Below, in pieces: positions 1 to 45,554 of a stretch of DNA of 45,554 nt. The stretch lies in IMG/VR virus record IMGVR_UViG_3300021090_000044, positions 1-45,554 of that record, one strand, 5' to 3'. Positions within the stretch are counted from its first letter, which is position 1; every line of letters begins with the position of its first letter. This DNA comes from a virus. A program made the position numbers and the translations under genes. Below the pieces are notes generated by a model. It made no database searches. It was not told the origin of the DNA and saw only the letters and a program-made list of their open reading frames with translations.

Positions 1-309
1 CACTATCATCATTGCCACATCAGCGCGGTCCCTGACGCCCGTGGGGACGATACCAGCGCCTGGGACATCGGAGGTTATCAGATCGGGCCCGCCGTCGAGC
101 CCTATGTGCCGCCGCCCAAACCGCTCCGCAAAGGATCGAATGGCGATGACGTGCGGAAGCTACAGGCTGCACTGCACATTTTTATTGATGGGGACTTTGG
201 CGCCCTTACTGAAACGGCGCTGAAAACCTACCAGAAAGAACATGGCTTGGTTGCTGATGGAATCTGCGGACCGATGACACTGGCTAGCCTGATCAAATCC
301 GCCGCGTGA
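1..309 (+). CDS. Endolysin, C-terminal part (peptidoglycan-binding domain)
   Basis: This is the 3' part of the endolysin gene whose 5' part lies at 45089-45554; the frame is open from base 1. After joining the ends the protein is 212 residues. The segment starts with the last zinc-ligand motif (H-Y-H-H-C-H-I-S), passes through a Pro-rich linker (VPPPKP) and ends in a PG_binding_1 type repeat: G-S-N-G-D-D-V-R-K-L-Q, then D-G-D-F-G, then T-Y-Q-K, then A-D-G-I-C-G-P-M-T. That fold anchors lysins to peptidoglycan. Codon 2 reads TAT here but GAT in the 3' copy, and codon 44 reads AAA against ACA, probably read-end errors. The holin-like gene follows 31 nt downstream. Confidence 0.88.
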   Translation, partial: HYHHCHISAVPDARGDDTSAWDIGGYQIGPAVEPYVPPPKPLRKGSNGDDVRKLQAALHIFIDGDFGALTETALKTYQKEHGLVADGICGPMTLASLIKSAA

Positions 310-340
310 CGGCATCACGCAATCAACATTGGAGAACATA

Positions 341-526
341 ATGACCGGTTATCGGACCTATATTGCCGCCGCTATTGCTGCTGTTTTTGGCGTCCTCGCC
401 ATGACTGATTGGGTTTCGTTTCTGTCCAACTGGAAGGCTGGCGCGGCTACTCTCGGGATGGCAATCGTGATGGCGGTTTTCCGCTCGATCACGAGCACGC
501 CCCCCGCCACGCCGCCGTCCGCATGA
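341..526 (+). CDS. Holin-like small membrane protein
   Basis: A 61-residue protein with two hydrophobic segments (about residues 6-21, rich in Ala/Ile/Val, and 31-47) separated by a short loop containing D-W-V-S-F, then a Pro/Thr-rich tail. Two short transmembrane helices directly after an endolysin gene are the usual picture of a class II holin, which would permeabilise the inner membrane to time lysis. The ATG at 341 has GGAG 6 nt upstream (331-334) and is preferred over the in-frame TTG at 329. The stop overlaps the next start as ATGA. No holin family was recognised by sequence, so the call rests on topology and position. Confidence 0.65.
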   Translation: MTGYRTYIAAAIAAVFGVLAMTDWVSFLSNWKAGAATLGMAIVMAVFRSITSTPPATPPSA

Positions 527-747
527 GCTGGGTCTCTCTCGCGCTTGCGTTGCTCAAGTTTGTCAACGCGATCATGACTTGGGCACGCGAGCGTGAATTG
601 ATCTCCAAAGGGTACGATCAGGCCATTGCGGAAGTTACCCAGTCGATTTTGGTCAAAACTACGGCTGGTAAGGCGATCATGGAGAAGGTCAATGCGATGT
701 CTGATGCGGAGGTCGATGCTGGTCTGCGCGACCTTGAGCCTAAGTAG
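523..747 (+). CDS. Rz-like inner-membrane spanin (i-spanin) candidate
   Basis: A 74-residue protein with an N-terminal hydrophobic anchor (about residues 4-20) followed by a charged helical stretch (RERELISKGYDQAI and onward), as in the periplasmic coiled coil of Rz proteins. It is shorter than lambda Rz. The start overlaps the holin-like stop (ATGA). Its 3' end contains, in another frame, the start of a small lipoprotein gene, reproducing the embedded Rz/Rz1 layout of phages. i-Spanins pair with the outer-membrane lipoprotein to fuse the membranes in the last step of lysis. The call rests on architecture, not on sequence identity to a known Rz. Confidence 0.6.
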   Translation: MSWVSLALALLKFVNAIMTWARERELISKGYDQAIAEVTQSILVKTTAGKAIMEKVNAMSDAEVDAGLRDLEPK

Positions 748-910
748 TTGCGTTCATGCGCCACCTCCAACGGACTCGTTTTGTCAGATCTACAACCGGG
801 TGGTGATCGCTAAAGGCGACGGGGCGATCACCGCAACTTCGGGCGCCAAGAAACGCATTCTCGCAAATGAGTTGACGTACCGGGATCAGTGCGTTTCAAA
901 AAAACAATGA
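704..910 (+). CDS. Rz1-like outer-membrane spanin lipoprotein candidate
   Basis: This frame begins inside the i-spanin gene. From the ATG at 704 it reads MRRSMLVCATLSLSSC: two Arg, a hydrophobic core and the lipobox L-S-S-C, so Cys16 would be lipidated. The mature part (H-A-P-P-P-T-D) begins Pro-rich, as in Rz1, and has two further Cys residues. The length is 68 residues, typical of o-spanins. In-frame ATGs at 692 and 626 are possible but would lengthen the signal peptide. The stop overlaps the next ATG. Inference: lipid-anchored partner of the protein at 523-747. Confidence 0.6.
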   Translation: MRRSMLVCATLSLSSCVHAPPPTDSFCQIYNRVVIAKGDGAITATSGAKKRILANELTYRDQCVSKKQ

Positions 911-1035
911 CTTGGGCGGAACGAGCCCTGCTGATTACGGCGGTATCAGCAGGGCTAACGAATCTCGCAGCCGCCTTGTGGACTTTGTTGCGAGCGTGCC
1001 AGACCTACAACATCGTGAAAAAGCGTAAAGACTAG
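907..1035 (+). CDS. 42-residue membrane protein
   Basis: This small gene begins ATGA, overlapping the stop of the lipoprotein gene by 4 nt, which points to translational coupling within the lysis cassette. The product starts MTWAERALLITAV, has one hydrophobic stretch of about 22 residues up to A-L-W-T-L-L-R, and ends in a basic tail (V-K-K-R-K-D). A single-helix protein with a positive C-terminus could be an accessory holin or antiholin, but no family was recognised. Confidence 0.5.
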   Translation: MTWAERALLITAVSAGLTNLAAALWTLLRACQTYNIVKKRKD

Positions 1036-1045
1036 CGCGGCCCGC

Positions 1046-1066
1046 CACACTGCTTGCGACAGTGTG
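1046..1066 (+). other. Small hairpin in lysis cassette
   Basis: CACACTG at 1046-1052 and CAGTGTG at 1060-1066 form a perfect 7-bp stem with a 7-nt loop in the 116-nt gap between two lysis-cassette genes. No T-run follows, so it is not a standard terminator. It could be an mRNA processing or stability element. Nothing else is recognised in this gap. Confidence 0.3.
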
Positions 1067-1151
1067 ACGAGCCTGACCCCAATTGAGACGTTACCTCAAC
1101 CAAGGCCGGGAATATCATGCATCCAAAAGTTGACGAAATGGTCACCACACC

Positions 1152-1454
1152 ATGCGCAGCAACCAAATTTCTCCAGAATGGCTGTCCCGTATGGTAAAAC
1201 GGGCACAGTCAGATGGCGATGCTACGTGGCATTTCGACAAACGCGTTCCAGTCGCGATCATATTCTCGATTGCTTGCCAAACGGCGGGCGTAATCTGGTG
1301 GGGAGCAACGGCCTCGGAGCGGCTTTCTGCCCTTGAGCGCAAGGTCGAGATGACCGCTCCGCAGGCCGATCGGCTGACGCGCGTTGAAGTCAATATCGAG
1401 TCCATCAAGGATAGCCTGACGGAAATCAAGAATACCATCCGGCCGCGTCGGTGA
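1152..1454 (+). CDS. Membrane-anchored coiled-coil protein
   Basis: A 100-residue protein with a charged N-terminus, one hydrophobic helix (about residues 32-51, V-P-V-A-I-I-F-S-I-A to V-I-W-W-G) and a predicted coiled coil (S-A-L-E-R-K-V-E, then R-V-E-V-N-I-E-S-I-K-D-S-L). Single-helix proteins with a cytoplasmic or periplasmic coiled coil are frequent in phage lysis cassettes. The ATG has no clear Shine-Dalgarno, so the start could be an ATG further in. The stop TGA overlaps the GTG of the next gene (GTGA). Function unknown; a role with the holin is only inferred from position. Confidence 0.6.
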   Translation: MRSNQISPEWLSRMVKRAQSDGDATWHFDKRVPVAIIFSIACQTAGVIWWGATASERLSALERKVEMTAPQADRLTRVEVNIESIKDSLTEIKNTIRPRR

Positions 1455-1624
1455 GACTCGCCATTACTGCGCTGGCGCTGATGGCGGTCGTCGCCGCTGC
1501 CTGCATCATTCAAAACTGGTGGGATAAAATGACGGCAGAAGACCGAATGAGCAACGCGCTTATAGTAATCGCCCTCTCCGTTCTCATCATTTCTGTGACT
1601 GTCATTCTCCTGATCTTCATCTGA
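1451..1624 (+). CDS. 57-residue two-helix membrane protein (second holin or antiholin candidate)
   Basis: The GTG start overlaps the preceding stop (GTGA). The product has two hydrophobic segments: residues 4-22 (A-I-T-A-L-A-L-M-A-V-V-A-A-A-C) and 36-57 (A-L-I-V-I-A-L-S-V-L-I-I-S), joined by a charged loop (D-K-M-T-A-E-D-R). It ends on the membrane segment, and a terminator follows 80 nt later. With the protein at 341-526 it could form a holin/antiholin pair. The segment ending A-A-A-C also loosely resembles a lipobox. Confidence 0.55.
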   Translation: MRLAITALALMAVVAAACIIQNWWDKMTAEDRMSNALIVIALSVLIISVTVILLIFI

Positions 1625-1703
1625 ATTCGGCCTAGCGCCGCACACCCGCATAAGAAGGCTGCCGAGGGCGTCTCTGTCCTCTGTATTCGGCATCCCTAGA
1701 CTT

Positions 1704-1733
1704 GCCCGGCTTGGAAACAGGCCGGGCTTTTTC
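1704..1733 (+). terminator. Rho-independent terminator after lysis cassette
   Basis: GCCCGGC (1704-1710) pairs with GCCGGGC (1721-1727) around a 10-nt loop and is followed by five T residues. It sits between the last lysis gene and the fibre gene at 1748. It would reduce, not abolish, read-through into the fibre genes, because no promoter is evident between it and 1748. Confidence 0.85.
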
Positions 1734-1747
1734 TTGAAAGACATAGC

Positions 1748-3040
1748 ATGGCATTCGGAAGACTAGGAGCGCTGGGGAGGGGCTTTGGCTCTCTCGGTTC
1801 CTCCGGGGGTGGGGGGGTCGTGGTTCCGGCCGCTCCAGCCCTGACATGGAACTCGACATCCGCGGACACGACACCTGACTTCCTCGTTGATCTGCCGAGC
1901 GGGAATGTCGATCCGATTAAAGATGCTACCGCTGGCGATCATCTCATTCTTGAGCACCAGCTTCAGTCAGGCGGTGCCTGGACGCAATACCTCGACCGTA
2001 CGCTTTCAGGCGGCGACATCTCCGACGATACGATTTCAGTTACCGGCGTTGGCGCTCTGTCGAGCGGTGACTACTACTTCCGGGGCCGTATCGAGCGCGG
2101 TGCGCTGATCGGAACGAACAGTTCGAGCGTGGCTGTCACGGTTGCGGCGAACCCTCCTGTCAACACGGTAGCCCCAGTCATCAGCGGCAACCTGCAGGTT
2201 GGCCAGACGCTCACCACGACGGACGGAACATGGACCGGCACCGCGACGATCACCTTCACTTATCAATGGAAGCGCGGCGGATCGAATATCACCAGCGCCA
2301 CGAATTCCACCTATGTTCTGGTAGAGGCTGATGCTGGTCAGGCGATCACCTGTGCCGTAACCGGCACTAACGGAATCGGGAATTCGACGGGCACCAGCAA
2401 CAGTCTGACGATCGACGTTTACGTGATCTATCTGACCTCCATTGCTGATGGTACGGATGCGACGACCTACAGCGCCGGGGTCTGGAATACTATCGGCTTG
2501 GGTACCGCCGCAGCCAACCGGAAGATCGTACTTGGGCTAATCAGCCGTGGTGCTGCAAACCAGACGGTCTCCAGTGCGTCTATCGGAGGGCAGACTGCCA
2601 CGAGCTTTGCTCACGCGGATAGTTCAACCGCGGGCTCGGCTGCGGATATTGTTGTCGCAGACGTTCCGACTGGGACAACGGGAGATATCTCGATTACCTG
2701 GAGCGGTGCCAGGACACGGTGCGGGACTGGCGTGTGGGCAGTTTATGGGGCTGGGAGTTCGACGCCGAGCGCTACCGCAACCTCTGCTGCAAGCCCTGTA
2801 TCGCAGTCACTCGCCATACCAGCGAAGGGCGTCGCCATTGGTTGCGGTCTTGTTCAAGATAACACTGCAACTGGCGTATGGGCGAATCTGACAGAGCGGT
2901 ATGACTCAGCGGTTGAGACTGCCCGTCAGACCGGGGCCGACACTACTTCAGCCGCAGGCGCAACCCCGACCATCACGCTTACTTGGACACCCGGAACGCT
3001 CAACCTTCAAGCTGCCGCACTAGCGTCATGGGGACCATAG
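1748..3040 (+). CDS. Tail fibre-like protein with Ig-like domain
   Basis: A 430-residue virion-type protein. The N-terminus is Gly-rich (M-A-F-G-R-L-G-A-L-G-R-G-F-G), a start often seen on structural proteins of alphaproteobacterial phages. A bacterial Ig-like domain spans about residues 135-224, marked by VGQTLTTTDGTWTGT, Y-Q-W-K-R and Y-V-L-V-E-A-D-A-G-Q. Composition is rich in Thr, Ser, Ala and Gly throughout, as in fibres. Ig-like domains on phage particles usually bind weakly to cell-surface glycans. It lies just upstream of the tailspike and is probably a fibre or adhesin on the same particle. The C-terminal 200 residues match no recognised family. Confidence 0.7.
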   Translation: MAFGRLGALGRGFGSLGSSGGGGVVVPAAPALTWNSTSADTTPDFLVDLPSGNVDPIKDATAGDHLILEHQLQSGGAWTQYLDRTLSGGDISDDTISVTGVGALSSGDYYFRGRIERGALIGTNSSSVAVTVAANPPVNTVAPVISGNLQVGQTLTTTDGTWTGTATITFTYQWKRGGSNITSATNSTYVLVEADAGQAITCAVTGTNGIGNSTGTSNSLTIDVYVIYLTSIADGTDATTYSAGVWNTIGLGTAAANRKIVLGLISRGAANQTVSSASIGGQTATSFAHADSSTAGSAADIVVADVPTGTTGDISITWSGARTRCGTGVWAVYGAGSSTPSATATSAASPVSQSLAIPAKGVAIGCGLVQDNTATGVWANLTERYDSAVETARQTGADTTSAAGATPTITLTWTPGTLNLQAAALASWGP

Positions 3041-3045
3041 CGTAA

Positions 3046-5421
3046 ATGAAGGGACGTTCGCAGATTGGCCTTGGAGACCTCAACGGCCACACAATCGCAT
3101 TCCTCAATGTTGCAAAACTTGGTCAAGGTCAGGCCGCTGGAGGTGGATTCGCTTTTCCTTCGGTTCTGAATGAGAAGGGCTACCCGCGCGGCACCATCAG
3201 CAACGATACCGGAACGCTTTGCTTCACCAATAATCTCTATACCGGAAACTACGTCGTCAAATGGTCGGGCGACGGAAAGCTGAAAATAATCCACATGGAC
3301 GGTGGAACATGGACCGTCGCATCGAACACAGATTGCACTATTGCCGGGAATAATTCCGACACTCTGACAATCACGTCAACCGGGGCAAATCCGCGCGTTA
3401 AAATCTTTGCCAACACGGTCATGGTGGCACGACTTCAGTATGTTTTCGTTGCAGGCACGACCTATGCCACGATGGATAATCTATTTATCGGTCGTGAAGA
3501 TCACGAGCCGGGCGTAGCCTCTGGCATTGGTGCAAGTGATATATGGAACCCGGACTTTCTTGCGCTGATGCGCGATCTGAACCCGAGCCCAATCCGCTTT
3601 ATGGATTGGGGTTCAACCAATAATTCAACTGAACGCGGTTTTGTTTTCCGCCGGCCTGTCGATGCGATCGGGTTTCAGAATACTCCGATAAGCCCGGGCT
3701 ATTGGGTGAGCGGTGGGATCACAAATTCAGGCAGCGACGTCTACACTTGTTCGGCGCCAAGCGGATGGACCGGGCTGGCTGATGGCGCCACCGTGATGGG
3801 GAAGCTTTCCGGCGCCAACACGACAATCACTGCAAGCGCGATTGCGGCGGGTGCTGCAAATCCAATTGGCGGAAATTATATCCGGCTTACGGTTCCCGAT
3901 ACGTCAGCAATGTCCACCGGGCAGCGAGTTGGCTTTTCAAGCAGCGGAGGCGCCGGAAGCGGAGACGGCATCTATACGATCACCGTCATTGACGGCACAA
4001 ATATCGATCTTCAAGGTTCAGTATACAACGGGTCACGAACCAGCCTTCGTGTTTCGACGGCAACTATAAACGTAGCCAGTTCCGGAGCAAAACCATGGAT
4101 GGGCGGATTGGGCCGGCTTTCTGTCAGCGATGCGAGCTTTGCAAAAGCAACCTATGATGCCTTGCTTGATGCTTATGTCGGCGGAATGAGCTTTACTGAC
4201 TCGGCTTCTCCTGTAGGAGCGAGCGGAGATGTTCCAATCGAACTTCTTCTTGACCTGTGCAACACGCTGGGATGTGATGCATGGATCTGCATTCCCGCCC
4301 CCTTCACGGATGCGTCGGTTACTGCGCTGGCAACGCTTGCCAAGAGCACTCTATTGCCGACGTTGACGTGCTATTTTGAGTACAGCAACGAGGTCTGGAA
4401 TCCCAGTTTCAACCAATCTGGAGCGGCGGCGATCCGAGGCCGTGAACTCGGGTTTACAACTCAACCGACACTCAGTTTCTATGGATTGAAGGTGCGGCAG
4501 GTGATGGACCTCATCACAACTGTCTACGGGGCACAGACCAATTTCAAAAGGACCATGGCTAACCAGGAGTTCGCCAGCGCGAGCAATAACCGAACATATC
4601 AATGGCAGGGGCAGGAACTGGTAGCCGGCACCACGTTCAACGGCCGGAACACTTACGACACCTATACCGGCACGACTTCCTATAACACCTCGCCGAACCG
4701 CCCCATGGATATCTGCGACTTTAATTCGGTCGCCATGTATCTGTTCGGGGCGCAGATTTCTGATGCCGCAGACGGTCAGGCCTACGCGAACACCGGGACG
4801 GGTATGACGGCGGGCGGGCCGGTCGGGAACACGGTTGGACTAATCGGAGCGGCCGATCAGTATGCCTTGGGAGATGCCGCAAACATTGATCTGGCATTGC
4901 TCTGGGTGGATTGGGACCTGCGGCAGGGTTTACTGAATGGAGCGGCCCGCAATCCGGATGTAACGATGCGGGGCCACGCTGTCCAATTGGCGACGTGGGA
5001 AACAGCGATGGCTGCTATCAGTCGTCCGGCTGGGATGGGTGCGATCGGCGTCGCGATGTATGAAACCGCGATGTCGGCGACTTATCCGACGACAGCCGAG
5101 TTGACGACACTCGGCGTCTCCAACCCATCCACCTATGGCGACTATGCCGGCGCGGTGAATACGCTGCTGGTGGCGTACAAAAATAGCACCTATTACTATT
5201 TTCTGGTGCAAGACATGATCGGGATGCTCAGCACCGCATATCCTGGCCGCTCGATCATTCCGTGTTGGTTTGCCCTGCAGGGCGGGCAGGGAGCCACAAA
5301 CGACGCGGGCCGCTGGTCGCTGATGAAGGGCAACACCTATTCCGAAAAGTTTCAGTCTTATGATGCTATGAAAAATTTCAACAACCGTTTGCGCCGAAAG
5401 CGGTTGGTTGCGACACCTTAG
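3046..5421 (+). CDS. Tailspike with probable clan GH-A-like glycosidase barrel
   Basis: A 791-residue protein starting 5 nt after the fibre gene. The motif Y-F-E-Y-S-N-E-V-W-N, with Asn448-Glu449, looks like the Asn-Glu acid/base motif at the end of beta-strand 4 in clan GH-A TIM-barrel glycosidases. A second candidate, Glu673 in G-V-A-M-Y-E-T-A, could be the strand-7 nucleophile. Residues 225-350 read like an inserted beta-rich domain (Gly/Ser/Thr-rich, with D-G-I-Y-T-I-T-V). Inferred role: recognition and depolymerisation of capsule, exopolysaccharide or O-antigen at the cell surface. Substrate cannot be read from sequence. It is the last plus-strand gene before the convergent leftward operon. 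Confidence 0.7.
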   Translation: MKGRSQIGLGDLNGHTIAFLNVAKLGQGQAAGGGFAFPSVLNEKGYPRGTISNDTGTLCFTNNLYTGNYVVKWSGDGKLKIIHMDGGTWTVASNTDCTIAGNNSDTLTITSTGANPRVKIFANTVMVARLQYVFVAGTTYATMDNLFIGREDHEPGVASGIGASDIWNPDFLALMRDLNPSPIRFMDWGSTNNSTERGFVFRRPVDAIGFQNTPISPGYWVSGGITNSGSDVYTCSAPSGWTGLADGATVMGKLSGANTTITASAIAAGAANPIGGNYIRLTVPDTSAMSTGQRVGFSSSGGAGSGDGIYTITVIDGTNIDLQGSVYNGSRTSLRVSTATINVASSGAKPWMGGLGRLSVSDASFAKATYDALLDAYVGGMSFTDSASPVGASGDVPIELLLDLCNTLGCDAWICIPAPFTDASVTALATLAKSTLLPTLTCYFEYSNEVWNPSFNQSGAAAIRGRELGFTTQPTLSFYGLKVRQVMDLITTVYGAQTNFKRTMANQEFASASNNRTYQWQGQELVAGTTFNGRNTYDTYTGTTSYNTSPNRPMDICDFNSVAMYLFGAQISDAADGQAYANTGTGMTAGGPVGNTVGLIGAADQYALGDAANIDLALLWVDWDLRQGLLNGAARNPDVTMRGHAVQLATWETAMAAISRPAGMGAIGVAMYETAMSATYPTTAELTTLGVSNPSTYGDYAGAVNTLLVAYKNSTYYYFLVQDMIGMLSTAYPGRSIIPCWFALQGGQGATNDAGRWSLMKGNTYSEKFQSYDAMKNFNNRLRRKRLVATP

Positions 5422-5449
5422 CGGAAGTCCAGCCACGCTACCCCACGTT

Positions 5450-5489
5450 GCCCCCTCCATCAACCCGGATGATTGGTTAACGAGGGGGC
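5450..5489. terminator. Hairpin at convergent gene ends
   Basis: GCCCCCTC (5450-5457) and GAGGGGGC (5482-5489) form a perfect 8-bp GC-rich stem with a 24-nt loop, placed between the tailspike stop (5421) and the leftward operon's last stop (5489). There is no T-run on either side, so it is either a weak bidirectional terminator or an RNA 3'-end stabiliser. Confidence 0.5.
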
Positions 5490-5701
5490 TAGTCACCTTG
5501 ACAATAACCGTCACAGGTTGTGTAGTTTAGATCGGCGAGGCCCCAAATATCGCGGGGTTTGACGTCGATCGCTTCTAAGCCAATATAAATCAAGGCCTCA
5601 TACTCGGCGACAGATTTGCTCGAATCTGCTGTGTTCATGGCCTTGGCCATTCGCTCGATGGTCCCTTCGTCGTAGGGCTTTTCTCTGGTGTATACTGGCA
5701 A
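5489..5701 (-). CDS. Small hypothetical protein, TTG start
   Basis: A 70-residue protein, last gene of the leftward operon. GGAGG at 5707-5711 lies 7 nt before a TTG, which makes the TTG the likely start; the internal ATG (M-A-K-A-M-N) has no such site. The sequence is helical with charged residues (REKPYDEGTIERMAKAMN) and Cys residues near the end (T-T-C-D-G-Y-C). No family recognised. Confidence 0.6.
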   Translation of the reverse strand: MPVYTREKPYDEGTIERMAKAMNTADSSKSVAEYEALIYIGLEAIDVKPRDIWGLADLNYTTCDGYCQGD

Positions 5702-5719
5702 CGCGAGCCTCCGTTGTGA

Positions 5720-5950
5720 TTATTGGCCATGAGCGAAAGTGCTGGGAGCCTCGCCATCGTGGAATTTGTGTTCGCCGCACTCATCATCCGGACCGACCCG
5801 GGGCCAGTAGCCCTGTAGGGTATCTCCGGGATCGAACCGCTCTCCCACACACGCGACAGGGAGCGGAGGATACCGCCGGCAAACCACGCTAGCCGACCTC
5901 CGCTCTTCGATGTAAATGCCGAATCGGCAATTTGCGCAGCTAGGGGTCAT
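5720..5950 (-). CDS. Small Cys-containing protein
   Basis: A 76-residue protein with C-A-N-C at residues 5-8 and further Cys at about 24, 34 and 58, so it may bind a metal ion. It also has R-R-Y-P-P and G-Y-W-P-R. Proteins with this layout (N-terminal C-x2-C, then C-R-R-Y-P-P) are common as orphan genes in phages of Rhizobiales. Start ATG at 5950. Function unknown. Confidence 0.6.
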   Translation of the reverse strand: MTPSCANCRFGIYIEERRSASVVCRRYPPLPVACVGERFDPGDTLQGYWPRVGPDDECGEHKFHDGEAPSTFAHGQ

Positions 5951-5959
5951 GGTGTCTGC

Positions 5960-6142
5960 TCAAGTCCGAGGTAGCTGTTCGAGCAGCATCTCGGAAAGCT
6001 TCCGCGCCACATTGTAAATATCAATGCTTTCAAGATCGTCGGCTAGGGCCATCCTGGCAACTTTGAGCCCTATCTCCTTATCGCGCTCTGTATCCTGCGA
6101 AATTCTGTCATTAGGGTCATAGATAACGTGTATCGAAGCCAT
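5960..6142 (-). CDS. Small hypothetical protein
   Basis: A 60-residue protein from the ATG at 6142 (M-A-S-I-H-V-I-Y-D-P-N-D), chosen because GGAG lies about 7 nt upstream; the longer frame to 6268 lacks this. The middle and C-terminus are helical and acidic (L-A-D-D-L-E-S-I-D-I-Y). It ends 9 nt before the next gene. No family recognised. Confidence 0.55.
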   Translation of the reverse strand: MASIHVIYDPNDRISQDTERDKEIGLKVARMALADDLESIDIYNVARKLSEMLLEQLPRT

Positions 6143-6264
6143 GTAATTCTCCAGGTTTAATCCGCGCGAGTTCCTCGATCTTCGGTCATATCCGCTGGCC
6201 CTGGCATTCGACCAGCCAATGCCAGACGTAGAGAAAGTGGATTGCGTTACGCCGCCGCTGCCAT

Positions 6265-6474
6265 TCATTCACTGTTTCGAATACCATTCGTGACCGGCAC
6301 CGCGGCGATCTTTGCCAAACCGTCCTCAACGGCCTTCTCTATCCTGCCGAGGGGGCATAGGTACTCAGGCCCCACGGGGCCATCAACTGGCCAATCATGC
6401 GTCTCGCACTTGGTGAAGGACTTGGCGGCCCCAAAGGGCTCAACGCTAATGGCGAACGAAATCAGCTTACACAT
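6265..6474 (-). CDS. Small hypothetical protein
   Basis: A 69-residue protein starting M-C-K-L-I-S-F-A-I-S-V, with three Cys residues. An AAGGAG-type site lies upstream of the ATG at 6474. The 5' flank of the following gene carries a degenerate copy of the intercistronic repeat described at 7081-7122. Unknown function. Confidence 0.5.
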   Translation of the reverse strand: MCKLISFAISVEPFGAAKSFTKCETHDWPVDGPVGPEYLCPLGRIEKAVEDGLAKIAAVPVTNGIRNSE

Positions 6475-6508
6475 GGGTTTCCGTCTCCTTGCCAGATCGG
6501 CGTAGTGG

Positions 6509-6751
6509 TCAACCCTGCCACTGCTGCGTGCCGTCCATTCGGTACTTCAACGGGTCTGGCTTGGGCGGCTTAGACATTTCAAGAAGCCTGTGCTCGGCCT
6601 CGGCAGCCTCCGCTCTGGCTAATGCTAGCGCAACATATGCCTTCTTCCGCTCTTCATAGTCGATAGGCGTGTTCATCATTGAAAGGTTTTTGACGTATTC
6701 TGCCTTCATAAAGGCGTCGGTGGCAGCTTCTTCGATGGTCCAAATTTTCAT
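6509..6751 (-). CDS. Small helical hypothetical protein
   Basis: An 80-residue protein beginning M-K-I-W-T-I-E-E-A-A. Start 6751 or 6754 (adjacent ATGs), with GGAGACG upstream; the longer frame to 6856 would overlap the neighbouring gene. Residues 30-70 are Ala/Glu/Arg-rich and predicted helical (A-L-A-R-A-E-A-A-E-A-E-H-R-L-L-E-M). Function unknown. Confidence 0.55.
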   Translation of the reverse strand: MKIWTIEEAATDAFMKAEYVKNLSMMNTPIDYEERKKAYVALALARAEAAEAEHRLLEMSKPPKPDPLKYRMDGTQQWQG

Positions 6752-6798
6752 CATGATTTTCGTCTCCAATTCAGTGTTTCGGACAGCCGGCCTGATCG

Positions 6799-7074
6799 CT
6801 ACTCGCCGTCGCCCATAATCCACTTCTCGATCTGGTCGGCGGTCGGAGCCCTCCAATTGAGGATTTTCCCGGTATCCAAATCCACATCGAGGATCAGGTA
6901 GTCGCCGTAATGGTCGCCTGGCATGAATCCGGGCACGTAGCCGTCGTCCTGACGGTATATCTTGTCGTCGTTTTGGTCGGAAAGCCAGGCTGTGAATTCG
7001 TCGCGGACCTTGCAGTAGATGTGCAGGACCTTGGCCTCGACCTGGATTTCCTTCTTCAGCACAATTGCAGGCAT
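6799..7074 (-). CDS. Hypothetical acidic protein
   Basis: A 91-residue protein with a strong AAGGAGAG ribosome-binding site before the ATG at 7074. It contains Y-L-I-L-D-V-D-L-D-T-G-K-I-L-N-W, a pattern seen in a widespread family of small phage and plasmid proteins of unknown role. Asp and Tyr are abundant. Intact, no odd features. Confidence 0.65.
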   Translation of the reverse strand: MPAIVLKKEIQVEAKVLHIYCKVRDEFTAWLSDQNDDKIYRQDDGYVPGFMPGDHYGDYLILDVDLDTGKILNWRAPTADQIEKWIMGDGE

Positions 7075-7080
7075 CGTTTT

Positions 7081-7122
7081 CTCTCCTTCACTGTTTCGGT
7101 CTGTTTGAATGATCGCTATGCG
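7081..7122 (-). repeat. Intercistronic repeat of the leftward operon (reference copy)
   Basis: Read on the minus strand, this element starts with the stop TAG of the upstream gene, continues CGATC, then a C-C-G-A-A-A-C-A-G-T-G block and ends in the Shine-Dalgarno AAGGAGAG of the downstream gene. Related copies lie at 6765-6799, 7544-7585, 8244-8280 and 8600-8629, and a fainter one near 6268-6296. The copies at 7099-7122 and 8606-8629 share 24 identical bases. Confidence 0.75.
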
Positions 7123-7541
7123 GCCGTTACCTGATCCAGCGCCATCTTGCCGAGATCGTCTAAGGTCAAGGGGCGGGGAGATTTTCCGGCGGGCTTAGAG
7201 TTCGGGAAGGTGGTCACGTCGTTGGCCACGATGCGTATTACTCCGGTGTCGCCAGTTTCCTCGCCCTGCCAATAAATCTCGCCGTTCGCGGTGATACCGC
7301 GCTGATCGAGCCAATCACCACATAGCCATTGAAGCTGTTCGGCGTACTCGTAGAACTTTTCATTGCCGTCCCATACGATGTGCTCCAGCGTATCAGCAGG
7401 AACCCATTGGAAATAGGCGTCGATCCCGGTGGATGACTTGGCGTCGTTGCTGGCAGCTATCTCCAGCAACTCCTTCGCCTCTGCCATGGTCAGCTTGCGG
7501 CCAAGCTTCACGGCGCCGGTAAACTCTGTCGTGTATCCCAT
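7116..7541 (-). CDS. Phage protein of the MGYTTEF type
   Basis: A 141-residue protein from the ATG at 7541, preceded by AGGAGAG; the frame continues upstream to 7634 without a better site. The opening MGYTTEFTGAVKLGRKLT matches a small-protein family found in many phages (typically MGYTTDF-G-x-F), whose function is unknown. Trp-rich middle (Q-L-Q-W-L-C-G-D-W-L). The stop TAG is part of an intercistronic repeat. Confidence 0.7.
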   Translation of the reverse strand: MGYTTEFTGAVKLGRKLTMAEAKELLEIAASNDAKSSTGIDAYFQWVPADTLEHIVWDGNEKFYEYAEQLQWLCGDWLDQRGITANGEIYWQGEETGDTGVIRIVANDVTTFPNSKPAGKSPRPLTLDDLGKMALDQVTAA

Positions 7542-7594
7542 CGTTCTCTCCTGTTTTACTGTTTCGAATAGTAGGCCGGTCTGGGGTGGCAAAC

Positions 7595-8008
7595 TTAACA
7601 ACCACCAGTCAGGGTTCGGCCTCCGACAACCCATTCGGGCAGGTGGCCGAGCTTCTTTTCAACCTCGTGGGAACTGAACCAAACAAGTGCATCGCGCAGT
7701 CGATTATAGCCCTCAGTCGTAGGAGCGTAGAGCTTGGTTCCGACGTCGATAGTCACGTTGGGATCCGTCTCAATGATGTTTGTCCAGCCTGGCTGGTTGT
7801 TGTTGATCAGGGTCGCGACAGGCTCGACACCGGGGAACTGCTCAATGAAATCGATGCGCTCCTCCAAATCGCTCAGGTATTCCTCCTCAGGATTTGGGGC
7901 CTCCCATGTTCCCGTAGCCGGGTCTTGTTTGAAGTGCGCCCGGAAATAGTCATCGCGTTCCTTGCGGAAGTGAGTGAGTAGGGCTGTCTTTGAGATTAGT
8001 TCGTCCAT
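7595..8008 (-). CDS. Hypothetical protein
   Basis: A 137-residue soluble protein. The ATG at 8008 is preferred over the GTG at 8017 because GTGGGG lies just upstream. The N-terminal half is helical and charged (EEEYLSDLEERIDFIEQF), followed by V-A-T-L-I-N-N-N-Q-P-G-W. The 5' end overlaps the zinc-ribbon gene by 14 nt. No family recognised. Confidence 0.6.
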   Translation of the reverse strand: MDELISKTALLTHFRKERDDYFRAHFKQDPATGTWEAPNPEEEYLSDLEERIDFIEQFPGVEPVATLINNNQPGWTNIIETDPNVTIDVGTKLYAPTTEGYNRLRDALVWFSSHEVEKKLGHLPEWVVGGRTLTGGC

Positions 8009-8237
8009 GGACCCCACTCTCCATCGCTGGCGGCTTCTTCAGACACGGCCGTCGCGAAGACATACCGGACGCTGGTGACGCAAACGAACTCTTTCCCGCA
8101 GTCTGAACAATCGAACGTCGTGTGCCCGTCATCTTCGTAGTTGAGCGACAAGGGACGGTCATCAGTCCAGACCTTGAAATCGGTTCCACAGTGGGGCATT
8201 TCGGAAGCTCGTTTCCCCAGTAGTCAATCGAATCCAT
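7996..8237 (-). pseudogene. Zinc-ribbon protein gene with a one-base frameshift
   Basis: The strong AAGGAG site at 8244-8249 leads into an ATG at 8237 reading M-D-S-I-D-Y-W-G-N-E-L-P-K-C-P. The frame then runs off, while the -1 related frame continues H-C-G-T-D-F-K-V-W and on to C-S-D-C-G-K-E-F. Adding one base in the G-run at 8193-8196 restores a single protein with C-P-H-C and C-S-D-C knuckles, a typical zinc ribbon. Either the gene is genuinely broken or a base was lost in a homopolymer. An internal ATG at 8199 could start a shorter product lacking the first Cys. Restored protein about 81 residues. Confidence 0.65.
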
Positions 8238-8276
8238 CATTTGCTCCTTCAGTGTTTCGGTTGGCCGGCCAGATCG

Positions 8277-8591
8277 CTAGGCGGCGCGTTCGGATTGGAC
8301 CTCATCCCAAAAACGGACGTCGACCATCCGGTAATGATCGTCGTCGCCGGGCTCCATGCCGGTGATCGCGCGGAAGCCTGCTTCGTCAACGGCGATTGTG
8401 TCGCTCAAATCGCCATGGGAGTTATGATAATCGAGCAGGAAGCGGGCCTGCTTGATGTCGACCCCGAACGGGCGCCATCTCCGGAATTCGGCGAAGGTCG
8501 CGGCGTTGGTGTCGGCCGAACGACGAAGGCCGGTCTGGCGGGCGTTGTCATCCTTATCGATGTAGATCAGTTCCATAAAGCTCGTTGCCAT
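8277..8591 (-). CDS. Hypothetical protein
   Basis: A 104-residue protein beginning M-A-T-S-F-M-E-L-I-Y-I-D-K-D-D-N. It contains R-F-L-L-D-Y-H-N and a C-terminal V-D-V-R-F-W-D-E-V. The Shine-Dalgarno is weak (AAAGGG), so the start could be the ATG at 8576. Its stop TAG begins an intercistronic repeat. Function unknown. Confidence 0.6.
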   Translation of the reverse strand: MATSFMELIYIDKDDNARQTGLRRSADTNAATFAEFRRWRPFGVDIKQARFLLDYHNSHGDLSDTIAVDEAGFRAITGMEPGDDDHYRMVDVRFWDEVQSERAA

Positions 8592-8622
8592 CGTTGGCCC
8601 TTTCTGTCTGTTTGAATGATCG

Positions 8623-8817
8623 CTATGCGACTTCGGCCCTGTCTTCGTCGGTCCACTCGACCGTCATGGAACCGTTAGCCATTGACGTCCATTTGGTCGT
8701 ACCGGCGTTCCCGACATACTGCGGCGCCGGGATGTCCTTGGCTCTGAGCTGCGCACAAAGAGCCTCGGCGACCTCATTCTTGGTCCATGTGTACGTTCGA
8801 GAAATCCTGCGGTTCAT
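8623..8817 (-). CDS. Small hypothetical protein
   Basis: A 64-residue protein, M-N-R-R-I-S-R-T-Y-T-W-T-K-N-E-V-A-E-A-L, basic at the N-terminus and acidic at the end. Start 8817 overlaps the stop of the 44-residue gene upstream (TGATG), with a GGGGGAAG site. N-terminal residues resemble a helix followed by beta strands. No family recognised. Confidence 0.55.
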   Translation of the reverse strand: MNRRISRTYTWTKNEVAEALCAQLRAKDIPAPQYVGNAGTTKWTSMANGSMTVEWTDEDRAEVA

Positions 8818-8951
8818 CACTTCCCCCTCGCCAGCGCTTCGACTTGCACGCCCATCATCCACGGCAGGTTCTGGGTCGGGTGCTTGGCCCATGAGCGGTT
8901 GCCCGTGGTATCAGCGTTTTCCAAATCTCGATTTGTTCTATCGTTCTGCAT
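8817..8951 (-). CDS. 44-residue protein downstream of the int region
   Basis: Starts M-Q-N-D-R-T-N-R-D-L-E-N-A and ends V-E-A-L-A-R-G-K. GGAAGGTG lies about 8 nt before the ATG and the TGA overlaps the next ATG. Its first codons contain a GTTTTCCAAATC element (8916-8927) shared with the integrase 3' end, so the gene lies in the putative attP arm. Hydrophilic, function unknown. Confidence 0.5.
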   Translation of the reverse strand: MQNDRTNRDLENADTTGNRSWAKHPTQNLPWMMGVQVEALARGK

Positions 8952-9098
8952 CGTGAATTCACCTTCCGTTTTCCAAAAATCGACAGTTAAAACAGGTGCG
9001 GGACGACATTCTCAGCATCCTCCCTACTGCTTTATCTAGTTGTTTATTCTATCACTTTTATCGATTTGGAAAACCTGGACCTTCCCGTTTTCCAAATC
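8916..9098. other. Putative attP / integrase arm-site region
   Basis: The 10-mer GTTTTCCAAA occurs at 8916, 8968 and 9087 on the plus strand and inverted at 9065-9074. The 12-mer GTTTTCCAAATC is exact at 8916-8927 and 9087-9098, and exact inverted at 9063-9074. The cluster spans the 3' end of int and an AT-rich, gene-free stretch (8952-9035). Repeated short sites flanking an AT-rich core next to int are typical of phage attachment sites. The core cannot be identified without the host sequence. The pair 9063-9074/9087-9098 also makes a 12-bp hairpin inside the int coding end. Confidence 0.5.
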
Positions 9099-10175
9099 TT
9101 GTTCTGTTCTCGTTCGCTGTGCCCACAAGAAAGCGATCTTGTTTTCCTGCTCAACATGACGCGTGTAGTGGCCTCCCATGCGGCTGTCGCGATCGCCGAG
9201 TGCCGCAGCCACCTGGTCATCGTTGGCGCCGGTCAAGCGCTTGATCTCGGCTGCGAACGTGACTCGTAGGCCGTGCTCGGTCAGGCCCTTGCCCACCAAT
9301 CCATTGCGTGCGAGCTCGGTCAGGAAGTTGCTGGACCGTCTTTGAAGCTGGAGCTCGTTCTCCCATGGTTTGCCATTGCGGCGGATCGCGATCGGGCCGT
9401 CTTTTGTGCGGACCTTGAGCGATGCCAGGAAGGCCTGGAGCTCCATCGATGCGGGGAACCAGTGCTCCTCTGCGTTTTTCTTGTGCCGCATGCGGAAGCA
9501 CATGCCAAAGCGCGGATCTGGCTGGTAGTTCGGCCAAGCCACCACCACGACGCTCTGGCTGCGGTAGCCCATATGCCGCGCGAGCATGTAGACGATCTTA
9601 AGCGCCATCGGAGCTCGTTCCATGACGACTAGCCATTCCTCCGGTCGCCATTCACGGTTCGCATTCGGGTCGGCCTTGTAGGCTCGCTTGATGCCCTGCG
9701 CCGGGTTCGAGGCAATCCATCCCCGCGGAATCGCCAGCGAGAACATGGTCGACAGCGCGGTCATCATCCTGTCGGCAAACGCCGGCCATTTGGCCTGGAT
9801 GCAACGGTCCCGCGCCTCGTAGATGCCGGCGGTCGTGATGTCGGAAAGCAGGAAATCAAATTCCGGTTCCAGGAAGTTGAGACTATCCGAATACTGTTTC
9901 TTGACAGCCGAGCTGAGTTCCTTGAACTCGGAGCACTTGTCTGGGTCGGTGTACCATGCCACTAGCCAGCCTAGCGTCTGGGGCGGATAGGTTCTCGGCC
10001 GGCGGCGCCGGACATTGTAGGCGCCAATCATATCGGGCTCAGCGAGCTTCTTTTTGAGCTCAGCCTTGTTGCCCTCAAACCCGCGCACGATTGCGTCGCC
10101 GGTCGCCCGGATATAGACGTAATACTTGCCCCGAGCTCGGACGATTTTAAGTCCTTTCAGCCGCACCTTGACCAC
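9036..10175 (-). CDS. int: Tyrosine-family integrase
   Basis: A 379-residue site-specific recombinase that would integrate and excise the phage genome. Catalytic-domain landmarks in order: Arg in H-M-G-Y-R-S-Q-S, the L-T-E-H-G-L-R-V-T-F box (His and Arg), and G-G-H-Y-T-R-H carrying the nucleophilic Tyr near residue 337. N-terminal arm-binding and core-binding domains precede (residues 1-60, 65-165). GTG start at 10175 with GGGAGAG 5 nt upstream; it overlaps the excisionase-like gene by 29 nt, so both are co-translated from the leftward transcript. Length fits the family. Confidence 0.92.
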   Translation of the reverse strand: MVKVRLKGLKIVRARGKYYVYIRATGDAIVRGFEGNKAELKKKLAEPDMIGAYNVRRRRPRTYPPQTLGWLVAWYTDPDKCSEFKELSSAVKKQYSDSLNFLEPEFDFLLSDITTAGIYEARDRCIQAKWPAFADRMMTALSTMFSLAIPRGWIASNPAQGIKRAYKADPNANREWRPEEWLVVMERAPMALKIVYMLARHMGYRSQSVVVVAWPNYQPDPRFGMCFRMRHKKNAEEHWFPASMELQAFLASLKVRTKDGPIAIRRNGKPWENELQLQRRSSNFLTELARNGLVGKGLTEHGLRVTFAAEIKRLTGANDDQVAAALGDRDSRMGGHYTRHVEQENKIAFLWAQRTRTEQDLENGKVQVFQIDKSDRINN

Positions 10176-10395
10176 CTAGTCTCTCCCCAAACCGTTTGCC
10201 GGTCGGGGATGATTGCTTGTTCGGGTCCAAAGACAAGAGCCAATTATCCAGGCTGGTGCGAAGCCAGCGGTTCCCTCTTGTGGATTCCGTGAATGAAATG
10301 GGCTTGACCGGGCACTTTTCTTTGAACGTATCGACGGAGAGGCCGGTGTATTCGGCTGCCTGATCAAGACGAAGTGCTGCCGGCCAAAGTGTCAT
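10147..10395 (-). CDS. Excisionase / AlpA-like DNA-binding protein
   Basis: An 82-residue protein with a MerR/AlpA-like helix-turn-helix at the N-terminus: LRLDQAAEYTGLSVDTFKEK, followed by a wing-like segment with R-G-N-R-W-L-R. This fold is usual for phage Xis proteins, which bend DNA at attP and steer the integrase towards excision. It overlaps int and is joined to the upstream gene by a TAATG overlap. The divergence from the classical motif leaves open a general regulator role. Confidence 0.7.
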   Translation of the reverse strand: MTLWPAALRLDQAAEYTGLSVDTFKEKCPVKPISFTESTRGNRWLRTSLDNWLLSLDPNKQSSPTGKRFGERLGGQGAAERT

Positions 10396-10934
10396 TACCA
10401 GCCGATCCTCTGTTTCCGTTCAGCAACGAGCGACGCGAAATAGGCATCCTTTTCCGCCTTGCTTTGCGGAGTGCGGGGTCTTTGCCTTGCGGCGGGCTCA
10501 GGCTCGACTGCCGCAGGCGTCGCTTCCTTGGCGTCCCTGTCGATGTCGTCCTGCAGAAACATGAACCAATATTCGCATAAGCAAAGCTGGACCTCGTTCT
10601 CTCCATACCGATCGTAGACGAAGAGATTGACGTCGAATTCGTAGTCATCGAGATAGAACCAGATCCAAGCATAGTCATAGAGTTTCTCGGGGCTCAGCTT
10701 ATTGCTGTCCTCGACTTCGTATAGATTGAAGGTTCCCGGGATGTTAGGATCATCATGTGGCGTATAGGACCACGCGTCGGGCCGGCGCTCAAACCGGTCA
10801 ACGTCGCAAAGCTCGATGTCCAACTGGTCAGCGATATTCCTAAGAAATTCGTTTATGCCGGTTGTGTGCAGTATCTCGCTGGGGTGCCGCGCCTTGATCT
10901 TGGCGACAGACAATTCATGAACGGTTCTAGTCAT
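10395..10934 (-). CDS. Hypothetical protein upstream of Xis
   Basis: A 179-residue protein, acidic and aromatic in the middle (Y-D-Y-A-W-I-W-F-Y-L-D-D-Y-E-F-D-V), then a Pro/Ala linker (T-P-A-A-V-E-P-E-P-A-A) and a basic tail. The ATG has AGGAG 11 nt upstream, inside a 22-codon leader frame. No family recognised. The acidic aromatic surface resembles DNA-mimic or anti-host proteins, but this is only a compositional remark. Confidence 0.65.
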   Translation of the reverse strand: MTRTVHELSVAKIKARHPSEILHTTGINEFLRNIADQLDIELCDVDRFERRPDAWSYTPHDDPNIPGTFNLYEVEDSNKLSPEKLYDYAWIWFYLDDYEFDVNLFVYDRYGENEVQLCLCEYWFMFLQDDIDRDAKEATPAAVEPEPAARQRPRTPQSKAEKDAYFASLVAERKQRIGW

Positions 10935-10937
10935 ATC

Positions 10938-11006
10938 TCAAATACTCCTATTCAGGTACAGCTTGCCCTGTTCGTGCTCGACCGCCTCGGGTGCCGGGGT
11001 GGTCAT
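10938..11006 (-). CDS. 22-codon leader or mini-gene
   Basis: An ATGA overlap with the upstream stop (11003-11006) opens a frame of 22 codons (MTTPAPEAVEHEQGKLYLNR and two more) that ends 3 nt before the next ATG. It contains the ribosome-binding site of that gene. It may serve only to couple translation, or be a micropeptide. Confidence 0.35.
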   Translation of the reverse strand: MTTPAPEAVEHEQGKLYLNRSI

Positions 11007-11257
11007 CTCGTCTCGGATCCCGCGTTGTCGGTCCACGTTGTAGTGCCGTCCGGGTTTTGCGTCATTTGTGGTTCATGCCTTTGACTCTTCAAAGCGTTGC
11101 GCAGACGCCCGTAAGAGTGGCCGATCGGCGTCCCGTCCATATTGTAGGACCATCGCCCGCATTCGATCTCGACGGTTTTCATGTCCGCTTCGTTGGGCCA
11201 AACAACACTTGCCGGCTTGCCATTCCAGGTCTCGATAGGCTTTGACCAGTCAATCAT
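11003..11257 (-). CDS. Small Trp-rich hypothetical protein
   Basis: An 84-residue protein beginning M-I-D-W-S-K-P-I-E-T-W-N-G-K-P-A. Proteins opening with D-W-S-K-P-I-x-T are common in phages and act on no known substrate. The C-terminus is Thr/Trp-rich (T-T-T-W-T-D-N). Start preceded by an AAAGAGC-type site. Function unknown. Confidence 0.6.
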   Translation of the reverse strand: MIDWSKPIETWNGKPASVVWPNEADMKTVEIECGRWSYNMDGTPIGHSYGRLRNALKSQRHEPQMTQNPDGTTTWTDNAGSETR

Positions 11258-11279
11258 GCTTTGCTCTTTCGATTTTTCG

Positions 11280-11675
11280 TCAAGTCCGCTGGGGTGCGAC
11301 GCCCAATAGGCGCATCCACCAAGTTTGCGGCCGTCGTGTGCCGCGCCTAAGCATATCCCTCAGTAACGGCGATCGATACCAAGCGCGCCTATGCGACGCT
11401 CTGGATTCGATGATCTCCCAGTTCTCCCGCAGGGCTTGGCGCTGGTTGTGAATGCGCTTTTCCATCCGCAATATTCGGGCCTGCCGTTCTTCCATCGGTG
11501 TCTCGGGTATGCCGGCGACAATCGCGTCAGCGATATTGACGAGCAAGTCGTTTTTGATCGGCGTGCCATCTATGCTCCGAGCCCATTTTCGGTTGTGGGG
11601 TTTGGCCGCCCATGCGTCGAAACCGGCGTGAGCCATATCAAGCGCGCGTCCCCATTTGATTACTGGTGCGGTCAC
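11280..11675 (-). CDS. Basic helical hypothetical protein
   Basis: A 131-residue protein with a GTG start that overlaps the previous stop (GTGA). Residues 60-95 are strongly helical and charged (E-E-R-Q-A-R-I-L-R-M-E-K-R-I-H-N-Q-R); the tail is basic with several Trp. It may bind nucleic acid. No family recognised. Confidence 0.6.
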   Translation of the reverse strand: MTAPVIKWGRALDMAHAGFDAWAAKPHNRKWARSIDGTPIKNDLLVNIADAIVAGIPETPMEERQARILRMEKRIHNQRQALRENWEIIESRASHRRAWYRSPLLRDMLRRGTRRPQTWWMRLLGVAPQRT

Positions 11676-11938
11676 TTTCGGTCTCCAGAAGAAAAAGAAA
11701 GTGCGGCGCGCCCCTCATCGGTGATGCGATAGGTATTGTTCGCGATCGAATGGCGCACCAGCCCTCGCGACGATAGCCTGCGAAGCATGCGCTGAACTTC
11801 CACGCTAGTTGGCTGTGGCGTGTCTCCAATAAGTGCAGCGACCTCGAACGGCGCTTTCCAGTCGTCAACGCATTCAAGATAGCGACGTGCGCGGCCGGTC
11901 AGATTGATAGCCCTCGGGACAAATCCTGCGTCACTCAT
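11672..11938 (-). CDS. Winged-helix-like DNA-binding protein
   Basis: An 88-residue protein with a MarR-like pattern: F-E-V-A-A-L-I-G, then VEVQRMLRRLSSRGLVR (recognition helix and turn) and Y-R-I-T-D-E-G-R-A-A-L (wing end). The V-x-R-x-L-x-x-L-x-x-R-G-L-V-R pattern is diagnostic of small winged helices. Overlaps both neighbours by 4 nt. Possibly a regulator of host or phage genes. Confidence 0.65.
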   Translation of the reverse strand: MSDAGFVPRAINLTGRARRYLECVDDWKAPFEVAALIGDTPQPTSVEVQRMLRRLSSRGLVRHSIANNTYRITDEGRAALSFSSGDRK

Positions 11939-12156
11939 GTTTCGCTCTTATGGTTTCCGGAATAATTAGCGAGCGCCTGTATCTTCTCGGCAATGGTTGT
12001 GCAGGCCAAATCCCAAGGTGTTCCGCGTTCGCAACGCTGTTCATAGATGACCTGAACGCATTCTTTGATCGTGGCCTCGCGAGTCATCCGAACAATAGTA
12101 GCTTCATAGCGCGCCCGATCCGCAGCAACGATTTCTCCGAGTTCAGATTCAGTCAT
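11935..12156 (-). CDS. Small hypothetical protein
   Basis: A 73-residue helical protein from the ATG at 12156 (MTESELGEIVAADRARYEAT). The upstream extension to 12234 lies within the neighbouring gene. AAAAGAGCGAAGC immediately before the ATG is a repeated leader of this sub-operon (see 12154-12171). Two Cys (E-C-V-Q-V, Q-R-C-E-R). Unknown function. Confidence 0.55.
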   Translation of the reverse strand: MTESELGEIVAADRARYEATIVRMTREATIKECVQVIYEQRCERGTPWDLACTTIAEKIQALANYSGNHKSET

Positions 12157-12410
12157 GCTTCGCTCTTTTGGATACCGGAAGTGATCGCAAGAACCGCTTC
12201 CCGATAGCGAGATCGCAGCAGCAAATCCGGACACGGATTATCTACCTCTGACATAAAGTCAAAATAGAGATCCCCGGGGCGTACCCCATGCGTCCGAAGA
12301 TATGCACGATGAACCGCAATCGCCCGTTCTCGCGCGCCGGCTACGTACCTTGCACAATCTCCAATGTCGCGCTTGTCGGCATCGGTGAGAACATCAACTG
12401 GCTTGCTCAT
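12153..12410 (-). CDS. Small hypothetical protein
   Basis: An 85-residue protein starting MSKPVDVLTDADKRDIGDC, helical with A-R-Y-V-A-G-A-R-E-R-A. It is joined to both neighbours by 4-nt ATGA overlaps. No family recognised. Confidence 0.55.
   Translation of the reverse strand: MSKPVDVLTDADKRDIGDCARYVAGARERAIAVHRAYLRTHGVRPGDLYFDFMSEVDNPCPDLLLRSRYREAVLAITSGIQKSEA
12154..12171 (-). repeat. Second intercistronic leader repeat (AAAGAGCGAAGC-ATG)
   Basis: Minus-strand reading gives A-A-A-A-G-A-G-C-G-A-A-G-C-A-T-G. Closely related leaders precede the ATGs at 11257, 11938, 12410 and 18128 (AAGAGCGAAAC, AAAGAGCGA, AGAGCGAAG). In this family AGAG takes the place of a classical AGGAG site. The repetition suggests gene-plus-leader duplication or exchange as a unit. 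Confidence 0.6.
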
Positions 12411-12637
12411 TCGCTCTTTCCTATTGCCGGAGACTGCGCGCCCGCCTCGTAATATTTTAGGAAGTGGCGGAAGATGTATTCGAGCGCCGCGTCATCGTAC
12501 ATGCCGCCAAGCCCGCTCTGCATCACAGCCAAGAAGGTGACGGCCGGTGGAGGCGAGTCCTTGATCGGAACATGGTCGATCAAGCGAAGCTTGCGGATCT
12601 TCTTGATGGCTGTAGCCAGAGCCGCATCGTCAATCAT
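12407..12637 (-). CDS. Small hypothetical protein
   Basis: A 76-residue protein (M-I-D-D-A-A-L-A-T-A-I-K-K-I-R-K-L-R), chosen from the ATG at 12637 with a GGGGA site and a 4-nt overlap with the gene upstream. Contains Y-I-F-R-H-F-L-K-Y-Y. Unknown function. Confidence 0.5.
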   Translation of the reverse strand: MIDDAALATAIKKIRKLRLIDHVPIKDSPPPAVTFLAVMQSGLGGMYDDAALEYIFRHFLKYYEAGAQSPAIGKSE

Positions 12638-12840
12638 GTTTGTCCCCGCGGACTTTCCACAGGAGGGCGCTGCCCCAGCCTGGTAAGCTGAACCCACTTC
12701 GGATCGCGCCGGTAAAGCAGCCCCAGCCCGCGCAGGCGAGGAACGACAGCGCGATATCTCGGCTTGAGACAGGTTATCCGCATCAGATCGACAGTTTTCA
12801 TCGCGTCAAGCAGTTGCAGCTCTAGTTTGGAGAGGATCAT
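12634..12840 (-). CDS. Small winged-helix-like protein
   Basis: A 68-residue protein: MILSKLELQLLDAMKTVDLM, then R-Y-R-A-V-V-P-R-L-R-G-L-G-L-L-Y-R and V-Q-L-T-R-L-G-Q. The spacing of hydrophobic residues and the final L-T-x-L-G resemble a compact winged helix, here with a long basic recognition helix. Probable DNA binder, moderate certainty. Confidence 0.5.
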   Translation of the reverse strand: MILSKLELQLLDAMKTVDLMRITCLKPRYRAVVPRLRGLGLLYRRDPKWVQLTRLGQRPPVESPRGQT

Positions 12841-13151
12841 TTTGCGGTCTCCGATGTTGGTGCAGAGGGCTCATGGGGGGTCTGAGACGGTAGCCTGAAA
12901 TCGTCGGGGTCAAGTGTCTCGCCGCGACGAAGGGCGCGTGACGCGCCGGCCATTGTGAGCCAGAAAACAGGGTCTCCACCGGTCAGTTGGGACCCTTTCT
13001 TGCCTCGCGCAAATCCCTTTTCAACCATGTCGCACCAAGCGACGTACTCGCTATGGCCCTCACCAGCAACAAAGTGGTTGCGGTATGATATCCGGTTCCG
13101 ATTTGGAAGACCTAGAGCGTGGCGAGCTAGTTCGATCTGTTCTTCTGTCAT
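12837..13151 (-). CDS. Conserved-looking hypothetical protein
   Basis: A 104-residue protein starting MTEEQIELARHALGLPNRNR, with S-Y-R-N-H-F-V-A-G-E-G-H and L-T-G-G-D-P-V-F-W-L-T. This pattern recurs in phages and prophages of Rhizobiales as an uncharacterised family. Ends in a 4-nt overlap. Function unknown. Confidence 0.65.
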   Translation of the reverse strand: MTEEQIELARHALGLPNRNRISYRNHFVAGEGHSEYVAWCDMVEKGFARGKKGSQLTGGDPVFWLTMAGASRALRRGETLDPDDFRLPSQTPHEPSAPTSETAK

Positions 13152-13442
13152 CTATTCCCCCTGTGGCCGGAGTGGGCGCGAATGCGAGTTGCCGAAATCA
13201 AGTGCCGTCTCTGCCAGTTCTCGTGACTGCGGGTCAGATGATTGCTTGGAGATGTAGGCCAGGGCCATGCGATAGTTTTCCATCTCCTCGCCGCCACTCG
13301 AACTCCGCGGTTGAGCGCGGCGGAGGCTGGTGATTTCGACTTGCATCTCTGTCACCGCGAGTAAGGCACCATAAAGCTCTTCAATCAGTTCATCTTTAGA
13401 AAATGAGCCTAACTTTTGCTTCAGCTGCATGATGTCAGTCAT
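13152..13442 (-). CDS. Hypothetical coiled protein
   Basis: A 96-residue protein beginning MTDIMQLKQKLGSFSKDELI, helical through residue 45, then a Gly/Ser-rich break (R-S-S-S-G-G-E-E-M) and a second helix. The stop is directly adjacent to the next start (no gap). Function unknown. Confidence 0.55.
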   Translation of the reverse strand: MTDIMQLKQKLGSFSKDELIEELYGALLAVTEMQVEITSLRRAQPRSSSGGEEMENYRMALAYISKQSSDPQSRELAETALDFGNSHSRPLRPQGE

Positions 13443-13897
13443 TTCCCACCTCGCTCAGGGTGCGACTGCGCGCTGCCGTTAAAGCCGGTTTCCTGCTCGA
13501 TCGTGGTCAAAAGGATCTCGCCAAGCCAAAAACCCCCGCCCTTGGTGTTCTCGATTACGGCCTGCCAAAGTGCAGCTAGGTCTGGCTTGCCCTCGTCATG
13601 GGCGATCTGGTGGAAGGCTTTGCCGACCGTCCGCGGACCCTGCGGTTGAGCGTCATCCAGAATATCGGCATTGAATTGCCTGTCTGAGGGGGCGCCCGCG
13701 AGTTCGTCGAGAAACACCCGCTTGGCGCGGTCCCATCCGTCATTTGGGCTCTGCGCGCTCTTGATCAGCGTTATCGCGCGGCCTAGTAGTTGCTGTACGT
13801 TGTCCATATTTCTTCCCGATGTCCTGAGATCAAACTTCCGGTAGATCATCTCGCACAAACTGTCATGAGTGCAGCCATCGAAGCTGAGGTCAGTCAT
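13439..13897 (-). CDS. Hypothetical protein with wDGNF-like helical domain
   Basis: A 152-residue protein from the ATG at 13897 (M-T-D-L-S-F-D-G-C-T-H-D), which has a GGAGAGG site; the upstream extension overlaps another gene. An internal ATG at 13807 (M-D-N-V-Q-Q-L-L-G-R-A-I-T-L-I) has GGGAAG and could give a shorter product. C-terminal half contains G-G-G-F-W-L-G-E-I-L-L. The domain name in the call only notes the Gly-Phe-Trp segment; no known family was recognised. Confidence 0.5.
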   Translation of the reverse strand: MTDLSFDGCTHDSLCEMIYRKFDLRTSGRNMDNVQQLLGRAITLIKSAQSPNDGWDRAKRVFLDELAGAPSDRQFNADILDDAQPQGPRTVGKAFHQIAHDEGKPDLAALWQAVIENTKGGGFWLGEILLTTIEQETGFNGSAQSHPERGGK

Positions 13898-14264
13898 TTG
13901 CCTCTCCTGCTGAGCTCGATGTGTCCGAAAGTGCGGCGGCTGCATGAAAGCGAAGTGCGTCAATCACCATCCGATGGTGCCGCTGGAAGTCTGGGCCATA
14001 TTCCTCGTAGCCGCTGGAAACCATCTTTTGCAGGCCCACCTCATATTCATTGGCGAGGATCAGCATCGCGTCCGATTGTTCATTCGACATGGTTTGCACT
14101 GCTGGAGTTTGGGCAAGAGCGAGATGGTCAGCGATCCATTGCGCAGCCTTGTTGAGTTCGGCCGCCTCCTGATCGAAGTCGCCTTCTTCCATCAGGTCGT
14201 GGCTGTAATCAGCCAGCCAGTTCGATAGCCGCGCGCCCTCGGTCTCGGGAGATATCTGGCTCAT
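13890..14264 (-). CDS. Hypothetical helical protein
   Basis: A 124-residue protein starting M-S-Q-I-S-P-E-T-E-G-A-R-L at 14264. The start is fixed by an ATGA overlap with the 31-residue gene upstream and by a GGGGG site. Acidic and helical, with H-H-R-M-V-I-D-A-L-R-F-H near the C-terminus. No family recognised. Confidence 0.55.
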   Translation of the reverse strand: MSQISPETEGARLSNWLADYSHDLMEEGDFDQEAAELNKAAQWIADHLALAQTPAVQTMSNEQSDAMLILANEYEVGLQKMVSSGYEEYGPDFQRHHRMVIDALRFHAAAALSDTSSSAGEAND

Positions 14265-14356
14265 CGGCACCCCCAGAGGAAACACGCGAACAGGATCGGA
14301 GGATATGTCCAAGAACAGAACTCGCCCCATGCGTCGATGATTTGCTTCTCGGTCAT
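14261..14356 (-). CDS. 31-residue membrane-type micropeptide
   Basis: M-T-E-K-Q-I-I-D-A-W-G-E-F-C then a hydrophobic stretch (Y-P-P-I-L-F-A-C-F-L-W-G-C-R). It overlaps its neighbours by 4 nt on both sides (CAATGA and CGATGA), which is the main support for it being translated. Confidence 0.45.
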   Translation of the reverse strand: MTEKQIIDAWGEFCSWTYPPILFACFLWGCR

Positions 14357-14439
14357 TGGTTCCATCCGGCATAGAGGCTGTAGAGCGACAGCGCGAGCGC
14401 GACGACAGCGAGAAGTGCGGCGGTTTGGTAGTGATTCAT
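14353..14439 (-). CDS. 28-residue single-helix micropeptide
   Basis: M-N-H-Y-Q-T-A then A-L-L-A-V-V-A-L-A-L-S-L-Y-S-L, a clean transmembrane helix, ending G-W-N-Q. Start follows the upstream stop by zero bases (TAG-ATG) with GAAGG upstream; its stop overlaps the next ATG. One of several tiny membrane proteins in this operon. Confidence 0.5.
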   Translation of the reverse strand: MNHYQTAALLAVVALALSLYSLYAGWNQ

Positions 14440-14619
14440 CTAACCTTCCTCGATAATGGTGACCTGCGTCCCGGCCATGCCGATACCGAACTTCAGTTGG
14501 ACAATCGCGCCATCAGGGGCTTCCGCGACTTCATCAATTTGCTCCGGAGTTAGGCGGTCCCGATACGCCTCGATTGCCTCGAAACGTTCGTGCGGCTCAA
14601 TGAAAACTGCTGCAATCAT
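14440..14619 (-). CDS. Small hypothetical protein
   Basis: A 59-residue protein starting M-I-A-A-V-F-I-E-P-H-E-R-F-E-A at 14619 (GGTGGGA site and ATGA overlap with the gene upstream). Contains L-T-P-E-Q-I-D-E-V-A-E-A-P-D-G and a beta-rich end (V-Q-L-K-F-G-I-G, T-Q-V-T-I-I). Unknown function. Confidence 0.55.
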   Translation of the reverse strand: MIAAVFIEPHERFEAIEAYRDRLTPEQIDEVAEAPDGAIVQLKFGIGMAGTQVTIIEEG

Positions 14620-14762
14620 CGATCCCACCAATGCGCTGGAGTGATGTAAACGGGGCGCTGATCTTCCGGCAGCCACCAGAAGCGGGGGTCGGTTTCGGTG
14701 ACAAGGTAATGCGGGCCGCTGGTGCGCGGCGGAATGTGTGGTTTTTGCACAGGCTCGGTCAT
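14616..14762 (-). CDS. 48-residue Trp/Pro-rich protein
   Basis: MTEPVQKPHIPPRTSGPHYL, then F-W-W-L-P-E-D-Q-R and A-H-W-W-D-R. Overlaps the stop upstream and the start downstream by 4 nt each. Pro/Trp richness suggests a small binding module. No family recognised. Confidence 0.5.
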   Translation of the reverse strand: MTEPVQKPHIPPRTSGPHYLVTETDPRFWWLPEDQRPVYITPAHWWDR

Positions 14763-14992
14763 TTGGTGTCCTTGAGAGCGTCAGCTAAAACCTGCCGCAG
14801 TTCGTTGCTTCGCTTGATCTGTTCCGGCGTCGGCGGATGGCAAACGTCACAGTGCCGCGAGCAGTACGGGCAATCCGGATCATCTTGTTCTAGGCAACAG
14901 CCATCAATGCAGGTTCCAGCTACTCGGCCTTCTCCGCCGCACTGCCAGCATTCGCCATCGTAGGTGTGATCGCTGTAATCTGTGTCGCTCAT
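14759..14992 (-). CDS. Cys-rich zinc-finger protein
   Basis: A 77-residue protein with C-W-Q-C-G-G-E-G, a DnaJ-type C-x2-C-x-G-x-G knuckle, then C-I-D-G-C-C and C-P-Y-C...C-D-V-C, eleven Cys in about 40 residues. It would bind two zinc ions and could mediate protein or nucleic-acid contacts. The C-terminal helix is charged. Joined to neighbours by 4-nt overlaps. Confidence 0.65.
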   Translation of the reverse strand: MSDTDYSDHTYDGECWQCGGEGRVAGTCIDGCCLEQDDPDCPYCSRHCDVCHPPTPEQIKRSNELRQVLADALKDTK

Positions 14993-15408
14993 TTCGGCTC
15001 CTTTGGCTGGAGGGCGCGTACCGCCATTATTTTCTCTGGGATGCAGCCAAAATCATTGCACCATGGGTTCCCGCAAAGTTCGGAGCACGGCTCATCTGGT
15101 ATTTCATCTGGCGTTCCAGGAATCGCCTCGACGATCTCAAGCAACTCCTTGATCCGCTCCTCGTAGGCCTTTTCGTTGGATTCGAGTTCGGCTATGCGGG
15201 CAGCTTGTTCGCGGAGTACCTTGCTAAGCGAATCAGCTAACAGCTCGTGGGCTTTCTCATTGCCCTCCAGTTCGGCTATGCGATATTTGAGGACAGAAAT
15301 ATCGTCGTAAGGCTGCTCCATTCCGCAGCTAGAGCAGGAAAGGCTGGCATCGCAGTAGCAACAAACAGGATCTTCCCGCGTGACCGGGTTGCTCGGGGTC
15401 GGAGTCAT
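14989..15408 (-). CDS. Coiled-coil protein with N- and C-terminal Cys clusters
   Basis: A 139-residue protein. N-terminus C-C-Y-C-D-A-S-L-S-C-S-S-C, a central coiled coil with a duplicated unit (R-I-A-E-L-E-G-N-E-K-A and R-I-A-E-L-E-S-N-E-K-A), then C-S-E-L-C-G-N-P-W-C. Start 15408 is fixed by an ATGA overlap with the ribbon-helix-helix gene. Possibly a dimeric metal-binding scaffold; no family recognised. Confidence 0.6.
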   Translation of the reverse strand: MTPTPSNPVTREDPVCCYCDASLSCSSCGMEQPYDDISVLKYRIAELEGNEKAHELLADSLSKVLREQAARIAELESNEKAYEERIKELLEIVEAIPGTPDEIPDEPCSELCGNPWCNDFGCIPEKIMAVRALQPKEPK

Positions 15409-15539
15409 GCTTCTAATCCCCATTCACAAAGTTGCCGTACCTGTTCGGCAAAAGATGTCCCAGCGCGAATGGCACGGAGCCGTATCGCCGCGAACGTCTC
15501 GTCATCAAAGGCGACAACACACCGCTTCATATATTTCAT
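15405..15539 (-). CDS. Ribbon-helix-helix (Arc/CopG-type) protein
   Basis: A 44-residue protein: basic strand K-R-C-V-V-A-F, then D-D-E-T-F-A-A-I-R-L-R-A-I-R-A-G-T-S-F-A, then Q-V-R-Q-L-C-E-W-G-L. The strand, helix, G-x-S turn and helix match the RHH_1 fold, which binds DNA as a dimer through the strand; P22 Arc is the classic phage example. GGATAGG lies upstream; the stop overlaps the next start. It might repress part of the leftward operon or a host promoter. Confidence 0.7.
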   Translation of the reverse strand: MKYMKRCVVAFDDETFAAIRLRAIRAGTSFAEQVRQLCEWGLEA

Positions 15540-15541
15540 GC

Positions 15542-15682
15542 CTATCCGGTTGAATTGTCATTGATGCAATAGATGTACATGGCTCGTAACGAAAAACCCG
15601 TTCGTTCTGTGACCGGCTTCGATCCGCAGAATGGACACGGCAAGGGGGTTTCAATCTTCCGGTAGAGCGTTTCGTCTTTCAT
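15542..15682 (-). CDS. Small CPFCG zinc-ribbon protein (Lar-like N-terminus)
   Basis: A 46-residue protein: MKDETLYRKIETPLPCPFCG, then S-L-R-A-M-Y-I-Y-C-I-N-D. The C-P-F-C-G-S knuckle followed by an aromatic-Tyr-Cys is the start of the Lar restriction-alleviation family, but the second knuckle is incomplete (one Cys instead of C-x2-C). Strong GGAGGACAGC before the ATG. It may be a truncated Lar-like protein. Confidence 0.55.
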   Translation of the reverse strand: MKDETLYRKIETPLPCPFCGSKPVTERTGFSLRAMYIYCINDNSTG

Positions 15683-15917
15683 GCTGTCCTCCGTGGTGTC
15701 AAAACATCACTATTTATGATCGCGTATGAGCCTTTTAATTTGCGTCTTGCTCAGGACGGTTGGAGGCTACCTTCAGTGAATGCCGGCGCGATCGATCAGA
15801 TATCCAGGGTCAATGAAAATGATAATGATACGGAACTTCGTCTCATCGTTGCCTCCATGGTTGACGGGGAGACCATCTCCACCGTTACAAAATGTGCTAC
15901 GGAATTCTTCATAATAG
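15683..15917. other. 235-nt stretch without a convincing gene
   Basis: A plus-strand frame (15716-15934, 72 codons) and a minus-strand frame (15796-15912, from M-K-N-S-V-A-H) are both possible but neither has a ribosome-binding site. The stretch is more AT-rich than its flanks and could hold an internal promoter or terminator of the leftward operon; no clear element was found. Confidence 0.4.
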
Positions 15918-16013
15918 CTACCCAACGAACGTGATGAGCGGCAACCCGATCGCGCAGAACATACCGACTGCCGCGCCGATGATGAGAAGATCGGATAAGT
16001 TGATGGTGATCAT
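15918..16013 (-). CDS. 31-residue membrane micropeptide
   Basis: M-I-T-I-N-L-S-D-L-L-I-I-G-A-A-V-G-M-F, mostly one hydrophobic helix, ending I-T-F-V-G. ATGA overlap with the gene upstream. With 16010-16102 it forms a second pair of tiny membrane genes. Confidence 0.45.
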   Translation of the reverse strand: MITINLSDLLIIGAAVGMFCAIGLPLITFVG

Positions 16014-16102
16014 CGAAATATCCAATCAATAACGACAGCCCAAAAGACAAGGCACACCAGGGCGTAGTCGTATGCGTGCAGTTCAAGTCGAATGCGTTTC
16101 AT
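16010..16102 (-). CDS. 30-residue membrane micropeptide
   Basis: M-K-R-I-R-L-E-L-H-A-Y-D-Y, then A-L-V-C-L-V-F-W-A-V-V-I, ending in I-F-R. GAGGGC precedes the ATG, which overlaps the HNH gene's stop; the stop overlaps the next ATG. Confidence 0.45.
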   Translation of the reverse strand: MKRIRLELHAYDYALVCLVFWAVVIDWIFR

Positions 16103-16398
16103 CGTGCCCTCATTTTGATTGCCAGCATGAATGGATCGATCCCGTAGCTCTTCCAGAATGCCAGCTCGTTCATCGTGTGTTGTTCAGTGTGATGCCGGTT
16201 GCACAATGGCAGCGCCCATGAATCGTTCGGCTTTTCACTCATTCCTGTGGGCAGCTTGCTATGCTCTGGCGCGCCAGTCCGAATATGGGCAGCCTCAACC
16301 GTCGTATCGTCACCGCAGATGCAGCACGGTTGCGACCGGATGAAATCCAGGTGGCGCTCGTCTCGCTGACGCGGCTCTCGTTGACGAAGCTCAGTCAT
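16099..16398 (-). CDS. HNH-type endonuclease (Ref/DUF968-like)
   Basis: A 99-residue protein with R-S-Q-P-C-C-I-C-G-D-D, A-A-H-I-R-T-G, and P-L-C-N-R-H-H-T-E-Q-H. The pattern C-x2-C...A-x-H-I...C-x2-H-H is the beta-beta-alpha metal HNH nuclease of the phage Ref/YbcO class, acting in DNA recombination or processing. It lies next to the NinB-like gene, as such nucleases do in lambdoid nin regions. Start 16398, overlapping the upstream stop by 8 nt. Confidence 0.75.
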   Translation of the reverse strand: MTELRQREPRQRDERHLDFIRSQPCCICGDDTTVEAAHIRTGAPEHSKLPTGMSEKPNDSWALPLCNRHHTEQHTMNELAFWKSYGIDPFMLAIKMRAR

Positions 16399-16771
16399 GA
16401 AACACCACGTTATGGTTTGCGCCGAATGCATGGATGAGGTCGATTAGGCTCGTCATTTCCTCTTTCGATAGATCGGAGGACGAGCGCCCCAAGTTCACAA
16501 AGCCGCTGCCGTCCAAGTTCGGAACCATCCGCAGTTCACGCTTGAGCGCATCCAAGAAGATCAGTTTCCAATCATCGGCGGATAACTTGATGCCGTGCCA
16601 AGGAAGCTGCGTTGCAACTTCAGTAAGGGCCGCCCACATCAAATCGTTCTGTGGTATCGAACGCTTGGGAGCCTTGAAATCCACTCGCGTTCCTTCCGGG
16701 AGCTTCGCAGACCAACGGGCCGCGCGCTGGCGTATCTCGGGAGACACAAGAACAAGCGTTGCACGGGTCAT
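16391..16771 (-). CDS. NinB-like recombination protein
   Basis: A 126-residue protein with K-R-S-I-P-Q-N-D-L-M-W-A-A-L-T-E-V and D-D-W-K-L-I-F-L-D-A-L, then F-V-N-L-G-R-S-S-S-D-L-S-K-E-E-M. This K-R-S-x-x-Q-N-x-x-M-W pattern is the signature of NinB (lambda Orf), which assists RecFOR-type loading of recombinase on SSB-coated DNA. Length is close to lambda NinB (146). Sits between the HNH gene and a possible annealing protein, forming a recombination cluster. Confidence 0.82.
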   Translation of the reverse strand: MTRATLVLVSPEIRQRAARWSAKLPEGTRVDFKAPKRSIPQNDLMWAALTEVATQLPWHGIKLSADDWKLIFLDALKRELRMVPNLDGSGFVNLGRSSSDLSKEEMTSLIDLIHAFGANHNVVFHD

Positions 16772-16926
16772 GAAACCCCCCGATCATGTCGGCGCACTGC
16801 GGCCTGCACAGCATCATGGGCGAACCGCATTCCATTCTTTCGGACCATGCGCAGAGCGACCTGACGCCAGTTCCGCCAGATGCGATAAAGGCGAAGCGCT
16901 TCCTGGATATCGATACGCTCTCTCAT
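16768..16926 (-). CDS. Small basic helical protein
   Basis: A 52-residue protein: MRERIDIQEALRLYRIWRNW, then R-Q-V-A-L-R-M-V-R-K-N-G-M-R-F. AAGGAGG precedes the ATG at 16926; both ends overlap neighbours by 4 nt. Basic, one long helix and a possible helix-turn-helix. May bind DNA in the recombination cluster. Confidence 0.55.
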   Translation of the reverse strand: MRERIDIQEALRLYRIWRNWRQVALRMVRKNGMRFAHDAVQAAVRRHDRGVS

Positions 16927-17510
16927 GCCGCCTCCTTGTTGCGAAGGTCGGCCATCAATTCCTCGCACTGCAGGCGGAAGGTATCTTGCCAGTCTTCGGG
17001 GAGAACCTTGATGCGGTCGACGTTCCCGGTAAGCCAAAGCTTGAAGGCTTCGCGCGATACAGCAGCCTCCCGGCTTTCCCGCTGGAGTTTGGTATAGATT
17101 TCCTTGGCGTCCTTCTTGGGCAGCGTCGCGGGCTTCTCATCAGCTTCGAACTCGGCTTCCGAATAGAGGTATCCGTGGGTGTTGAGAAGCTTGAGAATGA
17201 CACGATCCTTGGCGCGCTTCTCGGCCATCGCGTAGGGATAGGCGTTCTTGTTGTTCTTCGGAGCAGCCTCGCCGATTGACCATTCTTCACGGTCGCCGAG
17301 TTTGCCAAAGACACAGATAGCCACGACGCCCGCCGCGGAATCCGTCTCGACCATGGTGGGTTGCCCCCACGAGATGCCGGCAACCGCGCCAGCACGTTCC
17401 AGTGCCTTGTGCTTGATGCACCAGGAATTGCCGTGCACTTCCCAAATCTCGTCGCTGTCGATGGAGTGCTTCTCCATGAAGGCGAGAACCTCTTTGGATG
17501 GCTTGCCCAT
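16923..17510 (-). CDS. Putative recombination / annealing-type protein
   Basis: A 195-residue protein (M-G-K-P-S-K-E-V-L-A-F-M-E-K-H). Motifs: W-C-I-K-H-K-A-L-E-R-A-G, then N-K-N-A-Y-P-Y-A-M-A-E-K-R-A-K-D-R-V, then H-G-Y-L-Y-S-E-A-E. The A-M-A-E-K-R-A-K-D-R-x-I-L-K segment resembles the Y-x-A-x-x-K-R-A-x-x-R-A region of Rad52/Sak-type single-strand annealing proteins, and the gene is adjacent to NinB. This assignment is inference; the rest could not be matched. Confidence 0.55.
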   Translation of the reverse strand: MGKPSKEVLAFMEKHSIDSDEIWEVHGNSWCIKHKALERAGAVAGISWGQPTMVETDSAAGVVAICVFGKLGDREEWSIGEAAPKNNKNAYPYAMAEKRAKDRVILKLLNTHGYLYSEAEFEADEKPATLPKKDAKEIYTKLQRESREAAVSREAFKLWLTGNVDRIKVLPEDWQDTFRLQCEELMADLRNKEAA

Positions 17511-17707
17511 TACTTTCCTCCAACGTCGTCAAGAATGCGGGAGAGCTGATCGCGGACAATCTCGATTTCCTCGATGCATTTCGGGCGGGCGATCACCTCG
17601 CGGCCATCCGGGAAGCGGCTTAGTGTCTTCAATGCCTTCGTTGCAGAGAACAGGCCGACAAGCCGTTGTTCAACGGCGACTTCGGTTGAGTTCATTGGGT
17701 CGGACAT
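17510..17707 (-). CDS. Small hypothetical protein
   Basis: A 65-residue helical protein: MSDPMNSTEVAVEQRLVGLF, with C-I-E-E-I-E-I-V-R-D-Q-L. TAATG overlap with the recombination-type gene downstream suggests co-function. No family recognised. Confidence 0.55.
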   Translation of the reverse strand: MSDPMNSTEVAVEQRLVGLFSATKALKTLSRFPDGREVIARPKCIEEIEIVRDQLSRILDDVGGK

Positions 17708-17874
17708 GACATCTCCCGTTCTACGTTTCGCATCGTGATTTCGTATTCCAAATCCGTCTCTGGCGGCGGCGCGAAGAAGTTGGCCATCAGGGCCTCGATC
17801 CGCTCTTCTGGCGGCAGGTGCCTATGGGCCTGCCAGATGGCGAGGGCTTCGTTGGCGAGCTGTTGGCTGGACAT
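17692..17874 (-). CDS. Small hypothetical protein
   Basis: A 60-residue protein: M-S-S-Q-Q-L-A-N-E-A-L-A-I-W-Q-A-H-R. The ATG at 17874 forms a TGATG overlap with the upstream stop, and the 3' end overlaps the next gene by 16 nt. Contains F-F-A-P-P-P-E-T. Function unknown. Confidence 0.55.
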   Translation of the reverse strand: MSSQQLANEALAIWQAHRHLPPEERIEALMANFFAPPPETDLEYEITMRNVEREMSCPTQ

Positions 17875-18128
17875 CACACGGTCTCATGCTTGCGATAGTC
17901 GCGGGCGTGATCAAGTTCGAAGTCAGCGTTGTTGCGCTCCTCTTCGTCCTCACCGTCGCTGATCGCCCAGACCAGATCGGCAATAGCAGCGAGGCGGGTG
18001 TGGCCGTAACCACGAACGCGGCCTTCGTCCTCATCCTCGCGGTAGGCGCCGAACTCGCCGTTGGGGCAGAGGCCGGTGATCACGCGGCAGTCATTCGCGG
18101 GAAAGTAATGGGTGCGGCACTGTTCCAT
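17874..18128 (-). CDS. Small acidic hypothetical protein
   Basis: An 84-residue protein: M-E-Q-C-R-T-H-Y-F-P-A-N-D, very acidic in the second half (D-G-E-D-E-E-E-R-N-N-A-D-F). GGAGAGCGAAG upstream. Calculated charge is strongly negative, as in DNA-mimic proteins, though nothing more supports that. Confidence 0.55.
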   Translation of the reverse strand: MEQCRTHYFPANDCRVITGLCPNGEFGAYREDEDEGRVRGYGHTRLAAIADLVWAISDGEDEEERNNADFELDHARDYRKHETV

Positions 18129-18166
18129 CTTCGCTCTCCTGATCTGTAATTAGTCCGGGGTGGCGG

Positions 18167-18370
18167 TTAGCCGTAGAAGCTTTCGATGTGTCGATCGTAA
18201 GCAGCCTCGCGGCAGTTCTCGCAGGTCCAACCTTCAAGCTCAGGGCAATACGGGATGCAGGTCGGTATTTCGTTGCGGGCGTACTTGTCTTTGGCGAGGT
18301 CAATCGGCTCGTCGCAGACATCGCAGAAAATTGTCGCCGCGCTTGCTACGTCAGATTTGGTCGTATCCAT
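18167..18370 (-). CDS. Zinc-finger protein
   Basis: A 67-residue protein with F-C-D-V-C-D-E-P and W-T-C-E-N-C-R-E-A, two C-x2-C pairs 34 residues apart with another pair of Cys between, fitting one treble-clef or ribbon. TGATG overlap fixes the ATG at 18370. Function unknown. Confidence 0.6.
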   Translation of the reverse strand: MDTTKSDVASAATIFCDVCDEPIDLAKDKYARNEIPTCIPYCPELEGWTCENCREAAYDRHIESFYG

Positions 18371-18582
18371 CACGCCACCTGCCGAGCAGCGTAGCGAGCG
18401 CGGGCCTCACTGAAGCGGCGGACAGCGGCCTTCGCGCCAACCTCGTTCGAATACCGGCCAACACACATCTCGCCGCGGCCCTTGTCGAACAACACAGCGA
18501 AGGGGCGGGCGGCGTCGTGCACGTAGCGGGTGCCGAGCGGTCCCTTGAGGGCTTCCTTGGTGTTTACAATCCTGAAGGCCAT
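18370..18582 (-). CDS. First gene of leftward operon
   Basis: A 70-residue basic protein (M-A-F-R-I-V-N-T-K-E-A-L-K-G). It begins 27 nt after the leftward promoter's -10 and has GGGAGC upstream. Contains C-V-G-R-Y-S-N-E-V-G-A-K-A-A-V-R-R-F. The first gene of such an operon in temperate phages often encodes an anti-terminator or kil-type protein, but no family was recognised here. Confidence 0.55.
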   Translation of the reverse strand: MAFRIVNTKEALKGPLGTRYVHDAARPFAVLFDKGRGEMCVGRYSNEVGAKAAVRRFSEARARYAARQVA

Positions 18583-18609
18583 TTGCTTGCTCCCGTTCTG
18601 ATGAGAGCA

Positions 18610-18637
18610 ATCTAATCCAAGAAATTTGGAAGCGCAA
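18610..18637 (-). promoter_or_regulatory. Leftward early promoter PL with operator
   Basis: Minus strand: -35 TTGCGC (18632-18637), 16-nt spacer, -10 TTAGAT (18610-18615). The spacer contains the perfect 15-bp palindrome T-C-C-A-A-N5-T-T-G-G-A (18616-18630). The layout matches the rightward promoter at 19226-19253: the 16-nt spacers differ by one base. Repressor binding here would block RNA polymerase. The -10 is poor, so activity may need help. Confidence 0.7.
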
Positions 18638-18646
18638 CAACTATTT

Positions 18647-18661
18647 TCAAAATAATTTGGA
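18647..18661. promoter_or_regulatory. Second operator site O2
   Basis: T-C-A-A-A-A-T-A-A-T-T-T-G-G-A: one mismatch from the palindrome TCCAA-N5-TTGGA. Its centre is 31 bp, about three helix turns, from the first operator's centre, so cooperative repressor binding is possible. The minus strand also carries a C-T-G-C-A-T-T-T-C-C-A-A-A-T-T block nearly identical to the rightward promoter. Confidence 0.65.
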
Positions 18662-18705
18662 AATGCAGAATTAGCTAGCGCTAACCGTGGGTTGCGCTAG
18701 GCTTA

Positions 18706-18720
18706 TGCAAGTGATTTGCG
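18706..18720. promoter_or_regulatory. Palindrome TGCAA-GTGAT-TTGCG, shared with late control region
   Basis: A near-perfect inverted repeat 11 nt before the GTG at 18732. A 14-base core (GCAAGTGATTTGCG) recurs exactly at 27334-27347, upstream of the late genes. Two exact copies in intergenic control positions suggest one regulatory protein acting at both. Confidence 0.55.
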
Positions 18721-18731
18721 GGGGTATTGTC

Positions 18732-18920
18732 GTGACAGATGATAAAAGCTGGCGCAGACGGCACGCGATTCAGATCGTGGCCCAACTCCCGGAAGGGACG
18801 GATGACGCTTTGGCGGTCCTGGAACTGGCTCGGGAGCTTGTGGAGGGGTTTTTACAGGGCAATCAGGCTCGGGCGCCCTTAGCTGTTGTAGCCTTCCCAG
18901 CTTCGGCTAGTTCACGCTGA
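18732..18920 (+). CDS. Small protein opposite the repressor end
   Basis: A 62-residue protein: GTG start, then T-D-D-K-S-W-R-R-R-H-A-I-Q-I-V-A-Q, then ALAVLELARELVEGF. GGGGGT lies upstream. It is the only rightward gene left of the switch and runs convergently into the repressor gene, overlapping its last 58 nt. The A-L-x-V-L-E-L-A-R-E-L-V motif recurs in Rhizobiales proteins of unknown role. Confidence 0.5.
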   Translation: MTDDKSWRRRHAIQIVAQLPEGTDDALAVLELARELVEGFLQGNQARAPLAVVAFPASASSR

Positions 18921-19171
18921 AGTTTGACCGGCAGGCCGCCCTCGTTCCCGAGGAACAGCCAATCCAACGTTAAGCCGGGGAACTTGCTGACTAAGAGGAA
19001 TGCCACGTCCTTTGACAATGGCAGGCCACGCTCGAAATTGTTCCAGCGCTTTACCTCAATACCTATTCTGTGGGCGAAGGCGGTCTGATTCTCCCCAGAA
19101 ACAACATGGCGCAGCGTTGCAAGTCGGCGCGCGACCTCGGCATTTTCGCTCGGGTTCGGGGTTTTTGCCAT
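18863..19171 (-). CDS. Lysogeny repressor (CI-like, HTH only)
   Basis: A 102-residue protein beginning M-A-K-T-P-N-P-S-E-N-A-E-V (ATG 19171). HTH_3/XRE fold: ARRLATLRHVVSGENQTAFA, then H-R-I-G-I-E-V-K-R-W-N-N-F-E-R-G, then D-W-L-F-L-G-N-E-G. There is no C-terminal peptidase domain, so it is not LexA-type self-cleaving. Divergent from the Cro-like gene across 89 nt that hold an operator. Its ribosome-binding site is poor. It should hold the leftward and rightward promoters closed in lysogens. Confidence 0.8.
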   Translation of the reverse strand: MAKTPNPSENAEVARRLATLRHVVSGENQTAFAHRIGIEVKRWNNFERGLPLSKDVAFLLVSKFPGLTLDWLFLGNEGGLPVKLQRELAEAGKATTAKGARA

Positions 19172-19191
19172 TCGCCGTACTTTTGAAGTAA

Positions 19192-19206
19192 TCCAAATTT
19201 TTTTGC
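19192..19206. promoter_or_regulatory. Degenerate operator site O4 upstream of the repressor gene
   Basis: T-C-C-A-A-A-T-T-T-T-T-T-T-G-C: the left half matches TCCAA, the right half matches 3 of 5. It lies between repressor start and the main operator and may serve autoregulation. Confidence 0.45.
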
Positions 19207-19225
19207 CACGAAAACTTCTTGGGCC

Positions 19226-19253
19226 TTGCATTTCCAAATTCCTTGGATATTGT
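19226..19253 (+). promoter_or_regulatory. Rightward early promoter PR with operator O3
   Basis: -35 TTGCAT (19226-19231), 16-nt spacer, -10 TATTGT (19248-19253). The palindrome T-C-C-A-A-A-T-T-C-C-T-T-G-G-A (19233-19247) fills the spacer. Transcription would start near 19259-19261, at or next to the ATG of the Cro-like gene, so the mRNA is probably leaderless or nearly so. Confidence 0.75.
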
Positions 19254-19260
19254 GGGGAAC

Positions 19261-19485
19261 ATGGAAGAGCTTTCGACCACCTCTGAAGTGTTAGACGCCT
19301 TGGGCGGAAACGGCGCCGTCGCCGAGATCACGGGCAGCACCACCAAGGCTGTTTGGAATTGGCGAGGGTTCAATACCTTCCCCTCAAATACCTATGTCGC
19401 GATGACTGAAGCCCTTCTGGCAAAGGGCAAGACCGCCCCCGCGTCGCTGTGGGGCATGAAGATACCGGCTGAGGCCGCGTCATGA
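19261..19485 (+). CDS. Cro-like antirepressor
   Basis: A 74-residue protein: M-E-E-L-S-T-T-S-E-V-L-D-A-L-G-G, then G-A-V-A-E-I-T-G-S-T-T-K-A-V-W-N-W-R-G, a Cro-type helix-turn-helix with a W-N-W-R recognition segment. It is the first gene right of the switch and divergent from the repressor, the position of cro. The ATG sits 7 nt after the -10, so leaderless translation is likely; the longer frame to 19219 would cross the promoter. Overlaps the next gene (ATGA). Confidence 0.75.
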   Translation: MEELSTTSEVLDALGGNGAVAEITGSTTKAVWNWRGFNTFPSNTYVAMTEALLAKGKTAPASLWGMKIPAEAAS

Positions 19486-19664
19486 CCAGACCTCCGATCA
19501 TCGTTCCATTCCAGTTCGTCGGACCAGCCCCCGACGACGCGGCAGTCACTGATATTGCGCTCCCAAGCCTCCGGTCAGTGACTGCCGCAGCTATTCCCGA
19601 AGCCGGAATGTGCGGCTTTGCGTTCGACATCAACAGCATTCCAGACATGGTGAGGCGAGCATGA
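19482..19664 (+). CDS. Small hypothetical protein
   Basis: A 60-residue protein starting M-T-R-P-P-I-I-V-P-F-Q-F-V-G-P-A-P, with G-F-A-F-D-I-N-S-I-P. ATGA overlaps on both ends. No family recognised. Confidence 0.55.
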   Translation: MTRPPIIVPFQFVGPAPDDAAVTDIALPSLRSVTAAAIPEAGMCGFAFDINSIPDMVRRA

Positions 19665-19945
19665 CGTTTCGTGTTGGGCAGAAGGTGATTTGCGTTGATG
19701 ATGGACCCGACCCGCGGTGCCCTAGCCGTGACTGGAAGAACGGCGACAAGCCAACGCTTGGATGGATTTACACAGTAATAGGCCATGATGAGCCGTTTCT
19801 CGATCGTCCATGCATCTTCATCAATGGCTACGAGCACTGGTCGTTTCTCGCCCGCCGCTTCCGTCCTCTTGTCAAACACAAGACCGACATATCCGAGTTG
19901 AAAGCCCTTCTCATCCCTGGCGCAAAGATTCGGGAGGACGCGTGA
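19661..19945 (+). CDS. Phage protein with MTFRVGQKV beta-barrel start
   Basis: A 94-residue protein: M-T-F-R-V-G-Q-K-V-I-C-V-D-D-G, then G-W-I-Y-T-V-I-G-H-D-E. The opening is a typical SH3-like strand pair of a common small phage family with a C-terminal F-R-P-L-V. Function unknown. Overlaps its neighbours by 4 nt and 1 nt. Confidence 0.6.
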   Translation: MTFRVGQKVICVDDGPDPRCPSRDWKNGDKPTLGWIYTVIGHDEPFLDRPCIFINGYEHWSFLARRFRPLVKHKTDISELKALLIPGAKIREDA

Positions 19946-20097
19946 TGCACTGGCGATCACACGGCGCTGGCCATAGCGAGGATATCCCTGACCCTCCGCT
20001 CGATATCGGCTGCGTCATCCGGGACGCTATCCTTGGGGGCATTACTGGAGTCGCGCTTGTTGTCAGTGTGTTCATTTTGATTTTTGTCGCCCTCTAA
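19945..20097 (+). CDS. 50-residue C-tail-anchored membrane protein
   Basis: M-H-W-R-S-H-G-A-G-H-S-E-D-I-P-D, ending in a hydrophobic stretch (G-I-T-G-V-A-L-V-V-S-V-F-I-L-I-F). The ATG overlaps the preceding TGA. Short soluble N-terminus, single C-terminal helix. Function unknown. Confidence 0.5.
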   Translation: MHWRSHGAGHSEDIPDPPLDIGCVIRDAILGGITGVALVVSVFILIFVAL

Positions 20098-20204
20098 GTA
20101 CCGAACTAAGTCCGCTGTTAGCGCAGCGAGCGAAATCCAAGTGTCCGTGTTGTCGTTGCAAGCTTCCTTCATGTGTAGATCAAACATCATGGAGGGTCCG
20201 AAAA
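20098..20204 (+). other. 107-nt gap in right early operon
   Basis: No gene was seen. AT/GC composition is mixed. The GGAGGG site of the next gene (20192-20197) lies at its end. It may contain an internal promoter, but no clear -35/-10 pair was found. Confidence 0.3.
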
Positions 20205-20561
20205 GTGGACAAGTCATCCGGAGTAAAAAACGTGCGTACGGAAATTGCCATCGTCGCTGGTTCATTCGACGGAAATCGAAAGAGTTGGCTGGCTCGCGTA
20301 TCCAGAAGAGTACCGACGGTGACTTACAGAACGGTGCGGAGTCTTTGGTATGGCGAGATTGATGATTCTGAGCATTGGGCCGCCAGAGACATACGGCGAG
20401 CTGCGGAAATTATCGAAGCGCGTCGAGAAGCATCCGCGTTGGCGGGTCAATACCAAAAAATTGCCGGAGGAATGCGTGCGCAGGATTCGGATTTTTACAG
20501 CGCGGACATTGATCGCCTGGAGCGTATCGCTCGCATCCTTGGCGCTTTGGATCGCCCCTGA
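20205..20561 (+). CDS. Hypothetical DNA-binding-type protein
   Basis: A 118-residue protein with a GTG start (GGAGGG 7 nt upstream). Motif: K-S-W-L-A-R-V-S-R-R-V-P-T-V-T-Y-R-T-V-R-S-L-W-Y-G-E-I, then H-W-A-A-R-D-I-R-R-A-A-E. This W-x-x-R...R-T-V-x-x-L-W-Y-G pattern is common in small phage regulators of Rhizobiales and looks like a helix-turn-helix followed by a helical tail. A regulatory role is inferred. Confidence 0.6.
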   Translation: MDKSSGVKNVRTEIAIVAGSFDGNRKSWLARVSRRVPTVTYRTVRSLWYGEIDDSEHWAARDIRRAAEIIEARREASALAGQYQKIAGGMRAQDSDFYSADIDRLERIARILGALDRP

Positions 20562-20578
20562 ATTGAAAGCGAAGTGAA

Positions 20579-20902
20579 ATGACCGTCATGCCTCCCTCAC
20601 CATTTTTGTGCTCTGCCGCCCTAACGGCAGAAACGCTGCCCGCCGATGCACCCGGCACCCCTCATCGCTCGGTGGGCAGCAATGATTCCGACAACCGCTT
20701 CGTTCTGGACGAAGCCAAGTTCATGTTCGATATCGGCTATGTCTCGCCAGCAGCGCGCCCTGAGAACTTCGCGGAGTATACCCGCTTGCTTGATGAGCTA
20801 TGCGGAGACACCCCGGTATTCATTGCATCGCCGAGCCCGGAATTTCAGGCGGGTGAGATTGAGCCGCTGTTGCGGACGTTATTTCAGCGGAGCGCAGCAT
20901 AA
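20579..20902 (+). CDS. Hypothetical protein before the GcrA-like gene
   Basis: A 107-residue protein: MTVMPPSPFLCSAALTAETL, then F-D-I-G-Y-V-S-P-A-A-R-P and E-I-E-P-L-L-R-T-L-F. Start follows GAAGTGAA. Upstream of, and 1 nt from, the next gene. No family recognised. Confidence 0.5.
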   Translation: MTVMPPSPFLCSAALTAETLPADAPGTPHRSVGSNDSDNRFVLDEAKFMFDIGYVSPAARPENFAEYTRLLDELCGDTPVFIASPSPEFQAGEIEPLLRTLFQRSAA

Positions 20903-20903
20903 C

Positions 20904-21449
20904 ATGGCCAACCGATGGGGAAAATGGACACCCGTTCAAATTGAGCAGCTCAAGGAGCTTTACGCTGCCAAATTATCGGGTTCTGAAATAGCGGCAGAAA
21001 TGAACTGCGGTTACACGCGCAACGCTATCATTGGAAAAATTCACCGGCTCGGGCTCCCGCTGAGAGGACAACGCAAGGCCGCACCGCGAGTTACAAAGCA
21101 GCCAGCTCGGACAGAAACCATTCGCATAGTCCGCGCCAACTCAAACAGCAACGCAATCAGGATCATCGAAAGCGCCACGCTTGAGTCCGCCAAGCTCCGC
21201 TGTGCCGAAGTAGAGCCGCGTAATCTGTCCCTGGTGGATCTCGGGTCCAACGAATGCCGGTACGCTTATGGCGACGGCCCGTTTCTTTTTTGCGGGCACA
21301 AGAAGATAGACGGATGCAGCTACTGTGGCCCGCATTTCGATCTAATCAGGAAATCCAACCGGACGATTGACGAGGCGGTTACCGAAGCCAGACGTCGGCG
21401 CATCCGTGGCATCAATTTTCGCCGGGATCTTTTGGAGGTCGCGCCATGA
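20904..21449 (+). CDS. GcrA-family cell-cycle regulator homologue
   Basis: A 181-residue protein. N-terminus: W-G-K-W-T-P-V-Q-I-E-Q-L-K-E-L, then S-G-S-E-I-A-A-E-M-N, then Y-T-R-N-A-I-I-G-K-I-H-R-L-G-L, the GcrA signature (W-T, S-x-x-Q-I-A, T-R-N-A-V-I-G-K-x-H-R-L). C-terminus carries E-C-R-Y-A-Y-G and F-C-G-H-K...C-S-Y-C-G, matching the GcrA C-terminal zinc-like segment. In Caulobacter, GcrA joins RNA polymerase at CcrM-methylated (GANTC) promoters. A phage copy could redirect host cell-cycle transcription or activate phage promoters. The linker is longer than usual. Confidence 0.82.
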   Translation: MANRWGKWTPVQIEQLKELYAAKLSGSEIAAEMNCGYTRNAIIGKIHRLGLPLRGQRKAAPRVTKQPARTETIRIVRANSNSNAIRIIESATLESAKLRCAEVEPRNLSLVDLGSNECRYAYGDGPFLFCGHKKIDGCSYCGPHFDLIRKSNRTIDEAVTEARRRRIRGINFRRDLLEVAP

Positions 21450-21613
21450 ACCTCGACAACATCATCATAGACCGATCTCCGGCCCAAAAAGCAATCCTCG
21501 TAGACAAGCTTCGCGAGGAACTAAAGCCCATGGGATATTCGATAATCCTCACAACCTATCTGGCTGCATTGGCCTTTCAGGCAAAGCGGCTGAAGCGCAT
21601 GGAGGAAGCGTGA
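21446..21613 (+). CDS. 55-residue hypothetical protein
   Basis: M-N-L-D-N-I-I-I-D-R-S-P-A-Q-K-A-I, then L-K-P-M-G-Y-S-I-I-L-T-T-Y, ending R-L-K-R-M-E-E-A. ATGA overlap with the GcrA-like stop and TGATG with the next gene; too regular to be chance. Short hydrophobic middle. Function unknown. Confidence 0.5.
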   Translation: MNLDNIIIDRSPAQKAILVDKLREELKPMGYSIILTTYLAALAFQAKRLKRMEEA

Positions 21614-21756
21614 TGAAGATACCAGTCAGAGTGCTTCTCAAAGCCCGCAGGATGGACCTCCGCAAGGCTGATCCGAAATCACGCGATCGTATCCGGCAGA
21701 AGGTCAAGGTGCTGGAGATGGCTCGGCTGCTGAGCAGGAAGACGAGGGCCGCATGA
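21613..21756 (+). CDS. 47-residue basic protein
   Basis: M-K-I-P-V-R-V-L-L-K-A-R-R-M-D-L-R-K-A-D, strongly basic, predicted helix (S-R-D-R-I-R-Q-K-V-K-V-L). Overlaps preceding and following genes. May bind nucleic acid. Confidence 0.5.
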   Translation: MKIPVRVLLKARRMDLRKADPKSRDRIRQKVKVLEMARLLSRKTRAA

Positions 21757-21977
21757 TAGCTCGGATCGCATACCTGACGACGCCCGGCCCTGACCGCTTT
21801 GTATTGAACATACAGCCGTTCGGCTCTGACGACATCCAGTCCTTTGAAATATCCAGGCACCATCTGGCCAATATTCTCATAGACGGGACTGCCTTGGCGC
21901 TACGGGAGACCAGTACAAACCGCGTTCCCCCACCACTAAACGAGGATGCACATGAGCGAGCCATCAACGGGGCATAA
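21753..21977 (+). CDS. Small hypothetical protein
   Basis: A 74-residue protein, M-I-A-R-I-A-Y-L-T-T-P-G-P-D-R-F-V-L-N-I, beta-rich N-terminus (F-V-L-N-I-Q-P-F). Overlaps both neighbours by 4 and 26 nt. Function unknown. Confidence 0.55.
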   Translation: MIARIAYLTTPGPDRFVLNIQPFGSDDIQSFEISRHHLANILIDGTALALRETSTNRVPPPLNEDAHERAINGA

Positions 21978-22212
21978 TTCTGTAGCCAAGGAACAGCTCA
22001 GATCCATCATCGAGCGCGTCGAGCGGCTGAACGAACAGAAGAAGACAATTTCCGATGATATCGGCGATGTGTTCACGGAAGCCAAGAGCAGCGGTCTCGA
22101 TGTGAAAGCGCTTCGGACGATCGTTCGCATGCGGGCGCAAGATGCTGGCAAGCGAGCAGAGCAGGAAGCCATCCTGGAGACCTACATGCATGCGATGGGG
22201 ATGCTTGCTTGA
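21952..22212 (+). CDS. GapR-like (DUF2312) nucleoid protein
   Basis: An 86-residue protein: M-S-E-P-S-T-G-H-N-S-V-A-K-E-Q-L-R-S-I, then V-E-R-L-N-E-Q-K-K-T-I-S-D-D-I, then V-K-A-L-R-T-I-V-R-M-R and A-E-Q-E-A-I-L-E-T-Y-M-H-A-M-G. This is the full DUF2312 pattern; GapR in Caulobacter is a chromosome-clamping protein that prefers overtwisted AT-rich DNA and stimulates topoisomerase action. The phage copy may aid its own replication or displace host GapR. Adjacent to the replication genes. Confidence 0.88.
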   Translation: MSEPSTGHNSVAKEQLRSIIERVERLNEQKKTISDDIGDVFTEAKSSGLDVKALRTIVRMRAQDAGKRAEQEAILETYMHAMGMLA

Positions 22213-22973
22213 AGCCGGCGGGCAACCCATGGATGAAGTTCTACCCGTCAGACTGGCGGGCAGACCCAGCTTTGCGTAGCTGTTCAATCGCAGCGCGCGG
22301 GCTCTGGGTTGAGATGCTATGCATCATGCACGAGTCTGATCCATATGGGTCGCTGCTTATCAATGCGTCGCGTGTGGACAAGAAGCGCTTAGCTACGTTA
22401 GCGGGCATTACGGAACGTGAGTGCACCTCGCTACTGCTCGAGCTTGAGGGTTTCGGCGTGTTCAGCCGGGACAGCGATGGTGTGGTCTATTCACGACGCA
22501 TGCGCAGGGATCATGAGAAGGCGATTGAGGATAAGCGGAACGGCGGGAAGGGAGGTAACCCAAAGCTTAAGGGGGGGGTTAACCCAACCGATAATGGTGA
22601 GGTTAAAGCCCAGAAGCCACTGCCAAAAAAGAATTCAGAACCTATCGGTTCTGGCGCCGAGGCGCCTTCGGTTGATCCGTCGCAAGCGGAACGGGACTAC
22701 TTCGCTCGAGGCAGGGATGTTCTAGGTAAAAGCGCAGGCGGGCAGCTTGCCAAGCTTCTGAAAGCCAACAGCGGAAACGTTTCGCTCTCGAGATCGACGC
22801 TCGAGCTAGCGGCCACGAAACACGACAAGGCCGCGTTCTTTGCTCGAGCAATCAGCCATCAATCGCAGGGGCCACCGGAAGGCAAGGGCGGGTTTACCTC
22901 AGTCTTGATGGACAAACACATGGAACGGAAAAATGGCACAATCGATAGCGAGCAGGAATTCTCAGAACATTGA
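22209..22973 (+). CDS. Replication initiation-type protein (DnaT/DnaD-like N-terminus)
   Basis: A 254-residue protein, TTG start overlapping the GapR-like stop (TTGA). It begins M-K-P-A-G-N-P-W-M-K-F-Y-P-S-D-W-R-A-D-P-A-L-R, the recurrent M-x-F-Y-P-x-D-W-x-x-D opening of phage replisome organisers, followed by a winged-helix-like segment (L-A-T-L-A-G-I-T-E-R-E) and a basic K/R-rich linker. The gene contains 5 of the 12 CTCGAG sites. Likely binds the phage origin and loads the helicase with its partner downstream. Start codon is the weakest point. Confidence 0.6.
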   Translation: MKPAGNPWMKFYPSDWRADPALRSCSIAARGLWVEMLCIMHESDPYGSLLINASRVDKKRLATLAGITERECTSLLLELEGFGVFSRDSDGVVYSRRMRRDHEKAIEDKRNGGKGGNPKLKGGVNPTDNGEVKAQKPLPKKNSEPIGSGAEAPSVDPSQAERDYFARGRDVLGKSAGGQLAKLLKANSGNVSLSRSTLELAATKHDKAAFFARAISHQSQGPPEGKGGFTSVLMDKHMERKNGTIDSEQEFSEH

Positions 22974-23559
22974 AGCGCCGCGGCCCGATCTTGCCGCTTC
23001 TCGAGAACTTTCTGCAAGGCGCTCGTCGATGGTTGATGGGGGATTTCTACCGGAGCCAATTCCGAGTTCGGTCCGTCTCATGCTCGAGCGACGGCAGTAC
23101 GCCGTAACGGCTGGATTGCAGGGGGCCTCGAAGTATGATCTCGAGGAACAGGTTGCGGCTCTGATGACAGGATTCCCGTCAATGCGTGGGCTGTCAAAGA
23201 TCGAGGCCCAGGTATTAGTTAGGAAATATGCTGATGACCTCGATGGCGTCCCGCTTTGGGCGATAAAGGCTGCATGTGGAGACATCTCGAGGGGTGCGGT
23301 TGCAGATATGAATCCAGACTTCCCCCCGAGTGCTTCCCGTGTTCGCCAGCAGGCCGACGAGCATCTCGAGCGGCTCGAGCTGGAATCAAAGGATTTGCGG
23401 GCTGTTCTATCTGCCAAGATATTACCTCCCGAAAATCCCGAGCGGACGGCGAAGATAAAACTGGGTTTCCAAAAACTTCAACAACGCATGGGAAGCCGCC
23501 AATACGTTCTGCCGCCCGAACCTCCAAAGCCGCAATCACTCTCAAAGGAGCAGCTCGAG
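22437..23559. repeat. CTCGAG cluster in replication genes (possible origin)
   Basis: Twelve copies of the palindrome CTCGAG start at 22437, 22705, 22787, 22800, 22843, 23000, 23083, 23140, 23286, 23365, 23374 and 23554. Copies occur in all three codon phases, so codon preference alone does not explain them. None was noticed elsewhere in the window by eye. Origins inside a replication gene are known from lambda. Inference: replication origin or binding array. Confidence 0.6.
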
Positions 23560-23607
23560 GCGCATTACGCCAGCCATAGTCTCGGGTTTCAAAAGAGAGA
23601 GCAATGA
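22933..23607 (+). CDS. Second replication-type protein (helicase loader candidate)
   Basis: A 224-residue protein overlapping the initiator-type gene by 41 nt: MAQSIASRNSQNIEAPRPDL, then LEEQVAALMTGFPSMRGLSK, and a helical acidic region (H-L-E-R-L-E-L-E-S-K-D-L-R). Second gene of an overlapping pair after the initiator-type protein, as in phage O/P arrangements. No Walker motif, so it would be a P-type adaptor, not a DnaC ATPase. Contains 7 CTCGAG sites. Confidence 0.5.
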   Translation: MAQSIASRNSQNIEAPRPDLAASRELSARRSSMVDGGFLPEPIPSSVRLMLERRQYAVTAGLQGASKYDLEEQVAALMTGFPSMRGLSKIEAQVLVRKYADDLDGVPLWAIKAACGDISRGAVADMNPDFPPSASRVRQQADEHLERLELESKDLRAVLSAKILPPENPERTAKIKLGFQKLQQRMGSRQYVLPPEPPKPQSLSKEQLEAHYASHSLGFQKREQ

Positions 23608-23915
23608 TCCGCAACCCATCAGACGGCTCGGTACGTGAAAGATGCGGTTGTCCGGCATGCCAAAAGGACGGCATTCAACATATGGCTGCTTGTGCAGTTC
23701 ATAACGGGCCGGCGCTGCATGAGGGTATTTGCACATGTGCTATGGGGCGGGGCGCTCCGGAGGACTTGGACCGCCTTGAAAGTACTAATCTGCCAGCCTC
23801 CGGCCTTCCGACCGGCAGCACCAAGCCTGAGAACATTGCCAAGCTCGAACGATCGCGGGAGTGGTTGCTTGATTATCACGCCGGGAAATTCAAAAAGGAA
23901 ACCGAAAATGGCTAA
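23604..23915 (+). CDS. Cys-rich hypothetical protein
   Basis: A 103-residue protein with C-G-C-P-A-C near residue 14, A-A-C-A-V-H-N-G and G-I-C-T-C-A-M-G, then E-W-L-L-D-Y-H-A-G-K-F. Probably one zinc site. ATGA overlap with the preceding gene. Function unknown. Confidence 0.55.
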   Translation: MIRNPSDGSVRERCGCPACQKDGIQHMAACAVHNGPALHEGICTCAMGRGAPEDLDRLESTNLPASGLPTGSTKPENIAKLERSREWLLDYHAGKFKKETENG

Positions 23916-24099
23916 CGTATCCTGCACGATCGCGGTCAACGAAGTTGACGGGGTTTTGTCAATATCGGCGCAGATACCTGATAATGCCGAGCATACCATA
24001 GCGGCGGCTATAACCAAAGCCATGCTCAATGGCGGCAGGGTAATGATGAACAAACTTTTGCGCGACAATCAGGAAATTCAATTAGTCGCGATGAACTGA
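23908..24099 (+). CDS. Small hypothetical protein
   Basis: A 63-residue protein: M-A-N-V-S-C-T-I-A-V-N-E-V-D-G-V-L-S, then A-A-A-I-T-K-A-M-L-N-G-G. AAAAGGAAAC before the ATG. N-terminal beta pair, C-terminal helix. No family recognised. Confidence 0.5.
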   Translation: MANVSCTIAVNEVDGVLSISAQIPDNAEHTIAAAITKAMLNGGRVMMNKLLRDNQEIQLVAMN

Positions 24100-24111
24100 A
24101 GGAATCCTGAA

Positions 24112-24702
24112 ATGCAAAACGGGGCATCAATGAGCACTAAGAACCCTCGCAAGATTGGCATCGCGGCGAGCAAGAAGGGGGTGAGGAATCCGGCCTATCC
24201 GTCGATCGAAATCCACGGATGTCCTACCGCAGAGCGCTTGCGGATGGCCGGTGACGACTTCACGCTTGGAGGTGAAGATCGTGGTGTAAAAACCTACGCC
24301 ATGCGGGATAGCCCATTGGACCGCGCCTTCAAGAAGAAAATAATTTCCGGCGCCGAGCATTCTGCACTGCAGAAATACCGGCATCACTGGTATCATGCAG
24401 GACAGGCACCAACGATCAGTTCGCTCGATCTCGATCGGATATTCTCAGGAGGCCTTGGCGGCCCCGCTGGGATGCCCAAGAGCGAGGGGCAGGTATTCCA
24501 CCGTCAATGCTGGAGAGCCGCTCAGCAGTGCCTCGGGCTTCGTTCTGCGGCCGTTGTAGATCTGTTCGTGTGTCGGGAGGAAAACCTGGAGCAATGCGGG
24601 CAGGCGATCGGATGGAACAGCAAGCCGCAGGCGATTGCGGGCGCGGCTGAGTTGGTCAAGGATGCTGGGTATCGGTTGGCCAAGCTGTGGGGGATCGGAT
24701 GA
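24112..24702 (+). CDS. DUF6456-like protein, candidate late-gene regulator
   Basis: A 196-residue protein. The C-terminal half reads C-L-G-L-R-S-A-A-V-V-D-L-F-V-C, E-Q-C-G-Q-A-I-G-W-N-S-K-P-Q-A and Y-R-L-A-K-L-W-G-I, the layout of alphaproteobacterial DUF6456-type C-terminal domains. The N-terminus is basic with S-K-K-G-V-R-N-P-A-Y-P. It is near the end of the right early operon, where lambdoid phages keep their late activator. Role as late regulator is inferred from position. Confidence 0.6.
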   Translation: MQNGASMSTKNPRKIGIAASKKGVRNPAYPSIEIHGCPTAERLRMAGDDFTLGGEDRGVKTYAMRDSPLDRAFKKKIISGAEHSALQKYRHHWYHAGQAPTISSLDLDRIFSGGLGGPAGMPKSEGQVFHRQCWRAAQQCLGLRSAAVVDLFVCREENLEQCGQAIGWNSKPQAIAGAAELVKDAGYRLAKLWGIG

Positions 24703-24875
24703 CTTGTTATTACACGAAAAAAGACTGCTATCGGATGGCCGAAAATCAGTTGGAAAAGGAAGAGGATAATGGCGAGAAGCCGAAAGAAACGGCGCAACAG
24801 CGCGCCGATAGAATTTGGAAGCTTGTGGAGTTAGCTTCGCGTGACACTTGGGTAGTGGGTCAGTTTGAAAAATGA
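24699..24875 (+). CDS. Small protein ending VVGQFEK
   Basis: A 58-residue protein: M-T-C-Y-Y-T-K-K-D-C-Y-R-M-A-E, then A-Q-Q-R-A-D-R-I-W-K-L-V-E-L. Its last codons (24851-24868) match, inverted, the coding start at 27272-27289. ATGA overlap with the previous gene. No family recognised. Confidence 0.5.
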   Translation: MTCYYTKKDCYRMAENQLEKEEDNGEKPKETAQQRADRIWKLVELASRDTWVVGQFEK

Positions 24876-24971
24876 CCTCGAAATAAATCCCTTGGTTAAT
24901 TCCAAGGACGGCCTGACCGGGACTCGCGCCGGACGGGAACCTGCGCCTAAGATCGCGCGGGGTGACACTAA
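24876..24971 (+). other. 96-nt gap with inverted repeat
   Basis: C-C-T-T-G-G (24889-24894) and C-C-A-A-G-G (24901-24906) form a 6-bp inverted repeat with a 6-nt centre (TTAATT). No T-run follows. The GGGGTG before the next ATG lies at the far end. May hold the promoter of the accessory membrane protein; nothing clearer was seen. Confidence 0.35.
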
Positions 24972-25919
24972 ATGGATACGTTCCTACCGCATCAGGTCAG
25001 TTACGACGTCGCTGGGCATATCCCTGTTTCCGTGGTTGCCGAAAGCCTCGTTGCCAACGGCAGCTTGGCGGTCGAGGCGGCGTACTTGCTGGAGGCTCTT
25101 ATACCTGGATTGGTGGTTGAGCGCGCGGAAGTGTCCGTCCGGAGCGTTTCGCATGAATCCCCTCTTCAACAGGCGTTCATTGTTGCAGTCGTCGCCGCCT
25201 ACCAAAAAGACATGGTGAGTGACGTGCCAAAAATTTTTACAGACCTAACCGGCCTAGAAGTCCCCGATAGATACCACACCATTCTCACGGTCGTGGTGCT
25301 GATGATTGCGGCCTACGGGATTAGTAAGGCGATTGAGCGGCTCTTTCCGGCAAAGAAAACGGATAAGATTGACGAGAACTTCCGAAACCTAACGATTGTT
25401 GCTGGCGATCTGATTCAATCACCACCCGGTGAAATCGAAGCGGCGATTAGAGGGCGGTTGGCTGATAAAAAACAACCAAAACTAACGAAAGCTATCCGCA
25501 ACTTTTTCGCTCCCACCATTGGGAAAGAAGGTGCCTCAATAATCGGGGGTGGCTCTGAAATCAACTCTCCGGCATTGGCTCAAATTCCAAATTTCTCAAC
25601 TGCGGAAGCGGAAAGCGAGCCAGACGCGTCAGAATCAGTGTTTGAGAATGATCAGCGAATTATTATTCACGCGATGGACAGAGACAGGGGCAAAGTTGGT
25701 TGGGCTGGTCACATCCCCGAACTATTCGAAGAACGCGTTCCCATGAAGCTTGATAAGACTATCGATCCAGAGGCCCTGTTCACAAAAACGGAAATTACGG
25801 GTGATGTTCTAATTGAATATGACGTAGCAGAAGATGGAAAGAAAACGCCGACTCAGTTCCATCTGCTCAGGCTGGGCGACACTCCAAAGCCGAAACGGAA
25901 GCGGGCCGCCGCCAGATAG
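24972..25919 (+). CDS. Accessory membrane-associated protein, unknown function
   Basis: A 315-residue protein. The N-terminal third is soluble (MDTFLPHQVSYDVAGHIPVS). Residues 105-122 (I-L-T-V-V-V-L-M-I-A-A-Y-G-I-S-K-A) are one transmembrane helix, followed by a large C-terminal part (P-P-G-E-I-E-A-A-I, then R-I-I-I-H-A-M-D-R-D-R) and a basic tail (K-P-K-R-K-R-A-A-A-R). AT content is visibly higher than in neighbouring genes. It lies outside conserved modules and ends at a strong terminator, so it may be a moron or a lysogenic conversion or defence gene. No family recognised. Confidence 0.6.
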   Translation: MDTFLPHQVSYDVAGHIPVSVVAESLVANGSLAVEAAYLLEALIPGLVVERAEVSVRSVSHESPLQQAFIVAVVAAYQKDMVSDVPKIFTDLTGLEVPDRYHTILTVVVLMIAAYGISKAIERLFPAKKTDKIDENFRNLTIVAGDLIQSPPGEIEAAIRGRLADKKQPKLTKAIRNFFAPTIGKEGASIIGGGSEINSPALAQIPNFSTAEAESEPDASESVFENDQRIIIHAMDRDRGKVGWAGHIPELFEERVPMKLDKTIDPEALFTKTEITGDVLIEYDVAEDGKKTPTQFHLLRLGDTPKPKRKRAAAR

Positions 25920-26025
25920 CGTTTATTTGTTCTCCAGCAACCAAGCTTAATTTGGGCACGGGCCTGTCTGGTCAGCTTGTTCATACTGACACTTATGCTT
26001 GAGCGCTCAGGGAATGTCAACACCC

Positions 26026-26040
26026 CTATCAAAATGATAG
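26026..26040. promoter_or_regulatory. Palindrome CTATCA-AAA-TGATAG
   Basis: A perfect 15-bp palindrome just before the convergent terminator. Closely related to the palindrome at 26927-26941 in the toxin-antitoxin promoter (one arm mismatch, different centre). Possible second binding site of the antitoxin. Its right half is part of the terminator stem. Confidence 0.5.
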
Positions 26041-26067
26041 GGCGGGGAGTCGGAGCCCCGCCCTATC
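26036..26067. terminator. Convergent terminator, 12-bp stem
   Basis: Positions 26036-26047 and 26056-26067 form a perfect 12-bp inverted repeat (G-A-T-A-G-G-G-C-G-G-G-G and its complement) with an 8-nt loop, between the plus-strand accessory gene and the minus-strand antitoxin. On the minus strand it is followed by ATTTTG. Stops transcripts from both sides. Confidence 0.75.
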
Positions 26068-26098
26068 GAAATCCACAGCCAGCTCCCGGAAAAAACTC

Positions 26099-26572
26099 TT
26101 ACGCAGCCTCAGCTTCTTCTATGACCTGCCACTTCCCATCGGACTCTCCCAAACTCATCGCGCCGTCGATTGCATCTTCAAGATCGGCGATGCGATGTAG
26201 AACTTCTGTAAGTTTCCTATTTCCTCCAATCGTCTCCGCATAAAGCTTTCGAAGAACGGCGTCGGCGGCGCGGGGGATCGACAGTTTGTCCTGCTCCCAA
26301 CGTCGCACAGTCTGTTCGGTAACATCTATGAGGCGAGCCAGAGTATTTTGCGACATACCGAGTTCATGGCGCAAAAACTTAATCTCGTCTCCTGCTAGCA
26401 TTTTCCTTTCATTGATCAAAAAGCGACCGATGGTTTTATGCAAACCGTCTAAGTCGTGGATGATCACAGCGCGCTTTTTACCTTGACCTTCGGTGTATTC
26501 GAAGCCGCTCATCAAATAGACATTGTCGAGTCCGCTCTCCCTATATTGGTATGATCCTTTGATCGCCTTCAT
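26099..26572 (-). CDS. Antitoxin-type HTH regulator (HigA/MqsA-like)
   Basis: A 157-residue protein: M-K-A-I-K-G-S-Y-Q-Y-R-E-S-G-L-D-N-V-Y-L, then I-I-H-D-L-D-G-L-H-K-T-I-G-R-F-L, then an XRE helix-turn-helix (R-H-E-L-G-M-S-Q-N-T-L-A-R-L-I-D-V-T-E-Q) and R-R-W-E-Q-D-K. The N-terminal YgiT-type part without Cys plus HTH is the antitoxin found after DUF4258 toxins. It follows the toxin-like gene by 16 nt and likely represses its promoter. Confidence 0.75.
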   Translation of the reverse strand: MKAIKGSYQYRESGLDNVYLMSGFEYTEGQGKKRAVIIHDLDGLHKTIGRFLINERKMLAGDEIKFLRHELGMSQNTLARLIDVTEQTVRRWEQDKLSIPRAADAVLRKLYAETIGGNRKLTEVLHRIADLEDAIDGAMSLGESDGKWQVIEEAEAA

Positions 26573-26588
26573 GGTGCCAACCCTTTCT

Positions 26589-26922
26589 TTAGATCACGGT
26601 GACCACGTCCAAATGCCTTTCTTTCACAGCCACCACGACTTGTACTCGCCTCCCGGCAACTTTGCGCCGTAACTTTACTCTCCAATCACCCCACTCGTCC
26701 TTTGTCGGTCCGCTTACGACACGACCATGTCTTTAGCGTATCGAGGACTTGTCGCATGGTGAGACGCCTCACTCTCAATCTTTCTTGAAAGTGTGGACTA
26801 TCGAATCGCAGATTTTCCGAATCCTTTGCCAGCCAGTGGACCCGGTCCCGTAGGGCTGCTGCCGTAGGGACTGGTTCGCTAGCCGGTCGGGTTCGAAAAG
26901 GGACGACTCGTTGCTCATCCAT
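26589..26922 (-). pseudogene. DUF4258 toxin-like gene with one-base frameshift
   Basis: From the ATG at 26922: M-D-E-Q-R-V-V-P-F, then L-R-D-R-V-H-W-L-A-K-D-S-E-N, then F-Q-E-R-L-R-V-R-R-L-T-M-R-Q-V-L-D-T-L-K. The frame then fails. In a neighbouring frame the sequence continues G-R-V-V-S-G-P-T-K-D-E-W-G-D-W-R-V-K-L and V-V-V-A-V-K-E-R-H-L-D-V-V-T-V-I to a TAA at 26589, the normal DUF4258 ending. Removing one base (plus-strand T near 26730) restores about 110 residues. This explains the antitoxin without an intact partner. Real inactivation or sequencing error. Confidence 0.75.
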
Positions 26923-26926
26923 GCAC

Positions 26927-26960
26927 CTATCATTATGACAGGGTGCATTTTGATAGTCAA
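26927..26960 (-). promoter_or_regulatory. Toxin-antitoxin promoter and operator
   Basis: Minus strand -35 TTGACT (26955-26960), 17-nt spacer, -10 CATAAT (26932-26937), each 5/6 to consensus. Palindrome C-T-A-T-C-A-T-T-A-T-G-A-C-A-G (26927-26941) covers the -10, and a half site T-T-T-T-G-A-T-A-G (26948-26956) overlaps the -35. Start point about 26925, only 2-3 nt before the ATG. Autoregulated, expected to be active in the lysogen. Confidence 0.75.
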
Positions 26961-26974
26961 CGATGAATGGGAGG

Positions 26975-27217
26975 TTAACGTTCCGTCTTCCAGCGGGCTG
27001 CGGCGGCTTTTTTTGCAATAGCCGAACGCTGTTTTGGGGTCAGGGAGGCGGCCCGCGCCGCCCCACCCTTCAAGCCACCCTTACGTCCCAAGGTGACGGC
27101 AGCTGGGTCCTTATCCGCGTCCGGATCGCGGTCTAGCTTCTGCCCCGTCGCAATGTCGATGATCGACTTGGCGAGCTGGTTGGGGTCTCGGGGCCGTTTT
27201 GGGTGCTTGTCGGTCAT
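26975..27217 (-). CDS. Small basic RPRDPNQLAKSIIDIATG-type protein
   Basis: An 80-residue protein: M-T-D-K-H-P-K-R-P-R-D-P-N-Q-L-A-K-S-I-I, then G-R-K-G-G-L-K-G-G-A-A-R-A and I-A-K-K-A-A-A-A-R-W. This family is widespread in bacteria and mobile elements, sometimes labelled histone-like; no clear function. The basic GG-K-GG repeat suggests nucleic-acid binding. ATGA overlap with a 26-codon frame upstream. Its left end abuts the toxin promoter. Confidence 0.7.
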   Translation of the reverse strand: MTDKHPKRPRDPNQLAKSIIDIATGQKLDRDPDADKDPAAVTLGRKGGLKGGAARAASLTPKQRSAIAKKAAAARWKTER

Positions 27218-27294
27218 CCCCAGAATATGCGGTGTAAATCGACAACATTCCAGTCCGGACGGCTGCCACAATCAAACTGACCCACTACCGACAC
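27214..27294 (-). CDS. 26-codon frame starting MSVVGQFD
   Basis: GTG start; M-S-V-V-G-Q-F-D-C-G-S-R-P-D-W-N, then F-W-G, ending in an ATGA overlap with the basic protein. Contains the 18-nt segment repeated inverted at 24851-24868; both copies encode V-V-G-Q-F. No ribosome-binding site. Confidence 0.35.
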   Translation of the reverse strand: MSVVGQFDCGSRPDWNVVDLHRIFWG

Positions 27295-27323
27295 TTGACA
27301 GTAAAACCAAATCACCCCAGATT
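27295..27323 (+). promoter_or_regulatory. Candidate late promoter
   Basis: Perfect -35 TTGACA (27295-27300), 17-nt spacer, weak -10 CAGATT (27318-27323). Points into the late operon. The palindrome at 27333 and a terminator at 27355 lie directly downstream, suggesting control by a phage protein and antitermination. Confidence 0.5.
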
Positions 27324-27332
27324 GGGCATTGT

Positions 27333-27347
27333 CGCAAGTGATTTGCG
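27333..27347. promoter_or_regulatory. Palindrome CGCAA-GTGAT-TTGCG in late leader
   Basis: Perfect 5-bp arms; 14 bases identical to 18707-18720. It sits about at the transcript start of the candidate late promoter. Probable binding site of a phage or host regulator. Confidence 0.6.
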
Positions 27348-27354
27348 CAGATAG

Positions 27355-27384
27355 CCCGTCCGGAGAAATCCGCGGCGGGTTTTT
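27355..27384 (+). terminator. GAAA-tetraloop terminator in late leader
   Basis: CCCG (27355-27358) with CGGG (27376-27379), an internal loop, CGGA (27361-27364) with TCCG (27369-27372) around a GAAA loop, then TTTTT. A terminator between promoter and first late gene is the layout of Q-type antitermination control. Confidence 0.7.
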
Positions 27385-27397
27385 CGTTGGATATACT

Positions 27398-27640
27398 TTG
27401 AGCACAATCCATGAATTGCAGCAGGTTCTTTGGTGTGACACCCCAAAGGGACTAGCGCTGATCAAGTTCATGGTTTGCGACGGGCCAGATAGTGATTTGC
27501 TCTGGGTGACCGCAATACAGGAAACTGGAGAATGCTGGACATTTTCCAACGAAGACATCAGATTCGCCAAGAACATCACGCTCGGTCGAAGGGCTGATGA
27601 AGGAAAGCCAAATGCCCGCGCTGTCAAACCCAAAGCATGA
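27398..27640 (+). CDS. Hypothetical protein at head of late operon
   Basis: About 80 residues from TTG 27398 (M-S-T-I-H-E-L-Q-Q-V-L-W-C-D-T-P-K-G). The frame is open back to TTG 27329, but that would translate through the terminator hairpin. Contains I-K-F-M-V-C-D-G-P-D-S-D and F-A-K-N-I-T-L-G-R. No ribosome-binding site is evident at either start. Overlaps TerS by 29 nt. Unknown function. Confidence 0.5.
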   Translation: MSTIHELQQVLWCDTPKGLALIKFMVCDGPDSDLLWVTAIQETGECWTFSNEDIRFAKNITLGRRADEGKPNARAVKPKA

Positions 27641-28103
27641 GCGGTTTGCTCAGGAACTCGCGAAGGGTAAATCAGCCGATGAGTCATATGCTTTAGCTGG
27701 CTTTAGTCCGAACCGTGGAAACGCCAGCGTATTAAAGCACAAGCAAAACATTTTAGAACGGGTATCTGAAATACTCGATGAACGCGAGTCCATTCACGCT
27801 CAGGCGACCGCTGATGCGATTAAATCGACTGCCCTTACCAAGACATGGGTAATTGAAACCCTCATGGAGAACGTCGCCAAGGCCATGCAGGCTAGGGCGA
27901 TGACTAACGATGAGGGCGAGACAATCGGCGAATTCCAATACCAAGGCAGCGTTGCCAACAAGGCGTTGGAACTCCTTGGTAAGGAAATCGGGATGTTTGT
28001 TGATCGCTCCATCAATGAGAATGTGAATACCAATTATGTTGTCTCAGGCGAGCCCGTCGACAACGTTGAAGACTGGGAACGGGAGCACGCTCCGAAGCAC
28101 TAA
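27612..28103 (+). CDS. terS: Terminase small subunit
   Basis: A 163-residue protein with AGGAAAG 4 nt before ATG 27612; ATG 27597 is possible. N-terminus P-A-L-S-N-P-K-H-E-R-F-A-Q-E-L-A-K-G, then A-Y-A-L-A-G-F-S-P-N-R-G-N-A, the helix-turn-helix of Terminase_2-type small subunits that bind packaging sites. A central helical region (oligomerisation) and a C-terminal tail that contacts the large subunit follow. Precedes and overlaps terL by 68 nt, as usual. Confidence 0.85.
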   Translation: MPALSNPKHERFAQELAKGKSADESYALAGFSPNRGNASVLKHKQNILERVSEILDERESIHAQATADAIKSTALTKTWVIETLMENVAKAMQARAMTNDEGETIGEFQYQGSVANKALELLGKEIGMFVDRSINENVNTNYVVSGEPVDNVEDWEREHAPKH

Positions 28104-29553
28104 GCTTGCATGGTCGCCTCAGAAGGGACCGCAAACCGCGCTCATCAAATGCCCTGCTGATGAAATCTTCTACGGCGGGGCACGAGGCGGCGGCAAGACC
28201 GATGGGATGCTTGGCAAGTTCGCCATCAAGGCGGCAAGATACGGGGAACATTGCGTTGGGGTGTTCTTCCGCCGCACCCGTGAGGATCTGAAGGAGGCTA
28301 TTGAGCGCTCAAGGCAGATTTACGGGCCGATTGGTGCGGTCTGGAGCGAGCAGAAGAAGTGGTGGACGTTCCCGAACAAAGCCCGGCTGAAGTTCGAATA
28401 TCTCGACAAGGACTCGGACGCGGACAATTACCAGGGCCACAACTATACCGATGTCTTTTTCGAGGAGCTGACGCACTGGGCAGACCCGGCTCCGGTCAAC
28501 AAGCTAAGGGCTACGCTTCGCTCTGCTACTGGAGTTCCCTGTCAGTTTCATGCGACGGGCAACCCAGGCGGGCCAGGTCATCAATGGGTAAAGGCTCGAT
28601 ATATTTCACCCTCTCCTGAGGGATGGTCGCTGATCTGGGAGGATTTCACCAATCCTTTCACAGGCGAAGTCGTCCGCAAGAACCGCGTATTCATTCCGTC
28701 GAAACTCAGTGATAACCGATATCTTGGCTCAAGCTATGTTGCGAATCTCTATCAGTCAGGTTCGAAGGAACTCGTCAAAGCTTGGTTAGCCGGCGACTGG
28801 GATGTGATCGAAGGCGCGTTCTTCGATTGCTGGGACGCTACCAAGCATGTCGTCAGGCCATTTGAAATACCTGAGGACTGGACGCGGTTCAGATCAGGGG
28901 ATTGGGGATCGGCCAAGCCATTCTCGTTCGGATGGTGGGCTGTCGTAGGCGATAAGTATAGGCTTGAGAGCGGCCTTTGGCTTCCGCGTGGTTGTATCGT
29001 TCGTTACCGTGAGTGGTACGGGATGCAGCCGGGAAAACCAAATGTCGGGCTTAAGATGCATGCTGACAAGGTGGGCGAACATCTGGCCCTATTGGAAGCT
29101 TCCGATCCTAAGCTTGTTGGTGGTGTGCTGGATCCTGCGGCTTTCAGTGAGGATGGCGGTCCACCGCTATCGGAGCGGATCAACACTCCATTGATCAAGG
29201 CCAAACTGGTTCCGTTCAGGCCTGCGGACAACAAGCGCGTGCCAGGACGTGGCGCAATGGGCGGCTGGGATCAGGTCAGAGGTCGGCTTGAGGGTGACGA
29301 CGATGGGCTGCCAATGATGGTGGTGTTCTCGACCTGCATTGATCTGATCAGGACATTACCGGCATTGCAGCATGATCCTCTGAAGTCTGAAGACGTAGAC
29401 AGCGACATGGAAGACCACGCGCCGGACGAAACTCGCTACGCCTGCATGTCCCGCCCTTGGATTCGCAAGAAGCCTGAGAGCGAGAAACCAACGAACAACA
29501 CCGGCTACAAGCGCACCGATAGCAGCGCGACAGAGAGCTTCAAGGTATATTGA
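28036..29553 (+). CDS. terL: Terminase large subunit
   Basis: A 505-residue packaging ATPase-nuclease. Walker A: G-A-R-G-G-G-K-T at residues 48-55. Walker B: V-F-F-E-E at 140-144. The nuclease part begins with S-G-D-W-G-S-A-K-P (Asp ligand), and later V-L-D-P-A-A-F. It drives DNA into proheads through the portal. First in-frame ATG is within terS; a TTG at 28068 could be the true start. The stop overlaps the portal ATG (TGATG). Confidence 0.92.
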   Translation: MLSQASPSTTLKTGNGSTLRSTKLAWSPQKGPQTALIKCPADEIFYGGARGGGKTDGMLGKFAIKAARYGEHCVGVFFRRTREDLKEAIERSRQIYGPIGAVWSEQKKWWTFPNKARLKFEYLDKDSDADNYQGHNYTDVFFEELTHWADPAPVNKLRATLRSATGVPCQFHATGNPGGPGHQWVKARYISPSPEGWSLIWEDFTNPFTGEVVRKNRVFIPSKLSDNRYLGSSYVANLYQSGSKELVKAWLAGDWDVIEGAFFDCWDATKHVVRPFEIPEDWTRFRSGDWGSAKPFSFGWWAVVGDKYRLESGLWLPRGCIVRYREWYGMQPGKPNVGLKMHADKVGEHLALLEASDPKLVGGVLDPAAFSEDGGPPLSERINTPLIKAKLVPFRPADNKRVPGRGAMGGWDQVRGRLEGDDDGLPMMVVFSTCIDLIRTLPALQHDPLKSEDVDSDMEDHAPDETRYACMSRPWIRKKPESEKPTNNTGYKRTDSSATESFKVY

Positions 29554-31553
29554 TGCAGCCCAATCTTGCCACATCCTCCAGCGAGCCGATGACAGGCGAC
29601 AAATCGCCTGTGGTCGCAACGGATGGCGAGTATCTCTCGGTTGAGAAGCTCAAGCGGCAATATTACGATTATCTTGGGGCAAAGACGGATGAAGTAGAGG
29701 AAGCGCGTCAGTCCAGGCACTACTATCACGGCGACCAATGGACCGAGGCCGAGATTGCCGTTCTACAGCGCCGCAAGCAGCCTGTTGTCACCTCGAACCG
29801 GATCGAGCGCAAGATCAACGCGGTTGTCGGTATCGTCGAGAAGCTGCGGCAGGATCCGAAGGCATATGCTCGTACTCCAGAACACGAGCAGGGCGCCGAC
29901 GTCGCCACTGCGGTTATGCGGTACTGTCTGGATGTCAACGACTGGAAGAGCAAGTCTACCCGTAATGCTCGGCTAGGCGGCATCGATGGCATTGCTGGCG
30001 TTGAATACGATCTTGAGACTGGAGATCATGGTGACCCTGACCTCGGGCTTCATATCGTCTACGCTGATACCTTCTTTTACGATCCGCGCAGTTTCGATGA
30101 AGGTTTTACCGATGCTCGATACATGGGAATTGCAAAATGGATTGACGTTGACCAAGCCAAGGAACTGATCCCCAGCAAGGCCGATGAAATCGACGATTTG
30201 ATGGAAGAGGGGTCGGACATCACCTCTGCCGCCGATCAGGACCGGGAGCGTGTCTGGGTCAATACCAGCCTGAAGCGGCTTCGTCTGGTCGACCACTGGT
30301 ATATCCACAAGGGCAAATGGTGCTGGACGCTCTACATCGGCAGCGTTGTCATGATGCAGGGCCAAAGCCCGTTCCATGACGAGAAGGGCAAGACCTTCCC
30401 GCGGTTTCGGATGTTCTCGGCGAATGTGGACCATGACGGGGATCGATACGGGTTCATTCGGAACCTGAAGTCAGCTCAAGACGAGATCAACATGCGGCGC
30501 TCAAAGGCGCTGCACCTACTCAACAGTCGTCGAGTGATTTCGGAAAAGGGTGCGGTCGATGACATAGAGATCGCCCGAAGGGAATGGGCGAAGTCAGACG
30601 GATGGGTTGAGACAAATCCCGGCCTGAAGATGGAGCCGGACGACAATAAGGCAATGGCTGACTTTAAGGGCCAGCTTGAAATGCTTCAGGAGAGCAAGAG
30701 CGAGATTGAGAACTTCGGCCCGAATCCTGCGTTGATCGGTCAGGGGCTGGAGGATTCGAGCGGACGGGCCATTGCGTTGCTTCAGCAAGCCGGCATGGCC
30801 GAGCTTGGTCCTTATCTATCGTCGTTCAAGAACTGGAAAATCCGTGTCTATCGCGATATCTGGAACATAATCACGGAACATTGGAAGGCAGAGCGCTGGA
30901 TCAGGGTTACTGACGACCGGAACGTCGCGCAGTTCTTCCAGATCAACAAGCTTGAGGTAGGCCCGAACGGACAGCCTGCGATTGTCAATGCGATCGGTTC
31001 GATGGACGTTGACTTCATCATTGATGAGGGTCCGGACACGATTAACATGCAGGCCGATGCCGCAGCGACGCTTCAGGCGCTTGGACCGGCGTTTGCACAG
31101 CAGTTCCCGGAGATCGCGCTTGAACTATCTCCCATGGAGGCTGTGACCAAAACCAAGATGCTCAAGAAGATAGAGCAGGCCAAGGCACAGCCGCCACCTC
31201 CTGACCCGAAGGTGCTGGCCATGCAGGCGCAGCATCAGTTGGAACAGCAGAAGGCCATGGAGGATGCCAAGCGGCAGCAGGCAGAGTTTATAGCCGATCA
31301 GCAGCGTATGACCGAGAAGGCTGCATTTGACCGAAAGCAGGCGCAAGAGCAGATGGCCTTTGATTGGCACCTGAAGGAACAGGAGATCGCTGCCGAGATC
31401 GAACGCGACAGGCGCAAGGTAGCAGCTCAGATTGAAATCGAGCGCATCAAGACTGCCGCTAGTATCGAGGCAACGCGTGAGAAGGCAGATGTTGATGCCG
31501 AGGTTGCGCGCCAGAAGGCTGCGCAGAAGCCCGCGAAAGCCGAAGCCGAATAG
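29553..31553 (+). CDS. Portal protein, P22 type
   Basis: A 666-residue portal. P22-family features: early R-H-Y-Y-H-G-D-Q-W-T, then R-I-E-R-K-I-N-A-V-V-G, N-A-R-L-G-G-I-D-G-I-A-G-V, D-P-R-S, then S-K-A-L-H-L-L-N-S-R-R. The C-terminal 100 residues are a Gln/Glu/Lys-rich coiled coil (Q-H-Q-L-E-Q-Q-K-A-M-E), like the long helical barrel of P22 portal. Forms the dodecameric ring at one head vertex. Start ATG 29553; the TTG before is not needed. Confidence 0.88.
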   Translation: MQPNLATSSSEPMTGDKSPVVATDGEYLSVEKLKRQYYDYLGAKTDEVEEARQSRHYYHGDQWTEAEIAVLQRRKQPVVTSNRIERKINAVVGIVEKLRQDPKAYARTPEHEQGADVATAVMRYCLDVNDWKSKSTRNARLGGIDGIAGVEYDLETGDHGDPDLGLHIVYADTFFYDPRSFDEGFTDARYMGIAKWIDVDQAKELIPSKADEIDDLMEEGSDITSAADQDRERVWVNTSLKRLRLVDHWYIHKGKWCWTLYIGSVVMMQGQSPFHDEKGKTFPRFRMFSANVDHDGDRYGFIRNLKSAQDEINMRRSKALHLLNSRRVISEKGAVDDIEIARREWAKSDGWVETNPGLKMEPDDNKAMADFKGQLEMLQESKSEIENFGPNPALIGQGLEDSSGRAIALLQQAGMAELGPYLSSFKNWKIRVYRDIWNIITEHWKAERWIRVTDDRNVAQFFQINKLEVGPNGQPAIVNAIGSMDVDFIIDEGPDTINMQADAAATLQALGPAFAQQFPEIALELSPMEAVTKTKMLKKIEQAKAQPPPPDPKVLAMQAQHQLEQQKAMEDAKRQQAEFIADQQRMTEKAAFDRKQAQEQMAFDWHLKEQEIAAEIERDRRKVAAQIEIERIKTAASIEATREKADVDAEVARQKAAQKPAKAEAE

Positions 31554-31647
31554 AGATCGTTCGCCTGCACGATAAAGGGCAAGACTACCCGCAAGCCTGA
31601 GCGATATCAGGCACAACGTGATCGCACGAAACGCGAAAGGGTGAAGT

Positions 31648-32523
31648 ATGCCGACAGAAGCCGTAGACACAGGAGTGAGTGACCAGGAACTGTTCGACCA
31701 GGCAAACGCGGACGATGCGCCGGCTGATGAAGCCGTTGTAGAGTCCACTGATGAGCCTGCAGAACAGGTAGAGCAACCACGCGATGACGCTGGCCGCTTT
31801 GCCAGTAAGGCTGAGAACGAGCCTAAACCGCCGGCTGCAGTCGAACCACCGGCACCCCCGCCGGTTGACGACAACGCAGCAATGGTTCCGTCGTGGCGTG
31901 TGCGGGAGATCAACGAGGAAAAGCGCGCTCTGGCTGCAGAGAATGAACGGCTAAAGGCCGAGAGTTCAAAGTGGCAGCAACCGCCTGCACCTCAGCCCGT
32001 GGCTCCAGCGCCGAAGGTTGAAAAGCCAGACCCGCTCCTGGACCCCGAAGGTTATGAGAAGTACCTCGAAACCAAGTTCGAGGAAAAGCTGCTCAACAAC
32101 CAGCGGGAATCGTCACTCGCCAATGCTCACCGCGCTTACAAGACAGAGTTCGAAGAGGCCTATGCGGCTGCACAGAAGCAGGTCGATCCCGTCCTGCGGA
32201 CCATGATGCAGAACTCCCGCGACCCCGGCGAAACCTTGATTAAGTGGCACCGTGAGCAGAAGACAAGGGCCGAAGTAGGCGACGACCCCAACGCATATTT
32301 CGACAAGCGCTTCGAGGCATATCTCGCGGACCCGGCCAACCAGGCCAAGGTTATCGAGCGCATTCGCGGCGGTGTTCAAACTCCAACCCCCGGCGCACCT
32401 CGACAGGCCGCACCGGTAAACCTCCCGCCATCGCTGACCCGAGCTACCAACGCATCTTCGGATGCTTCCGCTGATGACGATGACGTTTCGGACAACGCGC
32501 TCTGGCGGCATGCCAACGCTTAA
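31648..32523 (+). CDS. Scaffolding protein
   Basis: A 291-residue protein between portal and coat. Acidic N-terminus (Q-E-L-F-D-Q-A-N-A-D-D-A-P-A-D-E-A), Pro-rich segments, a central helix (R-E-I-N-E-E-K-R-A-L-A-A-E-N-E-R-L-K-A-E) and a basic/helical part. These features and position are those of phage scaffolds that guide coat assembly and leave the head. GAAAGGGTG before the ATG. No sequence family assigned with certainty. Confidence 0.75.
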   Translation: MPTEAVDTGVSDQELFDQANADDAPADEAVVESTDEPAEQVEQPRDDAGRFASKAENEPKPPAAVEPPAPPPVDDNAAMVPSWRVREINEEKRALAAENERLKAESSKWQQPPAPQPVAPAPKVEKPDPLLDPEGYEKYLETKFEEKLLNNQRESSLANAHRAYKTEFEEAYAAAQKQVDPVLRTMMQNSRDPGETLIKWHREQKTRAEVGDDPNAYFDKRFEAYLADPANQAKVIERIRGGVQTPTPGAPRQAAPVNLPPSLTRATNASSDASADDDDVSDNALWRHANA

Positions 32524-32546
32524 CACCCGCCGAAATCCTGATGACC

Positions 32547-32573
32547 AACCCGCCGCGATGGCGGGTTTTTTAT
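32547..32573 (+). terminator. Terminator between scaffold and coat genes
   Basis: A-A-C-C-C-G-C-C and G-G-C-G-G-G-T-T form an 8-bp stem with a 5-nt loop, followed by TTTT. Such an attenuator before the coat gene may adjust gene dosage. Confidence 0.8.
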
Positions 32574-32629
32574 TGGGCTGACGGCTTCAGCGGCATTTCC
32601 AAGAGGAAAGCCGGAAAGGACAAGCCGTC

Positions 32630-33772
32630 ATGGCTCTCACCACCATCCAGACCAACAACAAGCTCATCAAGTTCACCAAGGGCGTTAACCGTGAGTGGGT
32701 TCGTGAAAACCTGTTCGCAGCATATATGGGCGAAGCCATCACCTCAATCATCCGCAAGCGCATGGAGCTGACTTCCGGCGGCGAGCAGATGAGCATCCCA
32801 TTGGTGGCTCGTCTCAGCGCTACCGCGATCGGTTCCGGCACCTTGGCCGGCAACGAAGAGTCGATCGATAACTACGGCATGCGCTGCTGGGTCGATTGGC
32901 GTCGGAACGCGGTCAAAACCAACAAGGCCGAAAAGCAGAAGGACTCTGCTGCCATCTTTGACGTGGCCCGTCCGCTTCTTTCGGATTGGCTGAAGGAACT
33001 CACCCGCGATGAAATAATCGACGCGTTCTATGCGCTGGTGACAGAATCGGCGCCCGCTGGTCTCAACTCGTCCGCCGGTCAATCGGTCAACGGCATCCTG
33101 TTCGGCGACGCTACCGCTGCCCAGCGCAATACCTGGGTGGTGGACAACGTGGACCGTGTGCTGTTCGGCAAGCTGGTTTCGAACTACTCGGCAACCTTCG
33201 CTACCGCAACGGCGAATCTAGACACGACCGATGACAAATGCAACCGCGCCGCCATGCGCCTTGCCAAGCGTCGTGCGCGAGCGGCCAACCCGAAAATCCG
33301 ACCGTATAAGGACACGGACGGAAAGGAATACTTCGTCGCCTTCCATGGCTCACGGACGTTCCGCGATCTCAAGACTGATCTGGAAACAATCAACAAGGAC
33401 GCCCGGCCCCGTGAAGGGAGCGGAATGTCCAAGAACCCGATTTTCCAGGACGGCGATCTGCTCGACGATGGTGTGATCCATCGCGAGATTCCCGAGATCG
33501 ATACCCGAGTGCCGACTTTCTACGACACGGCCGGCGCCTCTGGAACGACCGCGGTTCGTCCGGTCTGGCTATGCGGCCAGTCGGCGATGGTCATGGCCTA
33601 TGGGCAGATGGCGAAGCCAACCCAGCTCGACAACACCGACTACGGCTTCAACCAAGGCGTCGGCATCGAGACGGCTTACGGCATCTCCAAGATGTTCAAG
33701 AAGACAACGGGCGGCCTGCTTAAGGAGTGGGGCATTTTCACCTGCTTCTTTGCAGCTGCGTCTGACTCTTAA
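32630..33772 (+). CDS. Major capsid (coat) protein
   Basis: A 380-residue protein right after the scaffold, the usual coat position. Begins M-A-L-T-T-I-Q-T-N-N-K-L-I-K-F, then W-V-R-E-N-L-F-A-A-Y-M-G. It resembles the DUF4043/N4 gp56-like coat proteins of podoviruses (G-G-E-Q-M-S-I-P-L-V-A-R-L, R-A-A-M-R-L-A-K-R-R-A-R-A). GGAAAGG before the ATG, and terminators on both sides of the gene suggest high-level, separately tuned expression. Confidence 0.82.
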   Translation: MALTTIQTNNKLIKFTKGVNREWVRENLFAAYMGEAITSIIRKRMELTSGGEQMSIPLVARLSATAIGSGTLAGNEESIDNYGMRCWVDWRRNAVKTNKAEKQKDSAAIFDVARPLLSDWLKELTRDEIIDAFYALVTESAPAGLNSSAGQSVNGILFGDATAAQRNTWVVDNVDRVLFGKLVSNYSATFATATANLDTTDDKCNRAAMRLAKRRARAANPKIRPYKDTDGKEYFVAFHGSRTFRDLKTDLETINKDARPREGSGMSKNPIFQDGDLLDDGVIHREIPEIDTRVPTFYDTAGASGTTAVRPVWLCGQSAMVMAYGQMAKPTQLDNTDYGFNQGVGIETAYGISKMFKKTTGGLLKEWGIFTCFFAAASDS

Positions 33773-33783
33773 CCCCGGACATG

Positions 33784-33808
33784 AGGGCGGGGTAACTCCC
33801 GCCCTTTT
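33784..33808 (+). terminator. Terminator after coat gene
   Basis: AGGGCGGG (33784-33791) and CCCGCCCT (33798-33805), 6-nt loop, then TTT. Partial terminator following the most expressed gene. Confidence 0.75.
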
Positions 33809-33832
33809 CCCTCACATAGAAGGATTAAAACC

Positions 33833-34237
33833 ATGTCCACATCGGGCATTGCCCGGAATGACGGTTCTCAGAACGTTCATTTCCTCGGCAAGGATATCAC
33901 TTATGCAACGGTCGGGATCGGAACAGCCGATACAGTGAAGGTCGGCCGCGTTCCAGCTGGCTCCAGGTTGATGCCGACGCAAGTCCACATCACCACCGCT
34001 TTTAACGCTGCAACCACGAACGTTCTCACGGTAGGCCAGAATGCCTCTGCCAACACGGACATCGTTGCGGCTGGAGAACTGAACGAGGGGGCTACCGGTG
34101 CCACGATCGTTGGGACCGGCTGCGCGCTCACGTTCGCGAGCGATACCGACATCTATGTTCGGTATACCCAGACAGGAACGGCGGCCACTACAGGCGCCGC
34201 AACCATCCTCATCCCATACTTTCCACCGAACTGGTAA
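33833..34237 (+). CDS. Head decoration-like protein, paralogue 1
   Basis: A 134-residue protein: M-S-T-S-G-I-A-R-N-D-G-S-Q-N-V-H-F-L-G-K, then V-G-R-V-P-A-G-S-R-L and H-I-T-T-A-F-N-A-A-T-T-N-V-L-T-V-G. Beta-rich. Its opening and the V-G-x-x-P-A-G and I-T-A-F-N motifs recur in 34744-35145, so the two arose by duplication. Position after the coat suggests a capsid surface protein. Confidence 0.65.
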   Translation: MSTSGIARNDGSQNVHFLGKDITYATVGIGTADTVKVGRVPAGSRLMPTQVHITTAFNAATTNVLTVGQNASANTDIVAAGELNEGATGATIVGTGCALTFASDTDIYVRYTQTGTAATTGAATILIPYFPPNW

Positions 34238-34249
34238 GGAAACATCATC

Positions 34250-34732
34250 ATGACATCACTTGTTATGGACGGTGGAATTGATGGCTATGGCCAAGCAACT
34301 TCCACAGGCGCGGCTATTCTGGCGACGGGCACCACCGTGTTTACCGTTGCTGGTGGACCGATCTTGATCACGCATCTGGTTTCCTATGTGATCGTTGGTG
34401 GCGATTCCACGGCAGCAACGCTGCAATGGAGCGCTGACGGCACGGTCGGGGCGGCAACGACGTTTACGGCAGCCTCGGGGTCCTTGGCGAGCTTGGCGGC
34501 AGGCGGCATCGTTTACTGCAACTTTACCACCATCAACACGGCGCCCGTCATTACACAGACGGCTGGCGTTGCCTTGGCTGGCCCCACCACTTCGACAGGC
34601 GGCGGCATCTACGTTCCCGCCGGCATCATCACCTCGACGATTGGCTCTGGCCCCACGGTTACGGCGACCTATCAGCATTTCATGCGATGGATCCCGTTGG
34701 CCCGTGGCGTCACCGTCACCGCAGCATTCTAA
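34250..34732 (+). CDS. Head-associated Thr/Ala/Gly-rich protein
   Basis: A 160-residue protein: M-T-S-L-V-M-D-G-G-I-D-G-Y-G-Q-A-T-S, extremely rich in Ala, Thr and Gly, beta-type, with H-F-M-R-W-I-P-L-A-R-G-V near its end. Between the two decoration paralogues. Probably a virion protein; no family recognised. Confidence 0.55.
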   Translation: MTSLVMDGGIDGYGQATSTGAAILATGTTVFTVAGGPILITHLVSYVIVGGDSTAATLQWSADGTVGAATTFTAASGSLASLAAGGIVYCNFTTINTAPVITQTAGVALAGPTTSTGGGIYVPAGIITSTIGSGPTVTATYQHFMRWIPLARGVTVTAAF

Positions 34733-34743
34733 GGAGATAGCAC

Positions 34744-35145
34744 ATGAGCGGCCCCTCGGCACGAAACAGCGGTACGCAGTCGGTTCAAATACTGCGAAAG
34801 CGCATTACCTACGTCAGCAACGGAACGACGGTTACGGTCGGGAAGCTCCCGGCTGGCGCCTCGGTGGTAGGCGGTGGTGTCCACGTCATCACAGCATTCA
34901 ACGATTCGGGCACGGATACCCTGATTGTTGGGTTCATCGGATCGACGACCGATGACAACGCCTACGCGACGCTGCTCGACCTATCGGCGGTCGGCTATAT
35001 CGTTCTGGATGAACTCGCTGCAACCACAAACATCCAGCAAACGGTCGATGCGACGGTAACCTGCGTCTATGCAGGCCAGAACAGCAACGCGACGGCAGGC
35101 ATCGCCGACGTGATCGTCCTCTACGTATGCAACAACGACAACTGA
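34744..35145 (+). CDS. Head decoration-like protein, paralogue 2
   Basis: A 133-residue protein: MSGPSARNSGTQSVQILRKR, then V-G-K-L-P-A-G-A-S-V and H-V-I-T-A-F-N-D-S-G-T-D-T-L-I-V-G. Same pattern as 33833-34237. AAGGAGAT precedes the ATG. Probably a second capsid surface or tail-tube-like protein. Confidence 0.65.
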   Translation: MSGPSARNSGTQSVQILRKRITYVSNGTTVTVGKLPAGASVVGGGVHVITAFNDSGTDTLIVGFIGSTTDDNAYATLLDLSAVGYIVLDELAATTNIQQTVDATVTCVYAGQNSNATAGIADVIVLYVCNNDN

Positions 35146-35150
35146 TCTGA

Positions 35151-35176
35151 GCGGGGTTTCGGCCCCGTTCTCTTTT
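35151..35176 (+). terminator. Terminator-like hairpin after decoration genes
   Basis: CGGGG and CCCCG around TTTCGG, followed by TTCTCTTTT. Short stem, so weaker than others in the late operon. Confidence 0.55.
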
Positions 35177-35189
35177 CATAGAGGGCATC

Positions 35190-35486
35190 ATGGCTACGCT
35201 GAAGATTCGGGAATTCTCAAGATTGGCGGATGTATATCCGGGCGGAACGGCTCCTGTGCAACAGGAGCCGGGGCTTGACCAAACAGCGTTCACATTTTCG
35301 ACCACGACACAATCAGCAGCTTTCGCAGCCGGTACCAAATACATTCTGGTCAAGTCTGATGTGGCGTTCTGCTATGTGGTTGGCGCCAATCCAATTGCGA
35401 CTTCAAACGCGATGGACGTTGCCGCTAATGAGTGGGTATTTATGGGGGTTTCCCCAGATCACAAGATCGCAGTCGTCACCGCATAA
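35190..35486 (+). CDS. Small structural-type protein
   Basis: A 98-residue protein: M-A-T-L-K-I-R-E-F-S-R-L-A-D-V-Y, then K-Y-I-L-V-K-S-D-V-A-F-C-Y and W-V-F-M-G-V-S-P-D-H-K. Small beta-rich head proteins with an E-W-V-F-x-G-V ending are common between coat and tail genes in podoviruses. Function unknown. Confidence 0.6.
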   Translation: MATLKIREFSRLADVYPGGTAPVQQEPGLDQTAFTFSTTTQSAAFAAGTKYILVKSDVAFCYVVGANPIATSNAMDVAANEWVFMGVSPDHKIAVVTA

Positions 35487-35501
35487 CAGGAGCTTTTTAC
35501 A

Positions 35502-35711
35502 ATGGCGAAAATCACCTGGCTTGGAGAAGAAGACGAGGAGAATCCCGGCCCATCGTTCACGCGATGTTTCGACAGGAAGTTCCCCAAGGGAGAGCCGGTC
35601 GAAGTCACGGACAAGGACATCATTGCGCGTGCTCGCCGCAACCAATTCTTTGAGGTTTCCGGCGTTCCCGGCCGTCCTCCGAAGGCTGATCATGTCGAAG
35701 ACCCGAACTGA
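35502..35711 (+). CDS. Small head protein (ITWLGE type)
   Basis: A 69-residue protein: M-A-K-I-T-W-L-G-E-E-D-E-E-N-P-G-P-S-F-T, then F-P-K-G-E-P-V-E-V-T-D and R-N-Q-F-F-E-V. Known recurrent pattern in phage head modules. Overlaps the adaptor gene by 20 nt. Confidence 0.65.
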   Translation: MAKITWLGEEDEENPGPSFTRCFDRKFPKGEPVEVTDKDIIARARRNQFFEVSGVPGRPPKADHVEDPN

Positions 35712-36030
35712 AATCCAGTTCAAGGCGCTCGCCATTCTCACGGGTGGCGATATCGGGCAAGACCCGTCCGCCGAGGATGCGGTAGCAATTGACGGCTATA
35801 TCGACAGCGAAGCCGCCGAGATCAACGCGGATGAAACAACCTACATCAGCGATGTAAACGCACTGGACGATCAACTGTTCATTCCGTTCAGCATGCTGGT
35901 TGCCAATGCGGCTTCAGACGAGTTCGGCGGAAAGTACGATGAGGCCAAGGCACTGCGGTTACGTAACCGCATCCGGGTTCTGACCGGTGCAACGCCGGGG
36001 TATGGCCCTCAAGTTGTGGAATACTTCTAG
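35692..36030 (+). CDS. Head-tail adaptor (P22 gp4-like)
   Basis: A 112-residue helical protein: M-S-K-T-R-T-E-I-Q-F-K-A-L-A-I-L-T-G-G, with acidic middle and L-R-N-R-I-R-V-L-T-G-A-T. Size, helical character and position (before the gp10-like gene) suit the P22 gp4 adaptor that extends the portal. The start lies inside the preceding gene; the stop overlaps the next GTG. Confidence 0.65.
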   Translation: MSKTRTEIQFKALAILTGGDIGQDPSAEDAVAIDGYIDSEAAEINADETTYISDVNALDDQLFIPFSMLVANAASDEFGGKYDEAKALRLRNRIRVLTGATPGYGPQVVEYF

Positions 36031-37478
36031 TGGCTAGAATTCCGTTTCCGCTGTCATCTTCACCGGGAGCAACGCCACAAGAGAGCGCCGGAAGGCTTAT
36101 CAATTGCTATGCGGAGCCATTGGGAAAGGTAATCGAGTCCGACAAGAAAACCGCGCCGCCTCCCGTGGTCTGGCGCAAATGTCCGGGGCTGGCCCTGTTC
36201 GGCGCGTCAGGGGCGCAGACCGGTTTTCGTGGGGCTATCCTCGTTGATAACACGCTATACGCGGCGTGGTCCGGCAAGGTATCGCGGTTCGATTCGGCGG
36301 CCGTTGAAACGCTCCTTACCGGTGCGCTAACCGGAACGGAAAAGGTCTTTTGGGCAAGGAATAACAAGGCTACTCCAGACGTTGTGTGCGTGGCGCCGGG
36401 AACTGGTGCATTCACGGTCACCACTGCGGCCGTGTCCAGCTTTGCGGATACTGACGTTGGCGCTCCAAACAGCGTCGGGTTCATGGATGGCTATTTCATC
36501 TTCACGTCAGGAGACGGAACACTTCAGGCGTCTGGCTTGAACGATGTCACGATCAACACGCTCGACAAGACGAAGGCGCAATCGAAGCCCGGGGGGCTGA
36601 CGCGAGGCCTGCCGTTCAATGGGCAGTATTATGCGCTTGGGCCGGCCTTCGGTGAGGTATATGCGAATACGGCTAATCCTACCGGGTTTCCGTTCACGCG
36701 GTCCTACGTGCTGCAGAGGGGCTTATTGAGCCCTTACGCGATTGCTGGTCATGAGGACGGCTTTGGATCGTCGCTGATCTGGGTTGCGGATGATAATTCT
36801 GTGGTGCAGGCCAATGGCACACCGAACCCGCTGAAGATATCGCCGCCCGATCTCGATCGGTTAATTGCTGTGGTCACGACCAAATCGACGATAGAGGCCT
36901 TCGTCGAAATTGCGCAGGGTCATCCGAAATTGGTTGTTAAATGCCCCGCATGGTGCTGGGAGTTTGATCTTGGTTCGCAAAAATGGAACGAGCGCAGAAG
37001 TTACCTGGTCGATACATGGCGCGCTGTTGCTAGTTGTCGCGCCTTCGGCAAGTGGATCGTGGGTGACGCTGCGCTAGGTCGGCTGCTTTACGTAAGCGAC
37101 ACGGCATATGACGAATACGGCTCTCCCCTCGCGTTTCATATTGAGAGTGGTCCGGTTCTTAGTTTCCCGCATCGGACTAGGGTGGCGAGAGCGGACTTTT
37201 TCTTCGTTACCGGAGTCGGAAATGCGCAAGGCTCCGACCCAACCGACACTGATCCAGAGGTTGGCATCTCATGGTCGGATGACGGAGGCTATACCTGGAG
37301 TAATGAAATAACCCGCAAACTTGGCCGGCAAGCTACGCCGCAGCGCGTAACCGTTTTCAGAACTGGAATGACGGGTGTTGAAGGCCGCCGTTGGCGACTG
37401 AGGGTTACTGCAAATGTTTATGTAGGTTTCATGGGCGGATCACAAAGCGCCACCCTTATGAGGGCTGACCCGAAATGA
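36030..37478 (+). CDS. Tail hub, P22 gp10-like
   Basis: A 482-residue protein with a GTG start: A-R-I-P-F-P-L-S-S-S-P-G-A-T-P-Q-E-S-A-G-R-L-I-N-C-Y-A-E. The S-x-x-x-x-x-x-x-R-x-x-N-C-Y-x-E opening and length match P22 gp10 (472), the packaged DNA stabilisation protein. It forms a hexameric beta-propeller hub to which tailspikes attach. Later W-S-D-D-G-G-Y-T-W-S-N-E is a propeller-type blade motif. Confidence 0.85.
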   Translation: MARIPFPLSSSPGATPQESAGRLINCYAEPLGKVIESDKKTAPPPVVWRKCPGLALFGASGAQTGFRGAILVDNTLYAAWSGKVSRFDSAAVETLLTGALTGTEKVFWARNNKATPDVVCVAPGTGAFTVTTAAVSSFADTDVGAPNSVGFMDGYFIFTSGDGTLQASGLNDVTINTLDKTKAQSKPGGLTRGLPFNGQYYALGPAFGEVYANTANPTGFPFTRSYVLQRGLLSPYAIAGHEDGFGSSLIWVADDNSVVQANGTPNPLKISPPDLDRLIAVVTTKSTIEAFVEIAQGHPKLVVKCPAWCWEFDLGSQKWNERRSYLVDTWRAVASCRAFGKWIVGDAALGRLLYVSDTAYDEYGSPLAFHIESGPVLSFPHRTRVARADFFFVTGVGNAQGSDPTDTDPEVGISWSDDGGYTWSNEITRKLGRQATPQRVTVFRTGMTGVEGRRWRLRVTANVYVGFMGGSQSATLMRADPK

Positions 37479-37672
37479 GCAAACCACTTCCGGGTCCGGA
37501 TGTTCCGATGATCGACCCCAAAACAGGGTTCGTGACACAGACTTGGTATGAATATTTCCAATCTCGCAAGGGGCTGGCGAACTTGCCTGACGTTTCGACG
37601 ACTGCGCCGACAAATGGTCAGGTGCTTATCTACAATTCGACAACTCAGCTCTGGACTCCGGGAGCCAATTGA
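37475..37672 (+). CDS. Small tail protein
   Basis: A 65-residue protein: M-S-K-P-L-P-G-P-D-V-P-M-I-D-P-K-T-G, then Y-E-Y-F-Q-S-R-K-G-L-A-N-L-P-D-V-S and N-G-Q-V-L-I-Y-N-S-T-T-Q-L-W. The ending is the start of a common tail-fibre connector repeat (G-Q-x-L-x-Y-N-x-x-T-x-x-W). May be the N-terminal piece of a longer tail protein separated by the homing endonuclease gene. Confidence 0.6.
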   Translation: MSKPLPGPDVPMIDPKTGFVTQTWYEYFQSRKGLANLPDVSTTAPTNGQVLIYNSTTQLWTPGAN

Positions 37673-38214
37673 TGGGCCGTCGCTCTGACATCAAGCCGCT
37701 TCCGTCGCTGGAGCGGTTGAATGCGCTGCTCTCATATGACGAGAGCGCAGGCACTCTGACGTGGAAGATGCAGCCAGATACGTCGCGCTCCAACATCAAC
37801 TTCAATAACAAATGCGGCGGCAAGATTGCTGGAACGGTTGGCGCTAAGGGTTATCTCATTATCGGTATTGGCAAGGTCTACTATCTTGCTCACCGCATCA
37901 TCTGGAAAATGAAAACTGGCGTCGATCCGACCGACATCATTGATCACGAAGATACTGTCAGACTCAATAACCGATGGCTGAACCTTCGCGATGCGGCAAA
38001 TGGCCCGAACATTCAGAATAGTAAAATTCGCAAGGATAATAAGAGCGGTGTCAAGGGAGTTTTCTGGGACCCGACGCATAAGGCATGGGTTGCCGCGATC
38101 GGGGTCAATGGAAAGCAGACACGTCTAGGGCGCTTTAAAGATATCAACCAAGCGAGCGAAGCACGCCGTATTGCATCTGAAAAGATGCACGGTCAGTTCG
38201 CCCGCCTAGCCTGA
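37672..38214 (+). CDS. HNH homing endonuclease with AP2-type DNA-binding domain
   Basis: A 180-residue protein in the tail module. N-terminal part G-Y-L-I-I-G-I-G-K-V-Y-Y-L-A-H-R-I-I-W, then I-I-D-H-E-D-T-V-R-L-N-N-R-W-L-N-L-R-D-A (HNH_3 metal site) and an AP2-like end (K-S-G-V-K-G-V-F-W-D-P...W-V-A-A-I-G-V-N-G). Such free-standing endonucleases are selfish invaders of phage genomes. The ATG forms a TGATG overlap with the previous gene. Confidence 0.85.
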   Translation: MGRRSDIKPLPSLERLNALLSYDESAGTLTWKMQPDTSRSNINFNNKCGGKIAGTVGAKGYLIIGIGKVYYLAHRIIWKMKTGVDPTDIIDHEDTVRLNNRWLNLRDAANGPNIQNSKIRKDNKSGVKGVFWDPTHKAWVAAIGVNGKQTRLGRFKDINQASEARRIASEKMHGQFARLA

Positions 38215-38226
38215 TAGGAGGCTGTC

Positions 38227-38886
38227 ATCGGGCTCTTCGATATTTTCAGCAACGACACGGCAGAGAAAGCCGCTGCCCAGCGCAATCAGGGTCTTCAGCA
38301 GGGCTATGACACGCTGTCTGGCCTCTATGGTCAAGGACGCGATGCGATCAACACGGGTGCTGCTACGGCGACAGGTTACTATCAGCCGCTGATAGACAAG
38401 TACGGATCGGGTTCGAATGCCTATGGAGATGCGAGCGGAGCCAATGGTGCGGAAGGTCTTCAAAGGGCGACAGACACTTACAAGAACTCTGGTCAATACG
38501 GTAGCTATGGTGTCGGCCTTAGTGAGGGACTTCAGGCACTCCAGCGCACGCATGCCGCGGCAGGTAACCTAAGCAGTGGCAATGCCGATACCGATTCCAT
38601 CAAGTATGCGCAGGACCAGGCAAGCAAGTCATATAACAGCTATCTATCCGGGCTTCAGCCGTATCTTGGTGCCGAGCAGGGCGCAGTGAGTGGGGCAGCG
38701 GGTGTTGCCACAGGGCAGGCCGGCGCGCTCAACCAGTCCTATCAGGGCCAGGGCAATGCCGCGAACGCCAATTACACGGGACAGGGCGCATCGACAGCGG
38801 CAGCCACGATGAACGACTATAACATTTCAAAGAACACGTGGGATGCGATCGGCAAGGGCGCCAGCTTGTTCTCGGCGTTTATCTGA
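38227..38886 (+). CDS. Ejection-type structural protein, probable ATC start
   Basis: From 38227 the frame runs 219 codons without a stop: I-G-L-F-D-I-F-S-N-D-T-A-E-K-A-A-A, later Y-G-S-G-S-N-A-Y-G-D-A-S-G and N-Y-T-G-Q-G-A-S-T. No ATG or TTG occurs in frame and the first GTG is at 38686. GGAGG (38217-38221) lies exactly 5 nt before the ATC, a textbook spacing, so the ATC is the probable start. Gly/Tyr/Ala-rich composition and position before two large internal proteins suit a P22 gp7/gp20-type ejection protein. Stop overlaps the next ATG. Confidence 0.7.
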   Translation: MGLFDIFSNDTAEKAAAQRNQGLQQGYDTLSGLYGQGRDAINTGAATATGYYQPLIDKYGSGSNAYGDASGANGAEGLQRATDTYKNSGQYGSYGVGLSEGLQALQRTHAAAGNLSSGNADTDSIKYAQDQASKSYNSYLSGLQPYLGAEQGAVSGAAGVATGQAGALNQSYQGQGNAANANYTGQGASTAAATMNDYNISKNTWDAIGKGASLFSAFI

Positions 38887-40403
38887 TGGCAGATATTGAC
38901 CAAATCCTTGCGGGTGGTTCTGGCGCAGGTTCGCGTTACGACTTCTCTACATTCGGCGATCCTGTAAAGGCTTATTACGACGCCAACAAGATGCGCGCCG
39001 AAAAGGATTTGCGTGAATCTTTCAAAGGTGGTGTTACAACGCTTCCTGACGGATCGATCGACTACGCTTCGATGCAGCGCACGCTGTACCAGAAAGGCGC
39101 TCTAGACCAAGGTAATGCGCTTTCAGGTATTTCGGCGCGTGCTGGGGAACTGGAGGCGTTGCGGGGGGCAGACAGCGCACAGCCGACTGTAGGACCATCG
39201 ACCTCGCGCAATACCGTAATGCCGGACCCCGGCAAGCGGATGGATGCCCAGCCCTCTCAAGCGGCTTCAGCTGCCGAGCAGCCCACCGTCATGAAAATTC
39301 TTGCGGCGCAGGGCATTCCCAACAGCGAACTGGAAAGGGCTTCGGCGTCCGTAGCTCGTCAGTTGGGAGTGGACCCGACCGCGCCGCTCAATCTGCAGGA
39401 TCCGCAAGTTAGGAACGTGCTGGCGCCAGCCGTTGCCCAGATCAAGCGCATGGGGCTCGGTCAGGTACAGCCGCCGCAGCCGGGCGATAATCCGCCTCAA
39501 GGTGCCCCGCAAGCGCCGGTTATGGCGCAAGCACAGGCACAGGGATTCCAGCCCCCGCCGAATGTGGTAGCTGCCCAGAACGATCCGATACTTAAACGGC
39601 TGACATTGCTCACGGCCAGTCAGGACAAGAACATCGCTGCAGCGGCGAAGGTCCGCCTGGAATCATATCTGAAGAACCAGGAATCCACTGGTCCGATGAA
39701 GGAGTATCAAAAGGCTACCAGCCAGGGCTTTAAAGGAACATTCGAGGACTGGCAGAACCGCGGTGATGAAAACACCACCGAGCGCGATATCCTGACCAAG
39801 AGCTTGTTGCCAAAGATCGACAAATCTCAGGAGGCTGCTACCGCAGCGAAGGACGACATCAGCGCTATCCATCGTGCCCGTGAGGAGCTGGACCAGAGCG
39901 GTGGCGTTTTTGCTGGTCAGTTCGCCGATAAAATGAAGTTTGCGGCAAAGGTTGGTGCGTTCTTTGGTATTCCTGACGACGGCAAGATCAAGAATACTGA
40001 GGCCTATGGAGCTGCAATCGGTTCCCGCGTGGCATCCATGGTCAAGGCATTCGGTAGTGGAACCGCTATCTCGGACGGCGACCGCAGGTTTGCGTCGGCT
40101 ATGGCGGGCGGCGAAATTAACCTCGATGAAAAATCAATGCGTCGCATTCTTGATATCGGCGAGCAGGCTGCACGCGGCAAGATTGGCCAGCACAATACTC
40201 TTACCGATAAGATCGTTGGAGCCAACAAGGCGCTGAAGGACGCCCGCGACACGTACATCGTAGAAGCGCCGGGGGCATACAAGAAGCCCGCGACGGCCAA
40301 GACTGCTGCTACGCAGTCGGTTGCCTCCAAGGCGGATTACGACAAATTGCCCACAGGCTCAGTATTCACCGGACCGGACGGGAAGCAATGGCGGAAACAG
40401 TAA
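38886..40403 (+). CDS. Internal virion / DNA ejection protein
   Basis: A 505-residue protein: M-A-D-I-D-Q-I-L-A-G-G-S-G-A-G-S-R, Ala/Gln-rich centre (P-P-Q-G-A-P-Q-A-P), then helical parts and a short W-R-K-Q end. A tail of P-P-x-P-Q and D-G-S-V-F-T-G-P-D-G-K-Q-W-R-K. The order after the gp10-like hub matches ejection proteins. Injected with DNA; no enzymatic motif seen. ATGA-type overlap before it. Confidence 0.65.
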   Translation: MADIDQILAGGSGAGSRYDFSTFGDPVKAYYDANKMRAEKDLRESFKGGVTTLPDGSIDYASMQRTLYQKGALDQGNALSGISARAGELEALRGADSAQPTVGPSTSRNTVMPDPGKRMDAQPSQAASAAEQPTVMKILAAQGIPNSELERASASVARQLGVDPTAPLNLQDPQVRNVLAPAVAQIKRMGLGQVQPPQPGDNPPQGAPQAPVMAQAQAQGFQPPPNVVAAQNDPILKRLTLLTASQDKNIAAAAKVRLESYLKNQESTGPMKEYQKATSQGFKGTFEDWQNRGDENTTERDILTKSLLPKIDKSQEAATAAKDDISAIHRAREELDQSGGVFAGQFADKMKFAAKVGAFFGIPDDGKIKNTEAYGAAIGSRVASMVKAFGSGTAISDGDRRFASAMAGGEINLDEKSMRRILDIGEQAARGKIGQHNTLTDKIVGANKALKDARDTYIVEAPGAYKKPATAKTAATQSVASKADYDKLPTGSVFTGPDGKQWRKQ

Positions 40404-42184
40404 ATCCCGCCGATTGGGGTGCGGCGCCAGTAGATGGGCCTGCGAGCTGGGGCGCCGTACCCGCAGACCAGCCGTCCGCGACTACCACATCTCCAGCGCA
40501 ACAGCTTCTGATCGGGTTTCAGAATGCTGGCGTTGCCGCAGGGCAGCGGACTAGCCCACATACATCGGCGCATGAACCCAATCTGGTCTCTGCCGACGTC
40601 CACGAAAATGATGCCGGTGAGGCCATGTATATCGACCCTCAGACCGGGGGGCTGAAACCTACCGACAGCAAGAAACACGTCATCTTGCGGGATCCGAACG
40701 ACAATAGGTTGAAGGTCTACAATCGGACTGAGGACACCAACGAGGGCATCCTTTCCTCGCTTGGGCGTATTGTCGGAATGGGTGCGGTCAACAATCCGAT
40801 GTCGGTTGCCAAGACGGTGCCAGCGGCCATCAGTGCGGCCGAGCGCATAGGCGTAGACGTTCCCAAGGCTATCATGACCGATAGCCCGATCACGGCCTTT
40901 ACGGGGCAGGTTGCGGCACGAGCGCCCGGCGGCGGTCCGTTAATGAAGGCCATCGACGAGTCGCGCGAAAGCCTCAGAGGGTCCGTTTCTACCGCGGCAA
41001 ACAAGGCTGGCGGGGTGGTTGACCCAGCTATGGCCGGCGACAATTACGCCAGCGCGATCGAGACCTCGTTCAAGCCAACGGTAAAATCTGGTGTCAGTGC
41101 TGCCTATGAGAATGTGGCTGCGCTGATGGACAAGGGCAAGACGACGCCGCTATCAAATACCCAAAATGCTGTTGCCGATATTCTGGGGAGTCGCGGGGAA
41201 TCCGCGATCGATGGACTTGGGAAAGCCGTTGATACAGTTGCCGAAGGCATCAAGCGACCCGGCGGCATGACCTTTGATGGGATCAAGGGTCTGCGGACGC
41301 ATCTGGGGGAAATGCTGGATAGCGGCGTATTCCCGGAGGGGATGTCCCAAGGTGAGTTGCGCCGGCTCTACGGGGCATTGTCGGAGGACCTGAAAGCTGC
41401 CGCGATGGATAGCGGCGGTCCGCGGGGCGTAGCTGCACTGGAGCGGGCGAATGAACTCAACAAGCAGGTTGTGGAATGGAAGGAAGGCATCAAGAAGGTT
41501 CTGGGCCCTGATAGCCGGAGCGGCGAGGGGGTCTCTGGTGCTATCATCCGCATGGCAAGCAAGGGATCCAGCGCCGATCTAGAAACGCTTGCCAAGGCTC
41601 GCTCAGCGGTTCCGAAGGAAGTCTGGCAGGATATCGCGTCAACCGCGATCAGCCGTCTCGGTACGTCACGCAACGGCGAGTGGACCCCTGCTGCGTTCGC
41701 TACCGACTTCCGCAATCTGTCAGACCGGGGGAAGGCGCTGCTATTTCGGTCCGTTGGCTCGGGCGATGTTTTGCCGTTCCTCAATGACATCGCCGAAGTG
41801 AGCCAGAAATTCGTTGACCGTGGGAAACTCGCAAATACATCCGGGACGGCCGGACATAATGCACTCTATGCGACTGGCGGCGCCATTGCTGCCGGTATCG
41901 CGCATGGATCGATGATCGAACCATTGACCGCCATCGGGAGCATCGCAGGCATAAACGGCATTTCCCGTCTCCTCGCACGTCCAGCTACCGCGTCGTCCGT
42001 AGCCCGTTGGTCGCGCGTCTATGACAAGTTCGCGGTTTCTCCAAGTCCAGCATCCAGGGTCGCCTTGGAGACCGCCAGCAGGAATCTCTCCAACACGGCT
42101 TCGTCGAGCGGTTTGAAACTTGATCCGTCTGAACTGATGCGAGCGATACAGGCACCAGCCGGCGCCCGCGCCGAAGACCAGTAA
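40388..42184 (+). CDS. Large ejection / internal protein
   Basis: A 598-residue protein overlapping the previous gene by 16 nt: M-A-E-T-V-N-P-A-D-W-G-A-A-P-V-D, then Ala/Gly-rich helices and a hydrophobic stretch (Y-A-T-G-G-A-I-A-A-G-I-A). The third of the ejection-type set; likely forms part of the trans-envelope channel. No lytic transglycosylase motif seen, though other phages place one here. Confidence 0.65.
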   Translation: MAETVNPADWGAAPVDGPASWGAVPADQPSATTTSPAQQLLIGFQNAGVAAGQRTSPHTSAHEPNLVSADVHENDAGEAMYIDPQTGGLKPTDSKKHVILRDPNDNRLKVYNRTEDTNEGILSSLGRIVGMGAVNNPMSVAKTVPAAISAAERIGVDVPKAIMTDSPITAFTGQVAARAPGGGPLMKAIDESRESLRGSVSTAANKAGGVVDPAMAGDNYASAIETSFKPTVKSGVSAAYENVAALMDKGKTTPLSNTQNAVADILGSRGESAIDGLGKAVDTVAEGIKRPGGMTFDGIKGLRTHLGEMLDSGVFPEGMSQGELRRLYGALSEDLKAAAMDSGGPRGVAALERANELNKQVVEWKEGIKKVLGPDSRSGEGVSGAIIRMASKGSSADLETLAKARSAVPKEVWQDIASTAISRLGTSRNGEWTPAAFATDFRNLSDRGKALLFRSVGSGDVLPFLNDIAEVSQKFVDRGKLANTSGTAGHNALYATGGAIAAGIAHGSMIEPLTAIGSIAGINGISRLLARPATASSVARWSRVYDKFAVSPSPASRVALETASRNLSNTASSSGLKLDPSELMRAIQAPAGARAEDQ

Positions 42185-42236
42185 AGCGTTCCACGGCCAC
42201 CAGGCCAGTAGCATCACGCTAACGAAGTAGATCAAC

Positions 42237-42259
42237 AGCGCCATATGGGGCGCTTTTTC
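42237..42259 (+). terminator. Terminator before the collar fibre gene
   Basis: AGCGCC (42237-42242) and GGCGCT (42249-42254) with a 6-nt loop, then TTTTC. Separates ejection genes from tail fibre genes. Confidence 0.75.
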
Positions 42260-42271
42260 TTTGAGGTATTC

Positions 42272-43219
42272 ATGGCTGGCACTATTCCAGGGTTCAGTCT
42301 TGCCCAACAGCAGGACAGCGATGGCACTCCGCTGGTTGGTGGAAAACTATACACGATCCAGGCCGGAACCACCAGCACGCCTCAGAACGGGTATCAGGAC
42401 AGTGCGCTTACCATCCCGCTGTCAAATCCCATTATTTGCGATGCCTATGGGCGCCTTCCCCAGATTTTCCTTGCTGACGGCAATATCAAGCTCCGACTTA
42501 CCAAATCGAACGGCACGCAGGTATTTGCGGCTGACGGCATTCTGGTTGTCGGAGCTTCGTCAGGTGGTGGTGGCGGCTCTCCGGTAGACGCTACTACAGT
42601 CTTCTCGACTGGCGATCTCAAGGCCCGATACGGGACTGGCGCCCTTTCTGGTTTTGTCCGCTCCAATGGCCGAACGATAGGCTCTGCGACCTCTGGAGCT
42701 ACGGAAAGAGCGAATGCCGACTGCCAAACACTGTTTGAATATCTGTGGACCGAAGACACCAATCTAACCGTCTCAACCGGGCGTGGCGCATCGGCTGCGG
42801 CGGATTGGTCGGCAAACAAGACAATCGCTCTCCCTGATTGGAGAGGTCGCGCTCTTGCCTTCCTCGATGACATGGGAAGTAGCGCGGCGGGGCGGTTAAC
42901 GGCGACATATTTCGGTACTGCGGCAACGGCGCTTGGTGCTGCGGGTGGGCTAGAGAGCAACAATGTCATTCTAACGCACACTCACGCGATTACCGATCCA
43001 ACCCATGCACACGTTGCAGGCCCTAGTGATCGATACGTTGGTACCGCTGCTGGTGATCACGTAGGCGGCGGCGTTAGTTCTCCTAACGGAAGTGCTCAAA
43101 TGAGCACCTTCAATACCAATGCAAGCGCGACTGGCATCACAATCAACAATGCCGGCAGCGCCTCTGCTCATAACATCGTTCCGCCGACGATGCTCGCAAC
43201 AATATATTTAAAGTTGTGA
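42272..43219 (+). CDS. Tail fibre with phage tail-collar domain
   Basis: A 315-residue protein from ATG 42272 (GAGG upstream; the frame to 42245 crosses the terminator). N-terminal virion anchor: F-S-L-A-Q-Q-Q-D-S-D-G-T-P-L-V-G-G-K-L-Y. A collar-type domain follows at residues 110-205 (F-V-R-S-N-G-R-T-I-G, N-K-T-I-A-L-P-D-W-R-G-R-A-L-A). A His-rich segment (T-H-T-H-A-I-T-D-P-T-H-A-H) is the metal-binding collar tip that contacts receptors. Confidence 0.8.
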   Translation: MAGTIPGFSLAQQQDSDGTPLVGGKLYTIQAGTTSTPQNGYQDSALTIPLSNPIICDAYGRLPQIFLADGNIKLRLTKSNGTQVFAADGILVVGASSGGGGGSPVDATTVFSTGDLKARYGTGALSGFVRSNGRTIGSATSGATERANADCQTLFEYLWTEDTNLTVSTGRGASAAADWSANKTIALPDWRGRALAFLDDMGSSAAGRLTATYFGTAATALGAAGGLESNNVILTHTHAITDPTHAHVAGPSDRYVGTAAGDHVGGGVSSPNGSAQMSTFNTNASATGITINNAGSASAHNIVPPTMLATIYLKL

Positions 43220-43228
43220 GGGCCTGAA

Positions 43229-43603
43229 ATGTATACGGGCCAAGTCGATGTCATCAGCAACAAGGCGACATGGCGCAGCCAGGTCTATGACGTGGTTGAC
43301 GAGGATGACGACACCACAACGGACCTAACGGCTATCGTCGCTCTCGATATCGTCGTTACGATAAGGGGAATCACCGGGTCAGTGCAGGACTACGGGACAA
43401 CACCTCCGACCAATGCCCTTGCAACGGCCAGCATCGCTAACGGCAAGGTTACCGTTCCAGGCCCCGGCTTCCAATGGCAATTCGAGGATACGGACCTGTC
43501 TGTCCTGTGCGCCGGCACCTATCGCCTTGGCGCCAAGGTGACGATGGACGGATTCATCGTCGACCTGATTATCGGGGATCTTACAGTGCTTGAGGGAAAC
43601 TGA
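43229..43603 (+). CDS. Small tail protein
   Basis: A 124-residue protein: [20 protein letters not shown], then [14 protein letters not shown] and [13 protein letters not shown]. Beta-rich, probably a fibre-associated or baseplate-like protein of the DUF-type seen before tail fibres. Function unknown. Confidence 0.55.
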
Positions 43604-43604
43604 A

Positions 43605-44870
43605 ATGAGCTTCAAGCTTAAAACTCGCACAATGTTTCCGGCTCAGGTCGAAGTCACTAGCCCGATCACGCTCACTAAGGTGGGAGCTGTTTATACCTTC
43701 GGGTTTGATACCGATGCGCTTTCGTTTGACGCTACGCTGGAGGCACTTGCTGCTCTCGATTCTACTGCCGGGCTTCTTACGCAAACAGCAGCAGATACGT
43801 TCACCAAGCGAACTCTGACCGGCACCGCCGCCGAAATCACCGTAACAAATGGCGATGGTGTTTCGGGAGCCCCAACCTTTTCGCTCCCAACGGCTCTGAC
43901 CTTTACCAGCAAGACGGTGACGGGCGGAACATTCACGAATCCGACAATCAACGTTGCCGATAACGTTTTCTCCATTCAGGACAATGGAGATGCGACCAAG
44001 CAGCTTAGATTCCAGGTCTCTGGTATCACTACTGGCACCATCCGAACGCTAACGATGTTCGATGGAGACGATACGATCGCGGGTGTCGGGGCCGGTCAGA
44101 CGCTTACCAACAAAACGATCAATCTAACCTCCAACACGTTGACCGGGACCGTTGCACAATTCAACACGGCGCTTTCAGATGGAGATCTTGCCACCCTTGC
44201 TGGCGCAGAGTCGCTCTCCAATAAAACGCTGGTTACGCCTATCCTGGGAACGCCGACGTCCGGCACTCTGACGAATTGCACCATTCCAGTTGGTCAGATA
44301 ACTGGATTTGGCGCTGGCGCCGCCACGTTCCTCGCAACGCCTTCCTCTGCGAACCTCCTCGCATTCTTGACGGATGAAACGGGTACGGGCGCGGCGGTCT
44401 TTGCGACCACGCCGACTATTACGACCCCGAACATTGTTGGCACTACCGCAGTAGGAAATGCCAGCGCGGGTAGCGTTGGCGAATTTCCTTCTTCGATTAT
44501 TGCGAGTGGGTCTGCCGTCTCACTGGTGAACGCCACGGGAAAAGACCTCACCAGCATTTCCCTGACGGCTGGGGATTGGGACGTTTGGGCAACGTTCAAC
44601 TTCATTCCCGCAGGGACCACAAACATCACGCAATTGATCGGGAGCATCAGTTTAACGACCAATACACCCAGCCTTCTCGGCGATCGATGCGGATTCACTA
44701 CTTACGGTTCGGGTGGAGTTGTTCCAGGGGTCATTAATTGCGGCTGCCCCTTGGTCCAAACAAGGATCAACGTATCGAGCACTACAACAGTTTTTGCCGT
44801 CGCTCAGGCGTCATTTACTGTTGCTGGTTTGACCGTGTGGGGATCGATTCAGGCAAGACGGGTTCGCTAA
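43605..44870 (+). CDS. Tail fibre with LTNKTI repeats
   Basis: A 421-residue protein. Contains the phage tail repeat T-L-T-N-K-T-I-N-L and [20 protein letters not shown], then [11 protein letters not shown], found in many host-specificity fibres. Ends in a beta-rich part ([12 protein letters not shown]). Its stop overlaps, on the other strand, the stop of a small membrane protein. Confidence 0.75.
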
Positions 44871-45007
44871 GGGCGCGGCTGGTCGGTCGGTGGGTCAATG
44901 TCACTGGACTCGTTGTATCTCTCTTTCTTGAAGAGATGAGCGAAGACGAGCCGCACGACAACGTACATGCCGGCAAGAACGACAATCGTCCAAAGAATGT
45001 AATCCAT
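44867..45007 (-). CDS. 46-residue membrane protein, antisense to the late operon
   Basis: Minus strand: [20 protein letters not shown], one strong transmembrane helix, then [10 protein letters not shown] and D-Q-P-R-P. GGAG lies 8 nt before the ATG. It occupies the space between the tail fibre and endolysin genes. Lying opposite to the late operon, it may be expressed in the lysogen, for example in exclusion. No family recognised. Confidence 0.55.
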
Positions 45008-45088
45008 TTAGCGTTCTCCAGCCGCCCCGAGACTTAAGACTACCACCACAACCCCAACGAGAACACCCCTGAAATCGGAGAATTTGCC

Positions 45089-45554
45089 ATGACGTGGCGA
45101 CTTGCACACGCCCTCGAAACCCTGCGTTCTCAGGTGAACGCCAAGTGGCCGAACCGGAGTAAGGACAGCGATGGCAGCATAGGTGATGAAGGTCACTCGG
45201 CCCGGACCTCGGATCACAACCCGGATGACCATGGCGTGGTACGGGCAATCGACATCACCCACGATCCGAAGGGCGGCTTTGATTCCTATGCCTTTGCCGA
45301 CATGCTCCTGAAAAATCAGGACCGCCGGATGAAGTATGTCATCTCGAACCGTAGGATAGGCTCAGGCCCAGCAGGACAGTCGCCGGGCCAGTGGCGCAAG
45401 TATACCGGCACCAACCCGCACGATCATCATTGCCACATCAGCGCGGTCCCTGACGCCCGTGGGGACGATACCAGCGCCTGGGACATCGGAGGTTATCAGA
45501 TCGGGCCCGCCGTCGAGCCCTATGTGCCGCCGCCCAAACCGCTCCGCACAGGAT
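45089..45554 (+). CDS. Endolysin, N-terminal part (zinc peptidase domain)
   Basis: The 5' part of the endolysin; continues at base 1. Starts M-T-W-R-L-A-H-A-L-E-T-L with CGGAG upstream. Zinc-peptidase pattern: H-S-A-R-T-S-D-H-N-P (His43), R-A-I-D-I-T (Asp55), and N-P-H-D-H-H-C-H-I-S (His116), as in M15/VanY-type and related endolysin peptidases that cut peptide cross-links. Bases 45419-45554 repeat 1-136. Fusion to a C-terminal peptidoglycan-binding domain is usual. Confidence 0.85.
   Translation, partial: MTWRLAHALETLRSQVNAKWPNRSKDSDGSIGDEGHSARTSDHNPDDHGVVRAIDITHDPKGGFDSYAFADMLLKNQDRRMKYVISNRRIGSGPAGQSPGQWRKYTGTNPHDHHCHISAVPDARGDDTSAWDIGGYQIGPAVEPYVPPPKPLRTG
45419..45554. repeat. Terminal overlap identical to bases 1-136 (2 mismatches)
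   Basis: Base 45419 corresponds to base 1. Mismatches are at 45422 (g, against t at 4) and 45549 (c, against a at 131), each within 6 bases of a contig end. The frame of the endolysin runs through. This is the signature of an assembled circular or terminally redundant molecule, not a biological repeat. Confidence 0.9.

Follow-up and report, generated by a model that had tools for sequence, protein, structure and literature searches.

The window, i.e., the whole 45,554-nt stretch of viral DNA that was analysed, carries a gene whose frame opens with AUC, directly downstream of a homing-endonuclease gene. The window is bounded, a few bases from each end (5–130 and 45423–45548), by the two copies of a perfect 126-bp direct repeat, so that this 45.5-kb record, classed as linear, is probably a complete and circularly closable genome. 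The features of the locus are as follows.

37475–37672, + strand: small tail-type gene, upstream of the endonuclease gene
37672–38214, + strand: HNH (AP2-type) homing-endonuclease gene, with HNH_3 and AP2 domains (phrog_99)
38212–38217, + strand: tandem in-frame stops TGA TAG; TGA (38212–38214) ends the endonuclease gene, TAG is 38215–38217
38216–38221, + strand: Shine-Dalgarno (SD) sequence AGGAGG, 5 nt upstream of the start; GGAGG is 38217–38221
38222–38226, + strand: spacer CTGTC; CTGTC, CTGCC and CTCCC recur in relatives
38227–38886, + strand: probable DNA-ejection protein gene, 219 codons, start AUC
38686–38688, + strand: GTG at codon 154, the first canonical in-frame start, where automatic ORF callers begin; unlikely to be the true start

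The sequence and translation of the window place the start codon, ATC, at 38227–38229 (+ strand), and the stop, TGA at 38884–38886, overlaps the ATG of the next gene (38886). The first-pass annotation had described a GGAGG 5 nt ahead of this ATC, right after the endonuclease stop, and a 219-codon open frame whose stop overlaps the next ATG; both are seen in the sequence, and the observation of an AUC start is confirmed. With stops at −15 and −12, no in-frame start is possible upstream of the AUC. The annotation had also described the frame as free of ATG and TTG, with its first GTG 153 codons in. The GTG is found at 38686 and neither ATG nor TTG precedes it, but an ATG occurs at codon 195 and a TTG at codon 214. 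AUC, AUU and AUA starts are usually seen as a few isolated oddities, and ordinary gene-calling programs ignore them. Since calling begins at codon 154, two thirds of the ejection gene are lost, as had been anticipated, which marks an annotation blind spot in phage genomes.

Of the window's 62 stop-to-stop frames of at least 150 codons, none runs as far without a canonical start as the ejection frame. The combination of GGAGG, 4–8 nt and ATH is not enriched in the window (16 found, 20 expected); that is, the SD and ATC pair is no better than chance there, and its significance can come only from comparison with relatives. RNA structure around the window's start shows no special fold (z −0.54). 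A possible small hairpin over the SD is formed by AGCCTRATAGGAGGCT (window 38205–38224, and L025, L077, L085, L280 and L290, L numbers being our handles for loci); it is present in some members only, is not conserved across the family and is not significant in the window. A tRNA gene scan of the window found none, hence no phage-encoded special initiator tRNA.

The product of the 38227 gene is probably a DNA-ejection (injection) protein, as judged from profile similarity and gene order. The window protein matches phrog_598 (DNA ejection protein) with a profile E-value of 3.2e-5, which bears out its earlier description as a structural, ejection-type gene. The same profile is matched by eight of ten family members tested (best 1.4e-9), and by L290 at 4.9e-23. 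Upstream are P22_portal, Phage_capsid_3 and head closure Hc3 genes, the position in a P22-like podovirus module that an ejection gene would hold. By portal and head-closure proteins, the nearest cultured phages are the Pseudanabaena phages Pam1, Pam5 and Pan3 (32–41%). Among cultured phages, neither the window protein nor that of L033 found a match, and all family members are metagenomic or IMG/VR contigs.

Viral contigs yielded 22 relatives in a first protein scan, 18 with ATG and three with ATC (L001, L002 and L022), the latter in a setting like that of the window, TRATAGGAGGCTG(T/C)C-ATCGG. L009 stands apart; it has an apparent one-base insertion just past the start (2103–2130, ATGGGCTTGTTTCGAT), which probably reflects either faulty sequencing or a disrupted gene. 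The main set comes from a profile scan followed by de-duplication and comprises 79 non-redundant relatives, found by protein without reference to any motif. Their starts, all at one aligned position, are 63 AUG, 11 AUC, two AUA, two AUU and one GUG; near-cognate (AUH) starts thus make up about one fifth of the family. The AUC of the window aligns with the AUG of sister genes, and its signal recurs in many independent relatives, which upholds AUC as the true start. A one-off change of ATG to ATC, which the first-pass annotation had allowed for, does not agree with this recurrence of AUC and AUA starts.

Start codon and SD go together in the 79 protein-found relatives. GGAGG precedes 12 of the 15 near-cognate starts and one of the 64 others (p 1e-10), and the median anti-SD pairing energies are −9.9 and −6.2 kcal/mol, respectively, for a generic anti-SD tail that may not be the host's. 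Contact between the start and a stop codon is seen in none of the 15 near-cognate members versus 40 of the 64 others. The AUG starts are mostly fused to an upstream stop and have a weak SD; in AUG relatives, this stop belongs to the homologue of the small tail-type gene and overlaps the ejection AUG or lies directly against it. There are exceptions to the pairing of AUH with a strong SD: AUG follows a strong SD in a few members (L193 and L124; GAGGTGA in L118 and L140), and three AUH starts lack GGAGG. Loci found by motif show the same start and SD pattern; motif-driven counts are biased by design, and the main statistics are therefore limited to the protein-found set. Among 61,358 prokaryotic (bacterial and archaeal) AUG starts, a change to GUG is recorded 363 times, to UUG 113 times and to AUU once (PMC5622118). 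Against these rates, 15 AUH starts and a single GUG put the family far outside the norm.

The 17-base motif precedes family members (L025, L027, L032, L033 and L037) and also genes unrelated to the family, two J-like tail-tip genes (L035 and L036) in particular. When the third start base is left free after TAGGAGGCTGYC, it is C in 15 cases (13 of them gene starts), G in 19, T in four and A in one; nearly all the C and G cases are gene starts and the T and A cases are not. For the spacer variant CTCCC, nearly all of the 14 ATC matches start ejection-family genes, the seven ATG matches belong to unrelated genes and the one ATT match is not a start.

The rule that AUC comes with a strong SD is repeated in the unrelated family of tail-tip genes (J-like, phrog_5616). 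Five of these start with AUC (L292, the same as L036; L345, the same as L035; L362; L294; and L297), and their sister genes have AUG, GUG or UUG at the aligned position; the tail-tip homologues of named cultured phages start with AUG or GUG. GGAGG is present at 5/5 AUC, 0/21 AUG and 2/26 GUG starts. Overall, the weaker the tail-tip start codon, the stronger the SD (Spearman −0.50, p 1e-4, relatedness being ignored).

Codons upstream of the canonical starts are under constraint. Compared with L001–L004, the window gene has dN/dS of 0.07–0.11 over codons 2–66 and 0.05–0.06 over codons 2–153, and the constraint before the GTG is no weaker than that after it. On a protein tree of the relatives, built with the start and the first 12 residues left out, the start type must have changed 13 times, and 11 of these changes fall on well-supported branches. 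Of 11 branch-independent pairs, about 9.7 have GGAGG on the side of the near-cognate start and none shows the opposite arrangement (p about 0.002). One identical protein (codons 2–153) exists with both start types: L001 (AUC) and L003 (AUG) differ there by 22 synonymous and no nonsynonymous changes. On this tree, the near-cognate start has arisen by repeated independent switches.

Genes of this kind are known. The infC start is AUU in E. coli and AUA in S. aureus, and the infC AUU is discriminated against by IF3 (PMC9410913; PMC13009471). In S. aureus, expression from conserved AUU and AUA starts with an extended SD is about 10% of that from AUG (PMC13009471). The window gene has the two features of the infC and ccpN kind, an AUH at the position of the homologues' AUG and a strong SD at suitable spacing. 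Like infC and pcnB, the phage gene has an AUH start, which lowers initiation in those two and would do so in the phage; infC and pcnB are single host genes, however, whereas here a structural gene, mostly with AUC, has switched repeatedly to and from AUG. Similarly, cvfC1 (AUU), ccpN and citZ (AUA) of S. aureus join a near-cognate AUH to a strong SD, but they are cellular genes of Firmicutes with a conserved start type, and the phage start type switches. The extended SD pairing of S. aureus is only partly fitted by the phage spacer, which ends 3′ in GUC or AUC in about half of the family; members with CTCCC or CTGCC cannot pair with 16S GAU. In the window, the spacer's GUC may extend the pairing with 16S GAUCACCUCC. 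The compensation between start codon and SD also has a precedent, as weaker start codons accompany stronger SDs in prokaryotes (Belinky et al. 2017, PMC5622118); that work concerns GUG and UUG, with AUH switches almost absent, in contrast to the AUH-rich phage family. The principle is already known from infC and from ccpN and cvfC1 of S. aureus, while the phage setting and the repeated switching look new.

We propose, with a probability of about three in four, that in genes that have their own ribosome-binding site the AUH start counterbalances a strong SD and holds initiation at a low level. The initiator tRNA would pair imperfectly with the AUC at 38227, and the near-perfect SD 5 nt upstream would hold the 30S subunit long enough for initiation, at a low but defined rate. 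The first residue of the protein would still be fMet, and the N-terminal peptide after Met removal would be GLFDIFSNDTAEK. Two types of start would then be interchangeable across the family. In type I, the upstream stop and an AUG are fused (TGATG, CTAATG), the SD is weak or missing, and translation would occur by coupling to that stop; type II, an autonomous strong SD with AUC, AUU or AUA, would reach a similar end. Since type II has its own signal, foreign genes can be inserted ahead of it, the endonuclease in the window and other genes in L001, L022, L077, L080 and L114. Tail-tip and ejection proteins are generally low-copy parts of the virion. Type II may keep the low dose expected of a minor virion protein behind varied neighbours such as the endonuclease or extra structural genes, and this dose would be the selected trait. 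Lowered expression, which the first-pass annotation had considered, fits the pairing of a strong SD with a weak start. The comparison suggests that phages adjust the dose of a protein by pairing a strong docking site with a weak start codon. The family would offer a natural experiment on how SD strength is balanced against the start codon, and would allow a test of whether the dose of structural proteins in phages is fixed at the initiation step.

A possible, though clearly less probable, explanation is termination-reinitiation. A ribosome ending the upstream gene at UGA or UAA-UAG would be caught by the overlapping SD and restart at AUC, which would be tolerated rather than selected. The identified upstream genes do stop about 12–29 nt from the AUH start, often within the SD (UAAUAGGAGG). 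Tolerance, however, predicts that GUG and UUG would be at least as common as AUH, and the family has 15 AUH, one GUG and no UUG; in prokaryotes, AUG changed to GUG or UUG 476 times versus one AUU in 61,358 genes (PMC5622118).

It is tempting, but doubtful, to regard AUH in late structural genes as a regulatory device, in which a shift in the ratio of IF3 to ribosomes during infection raises translation and start cassettes are exchanged between unrelated genes. IF3-sensitive starts would then time or dose the ejection and tail-tip proteins. Feedback through IF3 is a feature of the infC type, and for the phage gene it is conjecture.

It is improbable that the near-cognate start is a scar of the homing endonuclease, whose imported 3′ end (TAATAGGAGGCTGTC-ATCGG) would have replaced the start, or whose target site the AUC would hide. 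An endonuclease gene is directly upstream in the window and in L033, L037, L098 and L101, and in L028 one precedes the same motif; an endonuclease lies upstream of 5/18 AUH starts versus 3/65 others, and the ATGGGCC of the window's endonuclease, equal to the start at the empty site, sits where the endonuclease-free L003 and L004 have the ejection gene's AUG. Most AUH relatives, however, have no endonuclease at the site (L001, L002, L022, L069, L077, L080, L085 and L130 have AUC or AUA starts), L014, L063 and L123 have one and keep AUG, the endonucleases at the junctions are mutually diverged, and the tail-tip AUC genes L035 and L036 follow other genes. By these comparisons, the endonuclease is neither required nor sufficient for a near-cognate start, and the endonuclease-free AUH relatives largely rule out a scar as the general cause; the suggestion that the endonuclease had reshaped this junction finds no support in these comparisons. 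Diverse HNH endonucleases recur just ahead of the ejection gene, at its 5′ border (window, L009/L065, L014, L033, L037, L063, L098, L101 and L123), which looks like an insertion hot spot.

That the true start is the GTG at 38686, where gene callers begin, the first 153 codons being untranslated or decayed, or that the ATC is a sequencing error, is scarcely credible given the strong purifying selection on codons 2–153, an N-terminus that aligns with those of sister genes starting with AUG, and the presence of this AUC in contigs of many separate metagenomes, a recurrence that excludes sequencing error. Equally hard to credit is stop-codon readthrough fusing the upstream protein to the ejection frame, with no start codon needed; the upstream gene is often in frame (stop at −15 or −12), but there are two consecutive stops, the upstream proteins are mutually unrelated, and out-of-frame upstream genes (L001, L080 and L101) rule readthrough out as a general explanation. 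An intron ending at the junction was also rejected, as the L002 motif is separated from the upstream gene by a stop and SD only.

Some motif matches (L029, L031, L039/L040/L047/L052 and L058) were judged to be chance, and the one match of a 20-base motif in a bacterial genome scan, on the antisense strand of another gene, reads likewise. In L028 (2643–2828), an endonuclease is followed by the SD-ATC motif and then by a 62-codon frame without a family match. In L278 (2329–2772), the AATAGGAGGCTCCC-ATC signal opens a frame of 148 aa that weakly resembles Rz-like spanins, a candidate for a further start of this kind.
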